Below, in pieces: positions 1 to 64,000 of a stretch of DNA of 64,000 bases (position 1 is its first letter; each line of letters starts with the position of its first letter). The position numbers were made by a program, and so were the translations under genes. Location: NCBI GenBank assembly GCA_910575005.1, contig CAJTCL010000003.1, positions 186,001 through 250,000 of the forward strand, given 5' to 3'. Below the pieces are notes generated by a model. It saw only the letters and a program-made list of their open reading frames with translations, searched no databases and had not been told where the DNA came from. The DNA is from Lachnospiraceae bacterium (lineage in GTDB: Bacteria > Bacillota > Clostridia > Lachnospirales > Lachnospiraceae).

Positions 1-1
1 C

Positions 2-3000
2 GGCGCAGCGAAAAACAATTTTAAGGTTACTAACCATAAAATTAGTTGGCAGTCAGGTTATGTTACCCAGAAAATAGAATCCTATGTGACGGAAACCTTG
101 GAACAAACAGAGAGTATGAAACAACTGCCAAGCAGTGTTCTTGGAGATCAGGCTGCAGAGGTTTATATATACACACCAGCTACAGAGTTTGAAAAAGATG
201 GTAAAGTATATGCCTTAGACGAGGATAAATCTGGCTGGTATAAGGAAGATGGATCTAAATTAGAGAATCCAGCGGCAGCAGATGTGGCAGTAGCAGGCGC
301 AACAGTTGTTTATAAGGCATATTACAAAGAGGGAGCAAATTTTGCAGGCTTGAAGGCAGCGATTGACGCAGCTCAAACTGCATATGACCAGAAGACGGCA
401 GAAAAAATTTATAAGGCGGATTCTCTGAAAACGCTTCAACAGGCAATTGCAGCTGCACAGGCAGTATATGATACCAAAGGTACAGCCAATGAGAAGAACA
501 AAGAAGAAGTAGCAGCAGCCATCACAACATTGAATAATGCAGTGAAAGCTCCAATGGAGTTAAAAGGTTTTGAAGAAATGAATCAGGTGATGACAGCATA
601 CTATCCTATGGATCAAGATGTAAAGGATACCAGTGCTAATCACCATGACGGCACGGTAAATGGAGATGTTACATTTCCAAATGGAGACAGCGCAGTTTTC
701 CCAGGTAGCGAGAAAGGGTTGACTAATTATATCAGCTTACCCACAGATATGGCAGTTACAAATCAGATGACGTTCTCTTTCTGGACTTATACAGAAGCGG
801 GCGGCGGTAATAATGTATTTGGCATCAGTTCTGGAAAAGATATGAGCAGCGCGCATCATTTCTCTATTTATACGAGCAATGGGGAAAAATTATCTGCAAA
901 TGGAGGAAAGACAGGATATTCAGGGCCGGCTGGAGTGGACAATATTCCATTTGCTGCGGAAGAATGGCATCTTGTTACGTGTGTTGTAAACGGTACAGAT
1001 CTTACCTTCTATGTGGATGGTGAAGAAGCAAAAGCTGGAACCATTGGAGCTTCTTTGACAGAAGTTTGGAATGCACATGAGACAGAACGCAATATCTATA
1101 TTGGCAACAATGTATATGCTTGGAATGATAATGGCGTACATGATAAGGATTACAAGGGAAGAATCAAGAATTTCCGTATTTACAATGCAGCTCTTGCAGC
1201 AGAGCAGGTGAAAGATATCTATGATAATGAAGCAGCTATGCCGATGAAGAAGGCAATTGATCATCTAGTACATGCGCTGGGTGCACATCCTGGTACAGAT
1301 GAAAATCAAGGAAAATATGTTTTGACTCTTACCGAGAGTTCTATAGATTTGATAAAAACTGGAACACAGGGGGAGACAATTTCTTGGAAAGCATATGATG
1401 CAAACGGCGAGGAAAGTTCTACAGATATCAATACAGCAGATGGAACTGTCAACCTGCCTGAGCAGGAAGGAACAACAAAAACAGCAACTCTGAAAGCAAC
1501 CATTCAATTAAATGGGCAGACAGAAGTAGTTGAGATTATTTGTAGTATTAAGCGTGTGTCTGCGGCTGTTTCAACAGCCAGGGCAGAATTAAAAGAAGCG
1601 CTTGACAAAGCAGAGGAGTTAAATAAACTGCTTTATACATCTGAATCTTGGCGCAGATTTGAAACAATTTTAAATACAGCAAAAGATATCTATGATAATT
1701 CTACCTCAGAGACAGATATAAAGGAACAGACCGCCAAGCTGACAAATGCAATGAAGACAGATGGCACAGGTACATTGGTAGAACGAGGCAATAAGACAGA
1801 ATTATCTGCTTTGGTGAGTGAGGCAGAACAGGCAATGGCAGACAAGGACAAAGCAGATTATGAAGAGAGTGTCTGGATCGCATTGGAGACGGCAATTCGC
1901 GAGGCGAAAGAATTGTCAGATGATGTAGATCAAGCGGCAGTGGACGCCAAGAAAGAGGCTCTGCAGACAGCGCTGAATAACTTTGTGCCTAAGGATGCTC
2001 CGCCTGTAACTGTTGACAAGACTGCTTTGGAGAATAAGCGCAAAGAAGCAGAAAATGCTATGAAAGATCAGGAGAGATATGAGTATGATAAAGAGATCTG
2101 GAATGCATTAGAGACGGCAATCAACGAAGCAAAGACATTAGAAGAAAACGCGGATGCTACAGCAGAAGAGATCACAGATGCTTACAATAAGCTTGAGAAA
2201 GCTTTGAAAGAATTCCAGCCAAAAGTGATTGACAAAGAAGCTCTGGGCAGCTTGAAAACGGAAGTTGACAATGCAATGGAGGGTAAAAATCAAGATGATT
2301 ATGATCCAGAAGTGTGGGAGGCTTTACAGACAGCGCTGAAGGCAGTGGAGAATCTGCCAGAGAATGCAACTGCAGAGGAAATTAAGGAAGCATATAAGAA
2401 TCTTTGGATCGCGCTTGATAACTTCCAGCCGAAGCAGCCAGGTACAGTGATTCCAGTAGAGAGTATAGTTTTAGACAAACAGAAAGCAACTGTTAAGGTA
2501 AATCAGAAAGTCACTCTAAAAGCCACAATACATCCAGAAGATGCAACAAATAAAGATTTAATTTGGGAATCTACAGATGATAGTATTGCTGTTGTTGATG
2601 AGTATGGAGAAGTTACTGGAAAGAAAGCGGGAACAGCAACAATTACAGTGTCCAGCGCAGAAAATAAAGAGATCAAGGCAGCCTGTGAGGTGACAGTGAT
2701 TAAAGTTCCAGTTACTAGGGTAACGCTGAGTAAAACAAAACTTACCCTTGCACCAGGCAAGAGCCAGAAATTGACAGCAACCATCGCTCCAAATGATGCA
2801 ACAAATAAGAGCTTAACATGGAAGTCCAGCAATGATAAAATTGCAACTGTGACGAATGGTAAAGTAGCTGCAAAGAAAGCAGGAACAGCAACGATCACTG
2901 TCAGCAGCAAAGAAAATAGTAAGATTAAGGCAACCTGCAAGGTAACAGTAAAAATTGCAGTGACTAAGGTGAAGTTGAACAAGTCAAAACTGACATTGGG

Positions 3001-3442
3001 TGTGAAAGAAACCTTTGCCTTGAAAGCAACGATAACACCGAAAAATGCAACCAATAAGAAAGTAAGCTACAAGAGCAGCAAGAAGAAGGTTGCGACAGTA
3101 TCTTCAACAGGAAAAATTAAGGCGTTAAAGAAAGGAAAGGCGACCATCACAGCAACCGTAGACGGAAAGAAAGCAACTTGTGTTGTGACTGTAAAAGCTG
3201 CACCTAAGAAGATTACCTTAAATGCCAAGAAGAAGACCTTGAAGAAAGGAAAAACTTTCCGGCTTAAAGTGAAACTTCCCAAGAATACAGCAAGCAATAA
3301 GATTACTTATAAGAGCAGCAACAAGAAGGTTGCCACGGTATCTTCAACAGGAAAAATTAAAGCGGTGAAAAAAGGAAAGGCGACTATTACAGCAACAACT
3401 TTTAATAAGAAAAAAGCAACCATTAAGATTATGGTCAGATAA
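2..3442 (+). CDS. Large modular cell-surface protein (LamG, FIVAR, Big_2), 5' end outside the window
   Basis: The frame is open to the left edge, so the start and any signal peptide or catalytic domain lie outside the window. The visible part has, in order: a FIVAR-like helical module (about bases 340-550), a LamG/concanavalin-like sandwich (about 590-1230), a degenerate Ig-like segment (about 1280-1545), four more FIVAR-type repeats (about 1560-2440, each with the D/YEESVWIALETAI type pattern) and four Big_2 Ig-like domains (about 2445-3440, recurring KKAGTATITVSS signature). Such architectures usually belong to extracellular glycoside hydrolases or adhesins of gut Clostridia. The last domain ends at the stop codon with no LPXTG motif or membrane anchor, so attachment may depend on something upstream or the protein may be released. 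The catalytic activity, if any, cannot be told from this part. Confidence 0.9.
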   Translation, partial: GAAKNNFKVTNHKISWQSGYVTQKIESYVTETLEQTESMKQLPSSVLGDQAAEVYIYTPATEFEKDGKVYALDEDKSGWYKEDGSKLENPAAADVAVAGATVVYKAYYKEGANFAGLKAAIDAAQTAYDQKTAEKIYKADSLKTLQQAIAAAQAVYDTKGTANEKNKEEVAAAITTLNNAVKAPMELKGFEEMNQVMTAYYPMDQDVKDTSANHHDGTVNGDVTFPNGDSAVFPGSEKGLTNYISLPTDMAVTNQMTFSFWTYTEAGGGNNVFGISSGKDMSSAHHFSIYTSNGEKLSANGGKTGYSGPAGVDNIPFAAEEWHLVTCVVNGTDLTFYVDGEEAKAGTIGASLTEVWNAHETERNIYIGNNVYAWNDNGVHDKDYKGRIKNFRIYNAALAAEQVKDIYDNEAAMPMKKAIDHLVHALGAHPGTDENQGKYVLTLTESSIDLIKTGTQGETISWKAYDANGEESSTDINTADGTVNLPEQEGTTKTATLKATIQLNGQTEVVEIICSIKRVSAAVSTARAELKEALDKAEELNKLLYTSESWRRFETILNTAKDIYDNSTSETDIKEQTAKLTNAMKTDGTGTLVERGNKTELSALVSEAEQAMADKDKADYEESVWIALETAIREAKELSDDVDQAAVDAKKEALQTALNNFVPKDAPPVTVDKTALENKRKEAENAMKDQERYEYDKEIWNALETAINEAKTLEENADATAEEITDAYNKLEKALKEFQPKVIDKEALGSLKTEVDNAMEGKNQDDYDPEVWEALQTALKAVENLPENATAEEIKEAYKNLWIALDNFQPKQPGTVIPVESIVLDKQKATVKVNQKVTLKATIHPEDATNKDLIWESTDDSIAVVDEYGEVTGKKAGTATITVSSAENKEIKAACEVTVIKVPVTRVTLSKTKLTLAPGKSQKLTATIAPNDATNKSLTWKSSNDKIATVTNGKVAAKKAGTATITVSSKENSKIKATCKVTVKIAVTKVKLNKSKLTLGVKETFALKATITPKNATNKKVSYKSSKKKVATVSSTGKIKALKKGKATITATVDGKKATCVVTVKAAPKKITLNAKKKTLKKGKTFRLKVKLPKNTASNKITYKSSNKKVATVSSTGKIKAVKKGKATITATTFNKKKATIKIMVR

Positions 3443-3450
3443 TGGAAAAA

Positions 3451-3483
3451 TTAATTGGGGCATGAATTTTCATGCCCCATTAA
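3451..3483. terminator. Bidirectional intrinsic terminator
   Basis: A 15-bp stem (arms 3451-3466 and 3469-3483, one bulged T) sits just after the surface-protein stop. Read on the minus strand it is followed by a T-rich run (complement of 3446-3450), so it can also end the convergent deacetylase transcript. Confidence 0.7.
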
Positions 3484-3558
3484 TTATGCTAGTGCGCCCC
3501 AAGGGGCAGGTTATTTGTACCGACAGAGCATTTTTCCTCCCGTGAATAAATGCCAGTA

Positions 3559-4698
3559 TTATTCAAATACCTTAAATTCATAACCTTGTGCCCGGGTTTG
3601 GTCGATAAAATCACCCAATATCTGGGTATTAGTTTCAGATTCCGCATGTAATAAGTAGATGGCACCTGGGTGCAGGCGGTCCATAATCTTCTGTAAACTT
3701 TCCGTAGGATCTGGCTGGTTTTCTACATCATAATCTAAATATGCAAAACTCCAGAATATACTTTTGTAGTTTAAGTTATTTAAGAGAGCCAAGGACTGTT
3801 CACTAAATTTTCCGGCTGGATAGCGGAATAAATGCATATCATAACCAAATTGATCTTTGACATACTGATGATTTTCTGTTACCTCATTCGTTTGCTGAGC
3901 GATATCTTGAGAGGGTAATCCGGCAGCAGGATGTGTCACACTGTGGTTGCCGACTTCATGTCCCTCATCAATCATACGCTGTACCAATTCTGGATTTTGT
4001 TTGGCATAAGCTTTGGTGATAAAGAAAACAGCATGTACATTTTTTTCTTTTAAAGTGTTTAGGATACGTTCCGAACAGCCATATTCGTAACCTTCATCTA
4101 TCGTCAGATAGATCACTTTTTTTTCTGGCTCATCTGAGATAAAGTAAGCGTTGTATTTGCCGTATTTTTCTTGATACTGCATACATCCTGCTGGCCGATT
4201 CCATTGATCTAGATCGCCGCCTTGTCCCCAATCTAGGCCTGTCGTGTCTAATCCATTTAAATCAATCTGCTGATTTTCCAACACAATACCATTTTCGGTG
4301 GGACGTTCATCAAAACCCTCTGGATTATCGAGATCCGCTAGGGTAAAGTCGTCCTTTTTGTCTTGTTCTGTGGTATCGGTATCATCGGTGTTGTCAGGGC
4401 TGTCATCCTCGTCATCTGGCTTATCTTCTTTATTGTCTGTGGGATCTAAAGATTCTTCTGATTGATCTGTTGATTTGTCATTTTCATCCACAAGATCTTT
4501 AGATGAGAGATTTTTTTTGGAATCAGCGGTTTGTGTTTCTGTCTGTGTACGATCTTCCTCTGTTTTTGGCGGTTTTTTAAGTGCATTTGTAATACCAAAC
4601 ACTGCCAGAATGATGACAGCTATTGGTATTACATAGACCATGATACGCGCAGTATTGTTTTTCTTTCTTCTTCGTCTTTTTCTTCGTCGGTTATCCAT
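3559..4698 (-). CDS. Membrane-anchored polysaccharide deacetylase, PdaA-like
   Basis: This 379-residue protein has a basic N-terminus, one membrane helix (about residues 20-40), a long acidic Asp/Glu/Thr linker (about 45-135) and a C-terminal NodB/CE4 deacetylase domain (about 190-379). The visible CE4 motifs are TIDEGYE (199-205), the His pair in GNHSVTHP (250-257), RYPAG (292-296) and LLHAES (349-354). The altered first motif, with a residue other than the second Asp of TFDDG, followed by GYE, is typical of PdaA-type enzymes that deacetylate muramic acid when spore-cortex delta-lactam is made. The role is inferred from the family; a general peptidoglycan or exopolysaccharide deacetylase remains possible. 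The domain faces outward. Confidence 0.85.
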   Translation of the reverse strand: MDNRRRKRRRRKKNNTARIMVYVIPIAVIILAVFGITNALKKPPKTEEDRTQTETQTADSKKNLSSKDLVDENDKSTDQSEESLDPTDNKEDKPDDEDDSPDNTDDTDTTEQDKKDDFTLADLDNPEGFDERPTENGIVLENQQIDLNGLDTTGLDWGQGGDLDQWNRPAGCMQYQEKYGKYNAYFISDEPEKKVIYLTIDEGYEYGCSERILNTLKEKNVHAVFFITKAYAKQNPELVQRMIDEGHEVGNHSVTHPAAGLPSQDIAQQTNEVTENHQYVKDQFGYDMHLFRYPAGKFSEQSLALLNNLNYKSIFWSFAYLDYDVENQPDPTESLQKIMDRLHPGAIYLLHAESETNTQILGDFIDQTRAQGYEFKVFE

Positions 4699-4759
4699 TT
4701 TTCTTTCTGCCTTTCTTTCTTTAATTTAATGGCGCAGAGAAGGCCATAATTCAAGTATC

Positions 4760-4781
4760 ATTATATACTATTACGAATAGT
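4760..4781 (-). promoter_or_regulatory. Possible promoter -10 and dyad for the deacetylase gene
   Basis: On the minus strand a TATAAT (4760-4765) precedes the deacetylase start. Directly beside it is a perfect dyad, ACTATT-cgt-AATAGT (4767-4781), in the place where a repressor would act. No good -35 is visible, so this is tentative. Confidence 0.3.
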
Positions 4782-4948
4782 TTGGCACGCACAAAAATAA
4801 AAGAAATAGTTTGAATTTTCTTAAAGATTTATTAATATTTTCCTTTTTATGGAAAGAAGATACTCCATTTGCCGTTTTGTAAATAATACAAAAGTAGTCA
4901 GTGTATACTGTCGAAACGCTAGCAATGTTTTGAATTATAATATCACCA

Positions 4949-4976
4949 TTGTACAGTGATAAGAATATCATACTAT
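4949..4976 (+). promoter_or_regulatory. Candidate promoter of the SDR/amidase pair
   Basis: TTGTAC (4949-4954) and TACTAT (4971-4976) are 16 bases apart, just upstream of the ribosome binding site of the oxidoreductase. Both hexamers are imperfect. Confidence 0.4.
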
Positions 4977-4993
4977 ACAGGAGGGATCAGAAA

Positions 4994-5884
4994 ATGAACA
5001 ATTATTATAATGATAAAAATCACTGTACTTTTCCTGTAGGTTTTCCACCTCAGCATCAAGATCAACAGCCAGGACTGGAATATATGATGACACCATTGCC
5101 GATGAGTGAGTGCTGTAAGCTATGCCGTAAGTTGGAAAATAAGGTTGCACTGATTACTGGTGGTGACAGCGGAATTGGCAGAGCTGTTGCATATGATTTT
5201 GTCAAAGAAGGCGCCAAAGTTGCTATTGTCTATTTTGATGAAGAGTGTGACGCAAAAGAAACCGCTGAAAAGATTAGATTGCTTGGGGGAGAGTGTATTC
5301 TCTTAAAAGGGGATTTGAAAAATCCTGGTTTTGCAAAAAGTTGTGTTGAAAAAACAGTACATTGTTTTGGAACACTTGATATTCTTGTAAATAATCATGC
5401 TTTTCAGTTTGTTCAGCGAAGTATACTAGATATTTCACATGAACAACTTAGATTTATATTCCAAAATAATGTATTTTCTTTTTTCTATTTAATTCAATAT
5501 GCACTGCCATATATGAAAAAGGGAAGTTCTATCATTAACACAACTTCTGTTACAGCATATGAAGGTAATAAGGAGCTGATTGATTACAGTTCAACCAAAG
5601 GGGCAATTGTAGCTTTGACAAGGTCTCTGTCCTTGTCCCTAGCAGAAAAGGGAATCAGAGTAAATGCGGTGGCTCCTGGACCGATATGGACGCCATTAAT
5701 TCCAGCATCTTATTCCGCAGAGGAAGTAAAAACTTTTGGTACAAAGACATCACAAGTTCCGATGATGCGTGCCGGACAGCCATGTGAAGTTTCTCCCTGT
5801 TTTGTATTTTTGGCGTCAGAGGATGCTAGTTATATGACAGGCCAGGTGCTTCATCCTAATGGTGGAACAATTGTCGGCTCATAA
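4994..5884 (+). CDS. SDR-family oxidoreductase (YdaD/YhdF/YghA-like)
   Basis: This 296-residue protein is an NAD(P)-dependent short-chain dehydrogenase. It shows the cofactor loop TGGDSGIG, the NNHA version of the NNAG motif, and the catalytic Ser followed by YSSTKGA (YxxxK). The N-terminal Pro/Gln-rich stretch before the Rossmann fold (FPPQHQDQQPG) is characteristic of the group of general-stress or sugar-alcohol dehydrogenases that includes B. subtilis YdaD and YhdF. Its substrate is unknown. I chose the ATG at 4994 because GGAGG lies 8 bases upstream; the frame is open further upstream but has no better start. The amidase gene begins 28 bases after the stop, so the two may be co-transcribed. 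Confidence 0.85.
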   Translation: MNNYYNDKNHCTFPVGFPPQHQDQQPGLEYMMTPLPMSECCKLCRKLENKVALITGGDSGIGRAVAYDFVKEGAKVAIVYFDEECDAKETAEKIRLLGGECILLKGDLKNPGFAKSCVEKTVHCFGTLDILVNNHAFQFVQRSILDISHEQLRFIFQNNVFSFFYLIQYALPYMKKGSSIINTTSVTAYEGNKELIDYSSTKGAIVALTRSLSLSLAEKGIRVNAVAPGPIWTPLIPASYSAEEVKTFGTKTSQVPMMRAGQPCEVSPCFVFLASEDASYMTGQVLHPNGGTIVGS

Positions 5885-5912
5885 TCGGATTATACAAGGT
5901 TTGGAGGAACTT

Positions 5913-6599
5913 ATGGATATCAATAAAAATTATATTTCAATCAATAATACTTATACGGGTGAAAATAATCCTGTATATATTGTAATACATGAAACCGATA
6001 ACTTTTCTAAGGGGGCAAACGCCAATCGACATGCGCAGGCACAGGCAGCGGGAGATTTAAGTACTTCTGTACATTATTACTCTGGTTCAGATGGTGTATA
6101 TCAGACAGCAGACCATGCAGACGGCACATATTCCATAGGAAAAGAGTATAATGGAGAGCATAATGTGGGAGACGCCACAAATCGCAATACAATCAATATT
6201 GAAATCTGTGTAAACGAAGATGGAGATTATACAAAGGCTCGTGAAAATGCCATTGCGCTGGTGAAATATTTGATTGCACAGACTGGCATACCGGCGTCTA
6301 AAGTAATTCGTCATTTTGACGCGAAAGGAAAATATTGTCCTAGAAATATGATGGATCATCCTGAATTGTGGGAAGATTTTAAAAATCAGATTGGTCAGGA
6401 TAATACAGATTATTATGTGGCAAGGTGTACTGGCAATCAAGTGCGTGTAAGAGCAACGCCGGATTTTGGGGATAATGTGATTCGTTATCTGAATCAGGGT
6501 AATCTGTTTCGTGTATTGGGGGTATCTGGTGTTTGGACACACATAAGTGTAGAAGGGCAGGAAGGATATATGTACTCTGAATATGTAGAGAGAACATAG
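5913..6599 (+). CDS. N-acetylmuramoyl-L-alanine amidase (Amidase_2) with SH3 domain
   Basis: This 228-residue protein has an N-terminal amidase_2/PGRP-type zinc amidase domain. The likely metal ligands are the His in YIVIHET, the His in VIRHFDA and the Cys in KYCPRN. A C-terminal bacterial SH3 domain (about 165-228, VRVRATPDFGDNV) probably binds cell wall. It would cleave the bond between muramic acid and the stem peptide. There is no signal peptide, so it is organised like a phage endolysin rather than a secreted autolysin, although no phage genes lie nearby. The ATG at 5913 follows GGAGG at 5903-5907. Confidence 0.88.
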   Translation: MDINKNYISINNTYTGENNPVYIVIHETDNFSKGANANRHAQAQAAGDLSTSVHYYSGSDGVYQTADHADGTYSIGKEYNGEHNVGDATNRNTINIEICVNEDGDYTKARENAIALVKYLIAQTGIPASKVIRHFDAKGKYCPRNMMDHPELWEDFKNQIGQDNTDYYVARCTGNQVRVRATPDFGDNVIRYLNQGNLFRVLGVSGVWTHISVEGQEGYMYSEYVERT

Positions 6600-6648
6600 G
6601 AAATAGAGTGAAGTAATCAGCAATTGGTTGTTTATTTTTTAGCAAAAT

Positions 6649-6690
6649 AGGAACTTTAGAAGATTTGTGTTCTAGGGTTCCTGTTTTTTA
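6649..6690 (+). terminator. Intrinsic terminator after the amidase gene
   Basis: A 13-bp stem (6649-6661 with 6670-6682, two G-U pairs) with an 8-base loop is followed by a run of six T (6684-6689). Confidence 0.8.
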
Positions 6691-6856
6691 TTTGTGTATT
6701 ATGATTGCACAGAGAGAAAAATATTTAATATTTCTAAAAAGGAGTTTGTTTATTTTTTGGTTATAGTGTGTTCAAATAATTAAAAAAATATTATAATAAA
6801 ACTGTTTGAAAACATTTAGAAATAAATTTATAAAAAATTATAACAGAGGAACAGAA

Positions 6857-7549
6857 ATGGAAGAATTGATATTGATTGTGGAGGATGATAATGATATCAG
6901 TCAGATGTTAGAAGAACTTCTGACTGGCCAGGGATTTCAGACTATTCAGGCATATTCTGGAACAGAGGCGCTACTGCGTATGGAAAAACAGACGCCTCAA
7001 GCAGTAATTTTGGATTTGATGCTGCCTGGAATGAGTGGGGAGGAGGTGCTGATAAAGATCAAGCAGCAATATCCGCAAGCAGGCGTGATCGTCTCTTCGG
7101 CAAGAGATGATGTACATACTAGAGTGGAATTGTTACGTGCTGGGGCAGATGATTATCTGGTCAAACCATTTGATACAGAAGAATTGTTGGCCAGGCTGGA
7201 GGCTGTACTGCGCCGCAGCCGTAAGGAAATGGGCTCTGCGATGGAAAAGGGGACAGTGTTGAAATATAAAAATATACAGATTCAACAGGAAAATATGCAA
7301 GTACAAGTTGCCGGCCAGGAGGTATTTTTAACAAAACGGGAATATTTAATTTTGGAACTTTTAATGAGCTATCCAGGAAAAGTGTTTACGAAAAGTAATA
7401 TTTATGAGTCAGTCTGGAAGGAAGAATTTCTGGGAGAGGAAAATGCGGTCAATGTCCATATTAGCAATATCCGCCAGAAACTCTCTAAAATTTGCCCAGA
7501 AGAGACGTATATTCAGACAGTATGGGGAATTGGGTTTAAGATGGGATAA
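6857..7549 (+). CDS. OmpR-family response regulator
   Basis: This 230-residue protein has a receiver domain (about 1-120) with the acidic pair D10/D11, phospho-acceptor D53 in VILDLMLPG, S81 and K103. A C-terminal winged-helix DNA-binding domain (about 130-230) ends in the usual IQTVWGIGFKMG. It heads a group with an ABC transporter (ATPase and permease) and a histidine kinase, an arrangement typical of two-component systems controlling a drug or peptide export pump. The start at 6857 was chosen for the AGAGGA six bases upstream and because it begins directly with the conserved receiver strand. A TATAAT lies at 6792-6797, with a poor -35. Confidence 0.92.
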   Translation: MEELILIVEDDNDISQMLEELLTGQGFQTIQAYSGTEALLRMEKQTPQAVILDLMLPGMSGEEVLIKIKQQYPQAGVIVSSARDDVHTRVELLRAGADDYLVKPFDTEELLARLEAVLRRSRKEMGSAMEKGTVLKYKNIQIQQENMQVQVAGQEVFLTKREYLILELLMSYPGKVFTKSNIYESVWKEEFLGEENAVNVHISNIRQKLSKICPEETYIQTVWGIGFKMG

Positions 7550-7641
7550 ACTTTATACTTTCTTTATGATTTGCCTAAGGTTTCTAAAAATGTCGTTGTT
7601 ATACTTTATTGGTAAGACAAAGGATGCTAGGAGGAAGCGGT

Positions 7642-8553
7642 ATGGATTATGTATTAAAAACAGAAGGACTTACCAAAGCATATGGGGGCAATTTTGTGGT
7701 CGATCATGTAAATATGCATGTAAAAAAAGGTGATATCTATGGATTTATCGGCAAAAACGGCGCGGGAAAGACGACATTTATGAGATTGGTGGCGGGACTT
7801 GCTGCCCCAATGGAAGGCAATATTGAGCTGTTCGGTTCCAGAGAGCTTAAAAAACAGCGCTTAAGGATTGGAACGCTGATTGAACAGCCAGGAATTTATG
7901 ATACGATGACTGCATGGGAAAATATGGAGGTTATGCGCAGAAATTTCGGCATTACGGATAAAAATTCTACTGGGCAGATGTTGGAATTTGTAGGATTGTC
8001 AAAGGCAGGGAAGAAAAAGGTAAAAAATTTTTCGCTTGGAATGAAACAGCGTTTAGGAATTGCAATAGCTCTGTATCGAAATCCTGATTTCTTAATTTTG
8101 GATGAGCCAATCAATGGACTAGATCCAGAGGGTATCAAGGAAATGCGGGATTTGCTGCTTAAATTAAATGAAGAAAAGCAGATTACAATTTTAATTTCCA
8201 GTCATATTTTGGGAGAACTCTCCAAGATTGCTACAAATTATGGAATTATCAAGGAGGGAGCCTTGATTGAAGAATTTGAAGCAAATCAGTTAGAGAGTAG
8301 ATGCAGAAGATGTCAGAAGCTCATAGTAGATAATGTGGAACTTGGTACCACTATTCTGGAAGAAAAATGTCATATTACCAGCTATGATATACCAGAACCA
8401 GGGACAATCCGCGTATTTGATGGCTTAGATCAAACTTGGAAACTGAATCAGGAATTGGTGCAGGGCGGTGTCAGGCTTAAAGAAAGTTATTTGACAGGGC
8501 AGGATTTGGAAGGTTATTTTATGGGGTTACTGGGAGGTGTAGAACATGTTTAA
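7642..8553 (+). CDS. ABC transporter ATP-binding protein (lantibiotic/bacitracin-resistance type)
   Basis: This 303-residue ATPase has Walker A GKNGAGKT (37-44), a signature altered to SLGMKQ (131-136) and Walker B FLILDEP (150-156), followed by a C-terminal extension of about 80 residues. The SLGMKQR signature is usual for the BcrA/NatA-like group that works with ABC-2 permeases. It starts at ATG 7642 after AGGAGG and overlaps the permease gene by 8 bases, showing translational coupling. With the flanking response regulator and kinase it probably forms an inducible pump or self-protection system against a membrane-active peptide; the substrate is unknown. Confidence 0.92.
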   Translation: MDYVLKTEGLTKAYGGNFVVDHVNMHVKKGDIYGFIGKNGAGKTTFMRLVAGLAAPMEGNIELFGSRELKKQRLRIGTLIEQPGIYDTMTAWENMEVMRRNFGITDKNSTGQMLEFVGLSKAGKKKVKNFSLGMKQRLGIAIALYRNPDFLILDEPINGLDPEGIKEMRDLLLKLNEEKQITILISSHILGELSKIATNYGIIKEGALIEEFEANQLESRCRRCQKLIVDNVELGTTILEEKCHITSYDIPEPGTIRVFDGLDQTWKLNQELVQGGVRLKESYLTGQDLEGYFMGLLGGVEHV

Positions 8554-9385
8554 TTTGCTGAGTGCAGAATTTTACAAGTTGAGAAAAGGAAAAGCTCTGT
8601 TTGTGGGGTTACTGATAGTGGCAGTACTTGTGGTAATGCTTTATGTTTCTTTGATGATGATTGATAAGATTAACAGCGGAGAGGTCAGCAATGGCACAGG
8701 AGGAGTGATAGTTTTTGAAAATGGCGAGACTGTGGCAGGAGAATTAGGCACAGAATCTATGATGCAGAAGATAGGAATTGCTGGAGTGCTGCAGCAGATA
8801 TTTAGTGGTCATTTTGTGGGATTGATTTTGGCAGTGATTGTCAGTATTTTTGTAGTTAGAGAATTTGGAACTGGTGCCATAAAGAATCTAGTTGGCAAAG
8901 GGTATTCTAGAAGTACGATTTTTTTAAGTAAACTATTGTCAACGGTTGTACTCTCTATTCTTTTTCAGGTGGCAGCGGCAATGATATCCATTTTAATTGG
9001 CATTCCATTTTTGGGCAGTGAAGGGCTTTCTATAATAAATTGGACCGATATCGCAATCTATACAGGGCTGCAGATTCTGTTTGGAATTACGGCTGCAGGG
9101 ATTTTTGTGCTGATGGGGGAGCTTACCAGAAATCTGGCGGCGGCGATTGCTGTCAGCATTGGTGTGCTGTTGTTTTCTACTAGTGCCACAGCGCTGCTTG
9201 ATCTTTTGTGTCATCAGGTAGGATTTGAGCCAACAAAATATTGGTTTTTGGATTTGATGTCAAGTTGTCCATTGACAGAATTTGATACGGAATTTTTGGT
9301 GCGCAGTGTGTTAGTATCAATCGTATGGTTTGTAGTGGCAGCGGTTCTGGGAGTACTTCATTTTCAACGGGCGGATGTAAAATAA
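8546..9385 (+). CDS. ABC-2 type permease
   Basis: This 279-residue membrane protein has an N-terminal helix (about residues 18-38), a soluble segment rich in Gly (about 48-75) and five further hydrophobic segments. This matches the six-helix topology of ABC-2 permeases paired with BcrA-like ATPases. It overlaps the ATPase gene by 8 bases. It should be the membrane part of the exporter run by the preceding ATPase. Confidence 0.88.
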   Translation: MFNLLSAEFYKLRKGKALFVGLLIVAVLVVMLYVSLMMIDKINSGEVSNGTGGVIVFENGETVAGELGTESMMQKIGIAGVLQQIFSGHFVGLILAVIVSIFVVREFGTGAIKNLVGKGYSRSTIFLSKLLSTVVLSILFQVAAAMISILIGIPFLGSEGLSIINWTDIAIYTGLQILFGITAAGIFVLMGELTRNLAAAIAVSIGVLLFSTSATALLDLLCHQVGFEPTKYWFLDLMSSCPLTEFDTEFLVRSVLVSIVWFVVAAVLGVLHFQRADVK

Positions 9386-9399
9386 AAAGGATAAAAAAT

Positions 9400-10323
9400 A
9401 TGGAATATATATTATGGTATGTCTGCGTTTTATTAGCAGCTGTGGTGGGAGTTTTGTTGTTTCATCTCTTCCGTTATCGCAGGCAAGTGAACTATATAAG
9501 CGAACAGTTGGCATTTTTGGAGACAGAGGACAGCAATTTTTTGCTGACCTCTGTCTATGCAGTTGGGAATACACCAGAGATGATCAATCGTATTAATCGT
9601 ACGCTGGAACAATTGCGGCAGGAGCAGCGCAGATTGCGCAAGATGAACAAGAGTTATCGGGAGAGTATCACTGGAATTTCTCATGATATCCGTACACCAT
9701 TGACCTCAGTCAAAGGATATGTACAGATGCTGCAAAAGTCAGAGATCACACAGGAAAAGCGCATAGAGTATACCAGAATTGTGGAGCGCAGGTTGGAGGA
9801 ATTGAGTAACATTTTAAATCAGCTTTTTGAATATGCCAGGATTGAGGCCGGAGAATTGGTATTAAATATGGAGAAAATTAATGCAGGAAATTTGTTTGCA
9901 GAAGTGCTCTCTATGTTTTATGAGGATTTTTCTGAAAAAGGATGTGAGCCGGAGATTGAGATTGTGTCCAAGGCATTATTTATTCAGGCGGACAGATATG
10001 CTTTTTCCAGAATTTTGGAAAATTTGATTAAGAATGCCTTAGTGCATGGTAAGGGAAAGTATCGTTTTTGTATATATTCCAGGGAGGGAATGGCAGTGAT
10101 GCTAGCGGCCAATCAGACAGACAGCATTGAGGAGAGTGATTTAGAGCGGATTTTTGAAAGATTTTACACCACCGATCAATCCAGGAGTCGCAGAACTACA
10201 GGGTTAGGACTTGCCATAGCCAAAGAGCTTACGGAACAGATGGAAGGAACCATCCAGGCGTATTTTGAGCATGGGTATTTCACAGTGGAGGTATGTCTGC
10301 CTCTGATCAAGATAGAGCGATAA
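9400..10323 (+). CDS. Sensor histidine kinase
   Basis: This 307-residue kinase has one membrane helix (about 4-24), a short linker, a HisKA domain with H95 in SHDIRTPLTSV, and a HATPase domain with the N box NLIKNALVHG and the G motif TGLGLAIAKEL. It lacks a large extracellular sensor, as in intramembrane-sensing kinases that detect a stimulus through their partner transporter. It sits at the end of the regulator/ATPase/permease group, starting 14 bases after the permease stop. The ATG at 9400 has an AAAAGG about 9 bases upstream. Confidence 0.9.
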   Translation: MEYILWYVCVLLAAVVGVLLFHLFRYRRQVNYISEQLAFLETEDSNFLLTSVYAVGNTPEMINRINRTLEQLRQEQRRLRKMNKSYRESITGISHDIRTPLTSVKGYVQMLQKSEITQEKRIEYTRIVERRLEELSNILNQLFEYARIEAGELVLNMEKINAGNLFAEVLSMFYEDFSEKGCEPEIEIVSKALFIQADRYAFSRILENLIKNALVHGKGKYRFCIYSREGMAVMLAANQTDSIEESDLERIFERFYTTDQSRSRRTTGLGLAIAKELTEQMEGTIQAYFEHGYFTVEVCLPLIKIER

Positions 10324-10340
10324 TTTCATAAACCCCATTT

Positions 10341-10440
10341 TTTTCATAAGCATTAAAAATTATTGTTCTCATAAAAGTGGGAAATCAAGCTTTTCATAAG
10401 AATTAAAAATTATTGCTCTCATAAAAGTGGGAAATCAAGC
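10341..10440. repeat. 50-bp tandem duplication
   Basis: Two head-to-tail copies (10341-10390 and 10391-10440) differ at two positions (11 and 26). The second copy supplies the left arm of the palindromic element at 10418-10480, so the duplication copied half of that element. Confidence 0.9.
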
Positions 10441-10480
10441 TCTTTCAAATAAATTTAAAAATCTTGATTTCCCATTTTAT
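10418..10480 (+). terminator. Palindromic element, copy A, likely terminator of the kinase group
   Basis: Arms 10421-10439 and 10463-10480 pair over 18 bases with one bulged G around a 23-base AT-rich loop. A closely related element lies in inverted orientation after groEL (60126-60190). The right arm ends TTTTAT, so it can act as a rho-independent terminator, but its recurrence suggests a dispersed repeat family. Confidence 0.7.
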
Positions 10481-10561
10481 AGGGTTCTGAATCGTTACAG
10501 CATTTTTAATAATTTATTTATATTTTTTATAAAAAAAGTTTATGATTTTTTCGGAAGAATC

Positions 10562-10570
10562 TGGTATACT
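10562..10570 (+). promoter_or_regulatory. Extended -10 upstream of the alarmone synthetase gene
   Basis: TGG-TATACT (10562-10570) is an extended -10 about 90 bases before the start codon. The -35 region is weak. Confidence 0.4.
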
Positions 10571-10660
10571 ATACGGGAAAGGCAGAGGGAAATCAGATGT
10601 CTGTGGTGCATATATTTTCAGACAGATAGAGGTCTGCTGATAGGAGGATAGTAACAATCG

Positions 10661-11290
10661 ATGACAAACGAAGAATATTATACATTTATCCAGCCCTATG
10701 AGGATGCAAAGGAGGTGCTGTTGACCAGGCTGCATGTACTAAAACATAATTTATATGGAGATGCTGCTGGTCAGCCAATCCATAATATCCAGAGCCGGAT
10801 TAAGAAAAAGGCCAGTTTGGAGGATAAACTGAAGAAAAAAGAGAAAGAACCTACTGTGATGAATGCTAAGGATTATCTGCAGGATATTGCAGGGATTCGA
10901 GTGATCTGCTATTTTGTGGATGATATTTATAACTTGGTGGATGCTTTAAAGCGTCAGGCGGATCTGATTGTGGTACGGGAAAGTGATTACGTCGGTAAGC
11001 CAAAACCGAACGGTTATCGCAGTTATCACGTGATTGTAGGGATTCCAGTGTATTGTCTGGATGGGATGGAATATTTTCCGGTAGAAATCCAATTTCGCAC
11101 AATGTCAATGGATTTCTGGGCCAGTATGGAGCACCGGATTCTCTATAAAATGGAGCGCAAGGACAAAGATAAACTGGCTGCAGAATTAAAAAATTATGCA
11201 GATATGCTGGTGGAGATTGAGAGTCGTTTTGAACTGCACAGTGAAGGGAAACAATGGCAAGGGCAGGCAGAGCAGCGCAAGGCGATCTGA
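10661..11290 (+). CDS. Small alarmone synthetase (GTP pyrophosphokinase, YjbM/YwaC type)
   Basis: This 209-residue protein consists of a RelA/SpoT synthetase domain only. It shows the ATP-binding stretch IQSRIKKKASLEDK, the DIAGIRV segment, the GTP-binding loop KPKPNGYRSYH and the catalytic EIQFRT. There is no HD hydrolase or TGS/ACT domain, so it is a stand-alone (p)ppGpp synthetase, made under transcriptional control in relatives. The ribosome binding site TAGGAGG (10641-10647) is unusually far, 13 bases, from the ATG. No other in-frame start fits better. The cobalamin gene cbiB begins 9 bases after the stop. Confidence 0.92.
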   Translation: MTNEEYYTFIQPYEDAKEVLLTRLHVLKHNLYGDAAGQPIHNIQSRIKKKASLEDKLKKKEKEPTVMNAKDYLQDIAGIRVICYFVDDIYNLVDALKRQADLIVVRESDYVGKPKPNGYRSYHVIVGIPVYCLDGMEYFPVEIQFRTMSMDFWASMEHRILYKMERKDKDKLAAELKNYADMLVEIESRFELHSEGKQWQGQAEQRKAI

Positions 11291-11299
11291 GGTGAGCAT

Positions 11300-12289
11300 A
11301 TGTATTATTTTTGCTATTCCACAGTAGCGCTGTTTCTTGGAATTTTGGTGGATCTTATCATCGGTGATCCACAGGGCTGGCCACATCCAGTAGCAGCCAT
11401 TGGTTGGCTGATTGGCCGTCTGGAAGGATGGCTGCGTCGCCTTTTTCCAGAGACGAGAAAAGGAGAACGGTTGGCAGGTTTTTTATTAGCAGTGATAGTG
11501 GTTGGGATATCAACATTGCTTCCGGCAGCAGTTCTTAGGTGCAGTTATCATATTCATCCGCTGGCAGGAATTTTAGTGGAGGCTTGGATATGCGGGAGGC
11601 TTCTGGCTGCAAAATCCTTAAAAACAGAGAGTATGAAAGTTGCATATGCATTAGAGTGTAAGGGATTGGCAGCAGGCAGACAGGCAGTCTCCATGATCGT
11701 GGGAAGAGATACAGAACAATTGGATGAATCAGGCGTCATCAAGGCAACAGTGGAGACTGTTGCAGAAAATACTTCTGATGGTGTGATTGCGCCCCTGCTT
11801 TTTATGGCTTTTTTTGGCGGTGCAGGTGGATTTTTCTATAAAGCGATTAATACAATGGATTCTATGGTCGGATATAAGAATGATACCTATCAGAATTTTG
11901 GGACAGCGGCGGCAAAATGGGATGATTTTGTGAATTTTATTCCAGCAAGAGTGAGTGCGCTAATGATGATTGCAGCTTGTTTTTTTTGCGGCAGAAATAT
12001 GCGGGAAGCCTGGCGGATTTTTCAGCGTGACAGATATTGTCATGCCAGTCCAAATTCAGCTCAGACAGAGGCTGTAATAGCAGGTGCTCTGCAGATACAG
12101 CTTGCAGGTGAGGCTTGGTATTTTGGCAAAAGATATCAAAAGCCTACGATTGGGGATGATATCCGTAAAGTGGAGCTTGCGGATATTGCCAGGAGCAATC
12201 GTTTGATGCTGGTTACATTTTTTTTGACTGCGGCAGTGGTGTTGGCGCTTAAATGTGTCTGGATATTTTGGGCTGTAAATGTTGCTTAA
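11300..12289 (+). CDS. cbiB: Adenosylcobinamide-phosphate synthase CbiB
   Basis: This 329-residue integral membrane protein belongs to the CbiB/CobD family, which joins the aminopropanol arm to adenosylcobyric acid. The family hallmarks GDPQGWPHPVAAIGW near the N-terminus, ETVAENTSDGVIAPL in the middle and INTMDSMVGYKND are all present. Several membrane helices alternate with soluble loops, and the length is normal. It follows the alarmone synthetase by 9 bases and belongs functionally with the cobD, cobQ and cbiC genes about 4-8 kb downstream, from which the leucine-rich-repeat pseudogene region now separates it. Confidence 0.95.
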   Translation: MYYFCYSTVALFLGILVDLIIGDPQGWPHPVAAIGWLIGRLEGWLRRLFPETRKGERLAGFLLAVIVVGISTLLPAAVLRCSYHIHPLAGILVEAWICGRLLAAKSLKTESMKVAYALECKGLAAGRQAVSMIVGRDTEQLDESGVIKATVETVAENTSDGVIAPLLFMAFFGGAGGFFYKAINTMDSMVGYKNDTYQNFGTAAAKWDDFVNFIPARVSALMMIAACFFCGRNMREAWRIFQRDRYCHASPNSAQTEAVIAGALQIQLAGEAWYFGKRYQKPTIGDDIRKVELADIARSNRLMLVTFFLTAAVVLALKCVWIFWAVNVA

Positions 12290-12405
12290 TACACATAGTA
12301 ACCGCAAAATGGGAAAATTCAAATAATAAATGTATATAAAAATTTTACATATGTTTCAAGCCCGTAAACAAAAAAGAAATGAAAAATCAATATTGACAAA
12401 GATAT

Positions 12406-12443
12406 GAATCCCCAAACTGTATTGTTGTACAGTTTGGGGATTC
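12406..12443. terminator. Convergent terminator between cbiB and the YjbR-like gene
   Basis: A perfect 16-bp stem (12406-12421 with 12428-12443) closes a 6-base loop. It lies between convergent genes and has moderately T-rich flanks on both strands (for example TTTGTT after 12443). Confidence 0.7.
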
Positions 12444-12464
12444 TTTGTTATTAGTCAATGATTT

Positions 12465-12821
12465 TTATTTTTTGGTTAAATCATAGCTTATATCCAACAG
12501 CCATTTGATTTTTTCGTCACTTACGCTGCCATCTAAAGCGATGGTAATCCAATTTGTTTTATTCATATGATAGGCGGGATAAATGCCGTTTTCTTCTCTA
12601 AGCGAGCCAATCAAATCAGGCTCGCATTTGACATTTAGGATATCTATAAAATCTTCCTCTGACAATCCAAGCTTTTGTTTGGAAATTTTCATAACAAGCG
12701 CAAACCATTTGCGGTTGTCTTGGTGACGAAATACCATATCATTTGGGGCGTTTGCCCAGGGATAATCTGCATTTATATCATATGTTTCTGCTATAAATTG
12801 TAATAATTGTTCACGATTCAT
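12465..12821 (-). CDS. MmcQ/YjbR family protein
   Basis: This 118-residue protein fits the MmcQ/YjbR family (CyaY-like fold): an N-terminal helix, the pattern VFRHQDNRKWFALV, NVKCEPDLIGSLRE, then YHMNKTNWITIALDG and a final helix ending in YDLTKK. Members are small, soluble and often described as DNA-binding, but their role is not firmly known. It is transcribed alone, toward cbiB. Confidence 0.85.
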   Translation of the reverse strand: MNREQLLQFIAETYDINADYPWANAPNDMVFRHQDNRKWFALVMKISKQKLGLSEEDFIDILNVKCEPDLIGSLREENGIYPAYHMNKTNWITIALDGSVSDEKIKWLLDISYDLTKK

Positions 12822-13097
12822 CGGTAAAGATTCCTATTCTGATTATGTATGAGAGCGGCTCTGTATGCTTGATTATTATATTACGTCGGCGGCTAAATAT
12901 CAACAGAAATATTCTTATTGGCTGGGGCTGTGGCACTAAGATATTTATTTCTGTCAGTGCGATAACCCCGTAAGTGAGGGGCAAATTCTTGTAAAAAAAC
13001 TTATATAGAAATATAATAATTATCATATTTTTATATTTTTCAGACCTTGAAAAGAATATTTTTGTGAAAAATGACGGATGTATATGGAGGGTGTGTT

Positions 13098-15602
13098 ATG
13101 AAATGAAAGAAATTATTGAGTATTGTGCTGGCAGTCGTATTATCCCTGTGCAGTGTTCCGCTGACAGCAGTGCAGGCACAGAAATCTTTGGAAACCTTTT
13201 CAGAAGAAGAGCCGCTCAAGAAGAATGAAACAGAAGAGTTTGAGAAGATGAAGCCAGAGATGACACCACAGGAAGGAAATGTGAAAGCGGCGAGTAAGAT
13301 AGGAGAAGAATATAGTTATGCGGAATTGGAGGATGGAACACTGGAAATTATGAGTTATTTTGGGAATGATACAGAACTTGTGGTTCCGACTGAGATTGAT
13401 GGAAAACGTGTGACCAGGATTGGGCATCGAGCATTTAATGGCTGTAGCAGCCTGAGAAGTATAGAATTGCCGGAGAGTGTGACCAGCGTAGGTCGGTCTG
13501 TCTTTTCAGAATGCAGCAATCTAAAAGAAATTATTGTAGGTGGAAATAATGTAAATTATACATCCAAAGATGGCATATTGTATGATAAAAATCAGATGGA
13601 GCTAATTTGTTGTCCACAAGGAAAAGCAGGAGATATTGTAATTCCAGCAAGTGTGAACAAGATTGGAGAATCTGCCTTTTCAGGCTGCAAAAGCCTGAAA
13701 AGTATAGAACTGCCAGAGAGTGTGAACGAGATCGGGGGACATGCCTTTTATGGCTGCAGCAGCCTGAAAAGTATCAAGTTGCCAGCGAGCTTAAGCAGTA
13801 TGCCGAAAGAGACAGATGAGGATGAAGATTATAGTGTGTATGTACCTGTTTTTTCAGGCTGCAGCAGTTTGAAAGAAATTATTGTAGATGAAAATAATGC
13901 AAACTATGAATCCAAAGATGGCATATTGTATGAAAAAGGTCAGAAGTATCTAATTTATTGTCCACAAGGAAAAGTAGGAGATATTGTAATTCCAGCAAGT
14001 GTGAACGAAATCGGAAGTGATGCCTTTACAGGCTGCAGTAGCCTGTAAAGTATCAAGTTGCCAGAGAACTTGAGCAAGATCAGGAGTTCTGCCTTTTCAG
14101 GTTGCAGTAGCCTGACCAGCATAGAGCTGCCAGAGAGTGTGAACGAGATCGGGAGTTTTGCATTTTTAGGCTGCAGCAAACTGATAAGTATCAAGTTGCC
14201 AGTGAGTTTGAACAGGATTGATGGGTATGTCTTTGGAGGTTGCAGTAGCCTGACCAGCATAGAGTTGCCAGGGGGTGTGAACGAGATCGAAAGTGGTGCC
14301 TTTAGAGGCTGCAGTAGCCTGACCAGCATAGAGCTGCCAGCGAGTGTGAACGAGATCGGGAGTTCTGTTTTTGAAGACTGCATTAATTTGAAAGAAATTA
14401 ATGTAGATGGAAATAATATAAACTATGAATCCAAAGATGGTATATTGTATGATAAAAATCAGACAAAACTAATTTGTTGTCCACAAGGAAAAGCAGGAGA
14501 TATTATAATTCCAGCAAGTGTAACCAGTATAGGAGAATCAGTCTTTTCAGGTTGCAGGAGCCTGACAGAAATTAATGTAGATGGCAATAATGTAAAATAT
14601 ACATCCAAAGATGGTATATTATATGATAAAAATCAGACAGAGCTAATTTGTTGTCCACAAGGAAAAGCAGGAGATATTGTAATTCCAGCAAGTGTGACCA
14701 TCATAGGGCGGCAGGCGTTTATAGGCTGCAGCAAACTGACCAGTATAGAGCTGCAAGAGGGAGTGAGTCAGATATGGTGGGGTGCATTTACAAACTGTAG
14801 CAGCCTGTCAGAAATAAAACTCCCTGAAAGTTTGACTAGCATAATGCCGGATGCCTTTTCAGGATGTAAGGGTTTGACACTGCTTGTATATAAAGGAAGT
14901 TATGCGGAAACATATGCACTGGAGGAGGGCCTTACTTATAGATATATAGATGACAGCAATGATTGTTCCCATACCTTTCAGACAACCATTGTCAAAGCCA
15001 CCACAAAGAAGAATGGCAGTATTACAAAAACATGTACCAAATGCGGGGAACGGACCAAAGAAATCATTTATGCAGCAACGACCATAAAGTTGTCAAAGAC
15101 TTCCTATACATATAACAAAAAAAATCATAAGCCCTCTGTTACAGTCAAGGACAACAAGGGAAAGATATTAAAAAACAAGAAAGATTACACAGTAACTTAT
15201 CCCAAGGCGATGAAAAATGTGGGAAGTTATACTATTACCATAAAATTAAAGGGAAATTACAAAGGTACAGTGAAAAAAACGTTCCAAATAATCCCCAAGG
15301 GAACCCAGATTTCTAAAATCACACCAAAGAAAAAGGGTTTTGCCTTGAAGTGGAAGAAACAGACGCTTCAAACTACAGGCTATGAAATTGCCTATTCTAC
15401 CAACAAAAAATTTACAAAAAAGACCACAGAAACTATAACAATTGGCAAGAATAAAGCAGTTTCCATAACAGTATCAAAACTGAAAGCAAGGAAGAAATAC
15501 TATATCAAAATTAGAACTTACAAGAAAATAAAATTAAATGGAAAATCTAAAAAACTGTATTCTTCCTGGTCCAAAGTAAAGACAGTGACAACTAAAAAGT
15601 AG
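13098..15602 (+). pseudogene. BspA-type leucine-rich-repeat surface protein gene, broken by two stop codons
   Basis: One continuous frame runs from the ATG at 13098 (GGAGGG 7 bases upstream) to 15602. It is interrupted by TGA at codon 3 (13104-13106) and TAA at 14046-14048; there is no frameshift. Without the stops it encodes a signal peptide (MK-stop-KKLLSIVLAVVLSL...), many 23-residue BspA/TpLRR repeats of the type FSGCSSLTSIELPESVNEIG, and a C-terminal part (about 15075-15602) with an Ig/FN3-like region rich in Lys. At 14046 the parallel repeats read CTG AAA AGT, so AAA to TAA is the likely change; codon 3 was probably AGA. Translation might restart at in-frame TTG codons (13116 or 14058), but neither has a good ribosome binding site. 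The intact protein would be an adhesin-like surface protein. Confidence 0.8.
13524..14699 (+). repeat. Four copies of a ~134-bp cassette inside the LRR gene
   Basis: Nearly identical DNA blocks lie at 13524-13657, 13872-14006, 14391-14525 and 14567-14699. Each encodes a spacer of the type SKDGILYDKNQTELICC followed by PQGKAGDIVIPASV between LRR blocks. Between them, shorter LRR units also repeat at DNA level. Confidence 0.85.
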
Positions 15603-15647
15603 GAGTAATTATTGAGAATCCCAAGCAATAGATATGTCAGCCAAAAG

Positions 15648-15696
15648 GGGGCGGCACTGTGAAAGTGTCGCCCCAGCTTGGGACATTTTGTCCCAA
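15648..15696 (+). terminator. Double hairpin after the LRR gene
   Basis: A GC-rich 11-bp stem (15648-15658 with 15664-15674) is followed at once by a second perfect 8-bp stem (15678-15685 with 15689-15696). There is only a weak T-run after it. It lies between the LRR gene and the convergent lipoprotein gene. Confidence 0.55.
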
Positions 15697-15793
15697 ACTT
15701 GTTTGAAATTTAATTTATAAAATACAAGTATTTTTTAATTATTTCGTAGACTGTTTGCGGAACAGTACTCTACGATAAACTGAAAATGCAGCA

Positions 15794-16210
15794 TTAGTAG
15801 CCCCAAGTCATTAAATTCCATTCCCCATTGTCTGTGCGGGCAAGCCACCACCTCCAATCCGTATATTCTGAATCTGGTTCCCATGAATTATCAGCAGTTT
15901 TGGATGAATGAAAATCACTAACAAACTCTATGCACTGAGTAAATTCAGTATTTTCATCTCCAAGGTCATTCACCCATTCTATATTTTCTTCACTATTGCA
16001 TTCATCTGAGGTGTAGCTAATACTATGTAGTTCAAATCCGTCCCAAGTGGAAAACTCATTTTCAATAAGTTCGATTGCCGCATCCATATCCGATTTTGAG
16101 TAGATATCCGATTTGCCATAGTCAATAGCAATATTTTTGATGTTGCCACTACAAGCTACCAGTCCAAAAGCCATTATCATTGTGACAAAAATAGCAAAAC
16201 TCTTTTTCAT
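15794..16210 (-). CDS. Small lipoprotein of unknown function
   Basis: This 138-residue protein starts with a lipoprotein signal peptide (MKKSFAIFVTMIMAFG) and a lipobox LVAC, so Cys is the probable lipidation site. The rest is an acidic, Trp-rich domain (SDMDAAIELIENEFSTWDGFEL near the start, then many Glu/Asp and a WRWWLARTDNGEWNLMTWGY-like end) typical of small secreted proteins in gut Clostridia. I recognise no family with confidence. The start at 16210 was chosen because GGAGG is 6 bases upstream, rather than the ATG five codons earlier. Confidence 0.8.
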   Translation of the reverse strand: MKKSFAIFVTMIMAFGLVACSGNIKNIAIDYGKSDIYSKSDMDAAIELIENEFSTWDGFELHSISYTSDECNSEENIEWVNDLGDENTEFTQCIEFVSDFHSSKTADNSWEPDSEYTDWRWWLARTDNGEWNLMTWGY

Positions 16211-16577
16211 GTTTACCTCCTCCATAACTTACGATTTTTGACATATTTCTACTAAAGTATAACACAAAGTCAACCAGAGTGCCATCCTTATTGTGAGGCT
16301 TACACCTAATTCCACGCAATTTGGGTATGGCCACACTCCGAAATTTTTGGGATAAAATATTTCTTTGTGTTTTTTCCGAAAAGTAGGACGGCTGTCTCAT
16401 CACAAGTTATAAAATATAATTATGCGCAGAGCTTGTCTCAGATTTATCTTGCAGAAAGAAAAAAGTTTTATTATACTGAAAAGGAAAACTTTGTAAAGAT
16501 ATAGTTCTAACTATAAGATGGAAGGAGTGATTGACAGCCTCGAATCTTACAGGTGGAAAATTTCGGAGTGAGCATTT
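16211..16577. other. Intergenic region before cobD
   Basis: No convincing gene is visible. A perfect dyad of 7 bases per arm (16500-16515, TATAGTT-ct-AACTATA) lies about 60 bases before cobD and could be an operator. I looked for a cobalamin riboswitch here, because corrin genes follow, and saw no recognisable B12-box. The T/A-rich part at 16320-16400 may be decayed coding sequence, but I cannot name it. Confidence 0.4.
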
Positions 16578-17666
16578 ATGTATAAACATGGCGGCGATAT
16601 CTATAATTATCCTAATTTTATAGATTTTTCTGCAAATATCAATTTTTTAGGAGCGCCACTTTCTGTATTAGAAGCGGCCGGAAACGCTATGGGGAGAATT
16701 GGTCACTATCCACAGACAAGGTGTGATAGGCTTAGGCAGGTAATTGCAGAGTTCGAACAGGTAAAACCAGAGCAGATTATCTGTGGAAATGGCGCGGCGG
16801 AGTTATTTTTTTCTTTAACCTTGGCACAGAAACCGAAGAAAGCGTTGATTTTTGCGCCTACATTCCAGGAATATGAACAGGCGCTGCGCAGTGTGGACTG
16901 CGAAATTATTTACCATTATTTGCATGTAGGAAATAAGTTTCAAATGCAGGAGATTCCCCCAGAGCTAGACCATAGCATTGATATGGTCTTTTTCTGTAAT
17001 CCCAATAATCCAACGGGAATACTGACAGGGAGAAATATATTGGAAAAATTGTTGCAAAAATGTGAGCAAGTAGGAGCAATTCTTGTGGTAGATGAATGCT
17101 TTCTAGATTTTACGGGGATGGCACAGGATTATACCATGAAAGATTTACTGTTACATTCTAAAAATTTGTTTGTGGTGAAAGCGTTTACAAAAACTTTTGC
17201 GATTCCAGGACTGCGTCTGGGGTATGGATTGTCAGGGAACTATGAACTACTGCAGCGAGTGAGAAATGTGACACAGCCTTGGAATGTGTCTGTCCCAGCA
17301 CAGGCGGCAGGAACTGCGGCTGTGAGAGAGAAGGATTTTTTAGAGATGACGGTGCGGGCAGTGGAGCAGGAGAGAAAGTTTCTCTTAGAGCAGCTTTCCA
17401 AGGTTTCCTCTGATGAAAAGAAATTGTTTTTTATTCAAGTTTATGGATATGCGGCAAATTTTATTTTTTTTCGCAGTATTCCAGGATTGGAGCAGAAGTT
17501 TAAAGAAAATAAAATTTTAATTCGTAACTGTGATAATTTTCCAGGACTTTGTGAAGGATGGTATCGGATTGCGGTGCGCACCAGGCAGGAAAATGAAAGA
17601 TTTGTTCAGGTTCTATATTACATCATACAAGAAATAGAGAATAAGACTGATAATTGTGAAATATAG
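16578..17666 (+). CDS. cobD: Threonine-phosphate decarboxylase CobD-like (PLP, class I/II aminotransferase fold)
   Basis: This 362-residue PLP enzyme begins MYKHGGDIY and carries the substrate-site motif IDFSANINFLG, then CNPNNPTG, VVDECFLDF and the PLP lysine K205 in KAFTKTFAIPGLRLGYG. These fit the CobD branch of the histidinol-phosphate aminotransferase family, which makes (R)-1-amino-2-propanol phosphate for the nucleotide loop of cobalamin. The HGG start and position just before cobQ and cbiC favour CobD over HisC. It works directly with CbiB (gene at 11300). Confidence 0.9.
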   Translation: MYKHGGDIYNYPNFIDFSANINFLGAPLSVLEAAGNAMGRIGHYPQTRCDRLRQVIAEFEQVKPEQIICGNGAAELFFSLTLAQKPKKALIFAPTFQEYEQALRSVDCEIIYHYLHVGNKFQMQEIPPELDHSIDMVFFCNPNNPTGILTGRNILEKLLQKCEQVGAILVVDECFLDFTGMAQDYTMKDLLLHSKNLFVVKAFTKTFAIPGLRLGYGLSGNYELLQRVRNVTQPWNVSVPAQAAGTAAVREKDFLEMTVRAVEQERKFLLEQLSKVSSDEKKLFFIQVYGYAANFIFFRSIPGLEQKFKENKILIRNCDNFPGLCEGWYRIAVRTRQENERFVQVLYYIIQEIENKTDNCEI

Positions 17667-17791
17667 TCAGTTTAACGGTTTTCTTTTATGTATTATAAAT
17701 TATGAGGTAATGTTGTTTGTAAAAATTTTCTAGGTTTTCTCATCTCCAAAGGGAAATGAGTTTTGTCTATGTCAATGAAAGGATTTTATTT

Positions 17792-18424
17792 ATGAAAATT
17801 GCAGTAATTCAGGCAAGTTCCCAGAAAGAGAAGAATCTGTTATTATATCAGAGTGTACAGAATGCAGTAAGCAAAAAGGATGATCAGGTTGTTAATTTTG
17901 GAATTTTTCAGGAGGAAGAGGCGACTTACAGTTACGTTCAGATTGCCTTGCAGATTTGTCTGTTGTTGGAAAGCGGGGCAGTGGATTTTGTAGTTACGGG
18001 ATGTTCTTCTGGACAGGGAATGATGCTTGCCTGCAACAGCCTGCCAGGAATTTTATGTGGTTATGTGCAGAATCCTTCAGACGCCTATTTGTTTGGGAGA
18101 ATTAATCATGGAAATGTAGTTTCTTATCCATTAGGGCTAAATTTTGGCTGGGCAGGAGAATTAAATTTAAAATATACAATGGAACAATTATTTTCAGAAC
18201 CATTTGGGTGTGGTTATCCCAAAGAAGAAGCGGCAAGAAAGCAGGGGGATACAAAGCTGTTAAAAGAAATTAATCACATATCTAAGCGGACATTAGTGGA
18301 AATATTTCCTGAATTAAGTCATGATTTAATAAAAAGTGCTGTGGAGCGTAAACTTGTCATGGCTTATATTATGGGATATGGCACGAATGAGGACTTAAAA
18401 ACGGTGTTGCAAGGCTACCTGTGA
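17792..18424 (+). CDS. RpiB/LacA/LacB-family protein in the cobalamin cluster
   Basis: This 210-residue protein has the N-terminal strand MKIAVIQASSQKEKN and the family core VVTGCSSGQGMMLACNSLPGI, matching the CGTGxG...N...G active-site region of ribose-5-phosphate isomerase B and galactose-6-phosphate isomerase. The C-terminal half (about 140-210) is longer than in ordinary RpiB and ends in helices. The ATG at 17792 has an AAAGGA 8 bases upstream; an upstream ATG in the same frame has no site. It lies between cobD and cobQ, so a link to corrin or ribose-phosphate metabolism is possible but unproven. Confidence 0.8.
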   Translation: MKIAVIQASSQKEKNLLLYQSVQNAVSKKDDQVVNFGIFQEEEATYSYVQIALQICLLLESGAVDFVVTGCSSGQGMMLACNSLPGILCGYVQNPSDAYLFGRINHGNVVSYPLGLNFGWAGELNLKYTMEQLFSEPFGCGYPKEEAARKQGDTKLLKEINHISKRTLVEIFPELSHDLIKSAVERKLVMAYIMGYGTNEDLKTVLQGYL

Positions 18425-18479
18425 GACAGGATAGTTTTAGGCACAGATTATTATGGGCAACGGCAGGAAGGAAAAAGAG

Positions 18480-19988
18480 ATGGCTAAGAATATCATGATA
18501 CAGGGTACAATGTCCAATGCGGGAAAGAGCCTGCTTGTGGCGGGGCTGTGCCGAATATTTCGACAAGATGGTTTTGCGACTGCTCCTTTTAAATCACAGA
18601 ATATGGCTTTAAATTCCTATATCACAGAGGAAGGACTGGAAATGGGACGTGCACAGGTGGTACAGGCGGAAGCGGCGGGGGTGCCGCCATCTGTTTTCAT
18701 GAATCCCATTTTACTAAAACCCACAAATGATACTGGCTCGCAGGTGATTGTCAATGGGAAAGTACAAGGAAATATGAGCGCTAAAGATTATTTTGCTTAT
18801 AAGAAAAAGTTGATTCCAGATATTTTAAAGGCTTATCAACAACTGGAACGAAAGTTTGATCGGATTGTAATAGAAGGAGCGGGTTCACCAGCAGAAATCA
18901 ATTTAAAACAGGATGATATTGTAAATATGGGAATGGCAACGTTAGTGAATGCGCCAGTATTGCTGGTGGGCGATATAGACAGGGGGGGCGTATTTGCCCA
19001 GCTTGCAGGGACAGTAATGTTGTTAGAGCCTAAGGAACGGGCAAGGGTTCAGGGCATGATCATCAATAAATTTCGCGGAGATCAGAGTATTTTAGATTCA
19101 GGCGTGGAGATGATTCAAGAAATTACTGGTATTCCAGTGGTAGGAGTTGTACCCTATATGCAAGTAGATATTGAAGAGGAGGACAGTCTGACCGAACGTT
19201 TTGCGGCAAAGAATCCAGCAGGAGTTTTGGATATTGCAGTGATTCGGCTCCCAAGAATTTCTAATTTTACCGATTTTGCGGTGTTAGAACAGAGAAAACA
19301 GGTCAATCTGCGCTATGTGGCAAGTGTAGCACAACTTGGACAGCCAGATATGATTCTGCTTCCAGGGACAAAAAATACCATATCAGATTTAAAATGGTTA
19401 AGACAAAATGGGTTGGAAATGGCGATTTGCAGAGCTAAGGAGCAAGGAAGTGTGATTTTTGGGATTTGCGGCGGATATCAGATGTTGGGGATGCATATTT
19501 CTGATCCAGAACAGGTAGAGGAGGGTGGACAGTTAAGAGGAATGGGACTGCTGCCAGTAAATACTACATTGACCAGAGAGAAAACCAGAAGACAGGTGCA
19601 GGGATGTTTGGGAAAGCTTTCTGGTATGTTGCAATGTTTGTCAGGGTTTCGATTTGCGGGATATGAAATTCATATGGGGCAGACAGAGTTTGATAAAGAG
19701 CCAGGAGTTGCTGTGGCAGAAATCCAACAACAGCAAATATGCAGGTTGGATGGATGTTGTAAAGAGAATGTATATGGAACCTATATTCACGGCATTTTTG
19801 ATGAGGAGGGTATTGTCAAGACCATGCTGGTATCACTTGCTAAGAGAAAAGGCATCACTTTAGATAATTTGACAGAAATGACCCGAAAGGAATATAAAGA
19901 GAGTCAATATAATTTGCTGGCAGATACTCTGAGAAAACATTTGGATATGGAAAAAATTTATCAGATTATGGAGAAGGTGGGGAAATAA
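18480..19988 (+). CDS. cobQ: Cobyric acid synthase CobQ/CbiP
   Basis: This 502-residue ATP-dependent amidotransferase amidates four side chains of adenosylcobyrinic acid a,c-diamide. The N-terminal half is a dethiobiotin-synthetase-like P-loop domain ([32 protein letters not shown]), and the C-terminal half a class I glutaminase with the nucleophile C330 in [10 protein letters not shown]. The length is normal. ATG 18480 follows GGAAGG by 8 bases. The gene ends 2 bases before cbiC. Confidence 0.96.
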
Positions 19989-19990
19989 TA

Positions 19991-20656
19991 ATGAAAATAG
20001 AGCTAGAACAAGTGCTTCCCCAGGAAATTGAAGCGCGCAGTTTTGAATTGATCACGGAAGAGATTGGAGAATTGCAGATGGAAGGGGGCTATGCGTCGAT
20101 TGTAAAACGTGTGGTTCATACTACGGCAGATTTTGATTTTGTAGAAAATTTAGTATTTTCTCCAGGAGTGTTAGAACAAGCTCTGGAAGCTTTGTGGCAG
20201 GGAGCTTGTATTGTCACAGATACACAGATGGCGCTGGCGGGCATCAATAAACAAGCATTGAAGGCTCTCGGAATAGAAGTTTATAATTTTATGAAAGACG
20301 CAGATGTGGCGGAGTTGGCCAAGAAAAATCATACAACCCGAGCGGTAGCATGTATGGATAAAGCAGCAGCGTTAAAACGACCAGTGATTTTTGTAATTGG
20401 CAATGCGCCTACCGCTTTAGTCCGCATTTATGAGCTGATACAGGAAGGACAGCTTGCGCCCAAGCTAGTGATTGGAACACCAGTGGGATTTGTCAATGTG
20501 GTACAATCTAAGGAGCTGATTTTATCGCTGCCCATCCCCTATATTGTTTCTCGAGGAAGAAAGGGCGGCAGCAATGTGGCGGCGGCGATTGTCAATGCAT
20601 TGTTGTATATGTTGTATGACCGTGAAAATCAGTCTTTGGTGGAGAGGGAACTATGA
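19991..20656 (+). CDS. cbiC: Precorrin-8X methylmutase CbiC
   Basis: This 221-residue enzyme moves the C11 methyl to C12 to make (cob)yrinic acid. It has the opening PQEIEARSFELITEE, the catalytic-position H43 in KRVVHTTADF and the closing VSRGRKGGSNVAAAIVNAL, all family marks. It starts 2 bases after cobQ and overlaps hemA by 4 bases (ATGA), so the three are translated together. Confidence 0.96.
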   Translation: MKIELEQVLPQEIEARSFELITEEIGELQMEGGYASIVKRVVHTTADFDFVENLVFSPGVLEQALEALWQGACIVTDTQMALAGINKQALKALGIEVYNFMKDADVAELAKKNHTTRAVACMDKAAALKRPVIFVIGNAPTALVRIYELIQEGQLAPKLVIGTPVGFVNVVQSKELILSLPIPYIVSRGRKGGSNVAAAIVNALLYMLYDRENQSLVEREL

Positions 20657-21972
20657 ATGTAAAAATGACAGGAATTGATTTTACAAGAGCGGAAATTGAT
20701 GTCAGGCAGCGTTTTTCTTTTACCAAAAATGCGATTGCAGAGGCGATGGAACAGTGCAGGGGGATAGAACAGATACAAGGAAGTGTCTTTCTCTCTACCT
20801 GTAATCGGATGGAGCTATGGCTCAGTCTTGCACAGGGGGCGCAGTTTGAGCTGCCTGATTTTTTGTGCAGTTTGAAGGGACTTTGCGCAGATCATTACCG
20901 AGAATATTTTGTGATACGGGAAAACGAAGAGGCTGTGGAACATTTATTTTTTCTCAGTGCCGGAATGAAGTCACAGATTGTAGGGGAGGATCAGATCTTA
21001 ACACAAGTCAAGGAGGCGCTTGCATTTGCCAGAGAGCAGGAAAGCACCGATCAAGTATTAGAAATGCTGTTTCGCAGAGCAATTACTGCAGGCAAACAGG
21101 TAAAAACAGCTGTCACGATGGACAAGGCAAACTATTCTGCAGCGCATCAGGCAGTAGCATTTTTGAAAAGGAAGGGAACAGATTTTATTCATAAAACTTG
21201 TCTGGTAATTGGAAATGGAGAGATGGGGAAGTTGACAGCACAGACATTGATGGAGGAAGGAGCAGACGTCACTGTGACAGTGCGGCAGTATCGAAGCGGT
21301 GTGGTGCAGATTCCGCAGGGCGCAAAAAGAATTGATTATGGTGAGCGCTACCAATATATTCCGGTATGTGATTTAATTGTCTCTGCAACGGCAAGTCCCA
21401 ATCTGACAATTACGAAAGAGAATTTAGAAGCTTGCAGGAAACATCAAATTGAGCAGAAACGGGAATGTGAAGTACAGAGTGATCAAATAGAGCAGAAGCA
21501 GGCATGGGAAACACAGAATTTACAGTCAGTATGTGGAAAATCTATAAAAGAGAAACAGATTTTTGTGGATTTGGCAGTGCCGCGTGATATGGAACCAGCG
21601 ATTGCCAAAATCGAAGGGGTGTCTTATTATGATATGGATAGTCTGCCAGTGGAGATGCAGTCTCAGCGAATGCATGATCAGTCTCAGCGGGCGGAGCATA
21701 TCTTGAGACAGGAAATACAAAGTTTTTTTGATTGGTATCAGTGTCGGGACTTGGTTCCAAGAATACAAGGAATTGGAACTAAGACAGCGGAAGAACTAGT
21801 ATGGCGGATGGGAAAATATTTGAAAGAGATAAATTTGCCGAACACAGACAAGGAAAATTTGCAAAAGCACCTGGAGGAGACAGCTGGAAAGGTGGTGAAT
21901 AAATTATTGTTTGAATTAAGAGATCAGATAGGGCCGGAATGTATCAGGGAAATTGTGGAGATACTGGAATAA
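20653..21972 (+). CDS. hemA: Glutamyl-tRNA reductase HemA
   Basis: This 439-residue enzyme catalyses the first step of the C5 route to 5-aminolevulinate, reducing Glu-tRNA to glutamate-1-semialdehyde. The catalytic C50 is in FLSTCNRMEL, followed by GEDQILTQVK and the NADPH-binding VIGNGEMGKL. An extra hydrophilic stretch (about residues 255-295, with two QIEQK units) interrupts the NADPH domain before KQIFVDLAVPRD. The gene overlaps cbiC by 4 bases. Its partner HemL is encoded at 31480. Confidence 0.96.
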   Translation: MNVKMTGIDFTRAEIDVRQRFSFTKNAIAEAMEQCRGIEQIQGSVFLSTCNRMELWLSLAQGAQFELPDFLCSLKGLCADHYREYFVIRENEEAVEHLFFLSAGMKSQIVGEDQILTQVKEALAFAREQESTDQVLEMLFRRAITAGKQVKTAVTMDKANYSAAHQAVAFLKRKGTDFIHKTCLVIGNGEMGKLTAQTLMEEGADVTVTVRQYRSGVVQIPQGAKRIDYGERYQYIPVCDLIVSATASPNLTITKENLEACRKHQIEQKRECEVQSDQIEQKQAWETQNLQSVCGKSIKEKQIFVDLAVPRDMEPAIAKIEGVSYYDMDSLPVEMQSQRMHDQSQRAEHILRQEIQSFFDWYQCRDLVPRIQGIGTKTAEELVWRMGKYLKEINLPNTDKENLQKHLEETAGKVVNKLLFELRDQIGPECIREIVEILE

Positions 21973-22096
21973 GTATCATTAAAAATACAATAAATGGGAT
22001 GCAAAATATAAGGAAATAAAAATTAAACTTATATTTAATATAAAATAGAATGGATAAAAATACTTAAATAAAAGGAATTAGGAGGAAAGAAATATT

Positions 22097-22609
22097 ATGG
22101 AAATGTGGGATATTTATGACAGCAAGAAACAGCGGACGGGACGTACTATGAAACGAAATGACTGGTGTCTGAAAGATGGAGAATATCATCTTACCGTGTT
22201 GGGGGTGGTGATGCGTCCAGACGGCAGATTTCTGATTACCAAGCGTGTGATGACAAAGGCTTGGGCGCCTGGATGGTGGGAAGTTTCCGGCGGAGCTGTG
22301 ATGGCTGGAGAGAGTTCTAAGGAGGCCGTGATTCGGGAAGTAAAAGAAGAAACGGGATTGGACGTCTCAGGTTGTGGGGACGGCTATCTCTTTACTTATC
22401 ATCGGGAAAATCCAGGAGAAGGGGATAATTATTTTGTAGATGTATATCGGTTTGTATTGGATTTTGAGGAGTCAGAACTCTCACTGCAGGAAGAAGAGAC
22501 GGCTGGATATATGCTGGCAGATCGTTCCCAAATTGAGGAGTTTGCATCACAGGGGATTTTTCTGCATTATGATAGTATTAAACAGGCATTTTCAGTGGAG
22601 GAGAAATGA
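22097..22609 (+). CDS. NUDIX hydrolase
   Basis: This 170-residue protein has a complete Nudix box, G(5x)E(7x)REVKEETGL, spanning GGAVMAGESSKEAVIREVKEE. The N-terminus (WDIYDSKKQRTGRTMKRND) resembles the isopentenyl-diphosphate-isomerase-like/YfcD subgroup, but the substrate cannot be told. It lies between hemA and the sirC-like gene, overlapping the latter by 4 bases, so it is co-translated with tetrapyrrole genes. AGGAGG precedes its ATG. Confidence 0.92.
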   Translation: MEMWDIYDSKKQRTGRTMKRNDWCLKDGEYHLTVLGVVMRPDGRFLITKRVMTKAWAPGWWEVSGGAVMAGESSKEAVIREVKEETGLDVSGCGDGYLFTYHRENPGEGDNYFVDVYRFVLDFEESELSLQEEETAGYMLADRSQIEEFASQGIFLHYDSIKQAFSVEEK

Positions 22610-23067
22610 CAACTTATTTTCCGTTGTTTTTTAATATGGAGGACAGAGAGATTCGGGTGTTTGGAGGCGGAAACATTGCTGCAAGGCGTGTGAAAATGTT
22701 GTTGGAATTTGGCGCCAAGGTATCTGTGGCTGCGCCCCAAATGACAGAGGAGCTGGAAAAGCTGGCACAGCAACAAGAAAAATTGTCTTTGGAATATCGC
22801 AGATATCGTTGTGGGGAATTGACCAGAGAGTGGCTTGTGCTTGCAGTCACAGACGATCTAGCTGTGAATGATATGATTTTTGAGGAGTGCCGCAAGAAAC
22901 AGATTTTCGTAAATGTAGCTTCAGACAAAGAAAAATGTGATTTTTATTTTCCAGGGATTGCCAAGTCGGGGAATATCACAGTGGGCGTGACAGCGGGAGG
23001 TACAAATCATCACAAGGCTGCACAAATCACCGAAAAAATACGTGGGCAGCTTTCTGAATGGGAATAG
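22606..23067 (+). CDS. Precorrin-2 dehydrogenase (SirC/CysG N-terminal type)
   Basis: This 153-residue protein has the NAD-binding loop FGGGNIAARRVKMLL and the family stretch VNVASDKEKCDFYFPGI, matching the dehydrogenase part of siroheme synthase. It converts precorrin-2 to sirohydrochlorin. It lacks the C-terminal methyltransferase, which is supplied here by the CobA-HemD fusion at 28894. The short C-terminus suggests dehydrogenase rather than chelatase activity, but the latter is not excluded. Confidence 0.9.
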   Translation: MTTYFPLFFNMEDREIRVFGGGNIAARRVKMLLEFGAKVSVAAPQMTEELEKLAQQQEKLSLEYRRYRCGELTREWLVLAVTDDLAVNDMIFEECRKKQIFVNVASDKEKCDFYFPGIAKSGNITVGVTAGGTNHHKAAQITEKIRGQLSEWE

Positions 23068-23084
23068 GAAAAGGAGAGATCATA

Positions 23085-23957
23085 GTGCAGAAAATAAGGA
23101 TTGGTACCAGAGAAAGTCGATTGGCAGTAATTCAGGCACAATATTTGGCGGAGTATATCCGTTGTTCCTGTCAGGAGCTGGAACCAGAGCTGGTGACGAT
23201 GAAGACTACAGGCGATCGGATTTTAGACCGCACATTAGACAAAATTGGCGGAAAAGGGCTGTTTGTCAAAGAATTAGATCGGGCGCTTAGAGAACAGCGC
23301 AGTGACGTTTCTGTCCACAGTCTTAAGGATGTTCCTATGGAGACACCAAATGATTTACCGCTGCTTGGTTTTTCTAGGAGGGAGGACGCCAGGGATGTCT
23401 TGGTTTTGCCGAAGGGTGTCAAAGAATTAAATCTGCATTTACCATTGGGATGTTCCAGTGCAAGGCGTAAAATACAATTACAGAGATTGTTTCCCGAAAT
23501 GGAGATCAAGAGCATTCGCGGCAATGTCCTAACCCGTCTGCAGAAATTAGATCAAGGCAGGTACAGCGGACTGGTGCTTGCAGCCGCGGGTTTGAAGCGT
23601 CTGGGGCTTACCGAACGAATTAACAAGTTTTTCTCTGTTGAAGAAATATTGCCGGCAGCCGGTCAGGGAATCTTGGCTGTCCAGGGCAGACAAGGTGAGG
23701 ATTATCAATATCTACAAGGGTTTTTTGATAGAGACAGTACTTGGTGTGCTCTGGCAGAGCGCAGCTTTGTCCGAGCGCTGGAGGGTGGGTGCAGTTCGCC
23801 GATCGCCGCCTATGCGGTGACAGAACCAGGAGAATGGCTGCGTTTGACTGGTTTGTATGCACAGGAAGGAAGCAGTGAATATCAGATTGACACGATAACT
23901 GGAGAGAAGGAAAATGCAGAAGCTCTGGGCAGAGAGCTTGCGGAAAAGATAAAATGA
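23085..23957 (+). CDS. hemC: Hydroxymethylbilane synthase (porphobilinogen deaminase) HemC
   Basis: This 290-residue enzyme polymerises four porphobilinogens into hydroxymethylbilane. The visible hallmarks are RIGTRESRLAVIQAQ, the catalytic Asp in VHSLKDVP, AAAGLKRLG, and the dipyrromethane-binding C236 in LEGGCSSPIAAYA. I prefer the GTG at 23085, 8 bases after AAGGAG, over the ATG at 23058 inside the preceding gene. It is the last tetrapyrrole gene before the 24.0-28.8 kb insertion. Confidence 0.95.
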   Translation: MQKIRIGTRESRLAVIQAQYLAEYIRCSCQELEPELVTMKTTGDRILDRTLDKIGGKGLFVKELDRALREQRSDVSVHSLKDVPMETPNDLPLLGFSRREDARDVLVLPKGVKELNLHLPLGCSSARRKIQLQRLFPEMEIKSIRGNVLTRLQKLDQGRYSGLVLAAAGLKRLGLTERINKFFSVEEILPAAGQGILAVQGRQGEDYQYLQGFFDRDSTWCALAERSFVRALEGGCSSPIAAYAVTEPGEWLRLTGLYAQEGSSEYQIDTITGEKENAEALGRELAEKIK

Positions 23958-24085
23958 AATTAGAATGAAAATGTTAGTAAGGAAAGTGAGATAGGAGAAA
24001 TGATATGTGATTACGAAACTCAATAATTTTGAAACTTAGTAGTTTCGAAAATACCAAGGAGAAATTATAAAGAGGGGGAAAGTGA

Positions 24086-24793
24086 GTGATTACAATAGGA
24101 ATATGTGACGATGAACAAAAAAGTCGTGAAATATTACTAAGTTTTTGTAGACAGCTCTTTGTTGATAAAGAGAATTATGAGATCAAAGAATTTGTTTCTG
24201 GAGAGGAAGTTCTCAAGAGTGAAAAAACGGATATTTTGCTGTTAGACATTGAAATGTGTGGAATAGACGGAATTGTTGTGAAGGATGAACTTCAAAATCA
24301 AGGGGAAGAGGTAGACATTCTTTTTATCACCAACTATAGTGAACGTATGCAGGAAGCCTATGGAAAAAATGTTTTTGGATTTTTACATAAACCTTTGCAG
24401 TATCTTGAATTTCAAAAGGAAATGCAGAAAATTATAAAAGATTTAGAAGCTAGATATAAATCTGTTTTGATTAGAGGAATAGATAGATACCGAACCATTT
24501 ACATGAGAGATATTGTCTATATTAAAGTTTATGGAAAATATGTGAAAGTACATACTGTCTTAGAGGATAATGTGTTTTTTGACGACAGGAATATGAAAGA
24601 TTGGGAAAAAAGATTGAAAAACAGCGGATTTGTAATGACCCATCAAAGTTATCTGGTAAATTTGTTCTGGATTGAAAAGGTAGGAAAAGAAAGTGTTCTT
24701 TTGAAAAATGGAGAAGTTATTAATATCAGTCGAAGAAAAAAGAATATATTTATGGAAGAGTATATGAAGTATGTTCTAAAATATGCAAGGTAA
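24086..24793 (+). CDS. LytTR-family response regulator (AgrA/ComE type), orphan
   Basis: This 235-residue regulator has a receiver domain with D8/D9 and the phospho-acceptor D54 in LLLDIEMCGIDG, and a C-terminal LytTR DNA-binding domain (about 130-235; YIKVYGKYVKVHT, THQSYLVNLFWI). LytTR regulators with this layout usually control bacteriocins, toxins or competence in response to a peptide pheromone. No sensor kinase or pheromone gene is next to it. It starts at GTG 24086 after a GAGGGGGAAAG stretch. The secreted protein gene downstream is its obvious candidate target. Confidence 0.9.
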   Translation: MITIGICDDEQKSREILLSFCRQLFVDKENYEIKEFVSGEEVLKSEKTDILLLDIEMCGIDGIVVKDELQNQGEEVDILFITNYSERMQEAYGKNVFGFLHKPLQYLEFQKEMQKIIKDLEARYKSVLIRGIDRYRTIYMRDIVYIKVYGKYVKVHTVLEDNVFFDDRNMKDWEKRLKNSGFVMTHQSYLVNLFWIEKVGKESVLLKNGEVINISRRKKNIFMEEYMKYVLKYAR

Positions 24794-24811
24794 AAATAAA
24801 TGTTCAAAATG

Positions 24812-24844
24812 ACCAATTTTTTCTGCAAGTAACCAAATTTTCTC
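24812..24844 (+). promoter_or_regulatory. Candidate LytTR-type direct-repeat operator
   Basis: Two similar segments (ACCAATTTTTTCT at 24812 and ACCAAATTTTCTC at 24832) are 20 bases apart, about two helical turns, as in LytTR-type operators. A TAAAAT -10-like hexamer follows at 24879-24884. The repeat sequence does not match the AgrA consensus well. Confidence 0.3.
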
Positions 24845-24910
24845 AAAGAGTAGAATGTGAATTGATTCTAGTTTATGATAAAATAAAGTAATGTAAAGGG
24901 GGAATTTGCT

Positions 24911-24986
24911 ATGGTTTTTGAAAATGAATAAAAAGTAACAGTGTATTTATTTTTGAAAGGTTCACTCAGAAAGTTTCTTTCAAAAA
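24911..24986 (+). promoter_or_regulatory. Leader with a micro-ORF and hairpin before the secreted-protein gene
   Basis: A 6-codon frame (MVFENE, 24911-24931) follows AAGGGGG, and is followed by a perfect 10-bp inverted repeat (24950-24959 with 24977-24986). Together they could act as a translational or attenuation switch in the 5' leader, but this is only a structural reading. Confidence 0.3.
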
Positions 24987-25014
24987 CAAAATTCTCAATG
25001 AAAGGAGAATGCTT

Positions 25015-25554
25015 ATGAAAAAAATGATTGCAATTTTATTATCTTTTGTTTTAATGTTTTCTGTTTCTATTCCTGTATCAGCAAATGGGTCAAATACATG
25101 TAGTGTTGTGGAAGAAGATATGACAACTGGGGCGTATTATTTATTGGAAGAAAATGGTGAATTGTATATCATACCATCTATCGAAACGCGTATGGGCGGA
25201 GGTATTGGACGCTGTACTGTACAAAATAAGACATTCTCATATTCTATGAACCGAAGCCAGGCACGAGCAGCTCTTGATGCAATTTCACTTGGTGAAGGAT
25301 GTGTTAAATCACTTGGCACACTATTGAGTGCAGCTATTCCTGGAGGTGTAGGTGCTACTATTGGTCTTTCTGTTTCTGTAATTTTAAATTTTCTTGGTGG
25401 AGAAAGTGCCTATGTAAGTGCTCTTAAAACTTTTCTTAATTCTGGAAAATCAACAGCATATTTTAAATTTAAAACACATTGTGTCAATCGTGGTTATATG
25501 TATGGTGATCCAATGTATGATTACGAAGTAGATTCCGTTAGTATAACGTTTTAA
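25015..25554 (+). CDS. Secreted protein with hydrophobic Gly/Ala-rich centre, unknown function
   Basis: This 179-residue protein has a clear signal peptide (MKKMIAILLSFVLMFSVSIP, cleavage probably after VSA). The mature part carries four Cys, a Gly-rich start (TRMGGGIGRC) and a hydrophobic, small-residue-rich segment (about 100-133, LGTLLSAAIPGGVGATIGLS then VSVILNFLGG), then a polar C-terminus. Such a segment is common in pore-forming bacteriocins, and a LytTR regulator lies upstream, so a bacteriocin-like role is a reasonable guess, not a finding; I recognise no family. The ATG at 25015 was chosen because AAAGGAG is 7 bases upstream. Confidence 0.75.
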   Translation: MKKMIAILLSFVLMFSVSIPVSANGSNTCSVVEEDMTTGAYYLLEENGELYIIPSIETRMGGGIGRCTVQNKTFSYSMNRSQARAALDAISLGEGCVKSLGTLLSAAIPGGVGATIGLSVSVILNFLGGESAYVSALKTFLNSGKSTAYFKFKTHCVNRGYMYGDPMYDYEVDSVSITF

Positions 25555-25559
25555 AAATT

Positions 25560-25712
25560 ATGAAAAAAAGAAAGATTGCATTTGGGATATTTATCGCTGT
25601 GTTACTATTACAATTTATCTCGTTCTTTATAGATAATCCATATAGATTTATTTTAGTTGTTATCAATTTAAGTTTGATTGCAGTTATGTATTTTCTAATT
25701 AGAAATAAATAA
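25560..25712 (+). CDS. 50-residue membrane peptide, possible immunity protein
   Basis: ATG 25560 begins 5 bases after the secreted-protein stop and runs 50 codons. The basic N-terminus (MKKRK) leads into two hydrophobic helices (about 6-24 and 30-47) separated by DNPYR and ends RNK. The position, size and two-helix topology are those of immunity proteins of small bacteriocins. There is no separate strong ribosome binding site, so it would be translated by coupling. The open frame, Lys-rich start and terminator just after it support a real gene; the function is inferred. Confidence 0.6.
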   Translation: MKKRKIAFGIFIAVLLLQFISFFIDNPYRFILVVINLSLIAVMYFLIRNK

Positions 25713-25739
25713 TTGTTATTATTGTCGCTTAATGAGAAG

Positions 25740-25779
25740 TGCCTCTCCTGTCGATCAGACAAGAGGGGCATTATTTTTT
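25740..25779 (+). terminator. Intrinsic terminator after the secreted-protein operon
   Basis: A 13-bp stem (25740-25752 with 25758-25770, one mismatch and one G-U) is followed by TTATTTTTT. It lies directly against the 3' end of the convergent small toxin gene. Confidence 0.85.
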
Positions 25780-25895
25780 CAGCTCTTATTCTTGTGTTTG
25801 CGGTGTAAGAGAAACAATGAGAAACCTAAACTGCAAATGCATATTAGCAAATTCAAAATTGTAATGCATATCGTAATGATATCATAAGATTGCAT
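25779..25895 (-). CDS. Small hydrophobic toxin, holin-like (TxpA/BsrG type I family)
   Basis: A 38-codon frame begins at the minus-strand ATG 25893-25895, 7-8 bases after AAGGAG, and ends TGA at 25779-25781. The peptide starts MQSYDII, has a hydrophobic helix (about 6-31) and ends in a basic tail (LHRKHKNKS). This matches the plan of type I toxins such as BsrG and TxpA and of the Hol_Tox family: M-x-x-Y-(E/D) start, one helix, Lys-rich end. A strong promoter (25986-26014, minus strand) drives it, with an untranslated leader of about 85 bases. It converges on the secreted-protein operon. An antitoxin RNA is expected but not identified. Confidence 0.7.
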   Translation of the reverse strand: MQSYDIITICITILNLLICICSLGFSLFLLHRKHKNKS

Positions 25896-25985
25896 AAGCG
25901 TTGTCTCCTTTCCTATGGTATAACAATAAATCAGTTTTCATTTACTCAATAGACCATCCTGTCATGGGTATTCTTCTATAAGAAC

Positions 25986-26014
25986 ATTATAACAGAGGGT
26001 TGCAGGATTGGCAA
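25986..26014 (-). promoter_or_regulatory. Strong promoter of the small toxin gene
   Basis: On the minus strand TTGCCA (26009-26014), a 17-base spacer and TGT-TATAAT (-10 at 25986-25991, extended by TGn) form a near-consensus housekeeping promoter. Confidence 0.7.
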
Positions 26015-26040
26015 TTATGTTTTCAAACAATTTTATGTTA

Positions 26041-26094
26041 TCGACTTGTCCCCCTTTCTATGCTATAATAAATAAATTACAGCATAGAAAGGGG
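26041..26094 (+). promoter_or_regulatory. Promoter and 14-bp dyad of the GTPase-nuclease gene
   Basis: TCGACT (26041-26046), 17 bases, and TATAAT (26064-26069) form a promoter. A perfect 14-bp inverted repeat (26051-26064 with 26081-26094) flanks the -10, and its right arm contains the ribosome binding site AAAGGGG. It could be a repressor operator; in a transcript from further upstream it would hide the ribosome binding site. Confidence 0.65.
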
Positions 26095-26102
26095 TATTTT
26101 CG

Positions 26103-28808
26103 ATGGGTGACACATCTGAAAATAAGCCATTAAAATATATTAGTGTAGGACTGTTGGCTCATGTGGATGCAGGCAAAACTACACTCTCTGAGGCATTGCT
26201 ATATACAAGTGGAAATATCCGAAAGCTGGGAAGAGTGGACAGTCAAGATGCCTTTTTAGATACTTATGAACTGGAACGAGCAAGAGGAATTACAATTTTT
26301 TCCAAACAGGCAGTATTAAAACTTTCTACTATTGGTCTTACTCTGTTGGACACCCCAGGACATGTGGATTTTTCTGCAGAAATGGAACGGACCTTGCAAG
26401 TGCTGGATTATGGCATTTTAGTAATCAGTGGTACTGATGGCATACAGGGACATACAAGAACCTTATGGCAGCTTTTGAAAAAATATAAAATACCAGTAGT
26501 TCTGTTTGTAAATAAAATGGACCGGCCAGAGACAAACCAGCAAAAATTGATGGAAGAATTGAGAGAAAAACTAGATCAAAATTGTGTAGATTTTTCTGAA
26601 TCTGATACAGAAGAATTTTATGAGAATGTGGCAATGTGTCAGGAAGAGATACTGGACTATTATTTGGAGCATGGAATGGTGTTGGAGGAACAGATCAAAG
26701 AACTGATTTGCCAGCGTCAAATTTTTCCCTGTTTTTTTGGTTCGGCATTAAAACTGATTGGAATCAAAGAATTTTTGCAAGGAGTGGAGAAATTTACGAA
26801 ATTTCCAGAATATCCAGAAGAATTTGCTGCAAAAATTTTTAAGATTACGCGAGATGGCCAAGGAAACCGACTGACACACTTAAAAGTGACAGGTGGAACT
26901 TTAAAGATAAAAACACCTCTTACTGCTCTTCAAGAGAAAGTCAATCAAATCCGTATTTATTCTGGTGAAAAATTTGAAGCTATATCAGAAGCCGGAGCAG
27001 GAACCATCTGCGCTGTGACAGGTTTACAGGAGACGCGGCCAGGAGAAGGGCTGGGGATAGAGAAAAATTCGGACATGCCTATGTTGGTGCCGGTGATGAC
27101 TTGTCAAATATTGCTGCCACCGGAATGCGATATGACAAAAATGATTCGCAATCTCTATCAGCTCCAGGAGGAAGAGCCAGAACTTCATATTATATGGGAT
27201 GAGGTATTGCAGGAAATTCGAGTGCAGGTGATGGGTCAAGTACAGTTGGAAATTCTTAAGAGTCAGATTATGGAGCGTTTTGGCGTGGAAGTATCATTTG
27301 GAGCTGGAAGTATATTATATAAGGAAACAATTGCAGATCCAGTAGAGGGAGTAGGGCATTATGAGCCGCTGCGTCATTATGCGGAGGTACATTTGCTGTT
27401 GGAGCCAGGAGAGCCAGGCAGCGGTCTGCAATTTTTTACTTCCTGTAGTGAGGATGTACTAGACCGCAACTGGCAGCGCCTAATTTTAACGCATCTGGAA
27501 GAGAAAGAGCATAGAGGTGTTTTGACTGGTTCTCCCATTACAGATTTAAAGGTTACACTAATTGCCGGACGTGCGCATCTAAAACATACAGAAGGCGGTG
27601 ATTTCAGGCAGGCGACTTACCGTGCCTTGCGTCAGGGATTGATGGAAGCACAGTCTGTTTTGTTGGAACCAATGTATGCATTTCGTTTGGAGGTACCACA
27701 ACAAATGCTTGGGCGTGCAATCAATGATGTAGAGCGGATGAGTGGTAGATTTGATCAGCCCAAGATGCAGGGAGAGATGGCAGTAATCGCCGGAATTGCC
27801 CCAGCCTCTGAAATGCAGGATTACCAGCAGGAAGTGATTGAATATACGAGAGGAGAGGGCAAGCTGTCTTTTACCTTACATGGATATGAGGCTTGTCACA
27901 ATGCCCAAAAGGTAATTGAGCGGGCTGGCTATGATCCCAAAGGGGATCTGGAAAATTCTCCTGATTCTGTATTTTGTGCACATGGAGCCGGATTTGTGGT
28001 GGACTGGCAGCAGGTCAAGGAATATATGCATATTGAGACTCCAACAGCAGTACAGAGTCTTTTGCAAGGGTTGGACAAGTCTGAGGCAGACTTTCAGATG
28101 CAGGAGATCACAGCATCTAAAGGGCAACGGGAAGAGATGGAAAGTAATTGGCAAGAGGAGAATTGGATTGGGGAAGACGAGGTTGAGGCTATTCTATCTC
28201 GAACATTTGGAGCCAACAGACAGGAGGCCAATAAACAAAAAAGAGGGTGGCGCCGAACAAAAACCAGCATCAAAGAGAGCGTGCCAGCAGTTAGCCGTAC
28301 TTGGAAGGCGCCGCAAAAGAAGGACTCATATCTTTTGGTGGATGGCTATAATATTATATTTGCCTGGCAGGAATTAAAGGAGCTTGCCGCATTAAATATT
28401 GATAGTGCCAGGGGCAGGCTCTTAGATATCATGTGTAATTATCAGGGGCTTTGTGCCTGTAATCTGATTGTGGTGTTTGATGCTTATCGGGTACAGCGGC
28501 ATCAGGAGGAAATTTTGGACTACCATAACATTCATGTGGTATTTACCAGAGAGGCGGAAACGGCAGATCAGTATATTGAGCGTTTTGCACACGAACATGC
28601 CAGACAGTATCAAGTAACAGTTGCCACCTCTGATGGGTTAGAACAGATTATCATTCAGGGACAGGGGTGTCGGCTGATCTCCGCAAGGGAACTGCAGGAA
28701 GAAATTCAGCATATAGGGCAACAGATGCACAGGGAATATATGGAACGTCAGCAAAAAGGGAGGTATTTTCTGGGGGAATCTATCCCAGACCACTTGAGAA
28801 AATTATAG
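26103..28808 (+). CDS. Tet(M)-like translational GTPase fused to a YacP/Rae1-like NYN nuclease domain
   Basis: This 901-residue protein has an EF-G/ribosomal-protection-type GTPase: P-loop AHVDAGKTT (19-27), RGIT (61-64), DTPGH (83-87), NKMD (137-140), then EF-G-like domains 2-5 to about residue 650. A linker (about 655-740) rich in Gln, Glu and Lys leads to a C-terminal NYN/PIN-like domain (about 742-880) with acidic positions D747 (LLVDGYNII), D793 (VVFDAYR), D822 and D844 (VATSDG). The last domain resembles B. subtilis YacP/Rae1, which cuts mRNA in the ribosomal A site. Classical Tet(M) has no such domain. The fusion suggests ribosome-linked mRNA cleavage or rescue; tetracycline protection is possible but unproven. 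ATG 26103 lies 8 bases after AAAGGGG. Confidence 0.88.
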   Translation: MGDTSENKPLKYISVGLLAHVDAGKTTLSEALLYTSGNIRKLGRVDSQDAFLDTYELERARGITIFSKQAVLKLSTIGLTLLDTPGHVDFSAEMERTLQVLDYGILVISGTDGIQGHTRTLWQLLKKYKIPVVLFVNKMDRPETNQQKLMEELREKLDQNCVDFSESDTEEFYENVAMCQEEILDYYLEHGMVLEEQIKELICQRQIFPCFFGSALKLIGIKEFLQGVEKFTKFPEYPEEFAAKIFKITRDGQGNRLTHLKVTGGTLKIKTPLTALQEKVNQIRIYSGEKFEAISEAGAGTICAVTGLQETRPGEGLGIEKNSDMPMLVPVMTCQILLPPECDMTKMIRNLYQLQEEEPELHIIWDEVLQEIRVQVMGQVQLEILKSQIMERFGVEVSFGAGSILYKETIADPVEGVGHYEPLRHYAEVHLLLEPGEPGSGLQFFTSCSEDVLDRNWQRLILTHLEEKEHRGVLTGSPITDLKVTLIAGRAHLKHTEGGDFRQATYRALRQGLMEAQSVLLEPMYAFRLEVPQQMLGRAINDVERMSGRFDQPKMQGEMAVIAGIAPASEMQDYQQEVIEYTRGEGKLSFTLHGYEACHNAQKVIERAGYDPKGDLENSPDSVFCAHGAGFVVDWQQVKEYMHIETPTAVQSLLQGLDKSEADFQMQEITASKGQREEMESNWQEENWIGEDEVEAILSRTFGANRQEANKQKRGWRRTKTSIKESVPAVSRTWKAPQKKDSYLLVDGYNIIFAWQELKELAALNIDSARGRLLDIMCNYQGLCACNLIVVFDAYRVQRHQEEILDYHNIHVVFTREAETADQYIERFAHEHARQYQVTVATSDGLEQIIIQGQGCRLISARELQEEIQHIGQQMHREYMERQQKGRYFLGESIPDHLRKL

Positions 28809-28822
28809 GCTAATGCTATAAT
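28794..28822 (+). promoter_or_regulatory. Promoter of the cobA-hemD/hemB/hemL operon
   Basis: TTGAGA (28794-28799) and TATAAT (28817-28822) are exactly 17 bases apart. The -35 lies in the last codons of the preceding gene. It gives the second half of the tetrapyrrole genes its own start. Confidence 0.7.
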
Positions 28823-28893
28823 ATGATAACATGACATTTGGTCGGTGAAGCATCAAAGAACAAACAGTGAATGATGCAAGGAAAGGATATTCC

Positions 28894-30423
28894 ATGAAGG
28901 GTAAGGTATGGCTAATAGGAGCAGGCCCCGGAGATTTGGGGCTGTTTACCATCAAGGGCAGAGAAATTCTGCAACAGGCAGAGGTGGTGGTATACGACCG
29001 TTTGGTCGGCGAGAGCATTTTAAATCTGATTCCCAGAGAAGCAGAATGCATAGATGTCGGTAAACGTGCAAGAAATCATACAGTGCCGCAGGAACAGATC
29101 AATCAGATATTATTGAAAAAGGCACAGCAAGGAAAGCGGGTGGTACGCTTAAAGGGTGGGGATCCGTTTTTATTTGGCAGAGGCGGGGAAGAACTGGAGT
29201 TGTTGGCAGAGAAGGAAATTCCTTTTGAGATTGTGCCAGGTGTCACGTCGGCTTTTGCGGTTCCAGCTTATAATGGGATTCCGGTGACACATAGACATTT
29301 TGCGTCATCTGTACATGTGATCACTGGCCATAAGAAGAAAGATCAGCCATTACAGCTTGATTATGAAGCTTTGGTACGTCTTGGAGGGACCTTGGTATTT
29401 TTGATGGGAGGGGCGGCCATTCAAATCATCTGTGAGGGACTTCTTGCGGCAGGGATGAGGTCAGATATGCCGGCAGCAGTATTGCAGCAGGGCACATGTG
29501 CCGCTCAGAAAAAAATCATTTCCGATATCAAAAATCTACCTATAAAAATAACAAAACAAGAGCTACAAACGCCGGCAATTTTTATGGTAGGAGAAGTTTG
29601 TAGACTGGGAAATGAGTTTGCCTGGTATGAGAAAATGCCCCTTTTCGGGGAAAAAATTCTTGTCACAAGGCCTAAGGAGCGCAGCGGAACAATCAGTTGC
29701 AAGCTCCGTTCTTTGGGAGCAGAAGTCTTGGAACTGCCAGCTATTCGCACTGAGCTGATTGCAGGTAATAAGAGACTGGAGGAAGTATTTGCAAGACTTT
29801 TTCATTATGATTATCTGGTATTTACCTCGCCAGCAGGTGTAAAACTGTTTTTTGAGGAATTAAAAGATCAAAAAAGGGATATCCGCTCGATTGGAACTGC
29901 AAGGATTGCGGCGATTGGTATGGGAACGAAAAAGGAACTAGAAGCACGGGGATTAATCTGTGAATTGATGCCAGAGATTTATGATGGAGAACATTTGGGA
30001 ATATTGCTGGGAGAGACTTGTAAAGCGGGAGAACGGATTTTGATTCCTAGGGCAGAACAGGGCAGCGCTCAGATCATTGCGGAAATAGAAAAAAGAGTGC
30101 AAGTTGAGATTACAGATTTACCAATTTATCGAACTATTTATGAAAAACCCTCAGAACTGGTGGATGAGAAGAAACAGATCGAGCAGGGCAAGATTCATAT
30201 GGCAGTATTTACCAGTGCCTCCACGGTACGAGGATTTGCCAAAGCGACACAGGGACTTAATTATGAGACAGTGCAGGCCGTATGTATTGGCCGACAGACA
30301 CAAGAAGCGGCAAAAGAGTTAGGCATGAAGACAATTGTATCTCAAAAAGCTACGATTGATAGTTTGGTAGAGGCATGTGTAAAGGCTGCACAGCAAGAAT
30401 GCAAAAAGGATGAAAAGAGTTAA
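28894..30423 (+). CDS. Fused uroporphyrinogen-III methyltransferase and uroporphyrinogen-III synthase (CobA-HemD)
   Basis: This 509-residue bifunctional enzyme has an N-terminal SAM-dependent methyltransferase (about 1-245; GAGPGDLGL, VVYDRLV, KGGDPFLFGRGGEE, IPVTHR) that makes precorrin-2. Its C-terminal uroporphyrinogen-III synthase (about 250-505; EKILVTRP, FTSPAGVKLFFEEL, FTSASTVRGF) closes hydroxymethylbilane. This fusion is common in Clostridia. The ATG at 28894 is 8 bases after AAAGGA. It uses the product of HemC and feeds the SirC-like enzyme and cobalamin genes. Confidence 0.95.
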   Translation: MKGKVWLIGAGPGDLGLFTIKGREILQQAEVVVYDRLVGESILNLIPREAECIDVGKRARNHTVPQEQINQILLKKAQQGKRVVRLKGGDPFLFGRGGEELELLAEKEIPFEIVPGVTSAFAVPAYNGIPVTHRHFASSVHVITGHKKKDQPLQLDYEALVRLGGTLVFLMGGAAIQIICEGLLAAGMRSDMPAAVLQQGTCAAQKKIISDIKNLPIKITKQELQTPAIFMVGEVCRLGNEFAWYEKMPLFGEKILVTRPKERSGTISCKLRSLGAEVLELPAIRTELIAGNKRLEEVFARLFHYDYLVFTSPAGVKLFFEELKDQKRDIRSIGTARIAAIGMGTKKELEARGLICELMPEIYDGEHLGILLGETCKAGERILIPRAEQGSAQIIAEIEKRVQVEITDLPIYRTIYEKPSELVDEKKQIEQGKIHMAVFTSASTVRGFAKATQGLNYETVQAVCIGRQTQEAAKELGMKTIVSQKATIDSLVEACVKAAQQECKKDEKS

Positions 30424-30480
30424 TATCAGTTTGCAGTGGACAGAAATGTTGTCTGCTGTATTGTTTCAGGAGGTATGAAT

Positions 30481-31464
30481 ATGGAACTAATCCACAGGCC
30501 ACGGCGTCTTCGTGGAACTGCCACACTGCGCCAGATGGTGCGAGAGACCAGAGTAAATAAGTCTTCTTTGGTATATCCTATGTTTGTAATAGAGGGGGAT
30601 AATAGAAAGGAAGAAATTCCTTCTATGCCAGGACAGTATCGTTACAGTGTAGACTGTATGGAAGAAAAACTGATAGAACTGTGTCGTGCTGGAGTACCTG
30701 CTGTGATGTTTTTTGGGATTCCTTCACAGAAGGATGCCTTAGGAACTAGTGCCTATCTTGAGGATGGAATTGTACAGAGGGCATTTCGTAAGGCAAAAGA
30801 AGTCTGTCCTGAATTGTATCTAATTGGGGATGTGTGTATGTGTGAATATACTTCCCACGGGCATTGTGGAATATTGTGCGGCCAGGAGATAGACAATGAC
30901 AATACATTGGGGTTGTTGGCCAAGACAGCCTTGTCTCAGGTACAGGCAGGGGCTGATATGGTAGCGCCTTCTGATATGATGGATGGGCGCGTGGCGGCGA
31001 TTCGCAGAGTTTTAGATCATAATGGTTATATCAATACACCGATTATGTCCTATGCAGTCAAGTTTGCCTCTTCGTTCTATGGTCCTTTTCGGGATGCCGC
31101 CAATTCCGCTCCAGCATTTGGCGACCGCAAATCCTATCAGATGGATTATCACAACCGCAGGGAAGCCATAAAGGAAGCTATGCTGGATGTACAGGAAGGT
31201 GCAGATATTATAATGGTGAAGCCTGCTATGGCCTATGGAGATTTAATTCGAGAGGTTAAGGATCATACTGATCTCCCAGTGGCGTCTTATTCTGTCAGTG
31301 GGGAATATGCTATGGTGAAGGCAGCGGCGCAGGCAGGTCTTGTCGATGAGAGCAGTATCATCTGTGAGATGGCGGTCAGCGCTTATCGTGCTGGTACAGA
31401 CATCTATATCACTTATTTTGCAGAAGAATTGGCAAACTATATGGATCAGGGCAGAATTGGTTAG
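30481..31464 (+). CDS. hemB: Delta-aminolevulinic acid dehydratase (porphobilinogen synthase) HemB
   Basis: This 327-residue enzyme condenses two 5-aminolevulinates to porphobilinogen. Schiff-base lysines are in AVKFASSFYGPFR and MVKPAMAYGD. The zinc-binding Cys cluster DVCMCEYTSHGHCG shows it is a zinc-dependent form. I prefer the ATG at 30481, 7 bases after AGGAGG, over the ATG at 30475, which is only 1 base from it. It lies between cobA-hemD and hemL. Confidence 0.96.
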   Translation: MELIHRPRRLRGTATLRQMVRETRVNKSSLVYPMFVIEGDNRKEEIPSMPGQYRYSVDCMEEKLIELCRAGVPAVMFFGIPSQKDALGTSAYLEDGIVQRAFRKAKEVCPELYLIGDVCMCEYTSHGHCGILCGQEIDNDNTLGLLAKTALSQVQAGADMVAPSDMMDGRVAAIRRVLDHNGYINTPIMSYAVKFASSFYGPFRDAANSAPAFGDRKSYQMDYHNRREAIKEAMLDVQEGADIIMVKPAMAYGDLIREVKDHTDLPVASYSVSGEYAMVKAAAQAGLVDESSIICEMAVSAYRAGTDIYITYFAEELANYMDQGRIG

Positions 31465-31479
31465 AAAGGAAGAACAGTG

Positions 31480-32757
31480 ATGACGAAGTCAGAGCGTTTA
31501 TTTCAAGAGGCTGTACAGGTGATTCCTGGCGGGGTCAATTCTCCCGTGCGTGCCTTTGGCTCAATTGACAGTACACCGAGATTTATCAAAAGTGCTGAGG
31601 GTGCATGTCTCTATGATGAAGATGGAAACTGCTATATTGACTTTATTGGTTCCTGGGGACCGATGATTTTAGGACACAGCCATAAGGCGGTGGTAGAACG
31701 TGTGACGCAGGCTTGCCAACAAGGATTGAGCTTTGGCGCAGCGACAGCCGCTGAGGTGGAAATGGCGAAGCTAGTCTGCAGTATGGTTCCTTCCATTGAG
31801 ATGGTACGCATGGTCAATTCTGGAACAGAAGCAGTAATGAGCGCCATACGTGTGGCCAGAGGTTTTACCAGAAGAGAGAAAATTATTAAATTTACCGGCT
31901 GTTATCATGGACATTTTGATGCGCTGCTCGTACAGGCAGGGTCTGGGGTAATGACGGCAGGAGTGCCAGGCAGTCTGGGTGTGCCCGCTGGATGTACCAA
32001 AGATACACTATTGGCAGAGTATAATGACCTGGAGAGTGTGCAAAGGCATTTTGCACGATGTGCAGAGGAAATTGCCGCGGTGATTGTGGAGCCAGTGGCG
32101 GCAAATATGGGAGTGGTACCACCTGCTTCTGGTTTTCTGGAGGGATTGAGACAGCTCTGTGATAATAATGGTGCATTGTTGATTTTTGATGAAGTGATTA
32201 CTGGATTTCGGTTAGGGCCGGCTGGTGCTCAGGGATATTATGATATTGTACCAGATCTGACCACATTTGGAAAAATTATCGGCGGCGGAATGCCTGTGGG
32301 TGCCTATGGCGGCAGAAGAGATATTATGGAGCTTGTAGCTCCCTTGGGCGGCGTATATCAGGCAGGCACCTTGAGCGGCAACCCGATTGCTATGGCGGCA
32401 GGGATTGCCCAACTAACTATTTTAAAGGAACATCCAGAATATTATCAACAGTTAAATGAGCGTGGAGACTGGTTCTATGGGCAGATAGAGCAGTTTGTGA
32501 AGGCAGCAGGATTGTCCTGCACAGTAAATCATGTAGGTTCTTTGGGATGTCTGTATTTTACAGATCAGGAAGTTGTGGATTATGAGAGTGCCAAAACTTC
32601 TGATACAAAGGCTTTTGCCGATTATTGCAACTATATGATAGAACATGGGATTTATCTTGCTCCCGCACAATTTGAGGCAATGTTTTTGTCATTGGCACAT
32701 ACCGATGAAATGTTAGAGAATGTTTTAAAATGTATCAAACAATATTTTAATTTATGA
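31480..32757 (+). CDS. hemL: Glutamate-1-semialdehyde 2,1-aminomutase HemL
   Basis: This 425-residue PLP enzyme converts glutamate-1-semialdehyde, made by HemA, to 5-aminolevulinate. It has VNSGTEAVMSAIRVARGFT, FDEVITGFRLG and the PLP lysine K265 in TTFGKIIGGGMPVGAYGG. The ATG at 31480 was chosen over an adjacent GTG because it is 7 bases from AAGGAAG. It closes the operon; only imperfect hairpins (around 32762-32805) follow. Confidence 0.96.
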   Translation: MTKSERLFQEAVQVIPGGVNSPVRAFGSIDSTPRFIKSAEGACLYDEDGNCYIDFIGSWGPMILGHSHKAVVERVTQACQQGLSFGAATAAEVEMAKLVCSMVPSIEMVRMVNSGTEAVMSAIRVARGFTRREKIIKFTGCYHGHFDALLVQAGSGVMTAGVPGSLGVPAGCTKDTLLAEYNDLESVQRHFARCAEEIAAVIVEPVAANMGVVPPASGFLEGLRQLCDNNGALLIFDEVITGFRLGPAGAQGYYDIVPDLTTFGKIIGGGMPVGAYGGRRDIMELVAPLGGVYQAGTLSGNPIAMAAGIAQLTILKEHPEYYQQLNERGDWFYGQIEQFVKAAGLSCTVNHVGSLGCLYFTDQEVVDYESAKTSDTKAFADYCNYMIEHGIYLAPAQFEAMFLSLAHTDEMLENVLKCIKQYFNL

Positions 32758-32938
32758 TTCAACAAGATATGTGGATGTGATTATTTACATCTTGTAGATG
32801 TCTACAGTGTTATGCTTACTTTTTTCTTACAAAAAATTTAAAGAATTTTAATTTTTTTTCTGTCGAAATGTTGTATACTGTAAATGGTTAAAGAAAGCGG
32901 CATGGTTATAAACCTACCATAAGGGAGCGGAGATTACA

Positions 32939-33730
32939 TTGAACAATGAACAGAGAAGACGGCGGGAGGCATATTTGGCAAGAAAACGCCGTAAAAAACG
33001 TCAGAGGACGATTCAGATTTTAAAACGTATTGCAGTGTCCTGTGCGGCGATACTGCTTATTTTGTTTGTATTGACAAAGATTGTAAAGCATGATGAGGCG
33101 CCGCAGGCAGTTCAAGCACAAAAAGGTACAACAGTTGCGGAGAACACACAGAAAGAAACGAAGAAAGAAGAGACAAAGAAAAAGCCAGACTTTCAACAGA
33201 AGGTAATTGAAGATGAACCAGATTTTGAGGTCAATCTTTTAACGCCAAATCCATATTCCAGACCCCAGACAGCATTGAAAGAGGTAAGGGGGATTGTGAT
33301 TCATTACACAGCCAACCCAGGCACTACGGCAAAGCAGAACCGCAGTTATTTTGAGAGTCTTAAGGACACTCAGCAGACAAAAGCAAGCAGTCATTTTGTG
33401 GTTGGAATTGATGGGGAAATTATTCAGTGTATTCCCAGCACAGAGATTGCTTATACCTCAAATGACCGTAATGATGACACGTTGTCCATTGAGTGTTGTC
33501 ATAAAGATGCGACAGGGCAGTTTACCCAGGAGACCTATGATTCTTTGGTGGAGATGACAGCATGGCTGTGTGGTAAATTTAACCTTAAGGTTGAGAGTGT
33601 AATTCGCCATTATGATGTCACAGGAAAGGAATGCCCCATTTATTATGTAAAGAATGAAGATGCTTGGAAACGGTTTAAGGAGGATGTACAGGAATACTTG
33701 GACAAGTATGGGAAAGAACCAGAGGAATGA
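32939..33730 (+). CDS. Membrane-anchored N-acetylmuramoyl-L-alanine amidase (Amidase_2)
   Basis: This 263-residue protein has a very basic N-terminus, one membrane helix (about 29-46), a Lys/Glu linker and an Amidase_2 domain (about 110-263) with zinc ligands in GIVIHYTANPG, VIRHYDVTGKECP and nearby. It should cleave stem peptides from peptidoglycan on the outer face of the membrane. The start is TTG 32939, 6 bases after GGAG; no in-frame ATG is close. The methyltransferase gene follows 33 bases later. It is a different amidase from the one at 5913, which lacks a membrane anchor. Confidence 0.9.
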   Translation: MNNEQRRRREAYLARKRRKKRQRTIQILKRIAVSCAAILLILFVLTKIVKHDEAPQAVQAQKGTTVAENTQKETKKEETKKKPDFQQKVIEDEPDFEVNLLTPNPYSRPQTALKEVRGIVIHYTANPGTTAKQNRSYFESLKDTQQTKASSHFVVGIDGEIIQCIPSTEIAYTSNDRNDDTLSIECCHKDATGQFTQETYDSLVEMTAWLCGKFNLKVESVIRHYDVTGKECPIYYVKNEDAWKRFKEDVQEYLDKYGKEPEE

Positions 33731-33763
33731 TGTTTAAAAAAATGGAGTATTGCAGGAGAGTTT

Positions 33764-35242
33764 ATGGTAAGAGAACAATATGAATGTCTGAAATCAGGCA
33801 AGGATTTGAGACAGAATCTGATTGCTTTAAAGCAGGAATTAAAGGAGGAGGAAGCCAGAGAGGAACTGCTTAGGATCCTTGCAGGGGATTACAGTATTCT
33901 GACAGGACTGTTATCTGATTCTGATCCCAAAGTGCGCAAAAATGCGGCTATAGTGCTAGGAAGACTAAAGCAGCGAGAAAATGTTCTTCCCTTATATGAG
34001 GCATATCATAGAGAAACACAGCTTTTTGTAAAAAGTGATTATCTCAAAGCGCTGGTTGAATTGGATTATTCTGAATATAAAGATTCACTGAATAAAGACC
34101 TGGAAAAGCTTGAGCAGTATCAGCCAAAAGAAGAGGAGGAAAAGCACATTCGAGAGGAGTTGACGGCACTGCGCAGGCTTGTGAATACAGGGAATTTCCA
34201 TCAGAGACATAAATTCTGCGGTTATGATGAGACTTGGGAGTTAATTCTCACAACTGGGAAAAAGTATCAAGAGATTACGGCGGCACAGGTGAAAGGTGGG
34301 GAAGTTTCGCTTTTAAAAAGCGGAGTGCGAGTGATTACCAGCCATCTCAAACCTATTTTAGAGATCCCAACTTACCGCGAGATACTGTTTCCACTAAAGC
34401 TGCGCAAAATTTCCGGTGAACCGAAAGAGGTGGCAAAAGCGTTGGCTGAGTCTGACCTCTTAAGACTATTGCATAAAGCGCATAAGGCAAAGGATGCGTT
34501 TTATTTTCGTCTGGGATTACACAGTCCAAAAACTTTGGAGCAGCGCAGTGCATTTACAAAAAAATGTGCCTTTGCCTTAGAACAGGAGACAGCAGGGAAG
34601 CTGAAAAATTCTGCTTCTGATTATGAACTTGAAATTCGTCTGATTGAAAATCGTTCTGGCCAATTTTTGCCTTTGGTAAAATTATTTACTTTTGCGGAGG
34701 AGCGTTTCTTTTATCGAAAGCATACAATAGCATCTTCCATAAGACCAGAACAGGCAGCATTGATTGTCAGACTTGCAAAACCATATTTGAAGGAACAGGG
34801 GCAAATTTTGGATCCATTCTGTGGAGTGGGAACCATGTTGATTGAGAGAGATCGGTTATGCCAGGCAAGAATGATGTATGGGATTGATATTTTTGGAGAA
34901 GCGATTGCAAAGGCTAGAGAGAATACGCAATTAGCTGACCGAGAAATTTATTATATCAATCGTGATTTTTTTGATTTCTCCCATAAATATCTGTTTGATG
35001 AGATTATTACAGATATGCCAAATCGGGGAAAAAAGACAAAGGAAGAGCATGATCAGCTTTATAGAGCATTTTTTGAGAAAGCAGAAGAAGTATTAGCAGA
35101 ACAGGGAAAAATGATTTTATACTCCAATGAGAAGAACTATGTCAAAAAACAACTGCGCCTGCATAAACAATTTTCGCTGCTTAAGGAATACAGCATGGAT
35201 GAGAAGGAGAGTTATTATTTGTTTATTATAGAAAAACAGTAA
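33764..35242 (+). CDS. RNA methyltransferase (TRM11/Trm14/RlmL-like) with N-terminal HEAT repeats
   Basis: This 492-residue protein starts with HEAT-like helical repeats (about 30-130; DPKVRKNAAIVLGRLKQRE). A middle region resembles the RNA-binding part of guanine-N2 methyltransferases, and the C-terminal SAM-dependent domain (about 325-492) carries ILDPFCGVGTMLIER, YGIDIFGEAI and the catalytic-loop TDMPNRG in place of the usual NPPYG. It probably modifies guanosine in tRNA or rRNA. The HEAT front end is not part of standard Trm14 or RlmL. ATG 33764 follows CAGGAGAG. Confidence 0.82.
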   Translation: MVREQYECLKSGKDLRQNLIALKQELKEEEAREELLRILAGDYSILTGLLSDSDPKVRKNAAIVLGRLKQRENVLPLYEAYHRETQLFVKSDYLKALVELDYSEYKDSLNKDLEKLEQYQPKEEEEKHIREELTALRRLVNTGNFHQRHKFCGYDETWELILTTGKKYQEITAAQVKGGEVSLLKSGVRVITSHLKPILEIPTYREILFPLKLRKISGEPKEVAKALAESDLLRLLHKAHKAKDAFYFRLGLHSPKTLEQRSAFTKKCAFALEQETAGKLKNSASDYELEIRLIENRSGQFLPLVKLFTFAEERFFYRKHTIASSIRPEQAALIVRLAKPYLKEQGQILDPFCGVGTMLIERDRLCQARMMYGIDIFGEAIAKARENTQLADREIYYINRDFFDFSHKYLFDEIITDMPNRGKKTKEEHDQLYRAFFEKAEEVLAEQGKMILYSNEKNYVKKQLRLHKQFSLLKEYSMDEKESYYLFIIEKQ

Positions 35243-35301
35243 CTAGTTTTATGAGGTTTTAATAAACTACGAAAAAAATTATAAAAAAAATAAAATAGTT
35301 A

Positions 35302-35330
35302 TTGACAATTACGTATAAATTTGTTATTAT
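35302..35330 (+). promoter_or_regulatory. Promoter of tRNA-Leu
   Basis: TTGACA (35302-35307), a 17-base spacer and TATTAT (35325-35330) precede the tRNA by about 40 bases. Confidence 0.8.
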
Positions 35331-35370
35331 TTTAGAGTCGTCAGAACGACATGGCGATACATAATCGTCT

Positions 35371-35454
35371 GCGGAAGTGCTGGAATTGGCAGACAGGCAA
35401 GACTAAGGATCTTGTGTCTGTATAGACGTGTGGGTTCAAGTCCCATCTTCCGCA
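35371..35454 (+). tRNA. tRNA-Leu (anticodon AAG)
   Basis: This 84-base tRNA folds with acceptor GCGGAAG/CTTCCGC, discriminator A at 35454, anticodon stem CAAGA/TCTTG (35398-35414) and loop CTAAGGA, giving anticodon AAG at 35405-35407. A long variable arm (GTCT-GTAT-AGAC) and TTCAAGT loop confirm class II leucine. The CCA end is not encoded. It reads CUU and, if A34 becomes inosine, other CUN codons. Confidence 0.92.
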
Positions 35455-35463
35455 CTGCATTAC

Positions 35464-35526
35464 AATAGCCGTAAATCCAAGGTTTCTTAGTGAAATCAAG
35501 GGTTTACGGCTATTTTTGTTTTTCGT
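35464..35526 (+). terminator. Terminator after tRNA-Leu
   Basis: A 15-bp stem (35464-35478 with 35500-35514, one T-G pair) is followed by TTTTTGTTTTT. Confidence 0.85.
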
Positions 35527-35599
35527 TTTATTACTGTGATTTATGCTTTATTATGGATAGTAATAACCTTTCTGTCATGGCAAAATGATCATTCCAATG

Positions 35600-35649
35600 A
35601 AATAAAAATTTAGGTTAGCTGGTGACTAAAGTAAGTCACCAGCTAACCT
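35600..35649 (-). terminator. Terminator of the chemoreceptor gene
   Basis: A perfect 16-bp stem (35612-35627 with 35634-35649) around AAAGTA is followed on the minus strand by a T-rich tract (complement of 35600-35611). It ends the minus-strand chemoreceptor transcript. Confidence 0.9.
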
Positions 35650-35671
35650 GTTATGATCTATCTATTTGAGA

Positions 35672-37354
35672 TTAACTATTGCGGAGTCTGAATCGTCCTA
35701 ACAATTCTTTCATCAGAGAAGCTTGATTGGACAGCTCCATGCTGGCAGCAGCAGATTCTTCACTGGTGGCAGAGTTTGTCTGTATCACACAGGAAATTTC
35801 ATCAATTCCTTTTGTCACCTGGGCAATAGCCTCCGATTCCTCTGCGGTAGCCTCTGTAATCAGATTCACGGATTCCAGAACATGGGTGGAAAGATCTACT
35901 GTTTTGGCCAAAGAATCTGACACGTTCCTCACAATATTGCTTCCTTCCTCGACGGTATTGATAGAGTGCTCGATCAGATCTTTGGTTGCTTTTGCAGCTT
36001 CGTCCGATTTGGTCGCCAGGCTGCGTACCTCGTCTGCTACCACTGCAAAGCCCTTTCCGACTTCTCCAGCGCGGCTTGCTTCCACAGCAGCATTCAATGC
36101 CAAAATATTCGTCTGGAAGGCAATGTTCTCGATGGTAGCGATAATTTTGCCAATTTTTGTGGAAGAATCGGAAATTCTTTCCATTGCCAAAACCATTTCA
36201 CCCATAAGTTTCGTACTTTCAGTAATTTGTCCGCTTGCAAGCTGGGAGTGGTCATTGGCCTGTTTGCTGTTGTGGGCGTTGTTTTTGGAATTATTGGATA
36301 TTTCTGTAATTGTGGATGCAAGTTCCTCAACAGAACTTGCCTGCTCAGTAGCACCCTGCGCCAAGGCTTGGGAACCATTTGATACCTGCTGTGCCTCGGC
36401 AGCCACTTGATCAACACTGTCCTTGATTTGTCCAAGTGTGCTGCTTAAGTTCATATTAATGATTCGCAGAGACTGCAGCATACCGCTCAATGCCCCAACA
36501 TATATGCTTTCATCCTTCGTGTCTACATCAAAATTGCCATGTGCCATTTCTTCCAGCAGATGGCATTCATCATTGATTACTTCTGTCAGTACATACTGGC
36601 TGGTTCGCAAAGCATCGCACATTGCGCCCAACTCGTTGCGGCTTTTGTAATTAACCGGAATATCCAGTTTTCCCTCACTAAAGCCCTTGAGCGCGACACT
36701 GACCTGTCCTACTGGCTTTGTGATGCTGTAAATAATTTGCAGCGCCATGATCAGTACCAAAACGGTTGCGGTTGCGGCAACTGCAAACATTGCATATCGT
36801 ATCGACAGGCTGTCCTTTTGCTGCTGTGCAATAATTTGATTCTGCTCGTTTAAAAGCGTGTCAGAAATTCCCTGAGCAACGCTAATCATGTCATTTAACT
36901 TGGGTGTACAATTGTTTTTGATCAGACGGATGGCGTCCGCCTGTTTGCCGGAATTGATGGCGTCTAAAATATCTGACAGTTCACTATACCAATCGGTCAT
37001 GTCGGCGATATATTCGTCGACCTTGTCATCGGACAAGGGGTATACTGCCTTTAGTTCCTTCATGGATTCACTCAGCGTTTCCAGTGCGCTTTCTGCACGT
37101 GCCTGCAGATCAGCATTGTTTGGATCTGACGGGTCTAAAGCCATATCGCGCACATTTCGAGCCGCGTTATTGGTGTAGATACGACATTTTAGAATTAGTT
37201 CATTTGCCTTGACCTGGCTGTTAATGATGCCTGAATATGTATTGCTTTGATTTTTCAGGATATTCAACATTATAATTATGATTGAAACGGAGACAAGTAT
37301 GGTGATACCAAATCCTAGAATCAAACTTAGCTTGATTTTCATGTTTTTAAACAT
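35672..37354 (-). CDS. Methyl-accepting chemotaxis protein
   Basis: This 560-residue receptor has a first membrane helix (about 11-32), a four-helix-bundle sensor domain outside the cell (about 35-182), a second helix (about 187-209), a HAMP region and a long cytoplasmic signalling coil. The highly conserved hairpin tip [20 protein letters not shown] is followed by [15 protein letters not shown]. It feeds CheA/CheW, which are not in the window. The start is the ATG at 37354, 8 bases after AGGAGG. The ligand cannot be predicted. Confidence 0.93.
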
Positions 37355-37463
37355 ATGCTTTTCCTCCTAAATTGTAAATAATTCTTTTCTTTGGATAATA
37401 TCATACCATTGTATTTTATAATTTACAATAGGAATGAATCTATTGTGTGAAGGTAAGTGATTG

Positions 37464-37492
37464 TTTACAGATTTTAAAGGATATGCTATGAT
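37464..37492 (+). promoter_or_regulatory. Promoter of the DUF512-der operon
   Basis: TTTACA (37464-37469), 17 bases, and TATGAT (37487-37492) with TGC just before it form an extended -10 promoter upstream of the small membrane gene at 37581. Confidence 0.65.
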
Positions 37493-37580
37493 AAAGTCAC
37501 AATCTGATTGGAAGTTCTGAGATTATTTTGTAAACAACAAGATGTTGTTTCTTCCAGCAGAAATAAGATAAAGAAATGAG

Positions 37581-37703
37581 ATGAAATATATGTTAGTTTT
37601 TTTGATCGGCGGTGTTGTGCTGATTGCAGTGATTATTGCAGTGATTGCGTCTGTGGCGGGAGCAGTTGCAGGCGGAGTAGTAGATGAAGAGAGTGAAGAT
37701 TAG
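37581..37703 (+). CDS. 40-residue membrane peptide upstream of the DUF512 gene
   Basis: ATG 37581 opens a 40-codon frame: a long hydrophobic helix (about 4-33, rich in Val, Ile, Ala, Gly) and an acidic tail DEESED. The stop overlaps the start of the ribosome binding region (TAGGAGAGG) of the following gene. The promoter lies about 90 bases upstream and no other gene intervenes, so it would be on the same transcript. The ribosome binding site is weak (AAATGAG), so I rate it as probable, not certain. Function unknown. Confidence 0.5.
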   Translation: MKYMLVFLIGGVVLIAVIIAVIASVAGAVAGGVVDEESED

Positions 37704-37721
37704 GAGAGGTGCCGTTTTATT

Positions 37722-39080
37722 TTGAGAGAACATGTGATAGACAGGATTTTGCCAGGCAGCATTGCACAGGAGTTGGAGCTGGCGCCTGGCGATGTGCTGT
37801 TGTCAGTAAATGGTCATGAAATTGAAGATGTCTTTGATTATCATTATTATACCAATGAAGAATATTTAATTGTAGTGATTCGTAAATCTGATGGAGAAGA
37901 ATGGGAGCTGGAGATTGAAAAAGAATATCAGGAGGATCTGGGGATTGAATTTACAAATGGTCTGATGGATGATTATAAATCTTGCTGCAATCGCTGTATC
38001 TTTTGTTTTATTGATCAGATGCCCCCAGGAATGCGAGATACTCTGTATTTTAAGGATGATGATTCCAGACTTTCTTTTTTGCAGGGAAATTATGTGACTT
38101 TAACAAATATGAAGGAGCAGGATCTAGAGCGGATTATCGCTTATAAATTAGGACCGATCAATATATCAGTGCATACCACCAATCCCAAATTGCGCTGTCA
38201 AATGTTGAATAACCGCTTTGCGGGAGAGGCATTGCAAAAAATAGACCGTCTCTATGAAGCTCAAATTCCTATGAATGGACAGATTGTATTGTGTAAAGGG
38301 GTCAACGACGGCAGAGAGCTCAAACAGAGTATTATAGATTTGATAAAATATATTCCAGTAATGGAAAGTGTCTCAGTGGTTCCAGTGGGATTGAGTTCTT
38401 TTAGGGAAGGATTATATACCTTAGAGCCGTTTACTAGAGAAGATGCAGAGCAAGTGTTAGCTTTGATTCATCATTTTCAGGATGTTTGTATGGAAACTTA
38501 TGGGATTCATTTTGTCCATGCCAGTGATGAATGGTATCTGCTGGCAGAACAGGAACTGCCTAAGGAGGACAATTATGACGGTTATATCCAATTAGAAAAT
38601 GGGGTGGGTATGCTGCGTCTTTTGCGGACAGAATTTGCCCAAGCCTTAAAGGAAGCATCTGACGCAAGGATAGAGCAAAATAGCCAGAAGCTAGGGACAA
38701 CGGACACAAAGGAAGTGTTTCCACAAACGGATATTACCATTGCTACAGGTTTGCTGGCGGCACCCACGATTCAGGAGCTGGTATCAGAATTTATGGAGAT
38801 TTTTCCAGAGAAGAAGATTGATGTGGTTCCAATTATCAATCATTTTTTTGGAGAACAAATCACTGTGTCAGGTCTGCTGACAGGGCAGGATATTGTAGAG
38901 CAGTTAAAGGGAAGGCAGTTGGGCAGTAAGTTATTACTGCCATGTAATCTTTTGCGCAGTGGTGAAGAAGTGTTTTTGGATGATATGACTTTGGCGCAGG
39001 TGGGAAATGCTTTACAAGTGAAGATAGTTATTGTAAAATCAAGCGGGCAGGATCTGGTATCCTGTCTGTTGAGTGATTAG
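37722..39080 (+). CDS. DUF512-family protein (PDZ-like domain and Fe-S/radical-SAM-like core)
   Basis: This 452-residue protein begins with a PDZ-like region (about 1-70; PGSIAQELELAPGDVLLSVNG). The Cys cluster CCNRCIFCFIDQMPPGMR (about 88-105), a radical-SAM-like barrel and a C-terminal DUF512 domain (about 300-452) follow. This is the usual architecture of a widespread clostridial and cyanobacterial family whose reaction is unknown. The start is TTG 37722, which fits the family N-terminus; TAGGAGAGG lies 12 bases upstream. It is followed by der, plsY and gpsA, its usual neighbours in Clostridia as far as I recall. Confidence 0.88.
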   Translation: MREHVIDRILPGSIAQELELAPGDVLLSVNGHEIEDVFDYHYYTNEEYLIVVIRKSDGEEWELEIEKEYQEDLGIEFTNGLMDDYKSCCNRCIFCFIDQMPPGMRDTLYFKDDDSRLSFLQGNYVTLTNMKEQDLERIIAYKLGPINISVHTTNPKLRCQMLNNRFAGEALQKIDRLYEAQIPMNGQIVLCKGVNDGRELKQSIIDLIKYIPVMESVSVVPVGLSSFREGLYTLEPFTREDAEQVLALIHHFQDVCMETYGIHFVHASDEWYLLAEQELPKEDNYDGYIQLENGVGMLRLLRTEFAQALKEASDARIEQNSQKLGTTDTKEVFPQTDITIATGLLAAPTIQELVSEFMEIFPEKKIDVVPIINHFFGEQITVSGLLTGQDIVEQLKGRQLGSKLLLPCNLLRSGEEVFLDDMTLAQVGNALQVKIVIVKSSGQDLVSCLLSD

Positions 39081-39097
39081 TAGAATAGGAGAATACA

Positions 39098-40420
39098 ATG
39101 AGTAAACCAGTAGTTGCAATTGTAGGGCGTCCCAATGTGGGAAAATCCACCTTATTTAATGTGTTGGCAGGGGAACGCATTTCGATTGTGCAAGATACCC
39201 CTGGAGTGACCAGAGACCGGATTTATGCGGAGGTAAATTGGCTGAATCGCATGTTTACACTGATAGATACCGGTGGAATTGAGCCAGAAAGCAGTGATAT
39301 TATCCTCTCTCAGATGAGAGAGCAGGCACAGACTGCCATTGATACAGCGGATGTTATTTTATTTATCACGGATGTACGACAAGGACTGGTGGATGCAGAT
39401 TCCAAAGTTGCAGATATGCTGCGTCGTTCCAGAAAACCAGTGGTTTTGGTGGTAAATAAAGTGGACAGTTTTGAAAAATTTATGCCAGATGTATATGAAT
39501 TTTATAATCTGGGGATTGGGGAACCAATTCCGATTTCTTCGTCCTCTAAATTGGGCATTGGAGATTTGCTTGATGAGGTGGTAAAACATTTTCCGCAAGA
39601 ATTGGAGGAAGAGCAAGAGGATTCCAGACCCAAAGTTGCTGTGGTTGGAAAACCAAACGTCGGGAAATCCTCTTTGATTAATCGTCTGTTAGGTGAAGAG
39701 CGGGTAATTGTATCGGATATTGCTGGGACTACCAGGGATGCGATTGATACAGAGGTGATTTGGAAAGATCGTGAATATATTTTTATTGATACTGCCGGAC
39801 TTCGCCGCAAGAGCAAAGTCAAGGAGGAGCTGGAGCGTTTTAGTATCATTCGTGCGGTGACAGCGGTAGAGCGTGCAGATGTGGTGGTAATCGTAATTGA
39901 TGCCACAGAAGGTGTAACAGAACAGGATGCTAAAATTGCGGGTATTGCCCATGAGAGAGGAAAGGGTATTATCATTGCAGTCAATAAGTGGGATGCCATT
40001 GAAAAAAATGATAAAACGATTTATAAACATACGGAGCGAATTCGTCAGATTTTAAGTTTTATGCCCTATGCAGAGATTTTGTTTATCTCTGCTAAGACTG
40101 GACAGCGCACCCACAAACTTTTTGATATGATTGATGTAGTCTTAGAAAACAATGCCATGCGAGTGGCAACTGGTGTGTTAAACGAGATTATGACGGAAGC
40201 AGTGGCCATGCAGCAGCCCCCATCTGATAAGGGAAAACGGCTGAAACTGTATTATATTACGCAGGTAGCAGTGAAACCGCCTACGTTTGTGATATTTGTT
40301 AATGACAAAGAATTGATGCATTTTTCTTATACCAGGTATCTGGAAAACCGTATTCGAGACGCCTTTGGCTTTCAGGGCACATCATTAAAATTTATTATCC
40401 GTGAGCGGAAGGGGGACTGA
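39098..40420 (+). CDS. der: Ribosome biogenesis GTPase Der (EngA)
   Basis: This 440-residue protein has two tandem GTPase domains, with G1 loops GRPNVGKST near the N-terminus and GKPNVGKSS near residue 185, matching DTxG and NKxD motifs (NKVD, NKWD), and a C-terminal KH-like domain. It acts in assembly of the 50S subunit. The gene sits 17 bases after the DUF512 gene and 2 bases before plsY. Confidence 0.97.
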
Positions 40421-40422
40421 GG

Positions 40423-41076
40423 ATGCTTGCAGTAAGGGGAATTTGTATCCTAATTGGGTATATTTTAGGTATGTTTCAGACAGGTTATATTTACGGAAAG
40501 CTGCACCATATTGATATCCGTCAGCATGGCAGCGGCAATGCAGGGGCCACCAATACATTGCGTACACTGGGGTGGAAGGCTGGACTAATTACTTTTGCAG
40601 GAGATATTGGAAAAGCAATTTTGTCTATGGTGATTGCCTGGCTGTTGTTTGGTGAGAAATATCCAGATGGAGTAAAATTATTAGAGATGTATGCAGGTTT
40701 TGGTGCAGTTCTGGGACATAATTTTCCATGTTATCTCAAATTTAAGGGGGGGAAAGGTATTGCCTGTACTGCAGGATTTATCCTGGCGTTTTATCCTCCA
40801 ATGGCGCCCTTATGCCTCTTACTATTTATTATGATTGTTGCCACCACCAAATATGTATCATTAGGTTCGATCTTGGTGATGATCTGCTATTTTATCCAGC
40901 TTGTGTTTTTTGGACAGATGGGGCATCTTGGTGTCAGAGCCAGCCTGCTGCCAGAGGTCTATATTGTGGGAGCATTGTTTTCATTGATGGGAATTTGGCG
41001 TCACAGGGAAAATCTGAAACGGCTGATTGCTGGGACAGAAAATAAATTTTCTATGGGTAAATCAGAGAAGAAATAG
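40423..41076 (+). CDS. plsY: Glycerol-3-phosphate acyltransferase PlsY
   Basis: This 217-residue membrane protein has the PlsY motifs GSGNAGATNTLRTLGWKAG and KFKGGKGIACTAG, with five membrane segments. It transfers an acyl group from acyl phosphate to glycerol-3-phosphate, the first step of phospholipid synthesis. It lies next to gpsA, which makes that substrate. Confidence 0.96.
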   Translation: MLAVRGICILIGYILGMFQTGYIYGKLHHIDIRQHGSGNAGATNTLRTLGWKAGLITFAGDIGKAILSMVIAWLLFGEKYPDGVKLLEMYAGFGAVLGHNFPCYLKFKGGKGIACTAGFILAFYPPMAPLCLLLFIMIVATTKYVSLGSILVMICYFIQLVFFGQMGHLGVRASLLPEVYIVGALFSLMGIWRHRENLKRLIAGTENKFSMGKSEKK

Positions 41077-41094
41077 AGAAGGAATGAGGTAATT

Positions 41095-42111
41095 ATGGCA
41101 AATGTAAGTGTGATTGGTGCAGGGAGTTGGGGAATTGCTCTTGCTGCAGTGTTGGAAAGCAATGAACATCAAGTAACTATCTGGTCTGCAATTGAGGATG
41201 AAATTCAGATGTTAAAAGTTAGAAGGGAGCATGTAACAAAGCTTCCTGGTGTTAAGCTTTCAGAGAATATCCGTTTGACAACAGATCTTTCAGAAGCAGT
41301 AAAGGGAATGGAACTTATCGTGTTGGCTGTACCTTCTGTATTTACCAGAGGTACGGCAGCAAAAATGAGATCCTATGTGGAAGAACAACAATTGATTGTC
41401 AATGTGGCAAAGGGAATTGAGGAAAAAACATTGATGACTTTGACAGACATTATAGAGCAAGAGATTCCACAGGCGCGAGTGGCTGTCCTGTCAGGTCCAA
41501 GCCATGCGGAAGAAGTGGGACGTGGGCTTCCCACAACTTGTGTAGCAGGTGCAAGAACCAAAGAAGCAGCAGAATTTGTCCAAAATGTGTTTATGAATGA
41601 TGTATTTCGCGTCTATACCAGTCCTGATATGCTGGGCATTGAGCTGGGAGGAGCCCTTAAGAATGTGATTGCGCTTGCTGCTGGTATGGCAGATGGTCTG
41701 GGTTATGGAGATAATACCAAGGCAGCCTTGATTACCCGTGGTATTACAGAGATTGGCAGATTGGCTCTGGTGATGGGAGCCAAATACGAGACCTTAAGCG
41801 GTCTGACAGGAATCGGAGATTTGATTGTCACTTGTGCCAGCGTTCACAGCCGAAATCGCAAGGCAGGAATGCTAATTGGCCAAGGCAGAACCACAGAGGA
41901 GGCAATGGAAGAAGTGCAGATGGTGGTGGAAGGCGTCTATTCTGCTAAGGCAGCGATGGGCCTTTCTGAAAAATTTCAGGTTCCCATGCCTATTATTGAA
42001 CAGGTGAATCAAGTGCTGTTTCATGATAAGTTTGTAAAAGAAGCCGTGCAAGAGTTGATGTTACGGGATAAAAAGGCCGAGCATGAGAAAATGTGGGAGG
42101 CAACAGAGTGA
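41095..42111 (+). CDS. gpsA: Glycerol-3-phosphate dehydrogenase [NAD(P)+] GpsA
   Basis: This 338-residue enzyme has the N-terminal NAD(P) loop GAGSWGIALA, the catalytic-region LGGALKNVIALAAG (Lys) and the typical LSGLTGIGDLIVTC. It reduces dihydroxyacetone phosphate to sn-glycerol-3-phosphate, used by PlsY. The stop overlaps the GTG start of the next gene. Confidence 0.97.
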   Translation: MANVSVIGAGSWGIALAAVLESNEHQVTIWSAIEDEIQMLKVRREHVTKLPGVKLSENIRLTTDLSEAVKGMELIVLAVPSVFTRGTAAKMRSYVEEQQLIVNVAKGIEEKTLMTLTDIIEQEIPQARVAVLSGPSHAEEVGRGLPTTCVAGARTKEAAEFVQNVFMNDVFRVYTSPDMLGIELGGALKNVIALAAGMADGLGYGDNTKAALITRGITEIGRLALVMGAKYETLSGLTGIGDLIVTCASVHSRNRKAGMLIGQGRTTEEAMEEVQMVVEGVYSAKAAMGLSEKFQVPMPIIEQVNQVLFHDKFVKEAVQELMLRDKKAEHEKMWEATE

Positions 42112-42770
42112 GTGATGACAAAACTTCTCAAAAGAGGGATCCTTCTGCGGCATCAGCCATATTATTGGTTGGTTTAATTGCTGGTTTAATTGCAACCCTG
42201 GCAGTTCCTGTTGGCTTTGGCACATATTATTTTATGAAGACAATTGCTGAGGAGAGTGATCTTGCATATAATGAGCAACAGACAAAAAAGATTGTTCAAA
42301 ATCCAGCAATTCTAGAAGTGGAGCTAGGAGAGGAGTGTCTGGTGGGAAGCCATACCAGATGCAAAGTTACGGTAGAACAGGCATATTTTCCAATTATTGG
42401 CGAGGGAATCCAGGAACTCACTGAGGGAGAAAAGCTGGTGGCAGTAAAGGTAAAGTATCACACAGAAAATACAAATAACAGGGAAAAATACCAGTTTACA
42501 GGGGGCATTTATATCGGATTTGATCAGCAGTTTCGCAATGCTCTGACCATGTATGATATCAGCGGATATCAAAATTTATTTTCTTCTGAGAATATTCTTG
42601 ACAGCTGGGATTTATGTCTGAGGGAACAAGGGGAAGGAATCTTTTTGTTTCTGGTTCCAGAGGGGATCGAACAGATTTGTTTCTATATGGATTCCCGCCA
42701 GGAAGATACCAATGATATCCAAAAGATTTATCAGATCCCGCTTACCATCGGAGCAGGAGAGGGGGTATAA
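42108..42770 (+). CDS. Membrane-anchored extracytoplasmic protein, unknown
   Basis: This 220-residue protein has a polar N-terminus, one membrane helix (about 15-42) and an outward beta-rich domain (about 60-215) with patterns of the kind seen in DUF4352/DUF5067-type sandwiches (KVTVEQAYFP, KLVAVKVKYHTEN). I recognise no function. The GTG at 42108 overlaps the gpsA stop and is 7 bases after GGAGG. The next gene, 2 bases downstream, encodes a similar but smaller protein, so the two may act together. Confidence 0.75.
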   Translation: MSDDKTSQKRDPSAASAILLVGLIAGLIATLAVPVGFGTYYFMKTIAEESDLAYNEQQTKKIVQNPAILEVELGEECLVGSHTRCKVTVEQAYFPIIGEGIQELTEGEKLVAVKVKYHTENTNNREKYQFTGGIYIGFDQQFRNALTMYDISGYQNLFSSENILDSWDLCLREQGEGIFLFLVPEGIEQICFYMDSRQEDTNDIQKIYQIPLTIGAGEGV

Positions 42771-42772
42771 GA

Positions 42773-43342
42773 ATGGGGCAGCATGGAAAGCTTTATCGTG
42801 CGAATGTGATATTGGCAGCACTATTTGGAGTCTTGCTTTTGGTGGATGTTTTGAGTATTATCGGTGTTACCACTGCTTTTCGTAAGCTTGAGAGTAAAAA
42901 GTTGGAGCTGATCGGGGAGGCAAATGAGGCAGAACAGTGGCAGCCAGGAGATGATCCCGATGATTATAATCAAAACTATGATTTCATTCTTATAGAAGAT
43001 ATTCAGGCCAAACCTTTGGGGACACAGTGGCAAGGACAAAAAGCAAAACAAGGATATCAGTATTATCAGGTAGAGGCCAAAGTGAAAAATCAGGGAACGC
43101 AGGAAGAGCCAGCAGGGGATTTATATATTTCACTTACTGGGGACGGAGCCAAAGATTTGATCAAAACTAACAAGACAGACCAAGGTGATGATGGTCTGCA
43201 ATTGCATCGGGAAGGCGTGATTCCGGCTGGTCAGACAGGTCTATATCAAGAGATATTACAAGTCAGAGACGGTGTAAAAAATATTACTTTTGAGTACTTT
43301 GGAGATGAGGTAGAGAAGTATCAAATCCCCATTAATCCTTGA
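42773..43342 (+). CDS. Membrane-anchored extracytoplasmic protein, unknown, paired with the preceding gene
   Basis: This 189-residue protein has one N-terminal membrane helix (about 11-33), an acidic linker (GDDPDDYNQNY) and a beta-rich domain resembling that of the neighbour (YQYYQVEAKVKNQGT, GLYQEILQVRDG). It starts 2 bases after the preceding stop, so it is translationally coupled. The function is unknown. A small GC-rich hairpin (43442-43459) lies in the following gap but has no T-run. Confidence 0.75.
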   Translation: MGQHGKLYRANVILAALFGVLLLVDVLSIIGVTTAFRKLESKKLELIGEANEAEQWQPGDDPDDYNQNYDFILIEDIQAKPLGTQWQGQKAKQGYQYYQVEAKVKNQGTQEEPAGDLYISLTGDGAKDLIKTNKTDQGDDGLQLHREGVIPAGQTGLYQEILQVRDGVKNITFEYFGDEVEKYQIPINP

Positions 43343-43513
43343 TTTTAAGTATGCTTTGGCTTTCTTCTAGCTCATCGCCTATAGAGAAGGGACTCCCATC
43401 TGATATACAACATGAAATGATAGATCGAAAGGAATAGATATCCCGTAGCTTGCTGCGGGGTAGTTGACGTTTGTGGACGTAACCTCTGATATCGCTTTAG
43501 AGAAAGGTTAGCC

Positions 43514-44296
43514 GTGGAAAGAAAAAAGGAATTAATGCAGCGCTATGAAATTCAAAAGATACTTGGGCAGGGCGGAAATGCTAAAGTATATCTTGTCTGT
43601 GAAAGAGCCAGTAAGCGAAAAAGAGCGTTGAAAGAAATTACGAAGTCTCAGGATGGATTATCACAAGATTTGGCGCACAGGGAAGCAGAATTGATTAGGA
43701 AGTTAAAATATCCATATTTTCCAGAAATTTTGGAGGTGTCTGAGACAACAGAAGCAGTTTATATTGTAATGGAATATCTGGAAGGGGAGACTTTAGGCGC
43801 CCGTCTTAGGCGTATGGGTCCACAGCCCTGTGAGGAGGTGCTGTGCTGGGGCAAAGATTTGTGCTTAATGTTAGATTATCTTCACCGACGCCATCCAGCA
43901 GTGATATATTGTGATCTGAAACCAGACAATGTGATGGTGCAGTCTGGGGAAAATCTTCGCCTGATTGATTTTGGTGCTGTTTTGGAGATACAGGAGGATC
44001 AGAAGGACACAGGGCCGCTTTTCGGAACACGAGGTTATGCCGCGCCTGAACAGTTTATACGAGGGCAGACCGTGGATGCCAGGACAGATATTTATGGGCT
44101 GGGTGTCACATTGTATCAGCTCTTGACAGATAAAGACCCCTGTGAATTTCCCTGCAAAGAGTATTCGATTCGTGACTGGAATCGTTCGTTACCACGCAGG
44201 TTGGACAAGATAATTCAGAAATGTACCAAGGAGAATCCAAAGGAACGATACCCGTCTTGTGAAAAATTGCGACAGGAGTTGTGTTCTTTGATGTGA
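43514..44296 (+). CDS. Ser/Thr protein kinase, soluble, atypical catalytic loop
   Basis: This 260-residue protein is a Hanks-type kinase domain with no membrane helix or PASTA domain. The glycine loop is LGQGGNAKVYLV, the ATP lysine is in KRALKEI and the magnesium loop DFGAV is intact. The catalytic loop reads YCDLKPDN instead of HRDLKPxN, so it is a non-RD type; the catalytic Asp, Lys and Asn remain, so activity is plausible. It starts at GTG 43514 after GAAAGG. Its targets are unknown; the topoisomerase genes begin 62 bases after its stop. Confidence 0.88.
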   Translation: MERKKELMQRYEIQKILGQGGNAKVYLVCERASKRKRALKEITKSQDGLSQDLAHREAELIRKLKYPYFPEILEVSETTEAVYIVMEYLEGETLGARLRRMGPQPCEEVLCWGKDLCLMLDYLHRRHPAVIYCDLKPDNVMVQSGENLRLIDFGAVLEIQEDQKDTGPLFGTRGYAAPEQFIRGQTVDARTDIYGLGVTLYQLLTDKDPCEFPCKEYSIRDWNRSLPRRLDKIIQKCTKENPKERYPSCEKLRQELCSLM

Positions 44297-44303
44297 TATT
44301 GTT

Positions 44304-44332
44304 TTGCAAATCGTAAGATGATATGATAAAAT
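44304..44332 (+). promoter_or_regulatory. Promoter of the topoisomerase genes
   Basis: TTGCAA (44304-44309), 17 bases, and TAAAAT (44327-44332), with TGA before it, form a good promoter 27 bases before the ParE-like start. Confidence 0.65.
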
Positions 44333-44358
44333 GTTATCAGTTATGACCGAAGGAAAGG

Positions 44359-46293
44359 ATGGCAGCAGACATGGCAAAGAATCAGGAATACAGCGCCGAA
44401 AACATTACAGTGCTGGAAGGTTTGGAGGCCGTCAGAAAAAGACCAGGGATGTATATTGGAAGTGTGTCCCGCAAAGGTTTAAATCATTTGATTTATGAAA
44501 TTGTAGATAATTCTGTGGATGAACATTTGGCAGGATTTTGTGACACCATTAAGGTGATATTGGAAAAGGATGGTTCCTGTACGGTGGAGGATAATGGACG
44601 TGGTATACCAGTAGGAATGCATGAGAAAGGGCTCTCTGCGGCGCGTCTGGTATTTACCACCCTTCATGCCGGGGGGAAATTTGACAATGATGCCTATAAG
44701 ACCAGCGGAGGACTGCATGGGGTCGGTTCTTCCGTGGTAAATGCGCTGTCTGCTTGGTTGGATTTGGAAGTCTATCGGGACGGAAAAGTCTACCATGACC
44801 GCTATGAGCGCGGCAATCCTGTGATTGAGTTGGAGCAGGGGTTGCTGCCAGTGATGGGCAAGACACGTAAGAGCGGAACAAAAATCAATTTTTTGCCGGA
44901 TGCGGAGATTTTTGAGAAAACTTGGTTTAAGGAGGATGATGTAAAGAGCCGGCTTCATGAGACCGCCTATCTAAATCCAAAACTTACCATAATTTTTGAA
45001 GATCGCAGGGGACAGAAGTCAGAGCGAGTGGAATTTCATGAAGAGGAAGGAATTGTCGGCTTTGTGAAAGATCTCAATAAGAAGGTGGAAGCAGTCCATG
45101 ATGTTGTATATTTTCAAGGGGAGCAGGAAGGTATTACCGTTGAAGCAGCATTTCAGTATACCAATGAATTTCATGAAAATGTACTGGGATTTTGTAACAA
45201 TATTTACAACGCTGAGGGAGGAACACATCTTACGGGATTTAAAACGGTATTTACCACAGTAATTAACAGCTATGCCAGAGAGCTGGGCGTATTGAAAGAA
45301 AAAGATTCCAATTTTACTGGTGCAGATGTCAGAAATGGCATGACCGCAGTAATTTCTATCAAGCATCCAGATCCACGATTTGAGGGACAGACTAAGACAA
45401 AGCTTGATAATCAGGATGCGGCACGCATTACCAGCAAAATTACTGGGGAAAAGATTCAGCGTTACTTTGATAAAAATTTGGATAATCTTAAAAAAGTCAT
45501 TTCCTGTGCAGAGAAGGCGGCCAAGATTCGCAAGACGGAGGAGAAGGCAAAGACCAATCTCTTGACCAAACAGAAATTTTCTTTTGATTCCAATGGGAAG
45601 CTGGCCAACTGTGAGAGCAAGGATGCTTCGATCTGTGAGATCTTTATTGTAGAGGGTGATTCTGCAGGAGGTTCTGCAAAAACAGCCAGAGACCGCAATT
45701 TCCAGGCGATTTTACCAATTAGGGGAAAGATTCTTAATGTAGAGAAGGCTAGTATTGACAAAGTTCTGGCCAATGCAGAAATTAAGACCATGATCAATGC
45801 CTTTGGCTGTGGATTTTCAGAAGGATATGGAAATGATTTTGATATTTCTAAGCTAAGATATGATAAAATTATTATTATGGCAGATGCAGATGTGGACGGC
45901 GCACATATTTCAACATTGTTATTAACGTTGTTTTATCGGTTTATGCCAGAATTGATTTTTGAGGGACATATCTACATTGCCATGCCACCATTGTATAAAG
46001 CTATTCCCAGTAGAGGGGAAGAAGAATATCTGTATGATGATATTGCTTTGAAAAAATATCGCAAGCGACGCAAAGGAGCATTTACTCTGCAGCGTTATAA
46101 GGGGCTTGGAGAGATGGATGCAGAACAGCTCTGGGAGACGACATTAAATCCTAAGACGCGAATCTTAAAGCGAGTGGAGATTGAGGATGCTAGAATGGCA
46201 TCGGATGTGACAGAAATGCTGATGGGAACAGAGGTTCCGCCTAGAAGAGATTTTATCCATGAACATGCACAGGATGCGGAGTTAGATATATAA
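44359..46293 (+). CDS. parE: Type IIA DNA topoisomerase, B subunit (ParE-like)
   Basis: This 644-residue protein has a GHKL ATPase (DNSVDEHLAG, DNGRGIPV, GGLHGVGSSVVNALS), the transducer domain and a TOPRIM domain (VEGDSAGGSAK; DADVDGAHI). It pairs with the A subunit 33 bases downstream and probably forms topoisomerase IV, which unlinks daughter chromosomes. The gene is not next to dnaA/recF, as gyrB usually is, and the partner is ParC-like, so I prefer parE over gyrB, though sequence alone leaves some doubt. An ATG 12 bases further in (44371) is an alternative start. Confidence 0.85.
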   Translation: MAADMAKNQEYSAENITVLEGLEAVRKRPGMYIGSVSRKGLNHLIYEIVDNSVDEHLAGFCDTIKVILEKDGSCTVEDNGRGIPVGMHEKGLSAARLVFTTLHAGGKFDNDAYKTSGGLHGVGSSVVNALSAWLDLEVYRDGKVYHDRYERGNPVIELEQGLLPVMGKTRKSGTKINFLPDAEIFEKTWFKEDDVKSRLHETAYLNPKLTIIFEDRRGQKSERVEFHEEEGIVGFVKDLNKKVEAVHDVVYFQGEQEGITVEAAFQYTNEFHENVLGFCNNIYNAEGGTHLTGFKTVFTTVINSYARELGVLKEKDSNFTGADVRNGMTAVISIKHPDPRFEGQTKTKLDNQDAARITSKITGEKIQRYFDKNLDNLKKVISCAEKAAKIRKTEEKAKTNLLTKQKFSFDSNGKLANCESKDASICEIFIVEGDSAGGSAKTARDRNFQAILPIRGKILNVEKASIDKVLANAEIKTMINAFGCGFSEGYGNDFDISKLRYDKIIIMADADVDGAHISTLLLTLFYRFMPELIFEGHIYIAMPPLYKAIPSRGEEEYLYDDIALKKYRKRRKGAFTLQRYKGLGEMDAEQLWETTLNPKTRILKRVEIEDARMASDVTEMLMGTEVPPRRDFIHEHAQDAELDI

Positions 46294-46326
46294 AAGATTG
46301 AAAATCTTTGCAGAAAGGAATGAATC

Positions 46327-48567
46327 ATGCAGCAGAATGAACAGATTATCCGAACAGAATATTCAGAACTGATGCAGAAATCCTATATTGATTATGCAAT
46401 GAGTGTAATTATTGCCAGGGCGCTGCCAGATGTGCGGGACGGCTTAAAGCCAGTGCAGCGCAGAACTCTCTATGACATGCATGAATTGGGGATTCGCTAT
46501 GATAAACCTTACCGTAAATGTGCTCGTATTGTGGGAGATACGATGGGTAAATATCATCCACATGGCGATAGTTCCATCTATGAAGCATTAGTAGTGATGG
46601 CGCAGGAATTTAAAAAAGGGCTGCCTTTGATAGATGGACATGGAAATTTTGGTTCCATTGAGGGAGACGGCGCGGCGGCGATGCGTTACACAGAGGCACG
46701 ATTAGAGAAGATTACCCAGGAAGCATATTTGGCAGATCTGGACAAAGATGTGGTGGATTTTGTGCCAAATTTTGACGAGACAGAAAAGGAACCATCGGTA
46801 CTTCCGGTTAAAGTGCCAAATCTTTTGATCAATGGTGCAGAAGGGATTGCGGTTGGAATGGCCACCAGTATTCCGCCACATAATTTTTCTGAAGTTCTTG
46901 AAGGCGTTAAGGCCTATATGAAAAATCCCAATATTACCACTAAGGAAATGATGAAATACATAAAAGGTCCAGATTTTCCGACAGGAGGGATCGTAGTCAA
47001 TGAGTCTGATCTTCTGAATATCTATGAAACTGGGGCAGGCAAGGTAAAGATTCGCGGAAAAGTTGAGGTGGAGCAAGTCAAAGGCGGCAGACAGCGTCTG
47101 GTGATTACAGAAATTCCCTATACAATGGTGGGGGCTAATATCGGTAAATTTCTAATTGATGTTGGTAATTTGGTGGAGACGAAAAAGACCAGTGATATTG
47201 TGGATATTTCCAATCAGTCCTCCAAAGAAGGGATTCGGATTGTGCTAGAACTGAAAAAGGGTGCAGATGTGGAAAATCTCTGCAATATGCTCTATAAAAA
47301 GACACGTCTAGAAGATACTTTTGGCGTCAATATGCTTGCTGTGGCAGACGGCAGACCGGAGACAATGGGACTTGTGCCCATTATTGGACATCATGTGCAG
47401 TTTCAGTATCAAATTGCCACTAGAAAATATCAGACTCTGCTTACAAAGGAGCTGGATAAAAAAGAAGTTCAGGAGGGCTTGATTCAGGCATGTGATGTGA
47501 TTGACCTGATTATTGAAATTCTAAGAGGTGCTAAGAATATTAAGGATGCTAAGGATTGTCTGATGAACGGAAATACAGAGAAGATTCGTTTTCGTTACAA
47601 AGGCTCTGAAGCAGATGCAAAAGAGCTTTGTTTTACAGAACGGCAGGCATCAGCAATCTTGGAGATGCGTCTCTATAAATTGATTGGTCTGGAGATTGAG
47701 GCCTTGAAAAAAGAGTATCAGGCAACACTTTCCAATATTGCAAAATATGAAGAAATCTTGGGCAGCCGCGCGGCAATGGCTAAGGTGATTGTCAAAGAAC
47801 TGACAAAATTTCAGAAGGATTATGGCAGACCTAGACGAACACAAATTGAAAATGCCAAAGAAGCGGTCTATGAGGAGAAAAAAATTGAGGAGATGCCAGT
47901 CGTTCTTCTGATGGATCGTTTTGGATATGCTAAGACCATTGATGTTGCTGCTTACGAGCGCAATCGAGAAGCAGCAGATGGAGAAAATAAATATATTATT
48001 CATTGTATGAATACAGATAAGCTCTGTATTTTTACCGATAAAGGGCAGTTGCATATCGTAAAACTTCTGGATCTTCCATATGGGAAGTTTCGGGATAAGG
48101 GAACACCCCTTGATAATGTGAGTAATTATGACAGCAACGAGGAAAACATTGTTTATATCAATTGCCTGGGAAATCTTTTAGGCAGGCATTTGTTGTTTGT
48201 CAACAGCCAAGGAATGTTAAAGGTTGTAGATGGAGAAGAATTTGATGTTTCCAAACGTACTACAGCAGCAACCAAGTTGAATCAAGATGAAAAGTTACTG
48301 ACAGTACAAATGCTGTCTGAAACAGAGGGGGAAAGTATTGTGTTACAGACAGAAAAAGGAATGTATCTGCGGTTTCTGGCTGCGGATATACCAAAAAAGA
48401 AAAAGGGGGCGATTGGTGTCCGAGGGATGAAAATTACACCTTTGGATCAGTTAAAAGCAGTATTTCTCTTGGGTCAGGAGGAAAAAACAATTGTAGAGAA
48501 AGACAGACAGATTATGCTGCATCGGCTCAGGATTGCGAGCAGAGATCAAAAAGGTGTAAAGAAATAG
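46327..48567 (+). CDS. parC: Type IIA DNA topoisomerase, A subunit (ParC-like)
   Basis: This 746-residue subunit has the winged-helix/tower core with the catalytic Tyr in [10 protein letters not shown] and the quinolone-determining stretch [13 protein letters not shown], which is the ParC-type form with Ser and Glu at the key positions. The C-terminal beta-pinwheel lacks a GyrA box (QRRGGKG); at that level only [11 protein letters not shown] is seen. Absence of the box argues against negative supercoiling and for a topoisomerase IV role. It follows parE by 33 bases. Confidence 0.87.
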
Positions 48568-48576
48568 GAGGAACAT

Positions 48577-51126
48577 ATGAAGGATAAGAAGATCATAAAA
48601 TTTATAAGAAATAGTTTGATCGTGGTAATTGTTGTCTGTTTGCTGGTATTTTTTGGTTTAACTGCATTGATGTCATATGAGACACAGCAGACAGTGGCAG
48701 AGATCAGCAAAGTTTATATGAAGGAGATGAATGTGCAGCTTCAACAGAAATTTAGCTCTATTGTTCGTCTTCGTCTGCAGCAGGTATCAGGAATTATAGC
48801 TACAAATCCGCCGGAGCGAAACCAATATGGGCAGCCGTTGCTGGAAGATCTGACAGAGCGCTGCATAGTCAGAAATTTTTCCTATCTAGGATTTTTAAGC
48901 CAAGAAGGAGAATTGCTTGATATTTGTGGGGATGAGGTAGAGTTTGAGGATCCAGGTAATGTGCAAGTGTCTTTAGAGAAAAATGGTGAGTTTGTCTCTA
49001 AAGGCTTAACACAAGAGCAGGAAAGAGTGCTTTTGTTGGGAATAGAAGCACATTATCAACTAGGGGATGGTCAGAGAAGTATTGCTCTGGTGGCAGGTAT
49101 TCCGATGGATTATCTAAATGAGGTATTATTTTTAGATACAGAGGATGAGCAGGTTTATTCTCATATTATAGACTTGCAGGGAAATTTTGTGATCCGAAAT
49201 GGTGGAGTATACCAAGAAAATTACTTTGAGCGGATGAACGATGAGTATGGAGATATTAGTAAAAACCAGATAGAGACGCATATAGATGGGCTTGAGATGG
49301 CAATGAGTAAGGGAGAGGAATTTAGTGTGCAGGTTTGGACAGAGGAGGAGAAGCGCACAATCTATTGTTCCCCACTTTCAGAAAATTCTTTTTGGTATCT
49401 GGTGACAATTATGCCAGAGGGAATGATTGACGCCTCCGTCAAAAGGTTAGATTTTGTACGTATGGCTATTATGATTAGTTCCATGATGGTGATTTTGGTG
49501 ACAATGGGATTCATCTTTTTTAAGTATTACATTTACTCTAAACAACAGATTAATGAGCTGAAAAAAGCACAGCGGGAGGCAGTTGCCGCCAATGCAGCCA
49601 AGAGTGAGTTTCTTGCAAGTATGAGCCATGACATTCGGACGCCTATGAATGCGATTGTGGGAATGACTGAGATTGCCCTCAAAAATATTCAGAGCACAGA
49701 GCGTGTGGAAGATTGTCTACATAAGGTCAAGCTATCCAGTAAACACCTATTGGGGTTAATCAACGATGTTCTAGATATGTCTAAAATTGAGAGCGGCAAG
49801 ATGACATTGAATATAGAGATTATGTCGTTGCGGGAAGTGATGGATGATATTGTAAATATTATTCAGCCACAAATAAAAGCACGTAAACAGCACTTTGATA
49901 TTTTTATTGACAAAATTGTCTGGGAGGATATTTACAGTGACAGTGTACGTTTGAATCAAGTACTGTTAAATCTTTTGTCAAATGCCGTAAAATTTACACC
50001 AGAGGAAGGAAGAATCGATATCCATGTGGCGCAGGAACCATCGCCGAAAGGAGAAGAATATATTCGAACCAGTTTTGTGGTTGCTGATACCGGAATTGGG
50101 ATGACAGAAGAGTTTCAGCATAAAATCTGGGATACTTTTACCAGAGAACAGACAGAGCAGGTAAATCATATTGTTGGAACTGGACTTGGAATGGCAATTA
50201 CCAGAAGTATTGTTGATCTGATGGGCGGAACCATTGACCTTAAAAGTGAGAAAGGGAAAGGGAGCAGCTTTACAATAACACTTGATTTAAAGAAAGCAGA
50301 GGAAGCCAGCGATGAGATGAGGCTTCCAGAATGGAAGATTCTGGTGGTAGATGACAACGAGCAGCTTTGCCTGACAGCGGCAGCTAATCTGGAGGAACTT
50401 GGTGTACACGCGGAATGGACGCAGGATGCAAGACATGCGGTTGATTTGATTGAAGAATGTTATAACAAAAAAGAAGATTATGATTTTGTATTGATTGACT
50501 GGAGAATGCCAGATATGGATGGATTGGAGACAATCTCTGAAATTCGAAAGAGAGTGGGTAAGAAAATACCATTGTTTTTGATTTCTGCGTATGATTGGAG
50601 TGATATTGAAAATGATATTGGATCATTGGATATTGAAGGATTTATTTCCAAACCGTTGTTTAAGTCAACCTTGTATACATATCTCAAACAGTATGTAGAA
50701 GGGTTTGAAGGGCAGACTGACAGTTCAGAAGGGCAGGAAATCGACTTTAATGGCAAGAAGATTCTTCTTGCGGAAGATATTGATCTCAATTGGGAGATTG
50801 CAAATGAGATTTTGTCCGCTACAGGAATGGAGCTGGAACGTGCCTGCAATGGTAAGGAATGTTTGGAAATGTTTGAGGGGGCAGAGCTTGGATATTATGA
50901 TGCCATCTTGATGGATATCCGTATGCCAGTAATGAATGGATATGAGGCGACAGAGGCAATTCGAAAGTTGGAACGTAAAGACAGCGGTCTTCCCATTATT
51001 GCTATGACAGCAGATGCATTTTCTGATGATGCACAGAAATGTCTGCAGATTGGTATGAATGCACATATTCCGAAACCGCTGGATATCAAACAGTGTATGA
51101 CTGTGTTGCAGAGATTTTTAAAATAA
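48577..51126 (+). CDS. Hybrid sensor histidine kinase with two receiver domains
   Basis: This 849-residue protein has a membrane helix (about 12-34), an extracytoplasmic sensor of about 265 residues, a second helix (about 302-322), HisKA with H351 (SHDIRTPMNAIVGM), HATPase (NLLSNAVKFTP, GTGLGMAITRS) and two C-terminal receiver domains with phospho-acceptors D641 (VLIDWRMPDMDG) and D780 (ILMDIRMPVMNG). No DNA-binding output is present, so the signal passes to another protein not identified here. It starts 9 bases after parC and ends 11 bases before nadB, so it may be read through from both sides. Confidence 0.92.
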   Translation: MKDKKIIKFIRNSLIVVIVVCLLVFFGLTALMSYETQQTVAEISKVYMKEMNVQLQQKFSSIVRLRLQQVSGIIATNPPERNQYGQPLLEDLTERCIVRNFSYLGFLSQEGELLDICGDEVEFEDPGNVQVSLEKNGEFVSKGLTQEQERVLLLGIEAHYQLGDGQRSIALVAGIPMDYLNEVLFLDTEDEQVYSHIIDLQGNFVIRNGGVYQENYFERMNDEYGDISKNQIETHIDGLEMAMSKGEEFSVQVWTEEEKRTIYCSPLSENSFWYLVTIMPEGMIDASVKRLDFVRMAIMISSMMVILVTMGFIFFKYYIYSKQQINELKKAQREAVAANAAKSEFLASMSHDIRTPMNAIVGMTEIALKNIQSTERVEDCLHKVKLSSKHLLGLINDVLDMSKIESGKMTLNIEIMSLREVMDDIVNIIQPQIKARKQHFDIFIDKIVWEDIYSDSVRLNQVLLNLLSNAVKFTPEEGRIDIHVAQEPSPKGEEYIRTSFVVADTGIGMTEEFQHKIWDTFTREQTEQVNHIVGTGLGMAITRSIVDLMGGTIDLKSEKGKGSSFTITLDLKKAEEASDEMRLPEWKILVVDDNEQLCLTAAANLEELGVHAEWTQDARHAVDLIEECYNKKEDYDFVLIDWRMPDMDGLETISEIRKRVGKKIPLFLISAYDWSDIENDIGSLDIEGFISKPLFKSTLYTYLKQYVEGFEGQTDSSEGQEIDFNGKKILLAEDIDLNWEIANEILSATGMELERACNGKECLEMFEGAELGYYDAILMDIRMPVMNGYEATEAIRKLERKDSGLPIIAMTADAFSDDAQKCLQIGMNAHIPKPLDIKQCMTVLQRFLK

Positions 51127-51137
51127 CAGGAGGCAGC

Positions 51138-52457
51138 ATGGAGAGAGAGACAGAGGTTGTAATTGTTGGTACTGGAGCTGCGGGATTGTTTTGTGCACTG
51201 CAGCTTCCGCAGGATAAGAAAATAACAATTATAACCAAGGATGAGGCAGAAGGGAGCGATTCTTTTCTGGCGCAAGGAGGAATCTGTATGCTTCCCTCAG
51301 AAGAGGATTATGAAGCATATTATGAAGATACCATGAAAGCTGGTCATTATCAAAATAATCCCCAGTCTGTGGAGATGATGATTCGAAGTTCCAAACAGAT
51401 CATTGAGCTTTTAATTCGTTATGGTGTGGTGTTTGAGAGACAAAATGGGCAATTGGCATTTACCCGTGAGGGCGGACATTCCAGACCGCGAATTTTATTT
51501 CACGAAGATGTCACTGGTAAAGAAATCACAGGAAAACTGTTAGAGCAGGTGAAAAAATGTAGTAATATAAAGATATATGAGTATACAGAGATGATTGATC
51601 TATTGTGTGAAGATCAAGTTTGTTGTGGTGTGGCAGTGACAGACAAGCAGGGAAATGTGAGAGCTTTAAGAGCGGAGCACACTGTACTTGCCAGTGGAGG
51701 AATTGGCGGGTTATACCAACATTCCACCAATTTTTCCCATCTCACAGGGGATGCCCTTGCAGTTGCCCTGCGTCATAAAATTCCATTAAAAGATGTGAAT
51801 TTTGTGCAGATTCATCCTACAACACTGTATTCGGAGAAGCCTGGACGGAGATTTTTGATTTCTGAATCAGTGCGGGGAGAGGGAGCTGTGCTCTACAATG
51901 CCAAGATGGAACGATTTGTTGATGAATTACAACCTCGAGATATTGTTACGAAAGCCATTAAAAAACAGATGAAAGCAGATGGAATGCCTTATGTATGGCT
52001 GTCTATGGAACGGATTGCCAAGAAAGATATTTTAGGCCACTTTCCCAATATTTACAAACGATGCCTTAAGGAAGGTTACGATGTGACCAAAGAATGCATT
52101 CCAGTGGTGCCAGGACAGCATTATTTTATGGGAGGGATTCAATCTGACTTAGAGGGAAGGACTTCTATGGAGCAGCTCTATGCCATCGGTGAGACAAGCT
52201 GCAATGGCGTACATGGTGCCAATCGTCTGGCAAGTAATTCTCTATTGGAAAGCTTAGTATTTGCCAGAAGAGCAGCGTTGCATATTGCAGGGGATGGAGC
52301 CAAGGAATTGCCAAAGGAAAGTGCAGTATTCTCTCCAGAAAATTATACAGATATAGAAAAGCTGCATCAGGAAAATAGGGAACTGGTACGGCAGGAAATA
52401 GAAAGGATGAAGCAGATCTATGAACAACAACATAACCATGACATTAAATGTCGATGA
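51138..52457 (+). CDS. nadB: L-aspartate oxidase NadB
   Basis: This 439-residue flavoprotein oxidises aspartate to iminoaspartate, starting de novo NAD synthesis. It has the FAD loop VIVGTGAAGLFCAL, SFLAQGGICMLPS, the substrate-site HSRPRILFHEDVTGKEI and the fumarate-reductase-like LASGGIGGLYQHST. It is somewhat short at the C-terminus (NadB is often about 530 residues), lacking the final helical domain. ATG 51138 follows CAGGAGG by 4 bases. It overlaps nadC by 38 bases. nadA is not in the window. Confidence 0.92.
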   Translation: MERETEVVIVGTGAAGLFCALQLPQDKKITIITKDEAEGSDSFLAQGGICMLPSEEDYEAYYEDTMKAGHYQNNPQSVEMMIRSSKQIIELLIRYGVVFERQNGQLAFTREGGHSRPRILFHEDVTGKEITGKLLEQVKKCSNIKIYEYTEMIDLLCEDQVCCGVAVTDKQGNVRALRAEHTVLASGGIGGLYQHSTNFSHLTGDALAVALRHKIPLKDVNFVQIHPTTLYSEKPGRRFLISESVRGEGAVLYNAKMERFVDELQPRDIVTKAIKKQMKADGMPYVWLSMERIAKKDILGHFPNIYKRCLKEGYDVTKECIPVVPGQHYFMGGIQSDLEGRTSMEQLYAIGETSCNGVHGANRLASNSLLESLVFARRAALHIAGDGAKELPKESAVFSPENYTDIEKLHQENRELVRQEIERMKQIYEQQHNHDIKCR

Positions 52458-53274
52458 ATTGATTTTTATGGCCTTGCGGGAAGATATCTCCAGTGAGGAT
52501 GTGACAACAAATGCAGTGATGCCACAGGCTCAAAAGGGAGAGGCACAACTTATCTGTAAACAGGATGGCATTCTTGCAGGACTGTTTGTATTTCAAAGAG
52601 TATTGGAATTGTTGGATCAGGATATAGAAGTGAAATTTCAGTTTGCGGATGGAGATCAGGTAAAAAAGGGAGATTTGATTGGTATTATTACTGGTGATAT
52701 TCGGGCGATTTTATCTGGAGAGCGGACTGCGCTCAATTATTTGCAGAGAATGAGCGGCATTGCCACTTACACAAATTCTATTGCAGCACTGCTTGCAGGC
52801 AGCAAAGTTAAACTGCTTGATACTAGAAAGACAACACCTAACAACCGTATTTTTGAGAAATATGCAGTCAAGACGGGAGGAGGCTTCAATCATCGCTATA
52901 ATCTTTCAGATGGTGTACTATTGAAGGATAATCACATCGGAGCAGCAGGAGGAGTAAGAGAGGCTGTACAGATGGCAAAGGAGTATGCTCCCTTTGTGCG
53001 CAAGATTGAGATAGAGTGTGAGACAGTGGAAATGGTAAAAGAAGCAGTGGAAGCTGGAGCTGATATTATAATGCTGGATAATATGGGCGTGGAGGAAATG
53101 AAAGAGGCAATTGCCTTGATTGATGGCAGAGCAGAGATTGAATGTTCTGGGAATGTTACCAGAGAAAATATTGAACATTATATTTCTCTGGGAGTAGATT
53201 ATATTTCCAGTGGAGCCTTAACCCATTCTGCACCGATCATGGATATTTCGTTAAAAAATCTTCATACGTTATGA
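52420..53274 (+). CDS. nadC: Nicotinate-nucleotide pyrophosphorylase NadC
   Basis: This 284-residue enzyme converts quinolinate and PRPP to nicotinate mononucleotide. It shows ALREDISSEDVTTNA, SGERTALNYLQRMSGIAT, LDTRKTTPNNRIFEKYAVK and SSGALTHSAPIMDIS. Its start lies inside nadB (38-base overlap) with AAAGGA 12 bases upstream, so translation is coupled. Confidence 0.96.
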   Translation: MNNNITMTLNVDELIFMALREDISSEDVTTNAVMPQAQKGEAQLICKQDGILAGLFVFQRVLELLDQDIEVKFQFADGDQVKKGDLIGIITGDIRAILSGERTALNYLQRMSGIATYTNSIAALLAGSKVKLLDTRKTTPNNRIFEKYAVKTGGGFNHRYNLSDGVLLKDNHIGAAGGVREAVQMAKEYAPFVRKIEIECETVEMVKEAVEAGADIIMLDNMGVEEMKEAIALIDGRAEIECSGNVTRENIEHYISLGVDYISSGALTHSAPIMDISLKNLHTL

Positions 53275-53289
53275 GGAAAGGAAGGTATT

Positions 53290-53766
53290 ATGGATTACGA
53301 AGAGAATAAGTACGCGAAAGCAGCAGAAGAGAATTTTTTGAAAGGTTATAACTGTACTCAGGCGGTATTTCTTGCCTTTCAGGAGCTGTTTGAGATGGAT
53401 GAAAAGACAGCAGCTAAGCTCAGTTCTTCTTTTGGCGGAGGAATGGGCAGGCTGCGGGAAGTTTGCGGCGCAGTCAGCGGTATGTTTCTAGTTGCTGGTA
53501 TGCTTTATGGTTATGATACTCCTGGGGCACATCAGGAAAAGACAGATCATTACAAACGCATTCAGGAGTTAGCCAAAGCTTATGAATTGGAAAATGGTTC
53601 TATTGTCTGTCGGGAGTTGTTGGGACTGAATGAGAAGCGTCAGCAGCCTGTTCCAGAAAAACGCACAGAAGAATACTACAAGAAACGCCCTTGTCCCAAA
53701 TTGGTTGGTATGGCGGCAGCAATTATGGGGCAGTATATTGAAGAACATCCAGTATCATCACAATAG
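53290..53766 (+). CDS. C_GCAxxG_C_C family protein
   Basis: This 158-residue protein carries the family's spaced cysteines: NCTQAVFLAF, VCGAVSGMF (the GCAxxG block, here CGAVSG), VCRELLG and RPCPKLV. Such proteins are thought to bind metal or take part in redox chemistry, but no member of this subgroup is well studied. It follows nadC by 15 bases and has its own terminator, so it ends the NAD operon. A redox or metal role near NadB, a flavoprotein, is possible but unproven. Confidence 0.88.
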   Translation: MDYEENKYAKAAEENFLKGYNCTQAVFLAFQELFEMDEKTAAKLSSSFGGGMGRLREVCGAVSGMFLVAGMLYGYDTPGAHQEKTDHYKRIQELAKAYELENGSIVCRELLGLNEKRQQPVPEKRTEEYYKKRPCPKLVGMAAAIMGQYIEEHPVSSQ

Positions 53767-53792
53767 GAAATTTGAAAAATTTCTATTGTAAT

Positions 53793-53833
53793 AAAAAAAG
53801 GAAACCAACATGACGGTATTGGTTTCCTTTTTT
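53793..53833 (+). terminator. Terminator of the NAD operon
   Basis: Arms 53793-53808 and 53819-53833 pair AAAAAAGGAAACCAA with TTGGTTTCCTTTTTT, giving a stem that continues into a T-run. Confidence 0.85.
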
Positions 53834-53999
53834 GAATTATCCAGAACCTTATGAAAATAACCATGTTTGCATGGATATTTGACTATCATGAGGGTAATAA
53901 TCCCACAAGCCACAGACAAAAGCCTTGCAGAGATATATGCTATTGACTGGTAAGTCCGTGGATTAGAGTTCTGAATAGTTATTTTTTATCAATTATAAA

Positions 54000-54263
54000 C
54001 TAAGCCAGTTTATTGACAGCCTGGGTTAAACGTGAGATTTTTCTGCCAGCGGTATTCTTGTGGTAAACTCCTTTAGAAGTAGCTTTGCCGATGGTTGAAA
54101 TCGCAGCATTTAACGCCTTCTGTGCAGCTTCTTTGTCTTTTGCTGCAATAGCAGCATCTACTTTCTTAATAGAAGTCTTAACAGCAGAGCGAATAGATTT
54201 GTTACGTGCTGTTCTGGTCTGAGTTACTAAAATTCTCTTCTTTGCTGATTTAATGTTAGCCAA
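54000..54263 (-). CDS. rpsT: 30S ribosomal protein S20
   Basis: This 87-residue protein starts ANIKSAKKRILVTQ and ends KISRLTQAVNKLA, the standard S20 sequence; it binds 16S rRNA. It starts with TTG at 54263-54261, 8 bases after GGAGG, because the S20 sequence begins exactly there; the open frame upstream is leader sequence. A leader of about 185 bases separates it from its promoter, which suits feedback control. S20 in E. coli also begins with UUG and is self-regulated. Confidence 0.95.
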   Translation of the reverse strand: MANIKSAKKRILVTQTRTARNKSIRSAVKTSIKKVDAAIAAKDKEAAQKALNAAISTIGKATSKGVYHKNTAGRKISRLTQAVNKLA

Positions 54264-54453
54264 TCCGTACACCTCCAATATATAATATTCAAAACGCCAC
54301 CAGAGCTTAGACGGCAGCGCGCAGGCTGCATTTGCAGCATTTACAAATTCGCGGCAATCCAATTGACTGTTATGCGGAAATAGGACTGCACTATGTTCTG
54401 CGGTTGTTCCATTAAAGCCGGACACGGACGATCTAATGTAAACATACTCATAT

Positions 54454-54482
54454 AGTTTAGTCCCAAAATTTCTATCTGTCAA
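54454..54482 (-). promoter_or_regulatory. Promoter of rpsT
   Basis: On the minus strand TTGACA (54477-54482) and TAAACT (54454-54459) are 17 bases apart. The resulting transcript would have about 185 untranslated bases before the UUG start of rpsT. Confidence 0.6.
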
Positions 54483-54547
54483 TACATATTTTGTTTTTTT
54501 CTGCAAAAAATAGGAGAACAAGATAAGAAGGTTTTGGAGGGATGATG

Positions 54548-55498
54548 ATGAGTCAGTTTCAGGTGCGTACCGACCTGGCATTAGAGACCAGAGAGAAATT
54601 TAAAGAAGATAATGTGGAAATTAAAGGCGTACGAGTGGAAGAAGAGTATCGCAGGGAAAAAGAGATTAAAATTACCACAATGGTGATTGAAACAGAAAAT
54701 GGTGCCAAGGCAATGGGTAAACCCAAAGGAACATATATTACGCTGGAAGCGGCAAATATGGACAGTCAGGATGAAGATTATCATCGGGAAATTTCCATCG
54801 AACTGGCAAGGATTATTAAGAGACTTCTGCCAGAAGGAAGAAATACATTTTCTGTATTGGTAGCAGGACTTGGCAATCGGGAAGTTACTCCAGATGCGCT
54901 TGGGCCAAGGGTTGTTGATAATATGATGATTACCCGCCATGTGTTAAAGGAATTTGGCAAATATGCATTTGGAGAACAAGAGGTCAATTCGGTCAGCGGG
55001 ATTGTGCCCGGAGTGATGGCTCAGACAGGCATGGAGAGTCAGGAGATCATTCGAGGAGTGATTGAACAGACCAAGCCAGATGTGATGATTGCCATTGATG
55101 CACTGGCGGCACGCAGTACCAGGCGCCTTAGCCGGACGATACAGATTACAGATACTGGGATTAATCCTGGTTCTGGGGTGGGAAATCATCGGCATGGATT
55201 ATCCAAAGATACTGTAGGCATCCCAGTGATTGCCATAGGCGTGCCTACTGTAGTGGACGCTGCAACTATTGTCAGTGATACGATGCAGACTCTCATTCAG
55301 GCAATGGAGGAGCACACTCATTTAAGTGCTTTGAGTACAGGCTTAAATGCCCTTAACGATATGGAGAAATATGAACTAATTCGGGAACTTTTATCCCCGC
55401 AGTTGAACACAATGTTTGTCACACCTAAGGATATTGATGAATCTGTAAAGCGATTGAGTTATACCTTGTCAGAAGGATTAAACATTGCTTTTGCATAA
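54548..55498 (+). CDS. gpr: Spore germination protease GPR
   Basis: This 316-residue protein is the aspartic-type endopeptidase that degrades small acid-soluble spore proteins at germination. FQVRTDLALETRE is its characteristic N-terminus, with the processing-site region and the conserved VAGLGNREVTPDALGPRV and AIDALAARSTRRLSRTIQ. I chose the third of three tandem ATGs because it lies 7 bases after GGAGG. It pairs with spoIIP, as in many endospore formers. The promoter is expected to be sigma-G type, but I found no convincing match. Confidence 0.95.
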   Translation: MSQFQVRTDLALETREKFKEDNVEIKGVRVEEEYRREKEIKITTMVIETENGAKAMGKPKGTYITLEAANMDSQDEDYHREISIELARIIKRLLPEGRNTFSVLVAGLGNREVTPDALGPRVVDNMMITRHVLKEFGKYAFGEQEVNSVSGIVPGVMAQTGMESQEIIRGVIEQTKPDVMIAIDALAARSTRRLSRTIQITDTGINPGSGVGNHRHGLSKDTVGIPVIAIGVPTVVDAATIVSDTMQTLIQAMEEHTHLSALSTGLNALNDMEKYELIRELLSPQLNTMFVTPKDIDESVKRLSYTLSEGLNIAFA

Positions 55499-55565
55499 AA
55501 TATTTCGTACAGGCATATATTTAATTGTTTATAAGATTTTATGGGAAAGCAGTTGATCACACAAA

Positions 55566-56858
55566 ATGGGAATGGGGAAATTTTTGACAAGAAAAAGAAA
55601 AAAGACCATCAAGTATGTGCAATGGATGGCTGGTGGAATCAGTGTTTTATTTGTGTTTGTCTGTTATCAAAATATGTCAGCTACAGGAGATGCCCCAGCA
55701 ATGGGGCAGTTCTTAAATTTTATTAGGGAAGAAATTGCTGTGTCAGCATGGAAAAATTGTATGCCAGTAATGGTGCGGGAGGAAGAGGAGGGTGAAACCA
55801 CACTGGGAAAGTTTCTGCTCGGAAAAATAGAAGAATTTTATCCAGTTTATGCATTCAGTGGTACCTTGACGGAATATGATACGCAGATTGAGAGTGATCT
55901 CACCTGTGGCATGTTGGAGGAAAATCAGGAAGCAAACCAAGAGCAGCAAGAGGAGCCAAAAGAACAACAGGATGAGCCAAAAGAACAGGAAGAACAGGAA
56001 GAACAAGAAGAGCAGCAAGGACAAGAAGAGCAAGAAGAACAGCAGACAGAAGGGGAACAGGAAGTTGCCGCAAATAATGCAAGCGCTGATTCCAAGGCTG
56101 TCGAAGTTTCTAGAGAAAAATTAAATGATTTTGATTATCTGGTGCAGAATTTTTACCAAATTGACCGCACTACAACAATTGACGGCAGTGAGTTAAATGC
56201 ACAGGAAATGTTGGCAAAGGATATGAGACTGCAAGGCGGTGCAGAAAATATCCAGATTTTAATTTATCACACACATTCGCAAGAAGGGTATGCAGATTCT
56301 ACCCCTGGGGATCCGAATAGTAGTGTCCTGGCGTTGGGAGAACGTCTGACACAGCTTCTCAGAGATCAATATGGATTTAATGTCCTCCATCATATGGGGG
56401 AATACGATGTCAAAGACAGGGATAACGCCTATTCTTATGCAGGACCAGCATTGGAGCAGCTTTTGGCAGAAAATCCCAGTATAGAGGTGGTGATTGATCT
56501 GCACCGCGATGGTGTTCCAGATACTGCGCATTTGGTTTCAGAGGTAAATGGAAAGCAGACAGCACAGATTATGTTTTTCAATGGATTGAGCAGAACAACA
56601 GCCAATGGAAATATTGCCCATCTTGCCAATCCCAATCTTGCAGATAACCTGGCGTTTTCTTTTCAAATGAAATTGGCAGCAGAAGAGTACTATCCTGGAT
56701 TTGCCCGTGCCACTTATTTAAAAGGTTATCGCTATAATCTTCATTATCGCCCGAAGAGTCTTTTGGTAGAAGTGGGTGCTCAGACCAATACGCTAGAGGA
56801 GGCTATGAATGCGATGGAGCCATTGGCAGATATTTTACATAAAGTGTTATCACCTTAA
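55566..56858 (+). CDS. spoIIP: Stage II sporulation protein P (SpoIIP)
   Basis: This 430-residue protein has one N-terminal membrane helix (about 17-35), a Glu/Gln-rich low-complexity tract (about 118-165) and the SpoIIP amidase/endopeptidase domain with zinc-site motifs YHTHSQEGY, DLHRDG and LLVEVGAQTNT. It trims peptidoglycan in the septum so the mother cell can engulf the forespore. The poly-Glu/Gln stretch is longer than in B. subtilis SpoIIP. It follows gpr by 67 bases. Confidence 0.94.
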   Translation: MGMGKFLTRKRKKTIKYVQWMAGGISVLFVFVCYQNMSATGDAPAMGQFLNFIREEIAVSAWKNCMPVMVREEEEGETTLGKFLLGKIEEFYPVYAFSGTLTEYDTQIESDLTCGMLEENQEANQEQQEEPKEQQDEPKEQEEQEEQEEQQGQEEQEEQQTEGEQEVAANNASADSKAVEVSREKLNDFDYLVQNFYQIDRTTTIDGSELNAQEMLAKDMRLQGGAENIQILIYHTHSQEGYADSTPGDPNSSVLALGERLTQLLRDQYGFNVLHHMGEYDVKDRDNAYSYAGPALEQLLAENPSIEVVIDLHRDGVPDTAHLVSEVNGKQTAQIMFFNGLSRTTANGNIAHLANPNLADNLAFSFQMKLAAEEYYPGFARATYLKGYRYNLHYRPKSLLVEVGAQTNTLEEAMNAMEPLADILHKVLSP

Positions 56859-56926
56859 ATATTTGTGAATTTTACAGTTATTTATGTGATAAATTTTGCT
56901 GAGAAAAACGAGAGAAGGTGTTTTTG

Positions 56927-57835
56927 ATGGAAGCGAATGCAGAAAAAATGGTCAAAGTGATGGACTGGCAAGAGCTGATGTGCAAACAGAGGAGCCAGAA
57001 AGAAGAATTATTGATGCAGTCAGTCTGTCGGCTGGAACCAGCTTATTGGACTGGGGTCAAGCTGGTGGAAGGCCATTTATATGGAACCTTTTGTTTTCAT
57101 GAGAGTACTGATGCCAAAAAGCGTGCCATAAGTGCGGCATTTCTGCTGGATGAACAGGAATTTGTGCTGGTTACACTAAAAGATGAAGAGGGTATTCTAA
57201 AACAAATGAAAGAATATTTGTCAGAGAAAACTTCAGAAAATTTAAATCAGATGGAGGAAGGTTTGGAGGCAGTCTTTGACAGTATTTTAAAACAGGGGCA
57301 GCAAAATGTTGAGGAAATGGAAAAATATTTGATTGAGATGGAACGGGAGATTGTAGGGGGCAGAATTAACCGGAATCGAAACCGCTCCATTTTTGAATGT
57401 AAGAGGCTGTTGACCGTATGGAAAAATGATTATACGCGTTTTTTAGATTTGATTGAGGGCGTCAATGGCTTGGAAGAAAAGAAGAAGGAGACGCAGAGAC
57501 AGATACTCAATGAGGAAGCGGCATGTTATTTCCGTATTTATGAAAATAAAGTGAAACATTTGACAGAAGAAACACAATTTTTATACGAGGAACTGGTACG
57601 CATTCGGGAGGCGTTGGATGCGGCGCTTTCGTATGAACAGAATCGGATCATGAAAGTATTTACCACAGTAACAACTGTGTTTATGCCATTGACGTTGATT
57701 ACAGGATGGTATGGAATGAATTTTGAACGTATGCCGGAACTGCATTGGCAGTACGGCTATGTTTTTGTGGGAATTATCAGTATATTGGTCATTTTAGTGT
57801 GTATTTGGTTTTTTCGGAAGAAGAAGTTATTTTAA
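56927..57835 (+). CDS. CorA-family magnesium/cobalt transporter
   Basis: This 302-residue protein has a long cytoplasmic helical domain and two C-terminal membrane helices (about 244-264 and 275-297), with the signature YGMNF (the GMN motif) in TGWYGMNFERMPEL between them. CorA channels take up Mg2+ or Co2+. The ATG at 56927 has GAGAAGG 8 bases upstream, better than an in-frame GTG nine bases earlier. Co2+ uptake would suit the cobalamin genes, but this is only inference. Confidence 0.88.
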   Translation: MEANAEKMVKVMDWQELMCKQRSQKEELLMQSVCRLEPAYWTGVKLVEGHLYGTFCFHESTDAKKRAISAAFLLDEQEFVLVTLKDEEGILKQMKEYLSEKTSENLNQMEEGLEAVFDSILKQGQQNVEEMEKYLIEMEREIVGGRINRNRNRSIFECKRLLTVWKNDYTRFLDLIEGVNGLEEKKKETQRQILNEEAACYFRIYENKVKHLTEETQFLYEELVRIREALDAALSYEQNRIMKVFTTVTTVFMPLTLITGWYGMNFERMPELHWQYGYVFVGIISILVILVCIWFFRKKKLF

Positions 57836-57872
57836 AATTTTCTAAACTTTTTATTAAATGTGTAATTGGATA

Positions 57873-57901
57873 TTGACAAAAAAAAACAGGAGTGCTACAT
57901 T
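57873..57901 (+). promoter_or_regulatory. Promoter of groES-groEL
   Basis: TTGACA (57873-57878), 17 bases, and TACATT (57896-57901) precede the CIRCE element. The start point would fall near 57908. Confidence 0.75.
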
Positions 57902-57916
57902 TATGTACATAAGTTA

Positions 57917-57943
57917 TTAGCACTCGATAGAAAAGAGTGCTAA
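57917..57943 (+). promoter_or_regulatory. CIRCE operator for HrcA
   Basis: A perfect TTAGCACTC-N9-GAGTGCTAA (57917-57943) is the HrcA-binding inverted repeat of heat-shock operons. An extra half site GAGTGCTA (57890-57897) overlaps the -10 and can pair with the left arm. Confidence 0.95.
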
Positions 57944-57989
57944 TAATTAGAAATGATAGCACAGGAAAATAGAAAAGACTACTCGGTAA

Positions 57990-58433
<444 letters not shown>

Positions 58434-58442
58434 TTAAAATGA

Positions 58443-60101
<1,659 letters not shown>

Positions 60102-60125
60102 TTTTCTGATAACTATTCAGAATTT

Positions 60126-60190
60126 CATAAAAAATGGGAAATCAGGATCTTCAAAATTATTTGAAAGAGCCTGATTTTTCCATTTTTATG
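60126..60190 (+). terminator. Palindromic element, copy B, after groEL
   Basis: The element is almost palindromic: outer arms 60126-60146 and 60170-60190 pair, and the central part also folds back. It is the inverted counterpart of the element at 10418-10480; apart from two small gaps most bases match. It probably terminates groEL, and is a repeat of unknown spread. Confidence 0.7.
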
Positions 60191-60484
60191 AGTATGATCA
60201 TCTCATTAGTCACAGACGAAAATTGGTATGCGCCTGTCAAGAGGACAATAATAAATTTTTCTATCGTCAGTCAGGTTATGGCTGGCGATATTTTTATCTT
60301 ATCGGAAATTCCTTCGGATTTTTGGCAAGCTAGGTATGGTAATTTGGAAAACAGGGAAAAATGCTTATAGAAAGATATGTCTAGAATCAAATTATCATGT
60401 AAGTATGTGATTATCTCTATGTTGGCTGTTAAGTGAATTGTATATGGAGGTATTTGGGATTATTGAAAAAATATGCTTATAAGA
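60191..60484. other. Intergenic region between groEL and the DegV gene
   Basis: No convincing gene. A 78-codon frame (60134-60370) overlaps the palindromic element and has no ribosome binding site or recognisable motif, so I do not call it. Confidence 0.4.
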
Positions 60485-60513
60485 TTGTACCAAAATAAAA
60501 AATGTGGTACAAT
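60485..60513 (+). promoter_or_regulatory. Promoter of the DegV gene
   Basis: TTGTAC (60485-60490), 17 bases and TACAAT (60508-60513), preceded by TGG, form an extended -10 promoter. The pair GTACCA (60487-60492) and TGGTAC (60505-60510) forms an inverted repeat that spans the promoter, as an operator might. Confidence 0.65.
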
Positions 60514-60552
60514 AAAAAGAGATATAATAAAATGAAAAGGAGGATTACCCTG

Positions 60553-61422
60553 GTGGGAAAAATTGCAGTAGTAACGGACAGTAACAGCGGGATCACCCAG
60601 AAACAGGCGAAGGAGTATGGAATCAATGTGCTGCCCATGCCTTTTTTTATAGATGGAGAGACTTATTTTGAAGATATTGATCTTACTCAGGAACAATTTT
60701 ATCAAAAACTGGAAGGCAAAGCAGAGATCTCTACTTCTATGCCAGCAGTTGGAACAGTTACAGACCTGTGGGATCAATTATTGAAGGAATACGAAGGAAT
60801 TGTGCATATTCCTATGTCCAGCGGATTAAGCAGCTCTTGTGAGACGGCCATGATGTTATCACAGGAATATAATGGCAAAGTACAAGTGGTAAATAATCAA
60901 CGAATTTCTGTGACGCAAAAGCAGAGTGTTCTTGATGCCATAAAGCTGGCAGAGGAAGGAAGAAGTGCAGAAGAGATCAAAGAGTATCTGGAGAAGGTGA
61001 AGTACGATTCTAGTATCTATATTATGGTGGATACACTGCATTATCTGAAAAAGGGGGGACGTATTACACCAGCTGCCGCAGCTCTAGGAACGCTTCTCAA
61101 GCTCAAACCAGTGCTGCAGATTCAAGGAGAAAAACTGGATGCCTATGCCAAGGCAAGGACGGTTAAGCAGGCTAGAAGTATCATGATTGATGCGATTAAG
61201 AATGATTTTGCGAAACGTTTTGGGGATGAGACGGGAAATAACATGCATATTTTTGTTGCTTATACAAAGGATAAAGATACGGCTTTGGATTTTAAGGCTC
61301 AGCTTTTAGAGGCATTTCCAGGCCAGGAAATTGATGTGGATCCATTGTCGTTAAGTGTGGCATGCCATATTGGGCCAGGATCACTTGCTGTGGCATGTTC
61401 CAAGAAAATATTTGGTGAATAG
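60553..61422 (+). CDS. DegV-family fatty-acid-binding protein
   Basis: This 289-residue protein starts VGKIAVVTDSNSGIT and has TSMPAVGTV, HIPMSSGLSSSCE, LHYLKKGGRI and LKPVLQIQGEKLDAYAKART, the marks of DegV proteins that bind fatty acids and may present them to kinases such as FakA. The GTG at 60553 lies 9 bases after AAGGAGG, better than an upstream ATG. Its partner kinase is not in the window. The gene has its own promoter and is followed by the chemoreceptor. Confidence 0.92.
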   Translation: MGKIAVVTDSNSGITQKQAKEYGINVLPMPFFIDGETYFEDIDLTQEQFYQKLEGKAEISTSMPAVGTVTDLWDQLLKEYEGIVHIPMSSGLSSSCETAMMLSQEYNGKVQVVNNQRISVTQKQSVLDAIKLAEEGRSAEEIKEYLEKVKYDSSIYIMVDTLHYLKKGGRITPAAAALGTLLKLKPVLQIQGEKLDAYAKARTVKQARSIMIDAIKNDFAKRFGDETGNNMHIFVAYTKDKDTALDFKAQLLEAFPGQEIDVDPLSLSVACHIGPGSLAVACSKKIFGE

Positions 61423-61465
61423 GGGGCTTCATAAGACAGCATAGGGTTCGCAGAGGAGGAGAAGC

Positions 61466-63178
61466 ATGAAAAAAAGTATTGGGATAAAAGTAATTTTGTT
61501 ATTAGGCATTTTATCAATCGTATTTTTTTTGTTTGCGGTTGCAAATATAGCAGCAATGTCAGAAATAAATTCCAGAAATAAAGAAATTTCGGAAATTTAT
61601 CTGGAATTGCAGAAAATTGAAGGTAAAATGTCAGTGAATGTACAGGAATTTCGTGGTCTGATGGACACGGCGAAGCTCAAGGCGCAGGGTTCTGAAAAAA
61701 TACAAAAGAAAATAGATGTGTTACAGGAATATTTTGATCGGATGGATGAATTGTGCCATAATACAAATGATTCTATTTTAAATGAGAGCTTCCAATCTTA
61801 TAAAGGGCATTTTGAAGAATTTATGTCTCTGGGACTTACAGCGACTATTGCTGTGGAGGAAGGCGACACACTTACGTCCTTGTCTGTCTTGGGGGACTGC
61901 AGGGACAAAAGTGCTGATCTGGATGATTATAAGGCAGCTTATACGGAAGCAATGGAGAGCAGAATTGATAATGTATCTAGAGGAATCGACGTCAAAATAG
62001 CTGGTACATATGTTTTTAATATTGTAATGCTTAGCATTTTTCTGTTTCTTGCATTGTGTACAGTGGCCATTGTAATTCGTACGATTGCCTGGCCCGCGAA
62101 GAGAGCAAGCAAACAGTTAAACCAAATTGTACAAAAGATTGAGGAGAATGAAGGCGATCTGACAGCGCGTATTGTGGTAAAGTCCCGTGATGAGGTGGGG
62201 CAGTTAGTCAATGGTGTCAACGGTTTTATTGAACAGCTTCAGTTGTTGATGAGAAAGCTGCAAGGAGAATCTGAACAAATGATGGTGTCCGCAGATAATA
62301 TTACAGTCAGAGTCAATGAATCCAATGAAAATGTAACGAATGTATCAGCAAATATGGAACAGCTTGCAGCCAGTATGCAGGAGGTTTCTGCGACATTGGA
62401 ACAAATCGTGATAGGAAGTGAAGGTATCTATGAAAAGGTAAAGACAATGGCTGCAAAAGCGGAAAACGGAGCCTCTTTGGTGGAGGAGATCAAAGACAAA
62501 GCGCAGACAATCCGCAAGAGTACTGTGGAGAGTAAGACAGCGGCTAGCAATATGATTGTTGGAATCCGTTCTATGCTTGAGGAATCGGTGGAGGAGAGCC
62601 GCAGTGTTGGACGTATCAATGATCTGACCGGAGAAATTCTGGATATTGCCAAGCAGACAAATTTACTTGCCTTAAATGCCTCTATTGAAGCAGCCCGCGC
62701 CGGAGACTCAGGGAAGGGGTTTGCAGTTGTGGCAGATGAGATTCGTATGCTTGCAGATAACAGCAGAGATACAGCCAATAACATTCAAAATATCAGTAAT
62801 ATGGTCACGGATGCTGTGGAGAAACTTTCCCAGAATGCAGAAGATATGCTGTCGTTTATTGATGAGAATATCATGAAAGATTATGATGATTTTGAGGCTG
62901 TTTCTAATTATTACCATGATGACGCGGAGAGTGTCAATGAGATTTTATCAGAATTTGCCAGCAATACTTCAGAGATGGAGTCTATTATGCAGCAGATCAA
63001 TAGCGGAATCAGCAATATTTCCTGTACGGTGGATGAGAGCGCCAAAGGCGTGGCCAATGCAGCACACAGTGCAGGGACATTGGTAGAAGCGATGGCACAT
63101 ATTCAGGAAGAGACAGAAAACAATCAAAATATATCCAGAGAATTGCGCGGCGAAGTGGAACGCTTTAAAAGGGTATAG
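61466..63178 (+). CDS. Methyl-accepting chemotaxis protein (second)
   Basis: This 570-residue receptor has an N-terminal membrane helix (about 6-30), an outward helical sensor domain (about 31-188), a second helix (about 189-212), HAMP and a signalling coil with the tip [21 protein letters not shown] and [15 protein letters not shown]. It is distinct from the one at 35672 in its sensor domain. The ATG at 61466 follows GAGGAGAAG. The ligand is unknown. Confidence 0.93.
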
Positions 63179-63243
63179 TTTTATCAAGTCTTGTGGTTAA
63201 GAATTAACGGTCAGATATATTCTTATATATGACTAAACCGCTG

Positions 63244-63278
63244 AAAGGAGAAGAGATCAAAAGGATTTCTTCTCTTTT
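63244..63278 (+). terminator. Weak terminator after the chemoreceptor gene
   Basis: An 11-bp stem (63244-63254 with 63268-63278, one G-U) ends in TTTT but lacks a longer T-run. Confidence 0.4.
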
Positions 63279-63316
63279 CGTATGACAAGATACTTTTTCA
63301 ACAGGGATGAGATTGT

Positions 63317-64000
63317 ATGGATATCAATTTGGAATATTACAAATTTTTTTATTATGTAGGTAAGTTAAAAAGTATTACTTTGGCGGCAGAAGAGCTGTCT
63401 GTTTCTCAGCCAGCGGTAAGCCAGGCAATTCGGCATTTGGAAGATTTATTGGGCAGTGCACTGTTTGTGCGTACTTCCAAAGGGGTTCGTTTTACTCCAG
63501 AAGGAGAAGTTTTGTATTCTTATGTACAGCGGGGATATGAGTATATTCGACAAGGAGAACGCAAATTTCTTGAAATGCGTAATCTGGAAACAGGAGAGAT
63601 TCGGATTGGAGCGAGTGATATGACATTGCAGTTTTATCTGCTTGAATTGTTGGAACGGTTTCATGAGAGACATCCAGGAATTAAAGTGGCAGTGACCAAT
63701 GCTCCTACACCAAAAACATTGAGGCATTTACAGGATGGACTGATTGATTTTGGTGTGGTCAGCACACCAATCCACAGTAAGCATGGCTGGAAGATCCGCA
63801 AGGTTCATCAAATTGAGGATGTATTTGTGGCAGGGAAAAAATTTCAAGGGTTAAAGGGGCGAATTTTAAATTATCAAGAGCTGGAAAAACTGCCGATCTT
63901 GTGTTTGGAAAAAAATACTTCCACCCGAAACTATGTTGATGATTTTTTGAAAGAAAACGGGGTAGTATTACAGCCTGAATTTGAACTGGCCACCAGCAAT
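63317..64000 (+). CDS. LysR-family transcriptional regulator, 3' end outside the window
   Basis: The first 228 codons are visible. An N-terminal winged-helix domain (MDINLEYYKFFYYVGKLKSI then AAEELSVSQPAVSQAIRHLE) is followed by a periplasmic-binding-protein-like effector domain starting near residue 88 (GEIRIGASDMT). LysR regulators control metabolic genes in response to a small molecule. The target, effector and divergent gene cannot be seen because the window ends. The ATG at 63317 has an AGGGA about 8 bases upstream. Confidence 0.9.
   Translation, partial: MDINLEYYKFFYYVGKLKSITLAAEELSVSQPAVSQAIRHLEDLLGSALFVRTSKGVRFTPEGEVLYSYVQRGYEYIRQGERKFLEMRNLETGEIRIGASDMTLQFYLLELLERFHERHPGIKVAVTNAPTPKTLRHLQDGLIDFGVVSTPIHSKHGWKIRKVHQIEDVFVAGKKFQGLKGRILNYQELEKLPILCLEKNTSTRNYVDDFLKENGVVLQPEFELATSN

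Follow-up and report, generated by a model that had tools for sequence, protein, structure and literature searches.

In the parts of two reports that concern it (PMC6613710, PMC12320835), Bacillus subtilis Rae1, also called YacP, is described as an endoribonuclease of the ribosomal A site. Rae1 is an NYN-domain protein of 170 residues with no GTPase, and its gene lies in the order cysS-mrnC-rlmB-rae1-sigH. How Rae1 chooses its ribosomes is, to our knowledge, unsettled. The A site is also where EF-G and the Tet-type GTPases act, by inserting domain IV into it on whole ribosomes. Proteins that combine the two were listed in a 2015 survey (PMC4342817), the relevant passages of which report “Tet proteins with YacP-like NYN domain” in ten Clostridiales species, file them under Tet, attribute drug displacement to the domain IV loops of Tet proteins and suggest RNase-based resistance. 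Those passages contain neither a loop test of the fusion nor synteny or replacement evidence. Among the matches listed in our literature search, which covered titles and abstract openings, there was no other report on the fusion. The architecture is already known, and its reading as a tethered Rae1 is a reinterpretation.

The gene analyzed here (26103..28808, plus strand) lies in a 64,000-nucleotide stretch of DNA from a Lachnospiraceae bacterium, referred to below as the window. It starts with ATG, encodes 901 residues and, judged against the passages of PMC4342817, has the same architecture as the proteins surveyed there. Its closest named relative, at 93%, is also from a Lachnospiraceae bacterium. 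The original prediction, which was made from the letters of the window, held that a GTPase is here fused to a Rae1/YacP-like NYN domain, and a Pfam search bore this out. The chain opens with a GTP_EFTU G domain (residues 12–230, 26136..26792, 3e-51), followed on the same strand by EF-G domains II and III (residues 241–400, 26823..27302, with EF-G_D2 at 241–315 and EFG_III at 330–400), domain IV (EFG_IV, residues 403–517, 27309..27653) and domain V (EFG_C, residues 519–601, 27657..27905). In the alignment, the domain IV loop GRAHLKHTEGGDFR (residues 489–502, 27567..27608) occupies the position at which Tet(M), Tet(O) and Tet(S) carry their SPVST loop. A conserved segment at about residues 598–648 (27894..28046) closes the GTPase half at the point where sister GTPases end. 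It is succeeded by a linker (about residues 649–740, 28047..28322) that is variable by alignment and dN/dS and contains one short motif conserved in the alignment (about residues 688–706, 28164-28220). The NYN similarity predicted beyond residue 740 was found at residues 744–890 (28332..28772), where the NYN_YacP profile (PF05991) matches with an E-value of 3.9e-49 and 167.3 bits against a curated cut-off of 24.6; this is the single NYN_YacP match in the genome.

Structure matches agree with this layout. The NYN part matches B. subtilis YacP structures 5mq9 (7.2e-26) and 5mq8 (8.9e-26), and the GTPase part matches structures of EF-G, Tet(O) and Tet(M). As read from the sequence, the protein has both the G domain motifs and domains II–V, and thus belongs to the EF-G type. 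The predicted P-loop AHVDAGKTT (residues 19–27), DTPGH (83–87) and NKMD (137–140) are all present in the reading frame, and all 53 fused rows of the alignment carry P-loop, DTPGH-type and NKxD motifs. The acidic residues D747, D793, D822 and D844 stand where the prediction placed them and are the same as those in B. subtilis Rae1; all 50 fused and all 20 stand-alone relatives examined retain the four, with no loss. We consider it probable that the fusion gene supplies this bacterium with its Rae1, in a form to which an EF-G-type translational GTPase of its own is covalently tethered.

The arrangement is not the product of chance, for purifying selection seems to act on both halves. In the comparison with close relative L040, dN/dS was 0.114 for the GTPase, 0.204 for the linker and 0.086 for the NYN domain, most other comparisons being saturated at synonymous sites. 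Among pairs of 49 fused proteins (L084 excluded), the identities of the GTPase and NYN halves correlate with an r of 0.81. When 50 fused NYN rows were constrained to one clade (L083 and L084 excluded), the likelihood came out 15 units above that of the free quick tree, with a p-AU of 0.745. The fused state requires four changes on the quick NYN tree and two on the GTPase tree, the latter two of which we put down to L084, which has a very long branch, and to the partial row L136. The AU test allows a single origin of the fusion without proving it.

The survey of Clostridia proposed with the original prediction was carried out as a PF05991 profile search of 393 genomes of the class, and showed the fusion to be common. 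YacP was found in 250 genomes, comprising 136 with a fused form, 113 with a stand-alone form (in one, G286, with extensions) and one with a marginal fragment (G261). A single frame of more than 800 residues encodes the fusion in 127 of the 136 (for 42 of them the criterion was how long a frame holds the GTPase), and in nine it is broken or split (G062, G172, G156, G185, G295, G235, G071, G044 and G190). The split in G190 (L222:2541-5255) yields two reading frames, one for the G domain and one for domains III–V with NYN. More than one YacP match occurred in five genomes, one of which (G284) has a fused and an intact stand-alone form together. Within the family of the window, 137 of 150 genomes matched NYN_YacP; by hand count, 129 are fused, including five in which a contig end, stop or frameshift divides the gene (G423, G467, G470, G507 and G532) and one that is shortened (G503), and eight are stand-alone (G438, G408, G471, G397, G524, G433, G412 and, with an extension, G443). 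The match in G400 spans profile positions 1–80 only. The other 13 family genomes gave no match to the profile, and the function is therefore dispensable. A survey of the phylum matched 110 of 199 genomes, which by hand count hold 12 fused, 95 stand-alone and three unclear forms (G723, G575 and G568); nine of the 12 fusions come from outside the class. A shortened fusion of 680 residues was seen in G503 (L223:1358-3400), which is fusion-like to about residue 397, has no Pfam match for EF-G domains III–V and continues with NYN; it is either a natural deletion or an assembly error.

GTPases of the same kind also occur unfused. These EF-G-like proteins of about 650 residues (L118–L124, L126 and L127) share the T.GGDF loop of the fusion (11/11 sister rows) and differ from it in having neither linker nor NYN domain; L118, L120 and L121, for example, are 44–46% identical to the GTPase half from the window. 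All nine full-length sisters with printed ends stop at the start of the linker, give or take a few residues. In the class, 90 of the 113 stand-alone-YacP genomes had no match to the GTPase at 1e-100 and 23 had one; the nuclease therefore needs no GTPase, which suggests that the latter is an accessory and not a requirement. Seven class genomes hold an unfused GTPase match and no YacP (G025, G028, G054, G068, G178, G288 and G381, the last being more distant), indicating that the GTPase is independent of the nuclease and has a use of its own. On these two class counts we rejected the idea that an unfused GTPase generally accompanies a stand-alone YacP. In the family of the window, searched at 1e-40, the unfused GTPase was found in seven of nine stand-alone-YacP genomes (one as a shortened reading frame) and in none of the 13 without YacP, a contrast that, uncorrected for kinship, hints at a link between GTPase and YacP.

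The free forms invite a reading in which the two halves are merely co-expressed, the GTPase being a separate elongation or recycling helper, the nuclease acting alone and the linker having no coupling role. Such a reading fits the existence of both unfused sister GTPases and stand-alone YacP, the presence of a sister GTPase with no YacP in at least six genomes and the faster evolution of the linker relative to the halves. Yet the linker retains its short conserved motif, a single fusion origin was not rejected, 127 class genomes keep the long single frame and the family counts (7/9 versus 0/13, with kinship uncorrected) hint that the halves belong together. We therefore regard mere co-expression as unlikely, and a Rae1 that is functionally tied to its GTPase as the better account.

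Still less probable is that the fusion is a ribosomal protection protein against tetracycline or another A-site antibiotic, with an added RNase that aids resistance, as suggested in the passages of PMC4342817. The relationship on which this proposal draws is real. Like Tet(M), Tet(O) and Tet(S), the fusion has a five-domain EF-G-like GTPase in the same domain order and with a similar C-terminal end, its identity to these proteins is 28–30%, and it scores 416 bits on the NCBIfam model tet_protect (NF012153). That score, however, falls below the cut-off of 775, which is exceeded by Tet(M) at 875.7 and by a Tet(O)-like protein from the same genome at 851.5; a fused relative (L061) and an unfused sister (L118) scored 443.9 and 408.2, respectively. 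The domain IV loop also differs. SPVST, which we take to be the drug-displacing letters of the Tet loop, is present in 6/6 Tet rows, 0/53 fused rows and 0/11 unfused sister rows. T.GGDF is found in 51/53 fused and 11/11 sister rows and is missing from every Tet and EF-G row; the two remaining fused rows (L078 and L084) have neither motif. In the GTPase tree the fused proteins and unfused sisters group together (support 93), apart from the Tet rows. Unlike the fusion, the Tet proteins lack a nuclease and are found on many plasmids; we saw a fused gene in two plasmid records, both large and typed as non-mobilizable.

As judged by sequence comparison, then, the GTPase belongs to a subfamily separate from that of the Tet ribosomal protection proteins. 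The predicted description of it as Tet(M)-type holds for the EF-G/Tet domain set and fails at the Tet model cut-off and the Tet loop. Elsewhere in the genome of the window (contig C8, L140:1796-3715) is a separate, intact and canonical ribosomal protection protein of 639 residues, the Tet(O)-like control above, which groups with plasmid Tet(O) on branches of 0.003 each and is nearly identical to it. With the sub-threshold score beside positive controls, the absent loop, the plasmid search and this separate gene, a tetracycline resistance gene was set aside as the leading reading, and the preference of the original prediction for a Rae1-linked role was upheld. Its suspicion that fusions stand in databases under a resistance label was also correct: the Agathobacter rectalis member (WP_306784676.1) is annotated as “TetM/TetW/TetO/TetS family”, a label that could be counted in favor of resistance, and another member is a “translation factor GTPase family protein”. 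Chromosomal genes of commensals can thus be annotated as tetracycline resistance despite missing the curated Tet cut-off and the Tet loop, and such labels could inflate resistance counts for gut genomes.

In B. subtilis the stand-alone yacP gene occupies a slot that is empty in the genome of the window, whose fusion is located not in the cysS-mrnC-rlmB-rae1-sigH order but among porphyrin and cobalamin genes. A cluster that we call rlmB was present in 17/20 stand-alone YacP loci. The cluster names were taken from B. subtilis synteny and checked by Pfam on one locus (L094), where SpoU methylase, sigma-70 factor, RNase III domain and cysteinyl-tRNA synthetase matches agree with them; mrnC we take to be an rRNA enzyme. 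We sought rlmB in 31 genomes, 29 with a fused and two with a stand-alone YacP (G438 and G209), and obtained 30 loci, 28 of which are from fused genomes. A sigH match lay downstream of rlmB in 18 of these 28. The rlmB–sigH interval of the 18 contained one intact yacP, two clear remnants, one weak remnant and, in 14, nothing detected, a 12-bit profile match in L213 being counted among the 14. The intact gene (188 bits) is in G284, which has a fusion as well. The clear remnants are two separate yacP fragments in G370 (31.7 and 23.0 bits on the profile) and a 159-nucleotide fragment in G116, which has no profile match and tblastn E-values of 1e-10 against YacP of its own family and 0.007 against another; the weak remnant, in G022, has a tblastn E-value of 4e-5 and 13.8 profile bits. 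These tblastn E-values refer to a database of the 30 loci, searched with neither low-complexity filter nor composition correction. In the genome of the window (L200), one of the 14, the slot is empty, the rlmB and sigH matches being 46 bp apart. No profile match at E 1 was obtained from ten shuffled controls per locus. At the other ten fused loci no sigH was seen and no yacP adjoined rlmB (in L194, 520 bases downstream only).

Slots that hold both forms, a remnant or nothing are as expected after replacement by a functional equivalent, and the fused form seems, from these gene arrangements, to have replaced the separate nuclease in many related bacteria. Both states occur within family f21, in which G206 and G094 have a stand-alone YacP and no GTPase match at 1e-40, and G116 has a fusion together with the remnant. 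In G191 (L053, contig C1) the fusion lies about 5 kb or less from rlmB, near the ancestral yacP slot. Extended to its full reach, the tethered-Rae1 reading would make the fusion a widespread and mislabelled bacterial factor of ribosome surveillance, in which EF-G-type GTP hydrolysis gates an A-site mRNA endonuclease on the same chain, and which displaced free Rae1 in much of Clostridia and, within the family of the window, in most of the genera sampled; this broader version we offer tentatively, as possible but short of probable. A role in the maturation of rRNA or tRNA, in which the GTPase would target assembling subunits and the NYN domain would trim RNA, is very improbable, for although rlmB and mrnC at the ancestral locus are rRNA enzymes and the passages of PMC4342817 cite a maturation proposal for NYN domains, in proteins of this family it is domain IV that reaches into the A site, and does so on whole ribosomes, and the characterized relative, B. 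subtilis Rae1, is given as an A-site endoribonuclease in the parts of PMC6613710 and PMC12320835 noted above.

For a Rae1 tethered to its GTPase, the following course of action can be proposed. The GTPase half would bind ribosomes with an empty or blocked A site, and domain IV, with its conserved HT.GGDF loop, would probe or clear that site. Hydrolysis of GTP would then free the GTPase half, whereupon the putative nuclease domain, on its linker of about 90 residues, could enter the A site and cut the mRNA there, its presumed substrate, much as reported for Rae1 of B. subtilis. Decay of the cut mRNA and rescue of the ribosome would follow. Since one A site would scarcely have room for both domain IV and the NYN domain, we propose that the two act in sequence or that the mRNA is cut at a neighboring site. 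GTPase first and nuclease second is the simplest working order, and it is this order, with its dependence on GTP, that we infer. A natural fusion that seemingly replaces Rae1 points to an EF-G-type GTPase acting at the A site as a candidate partner activity for it, and allows the choice of ribosomes by Rae1 to be tested directly.

Upstream of the fusion gene, on the plus strand, is a promoter-like TCGACT-N17-TATAAT (26041..26069), which is recognizable upstream of several close relatives. A 19-nucleotide inverted repeat with a loop of six (26051..26094, RNA fold z of -7.1) overlaps the -10-like hexamer and the ribosome-binding site. Compared by eye, it is clear in the window and L040, recognizable in L042 and not seen in L044, and we regard it as a lead and not as an established conserved element. 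The gene lies inside a run of cobalamin and heme genes (18453-32757) that encode a cobyric acid synthase-like protein, CbiC, HemA and HemC, then CobA-HemD, HemB and a HemL-like protein. No neighborhood is shared by the fusions at large, as clusters found in at least four fused loci are restricted to the window and relatives close to it, with the exception of one 331-residue family in L044, L047, L051 and L080. A defense system was rejected, PADLOC giving a sole match of 14.5 bits, to a ThsB model, as was a mobile origin, in view of the porphyrin and cobalamin neighbors and the two plasmid records described above. One further fused gene (L137:3844-6453) is carried by a 43-kb scaffold (MT835514) deposited as “Bacteriophage sp.” and flagged UNVERIFIED; our guess is that this scaffold is bacterial DNA.
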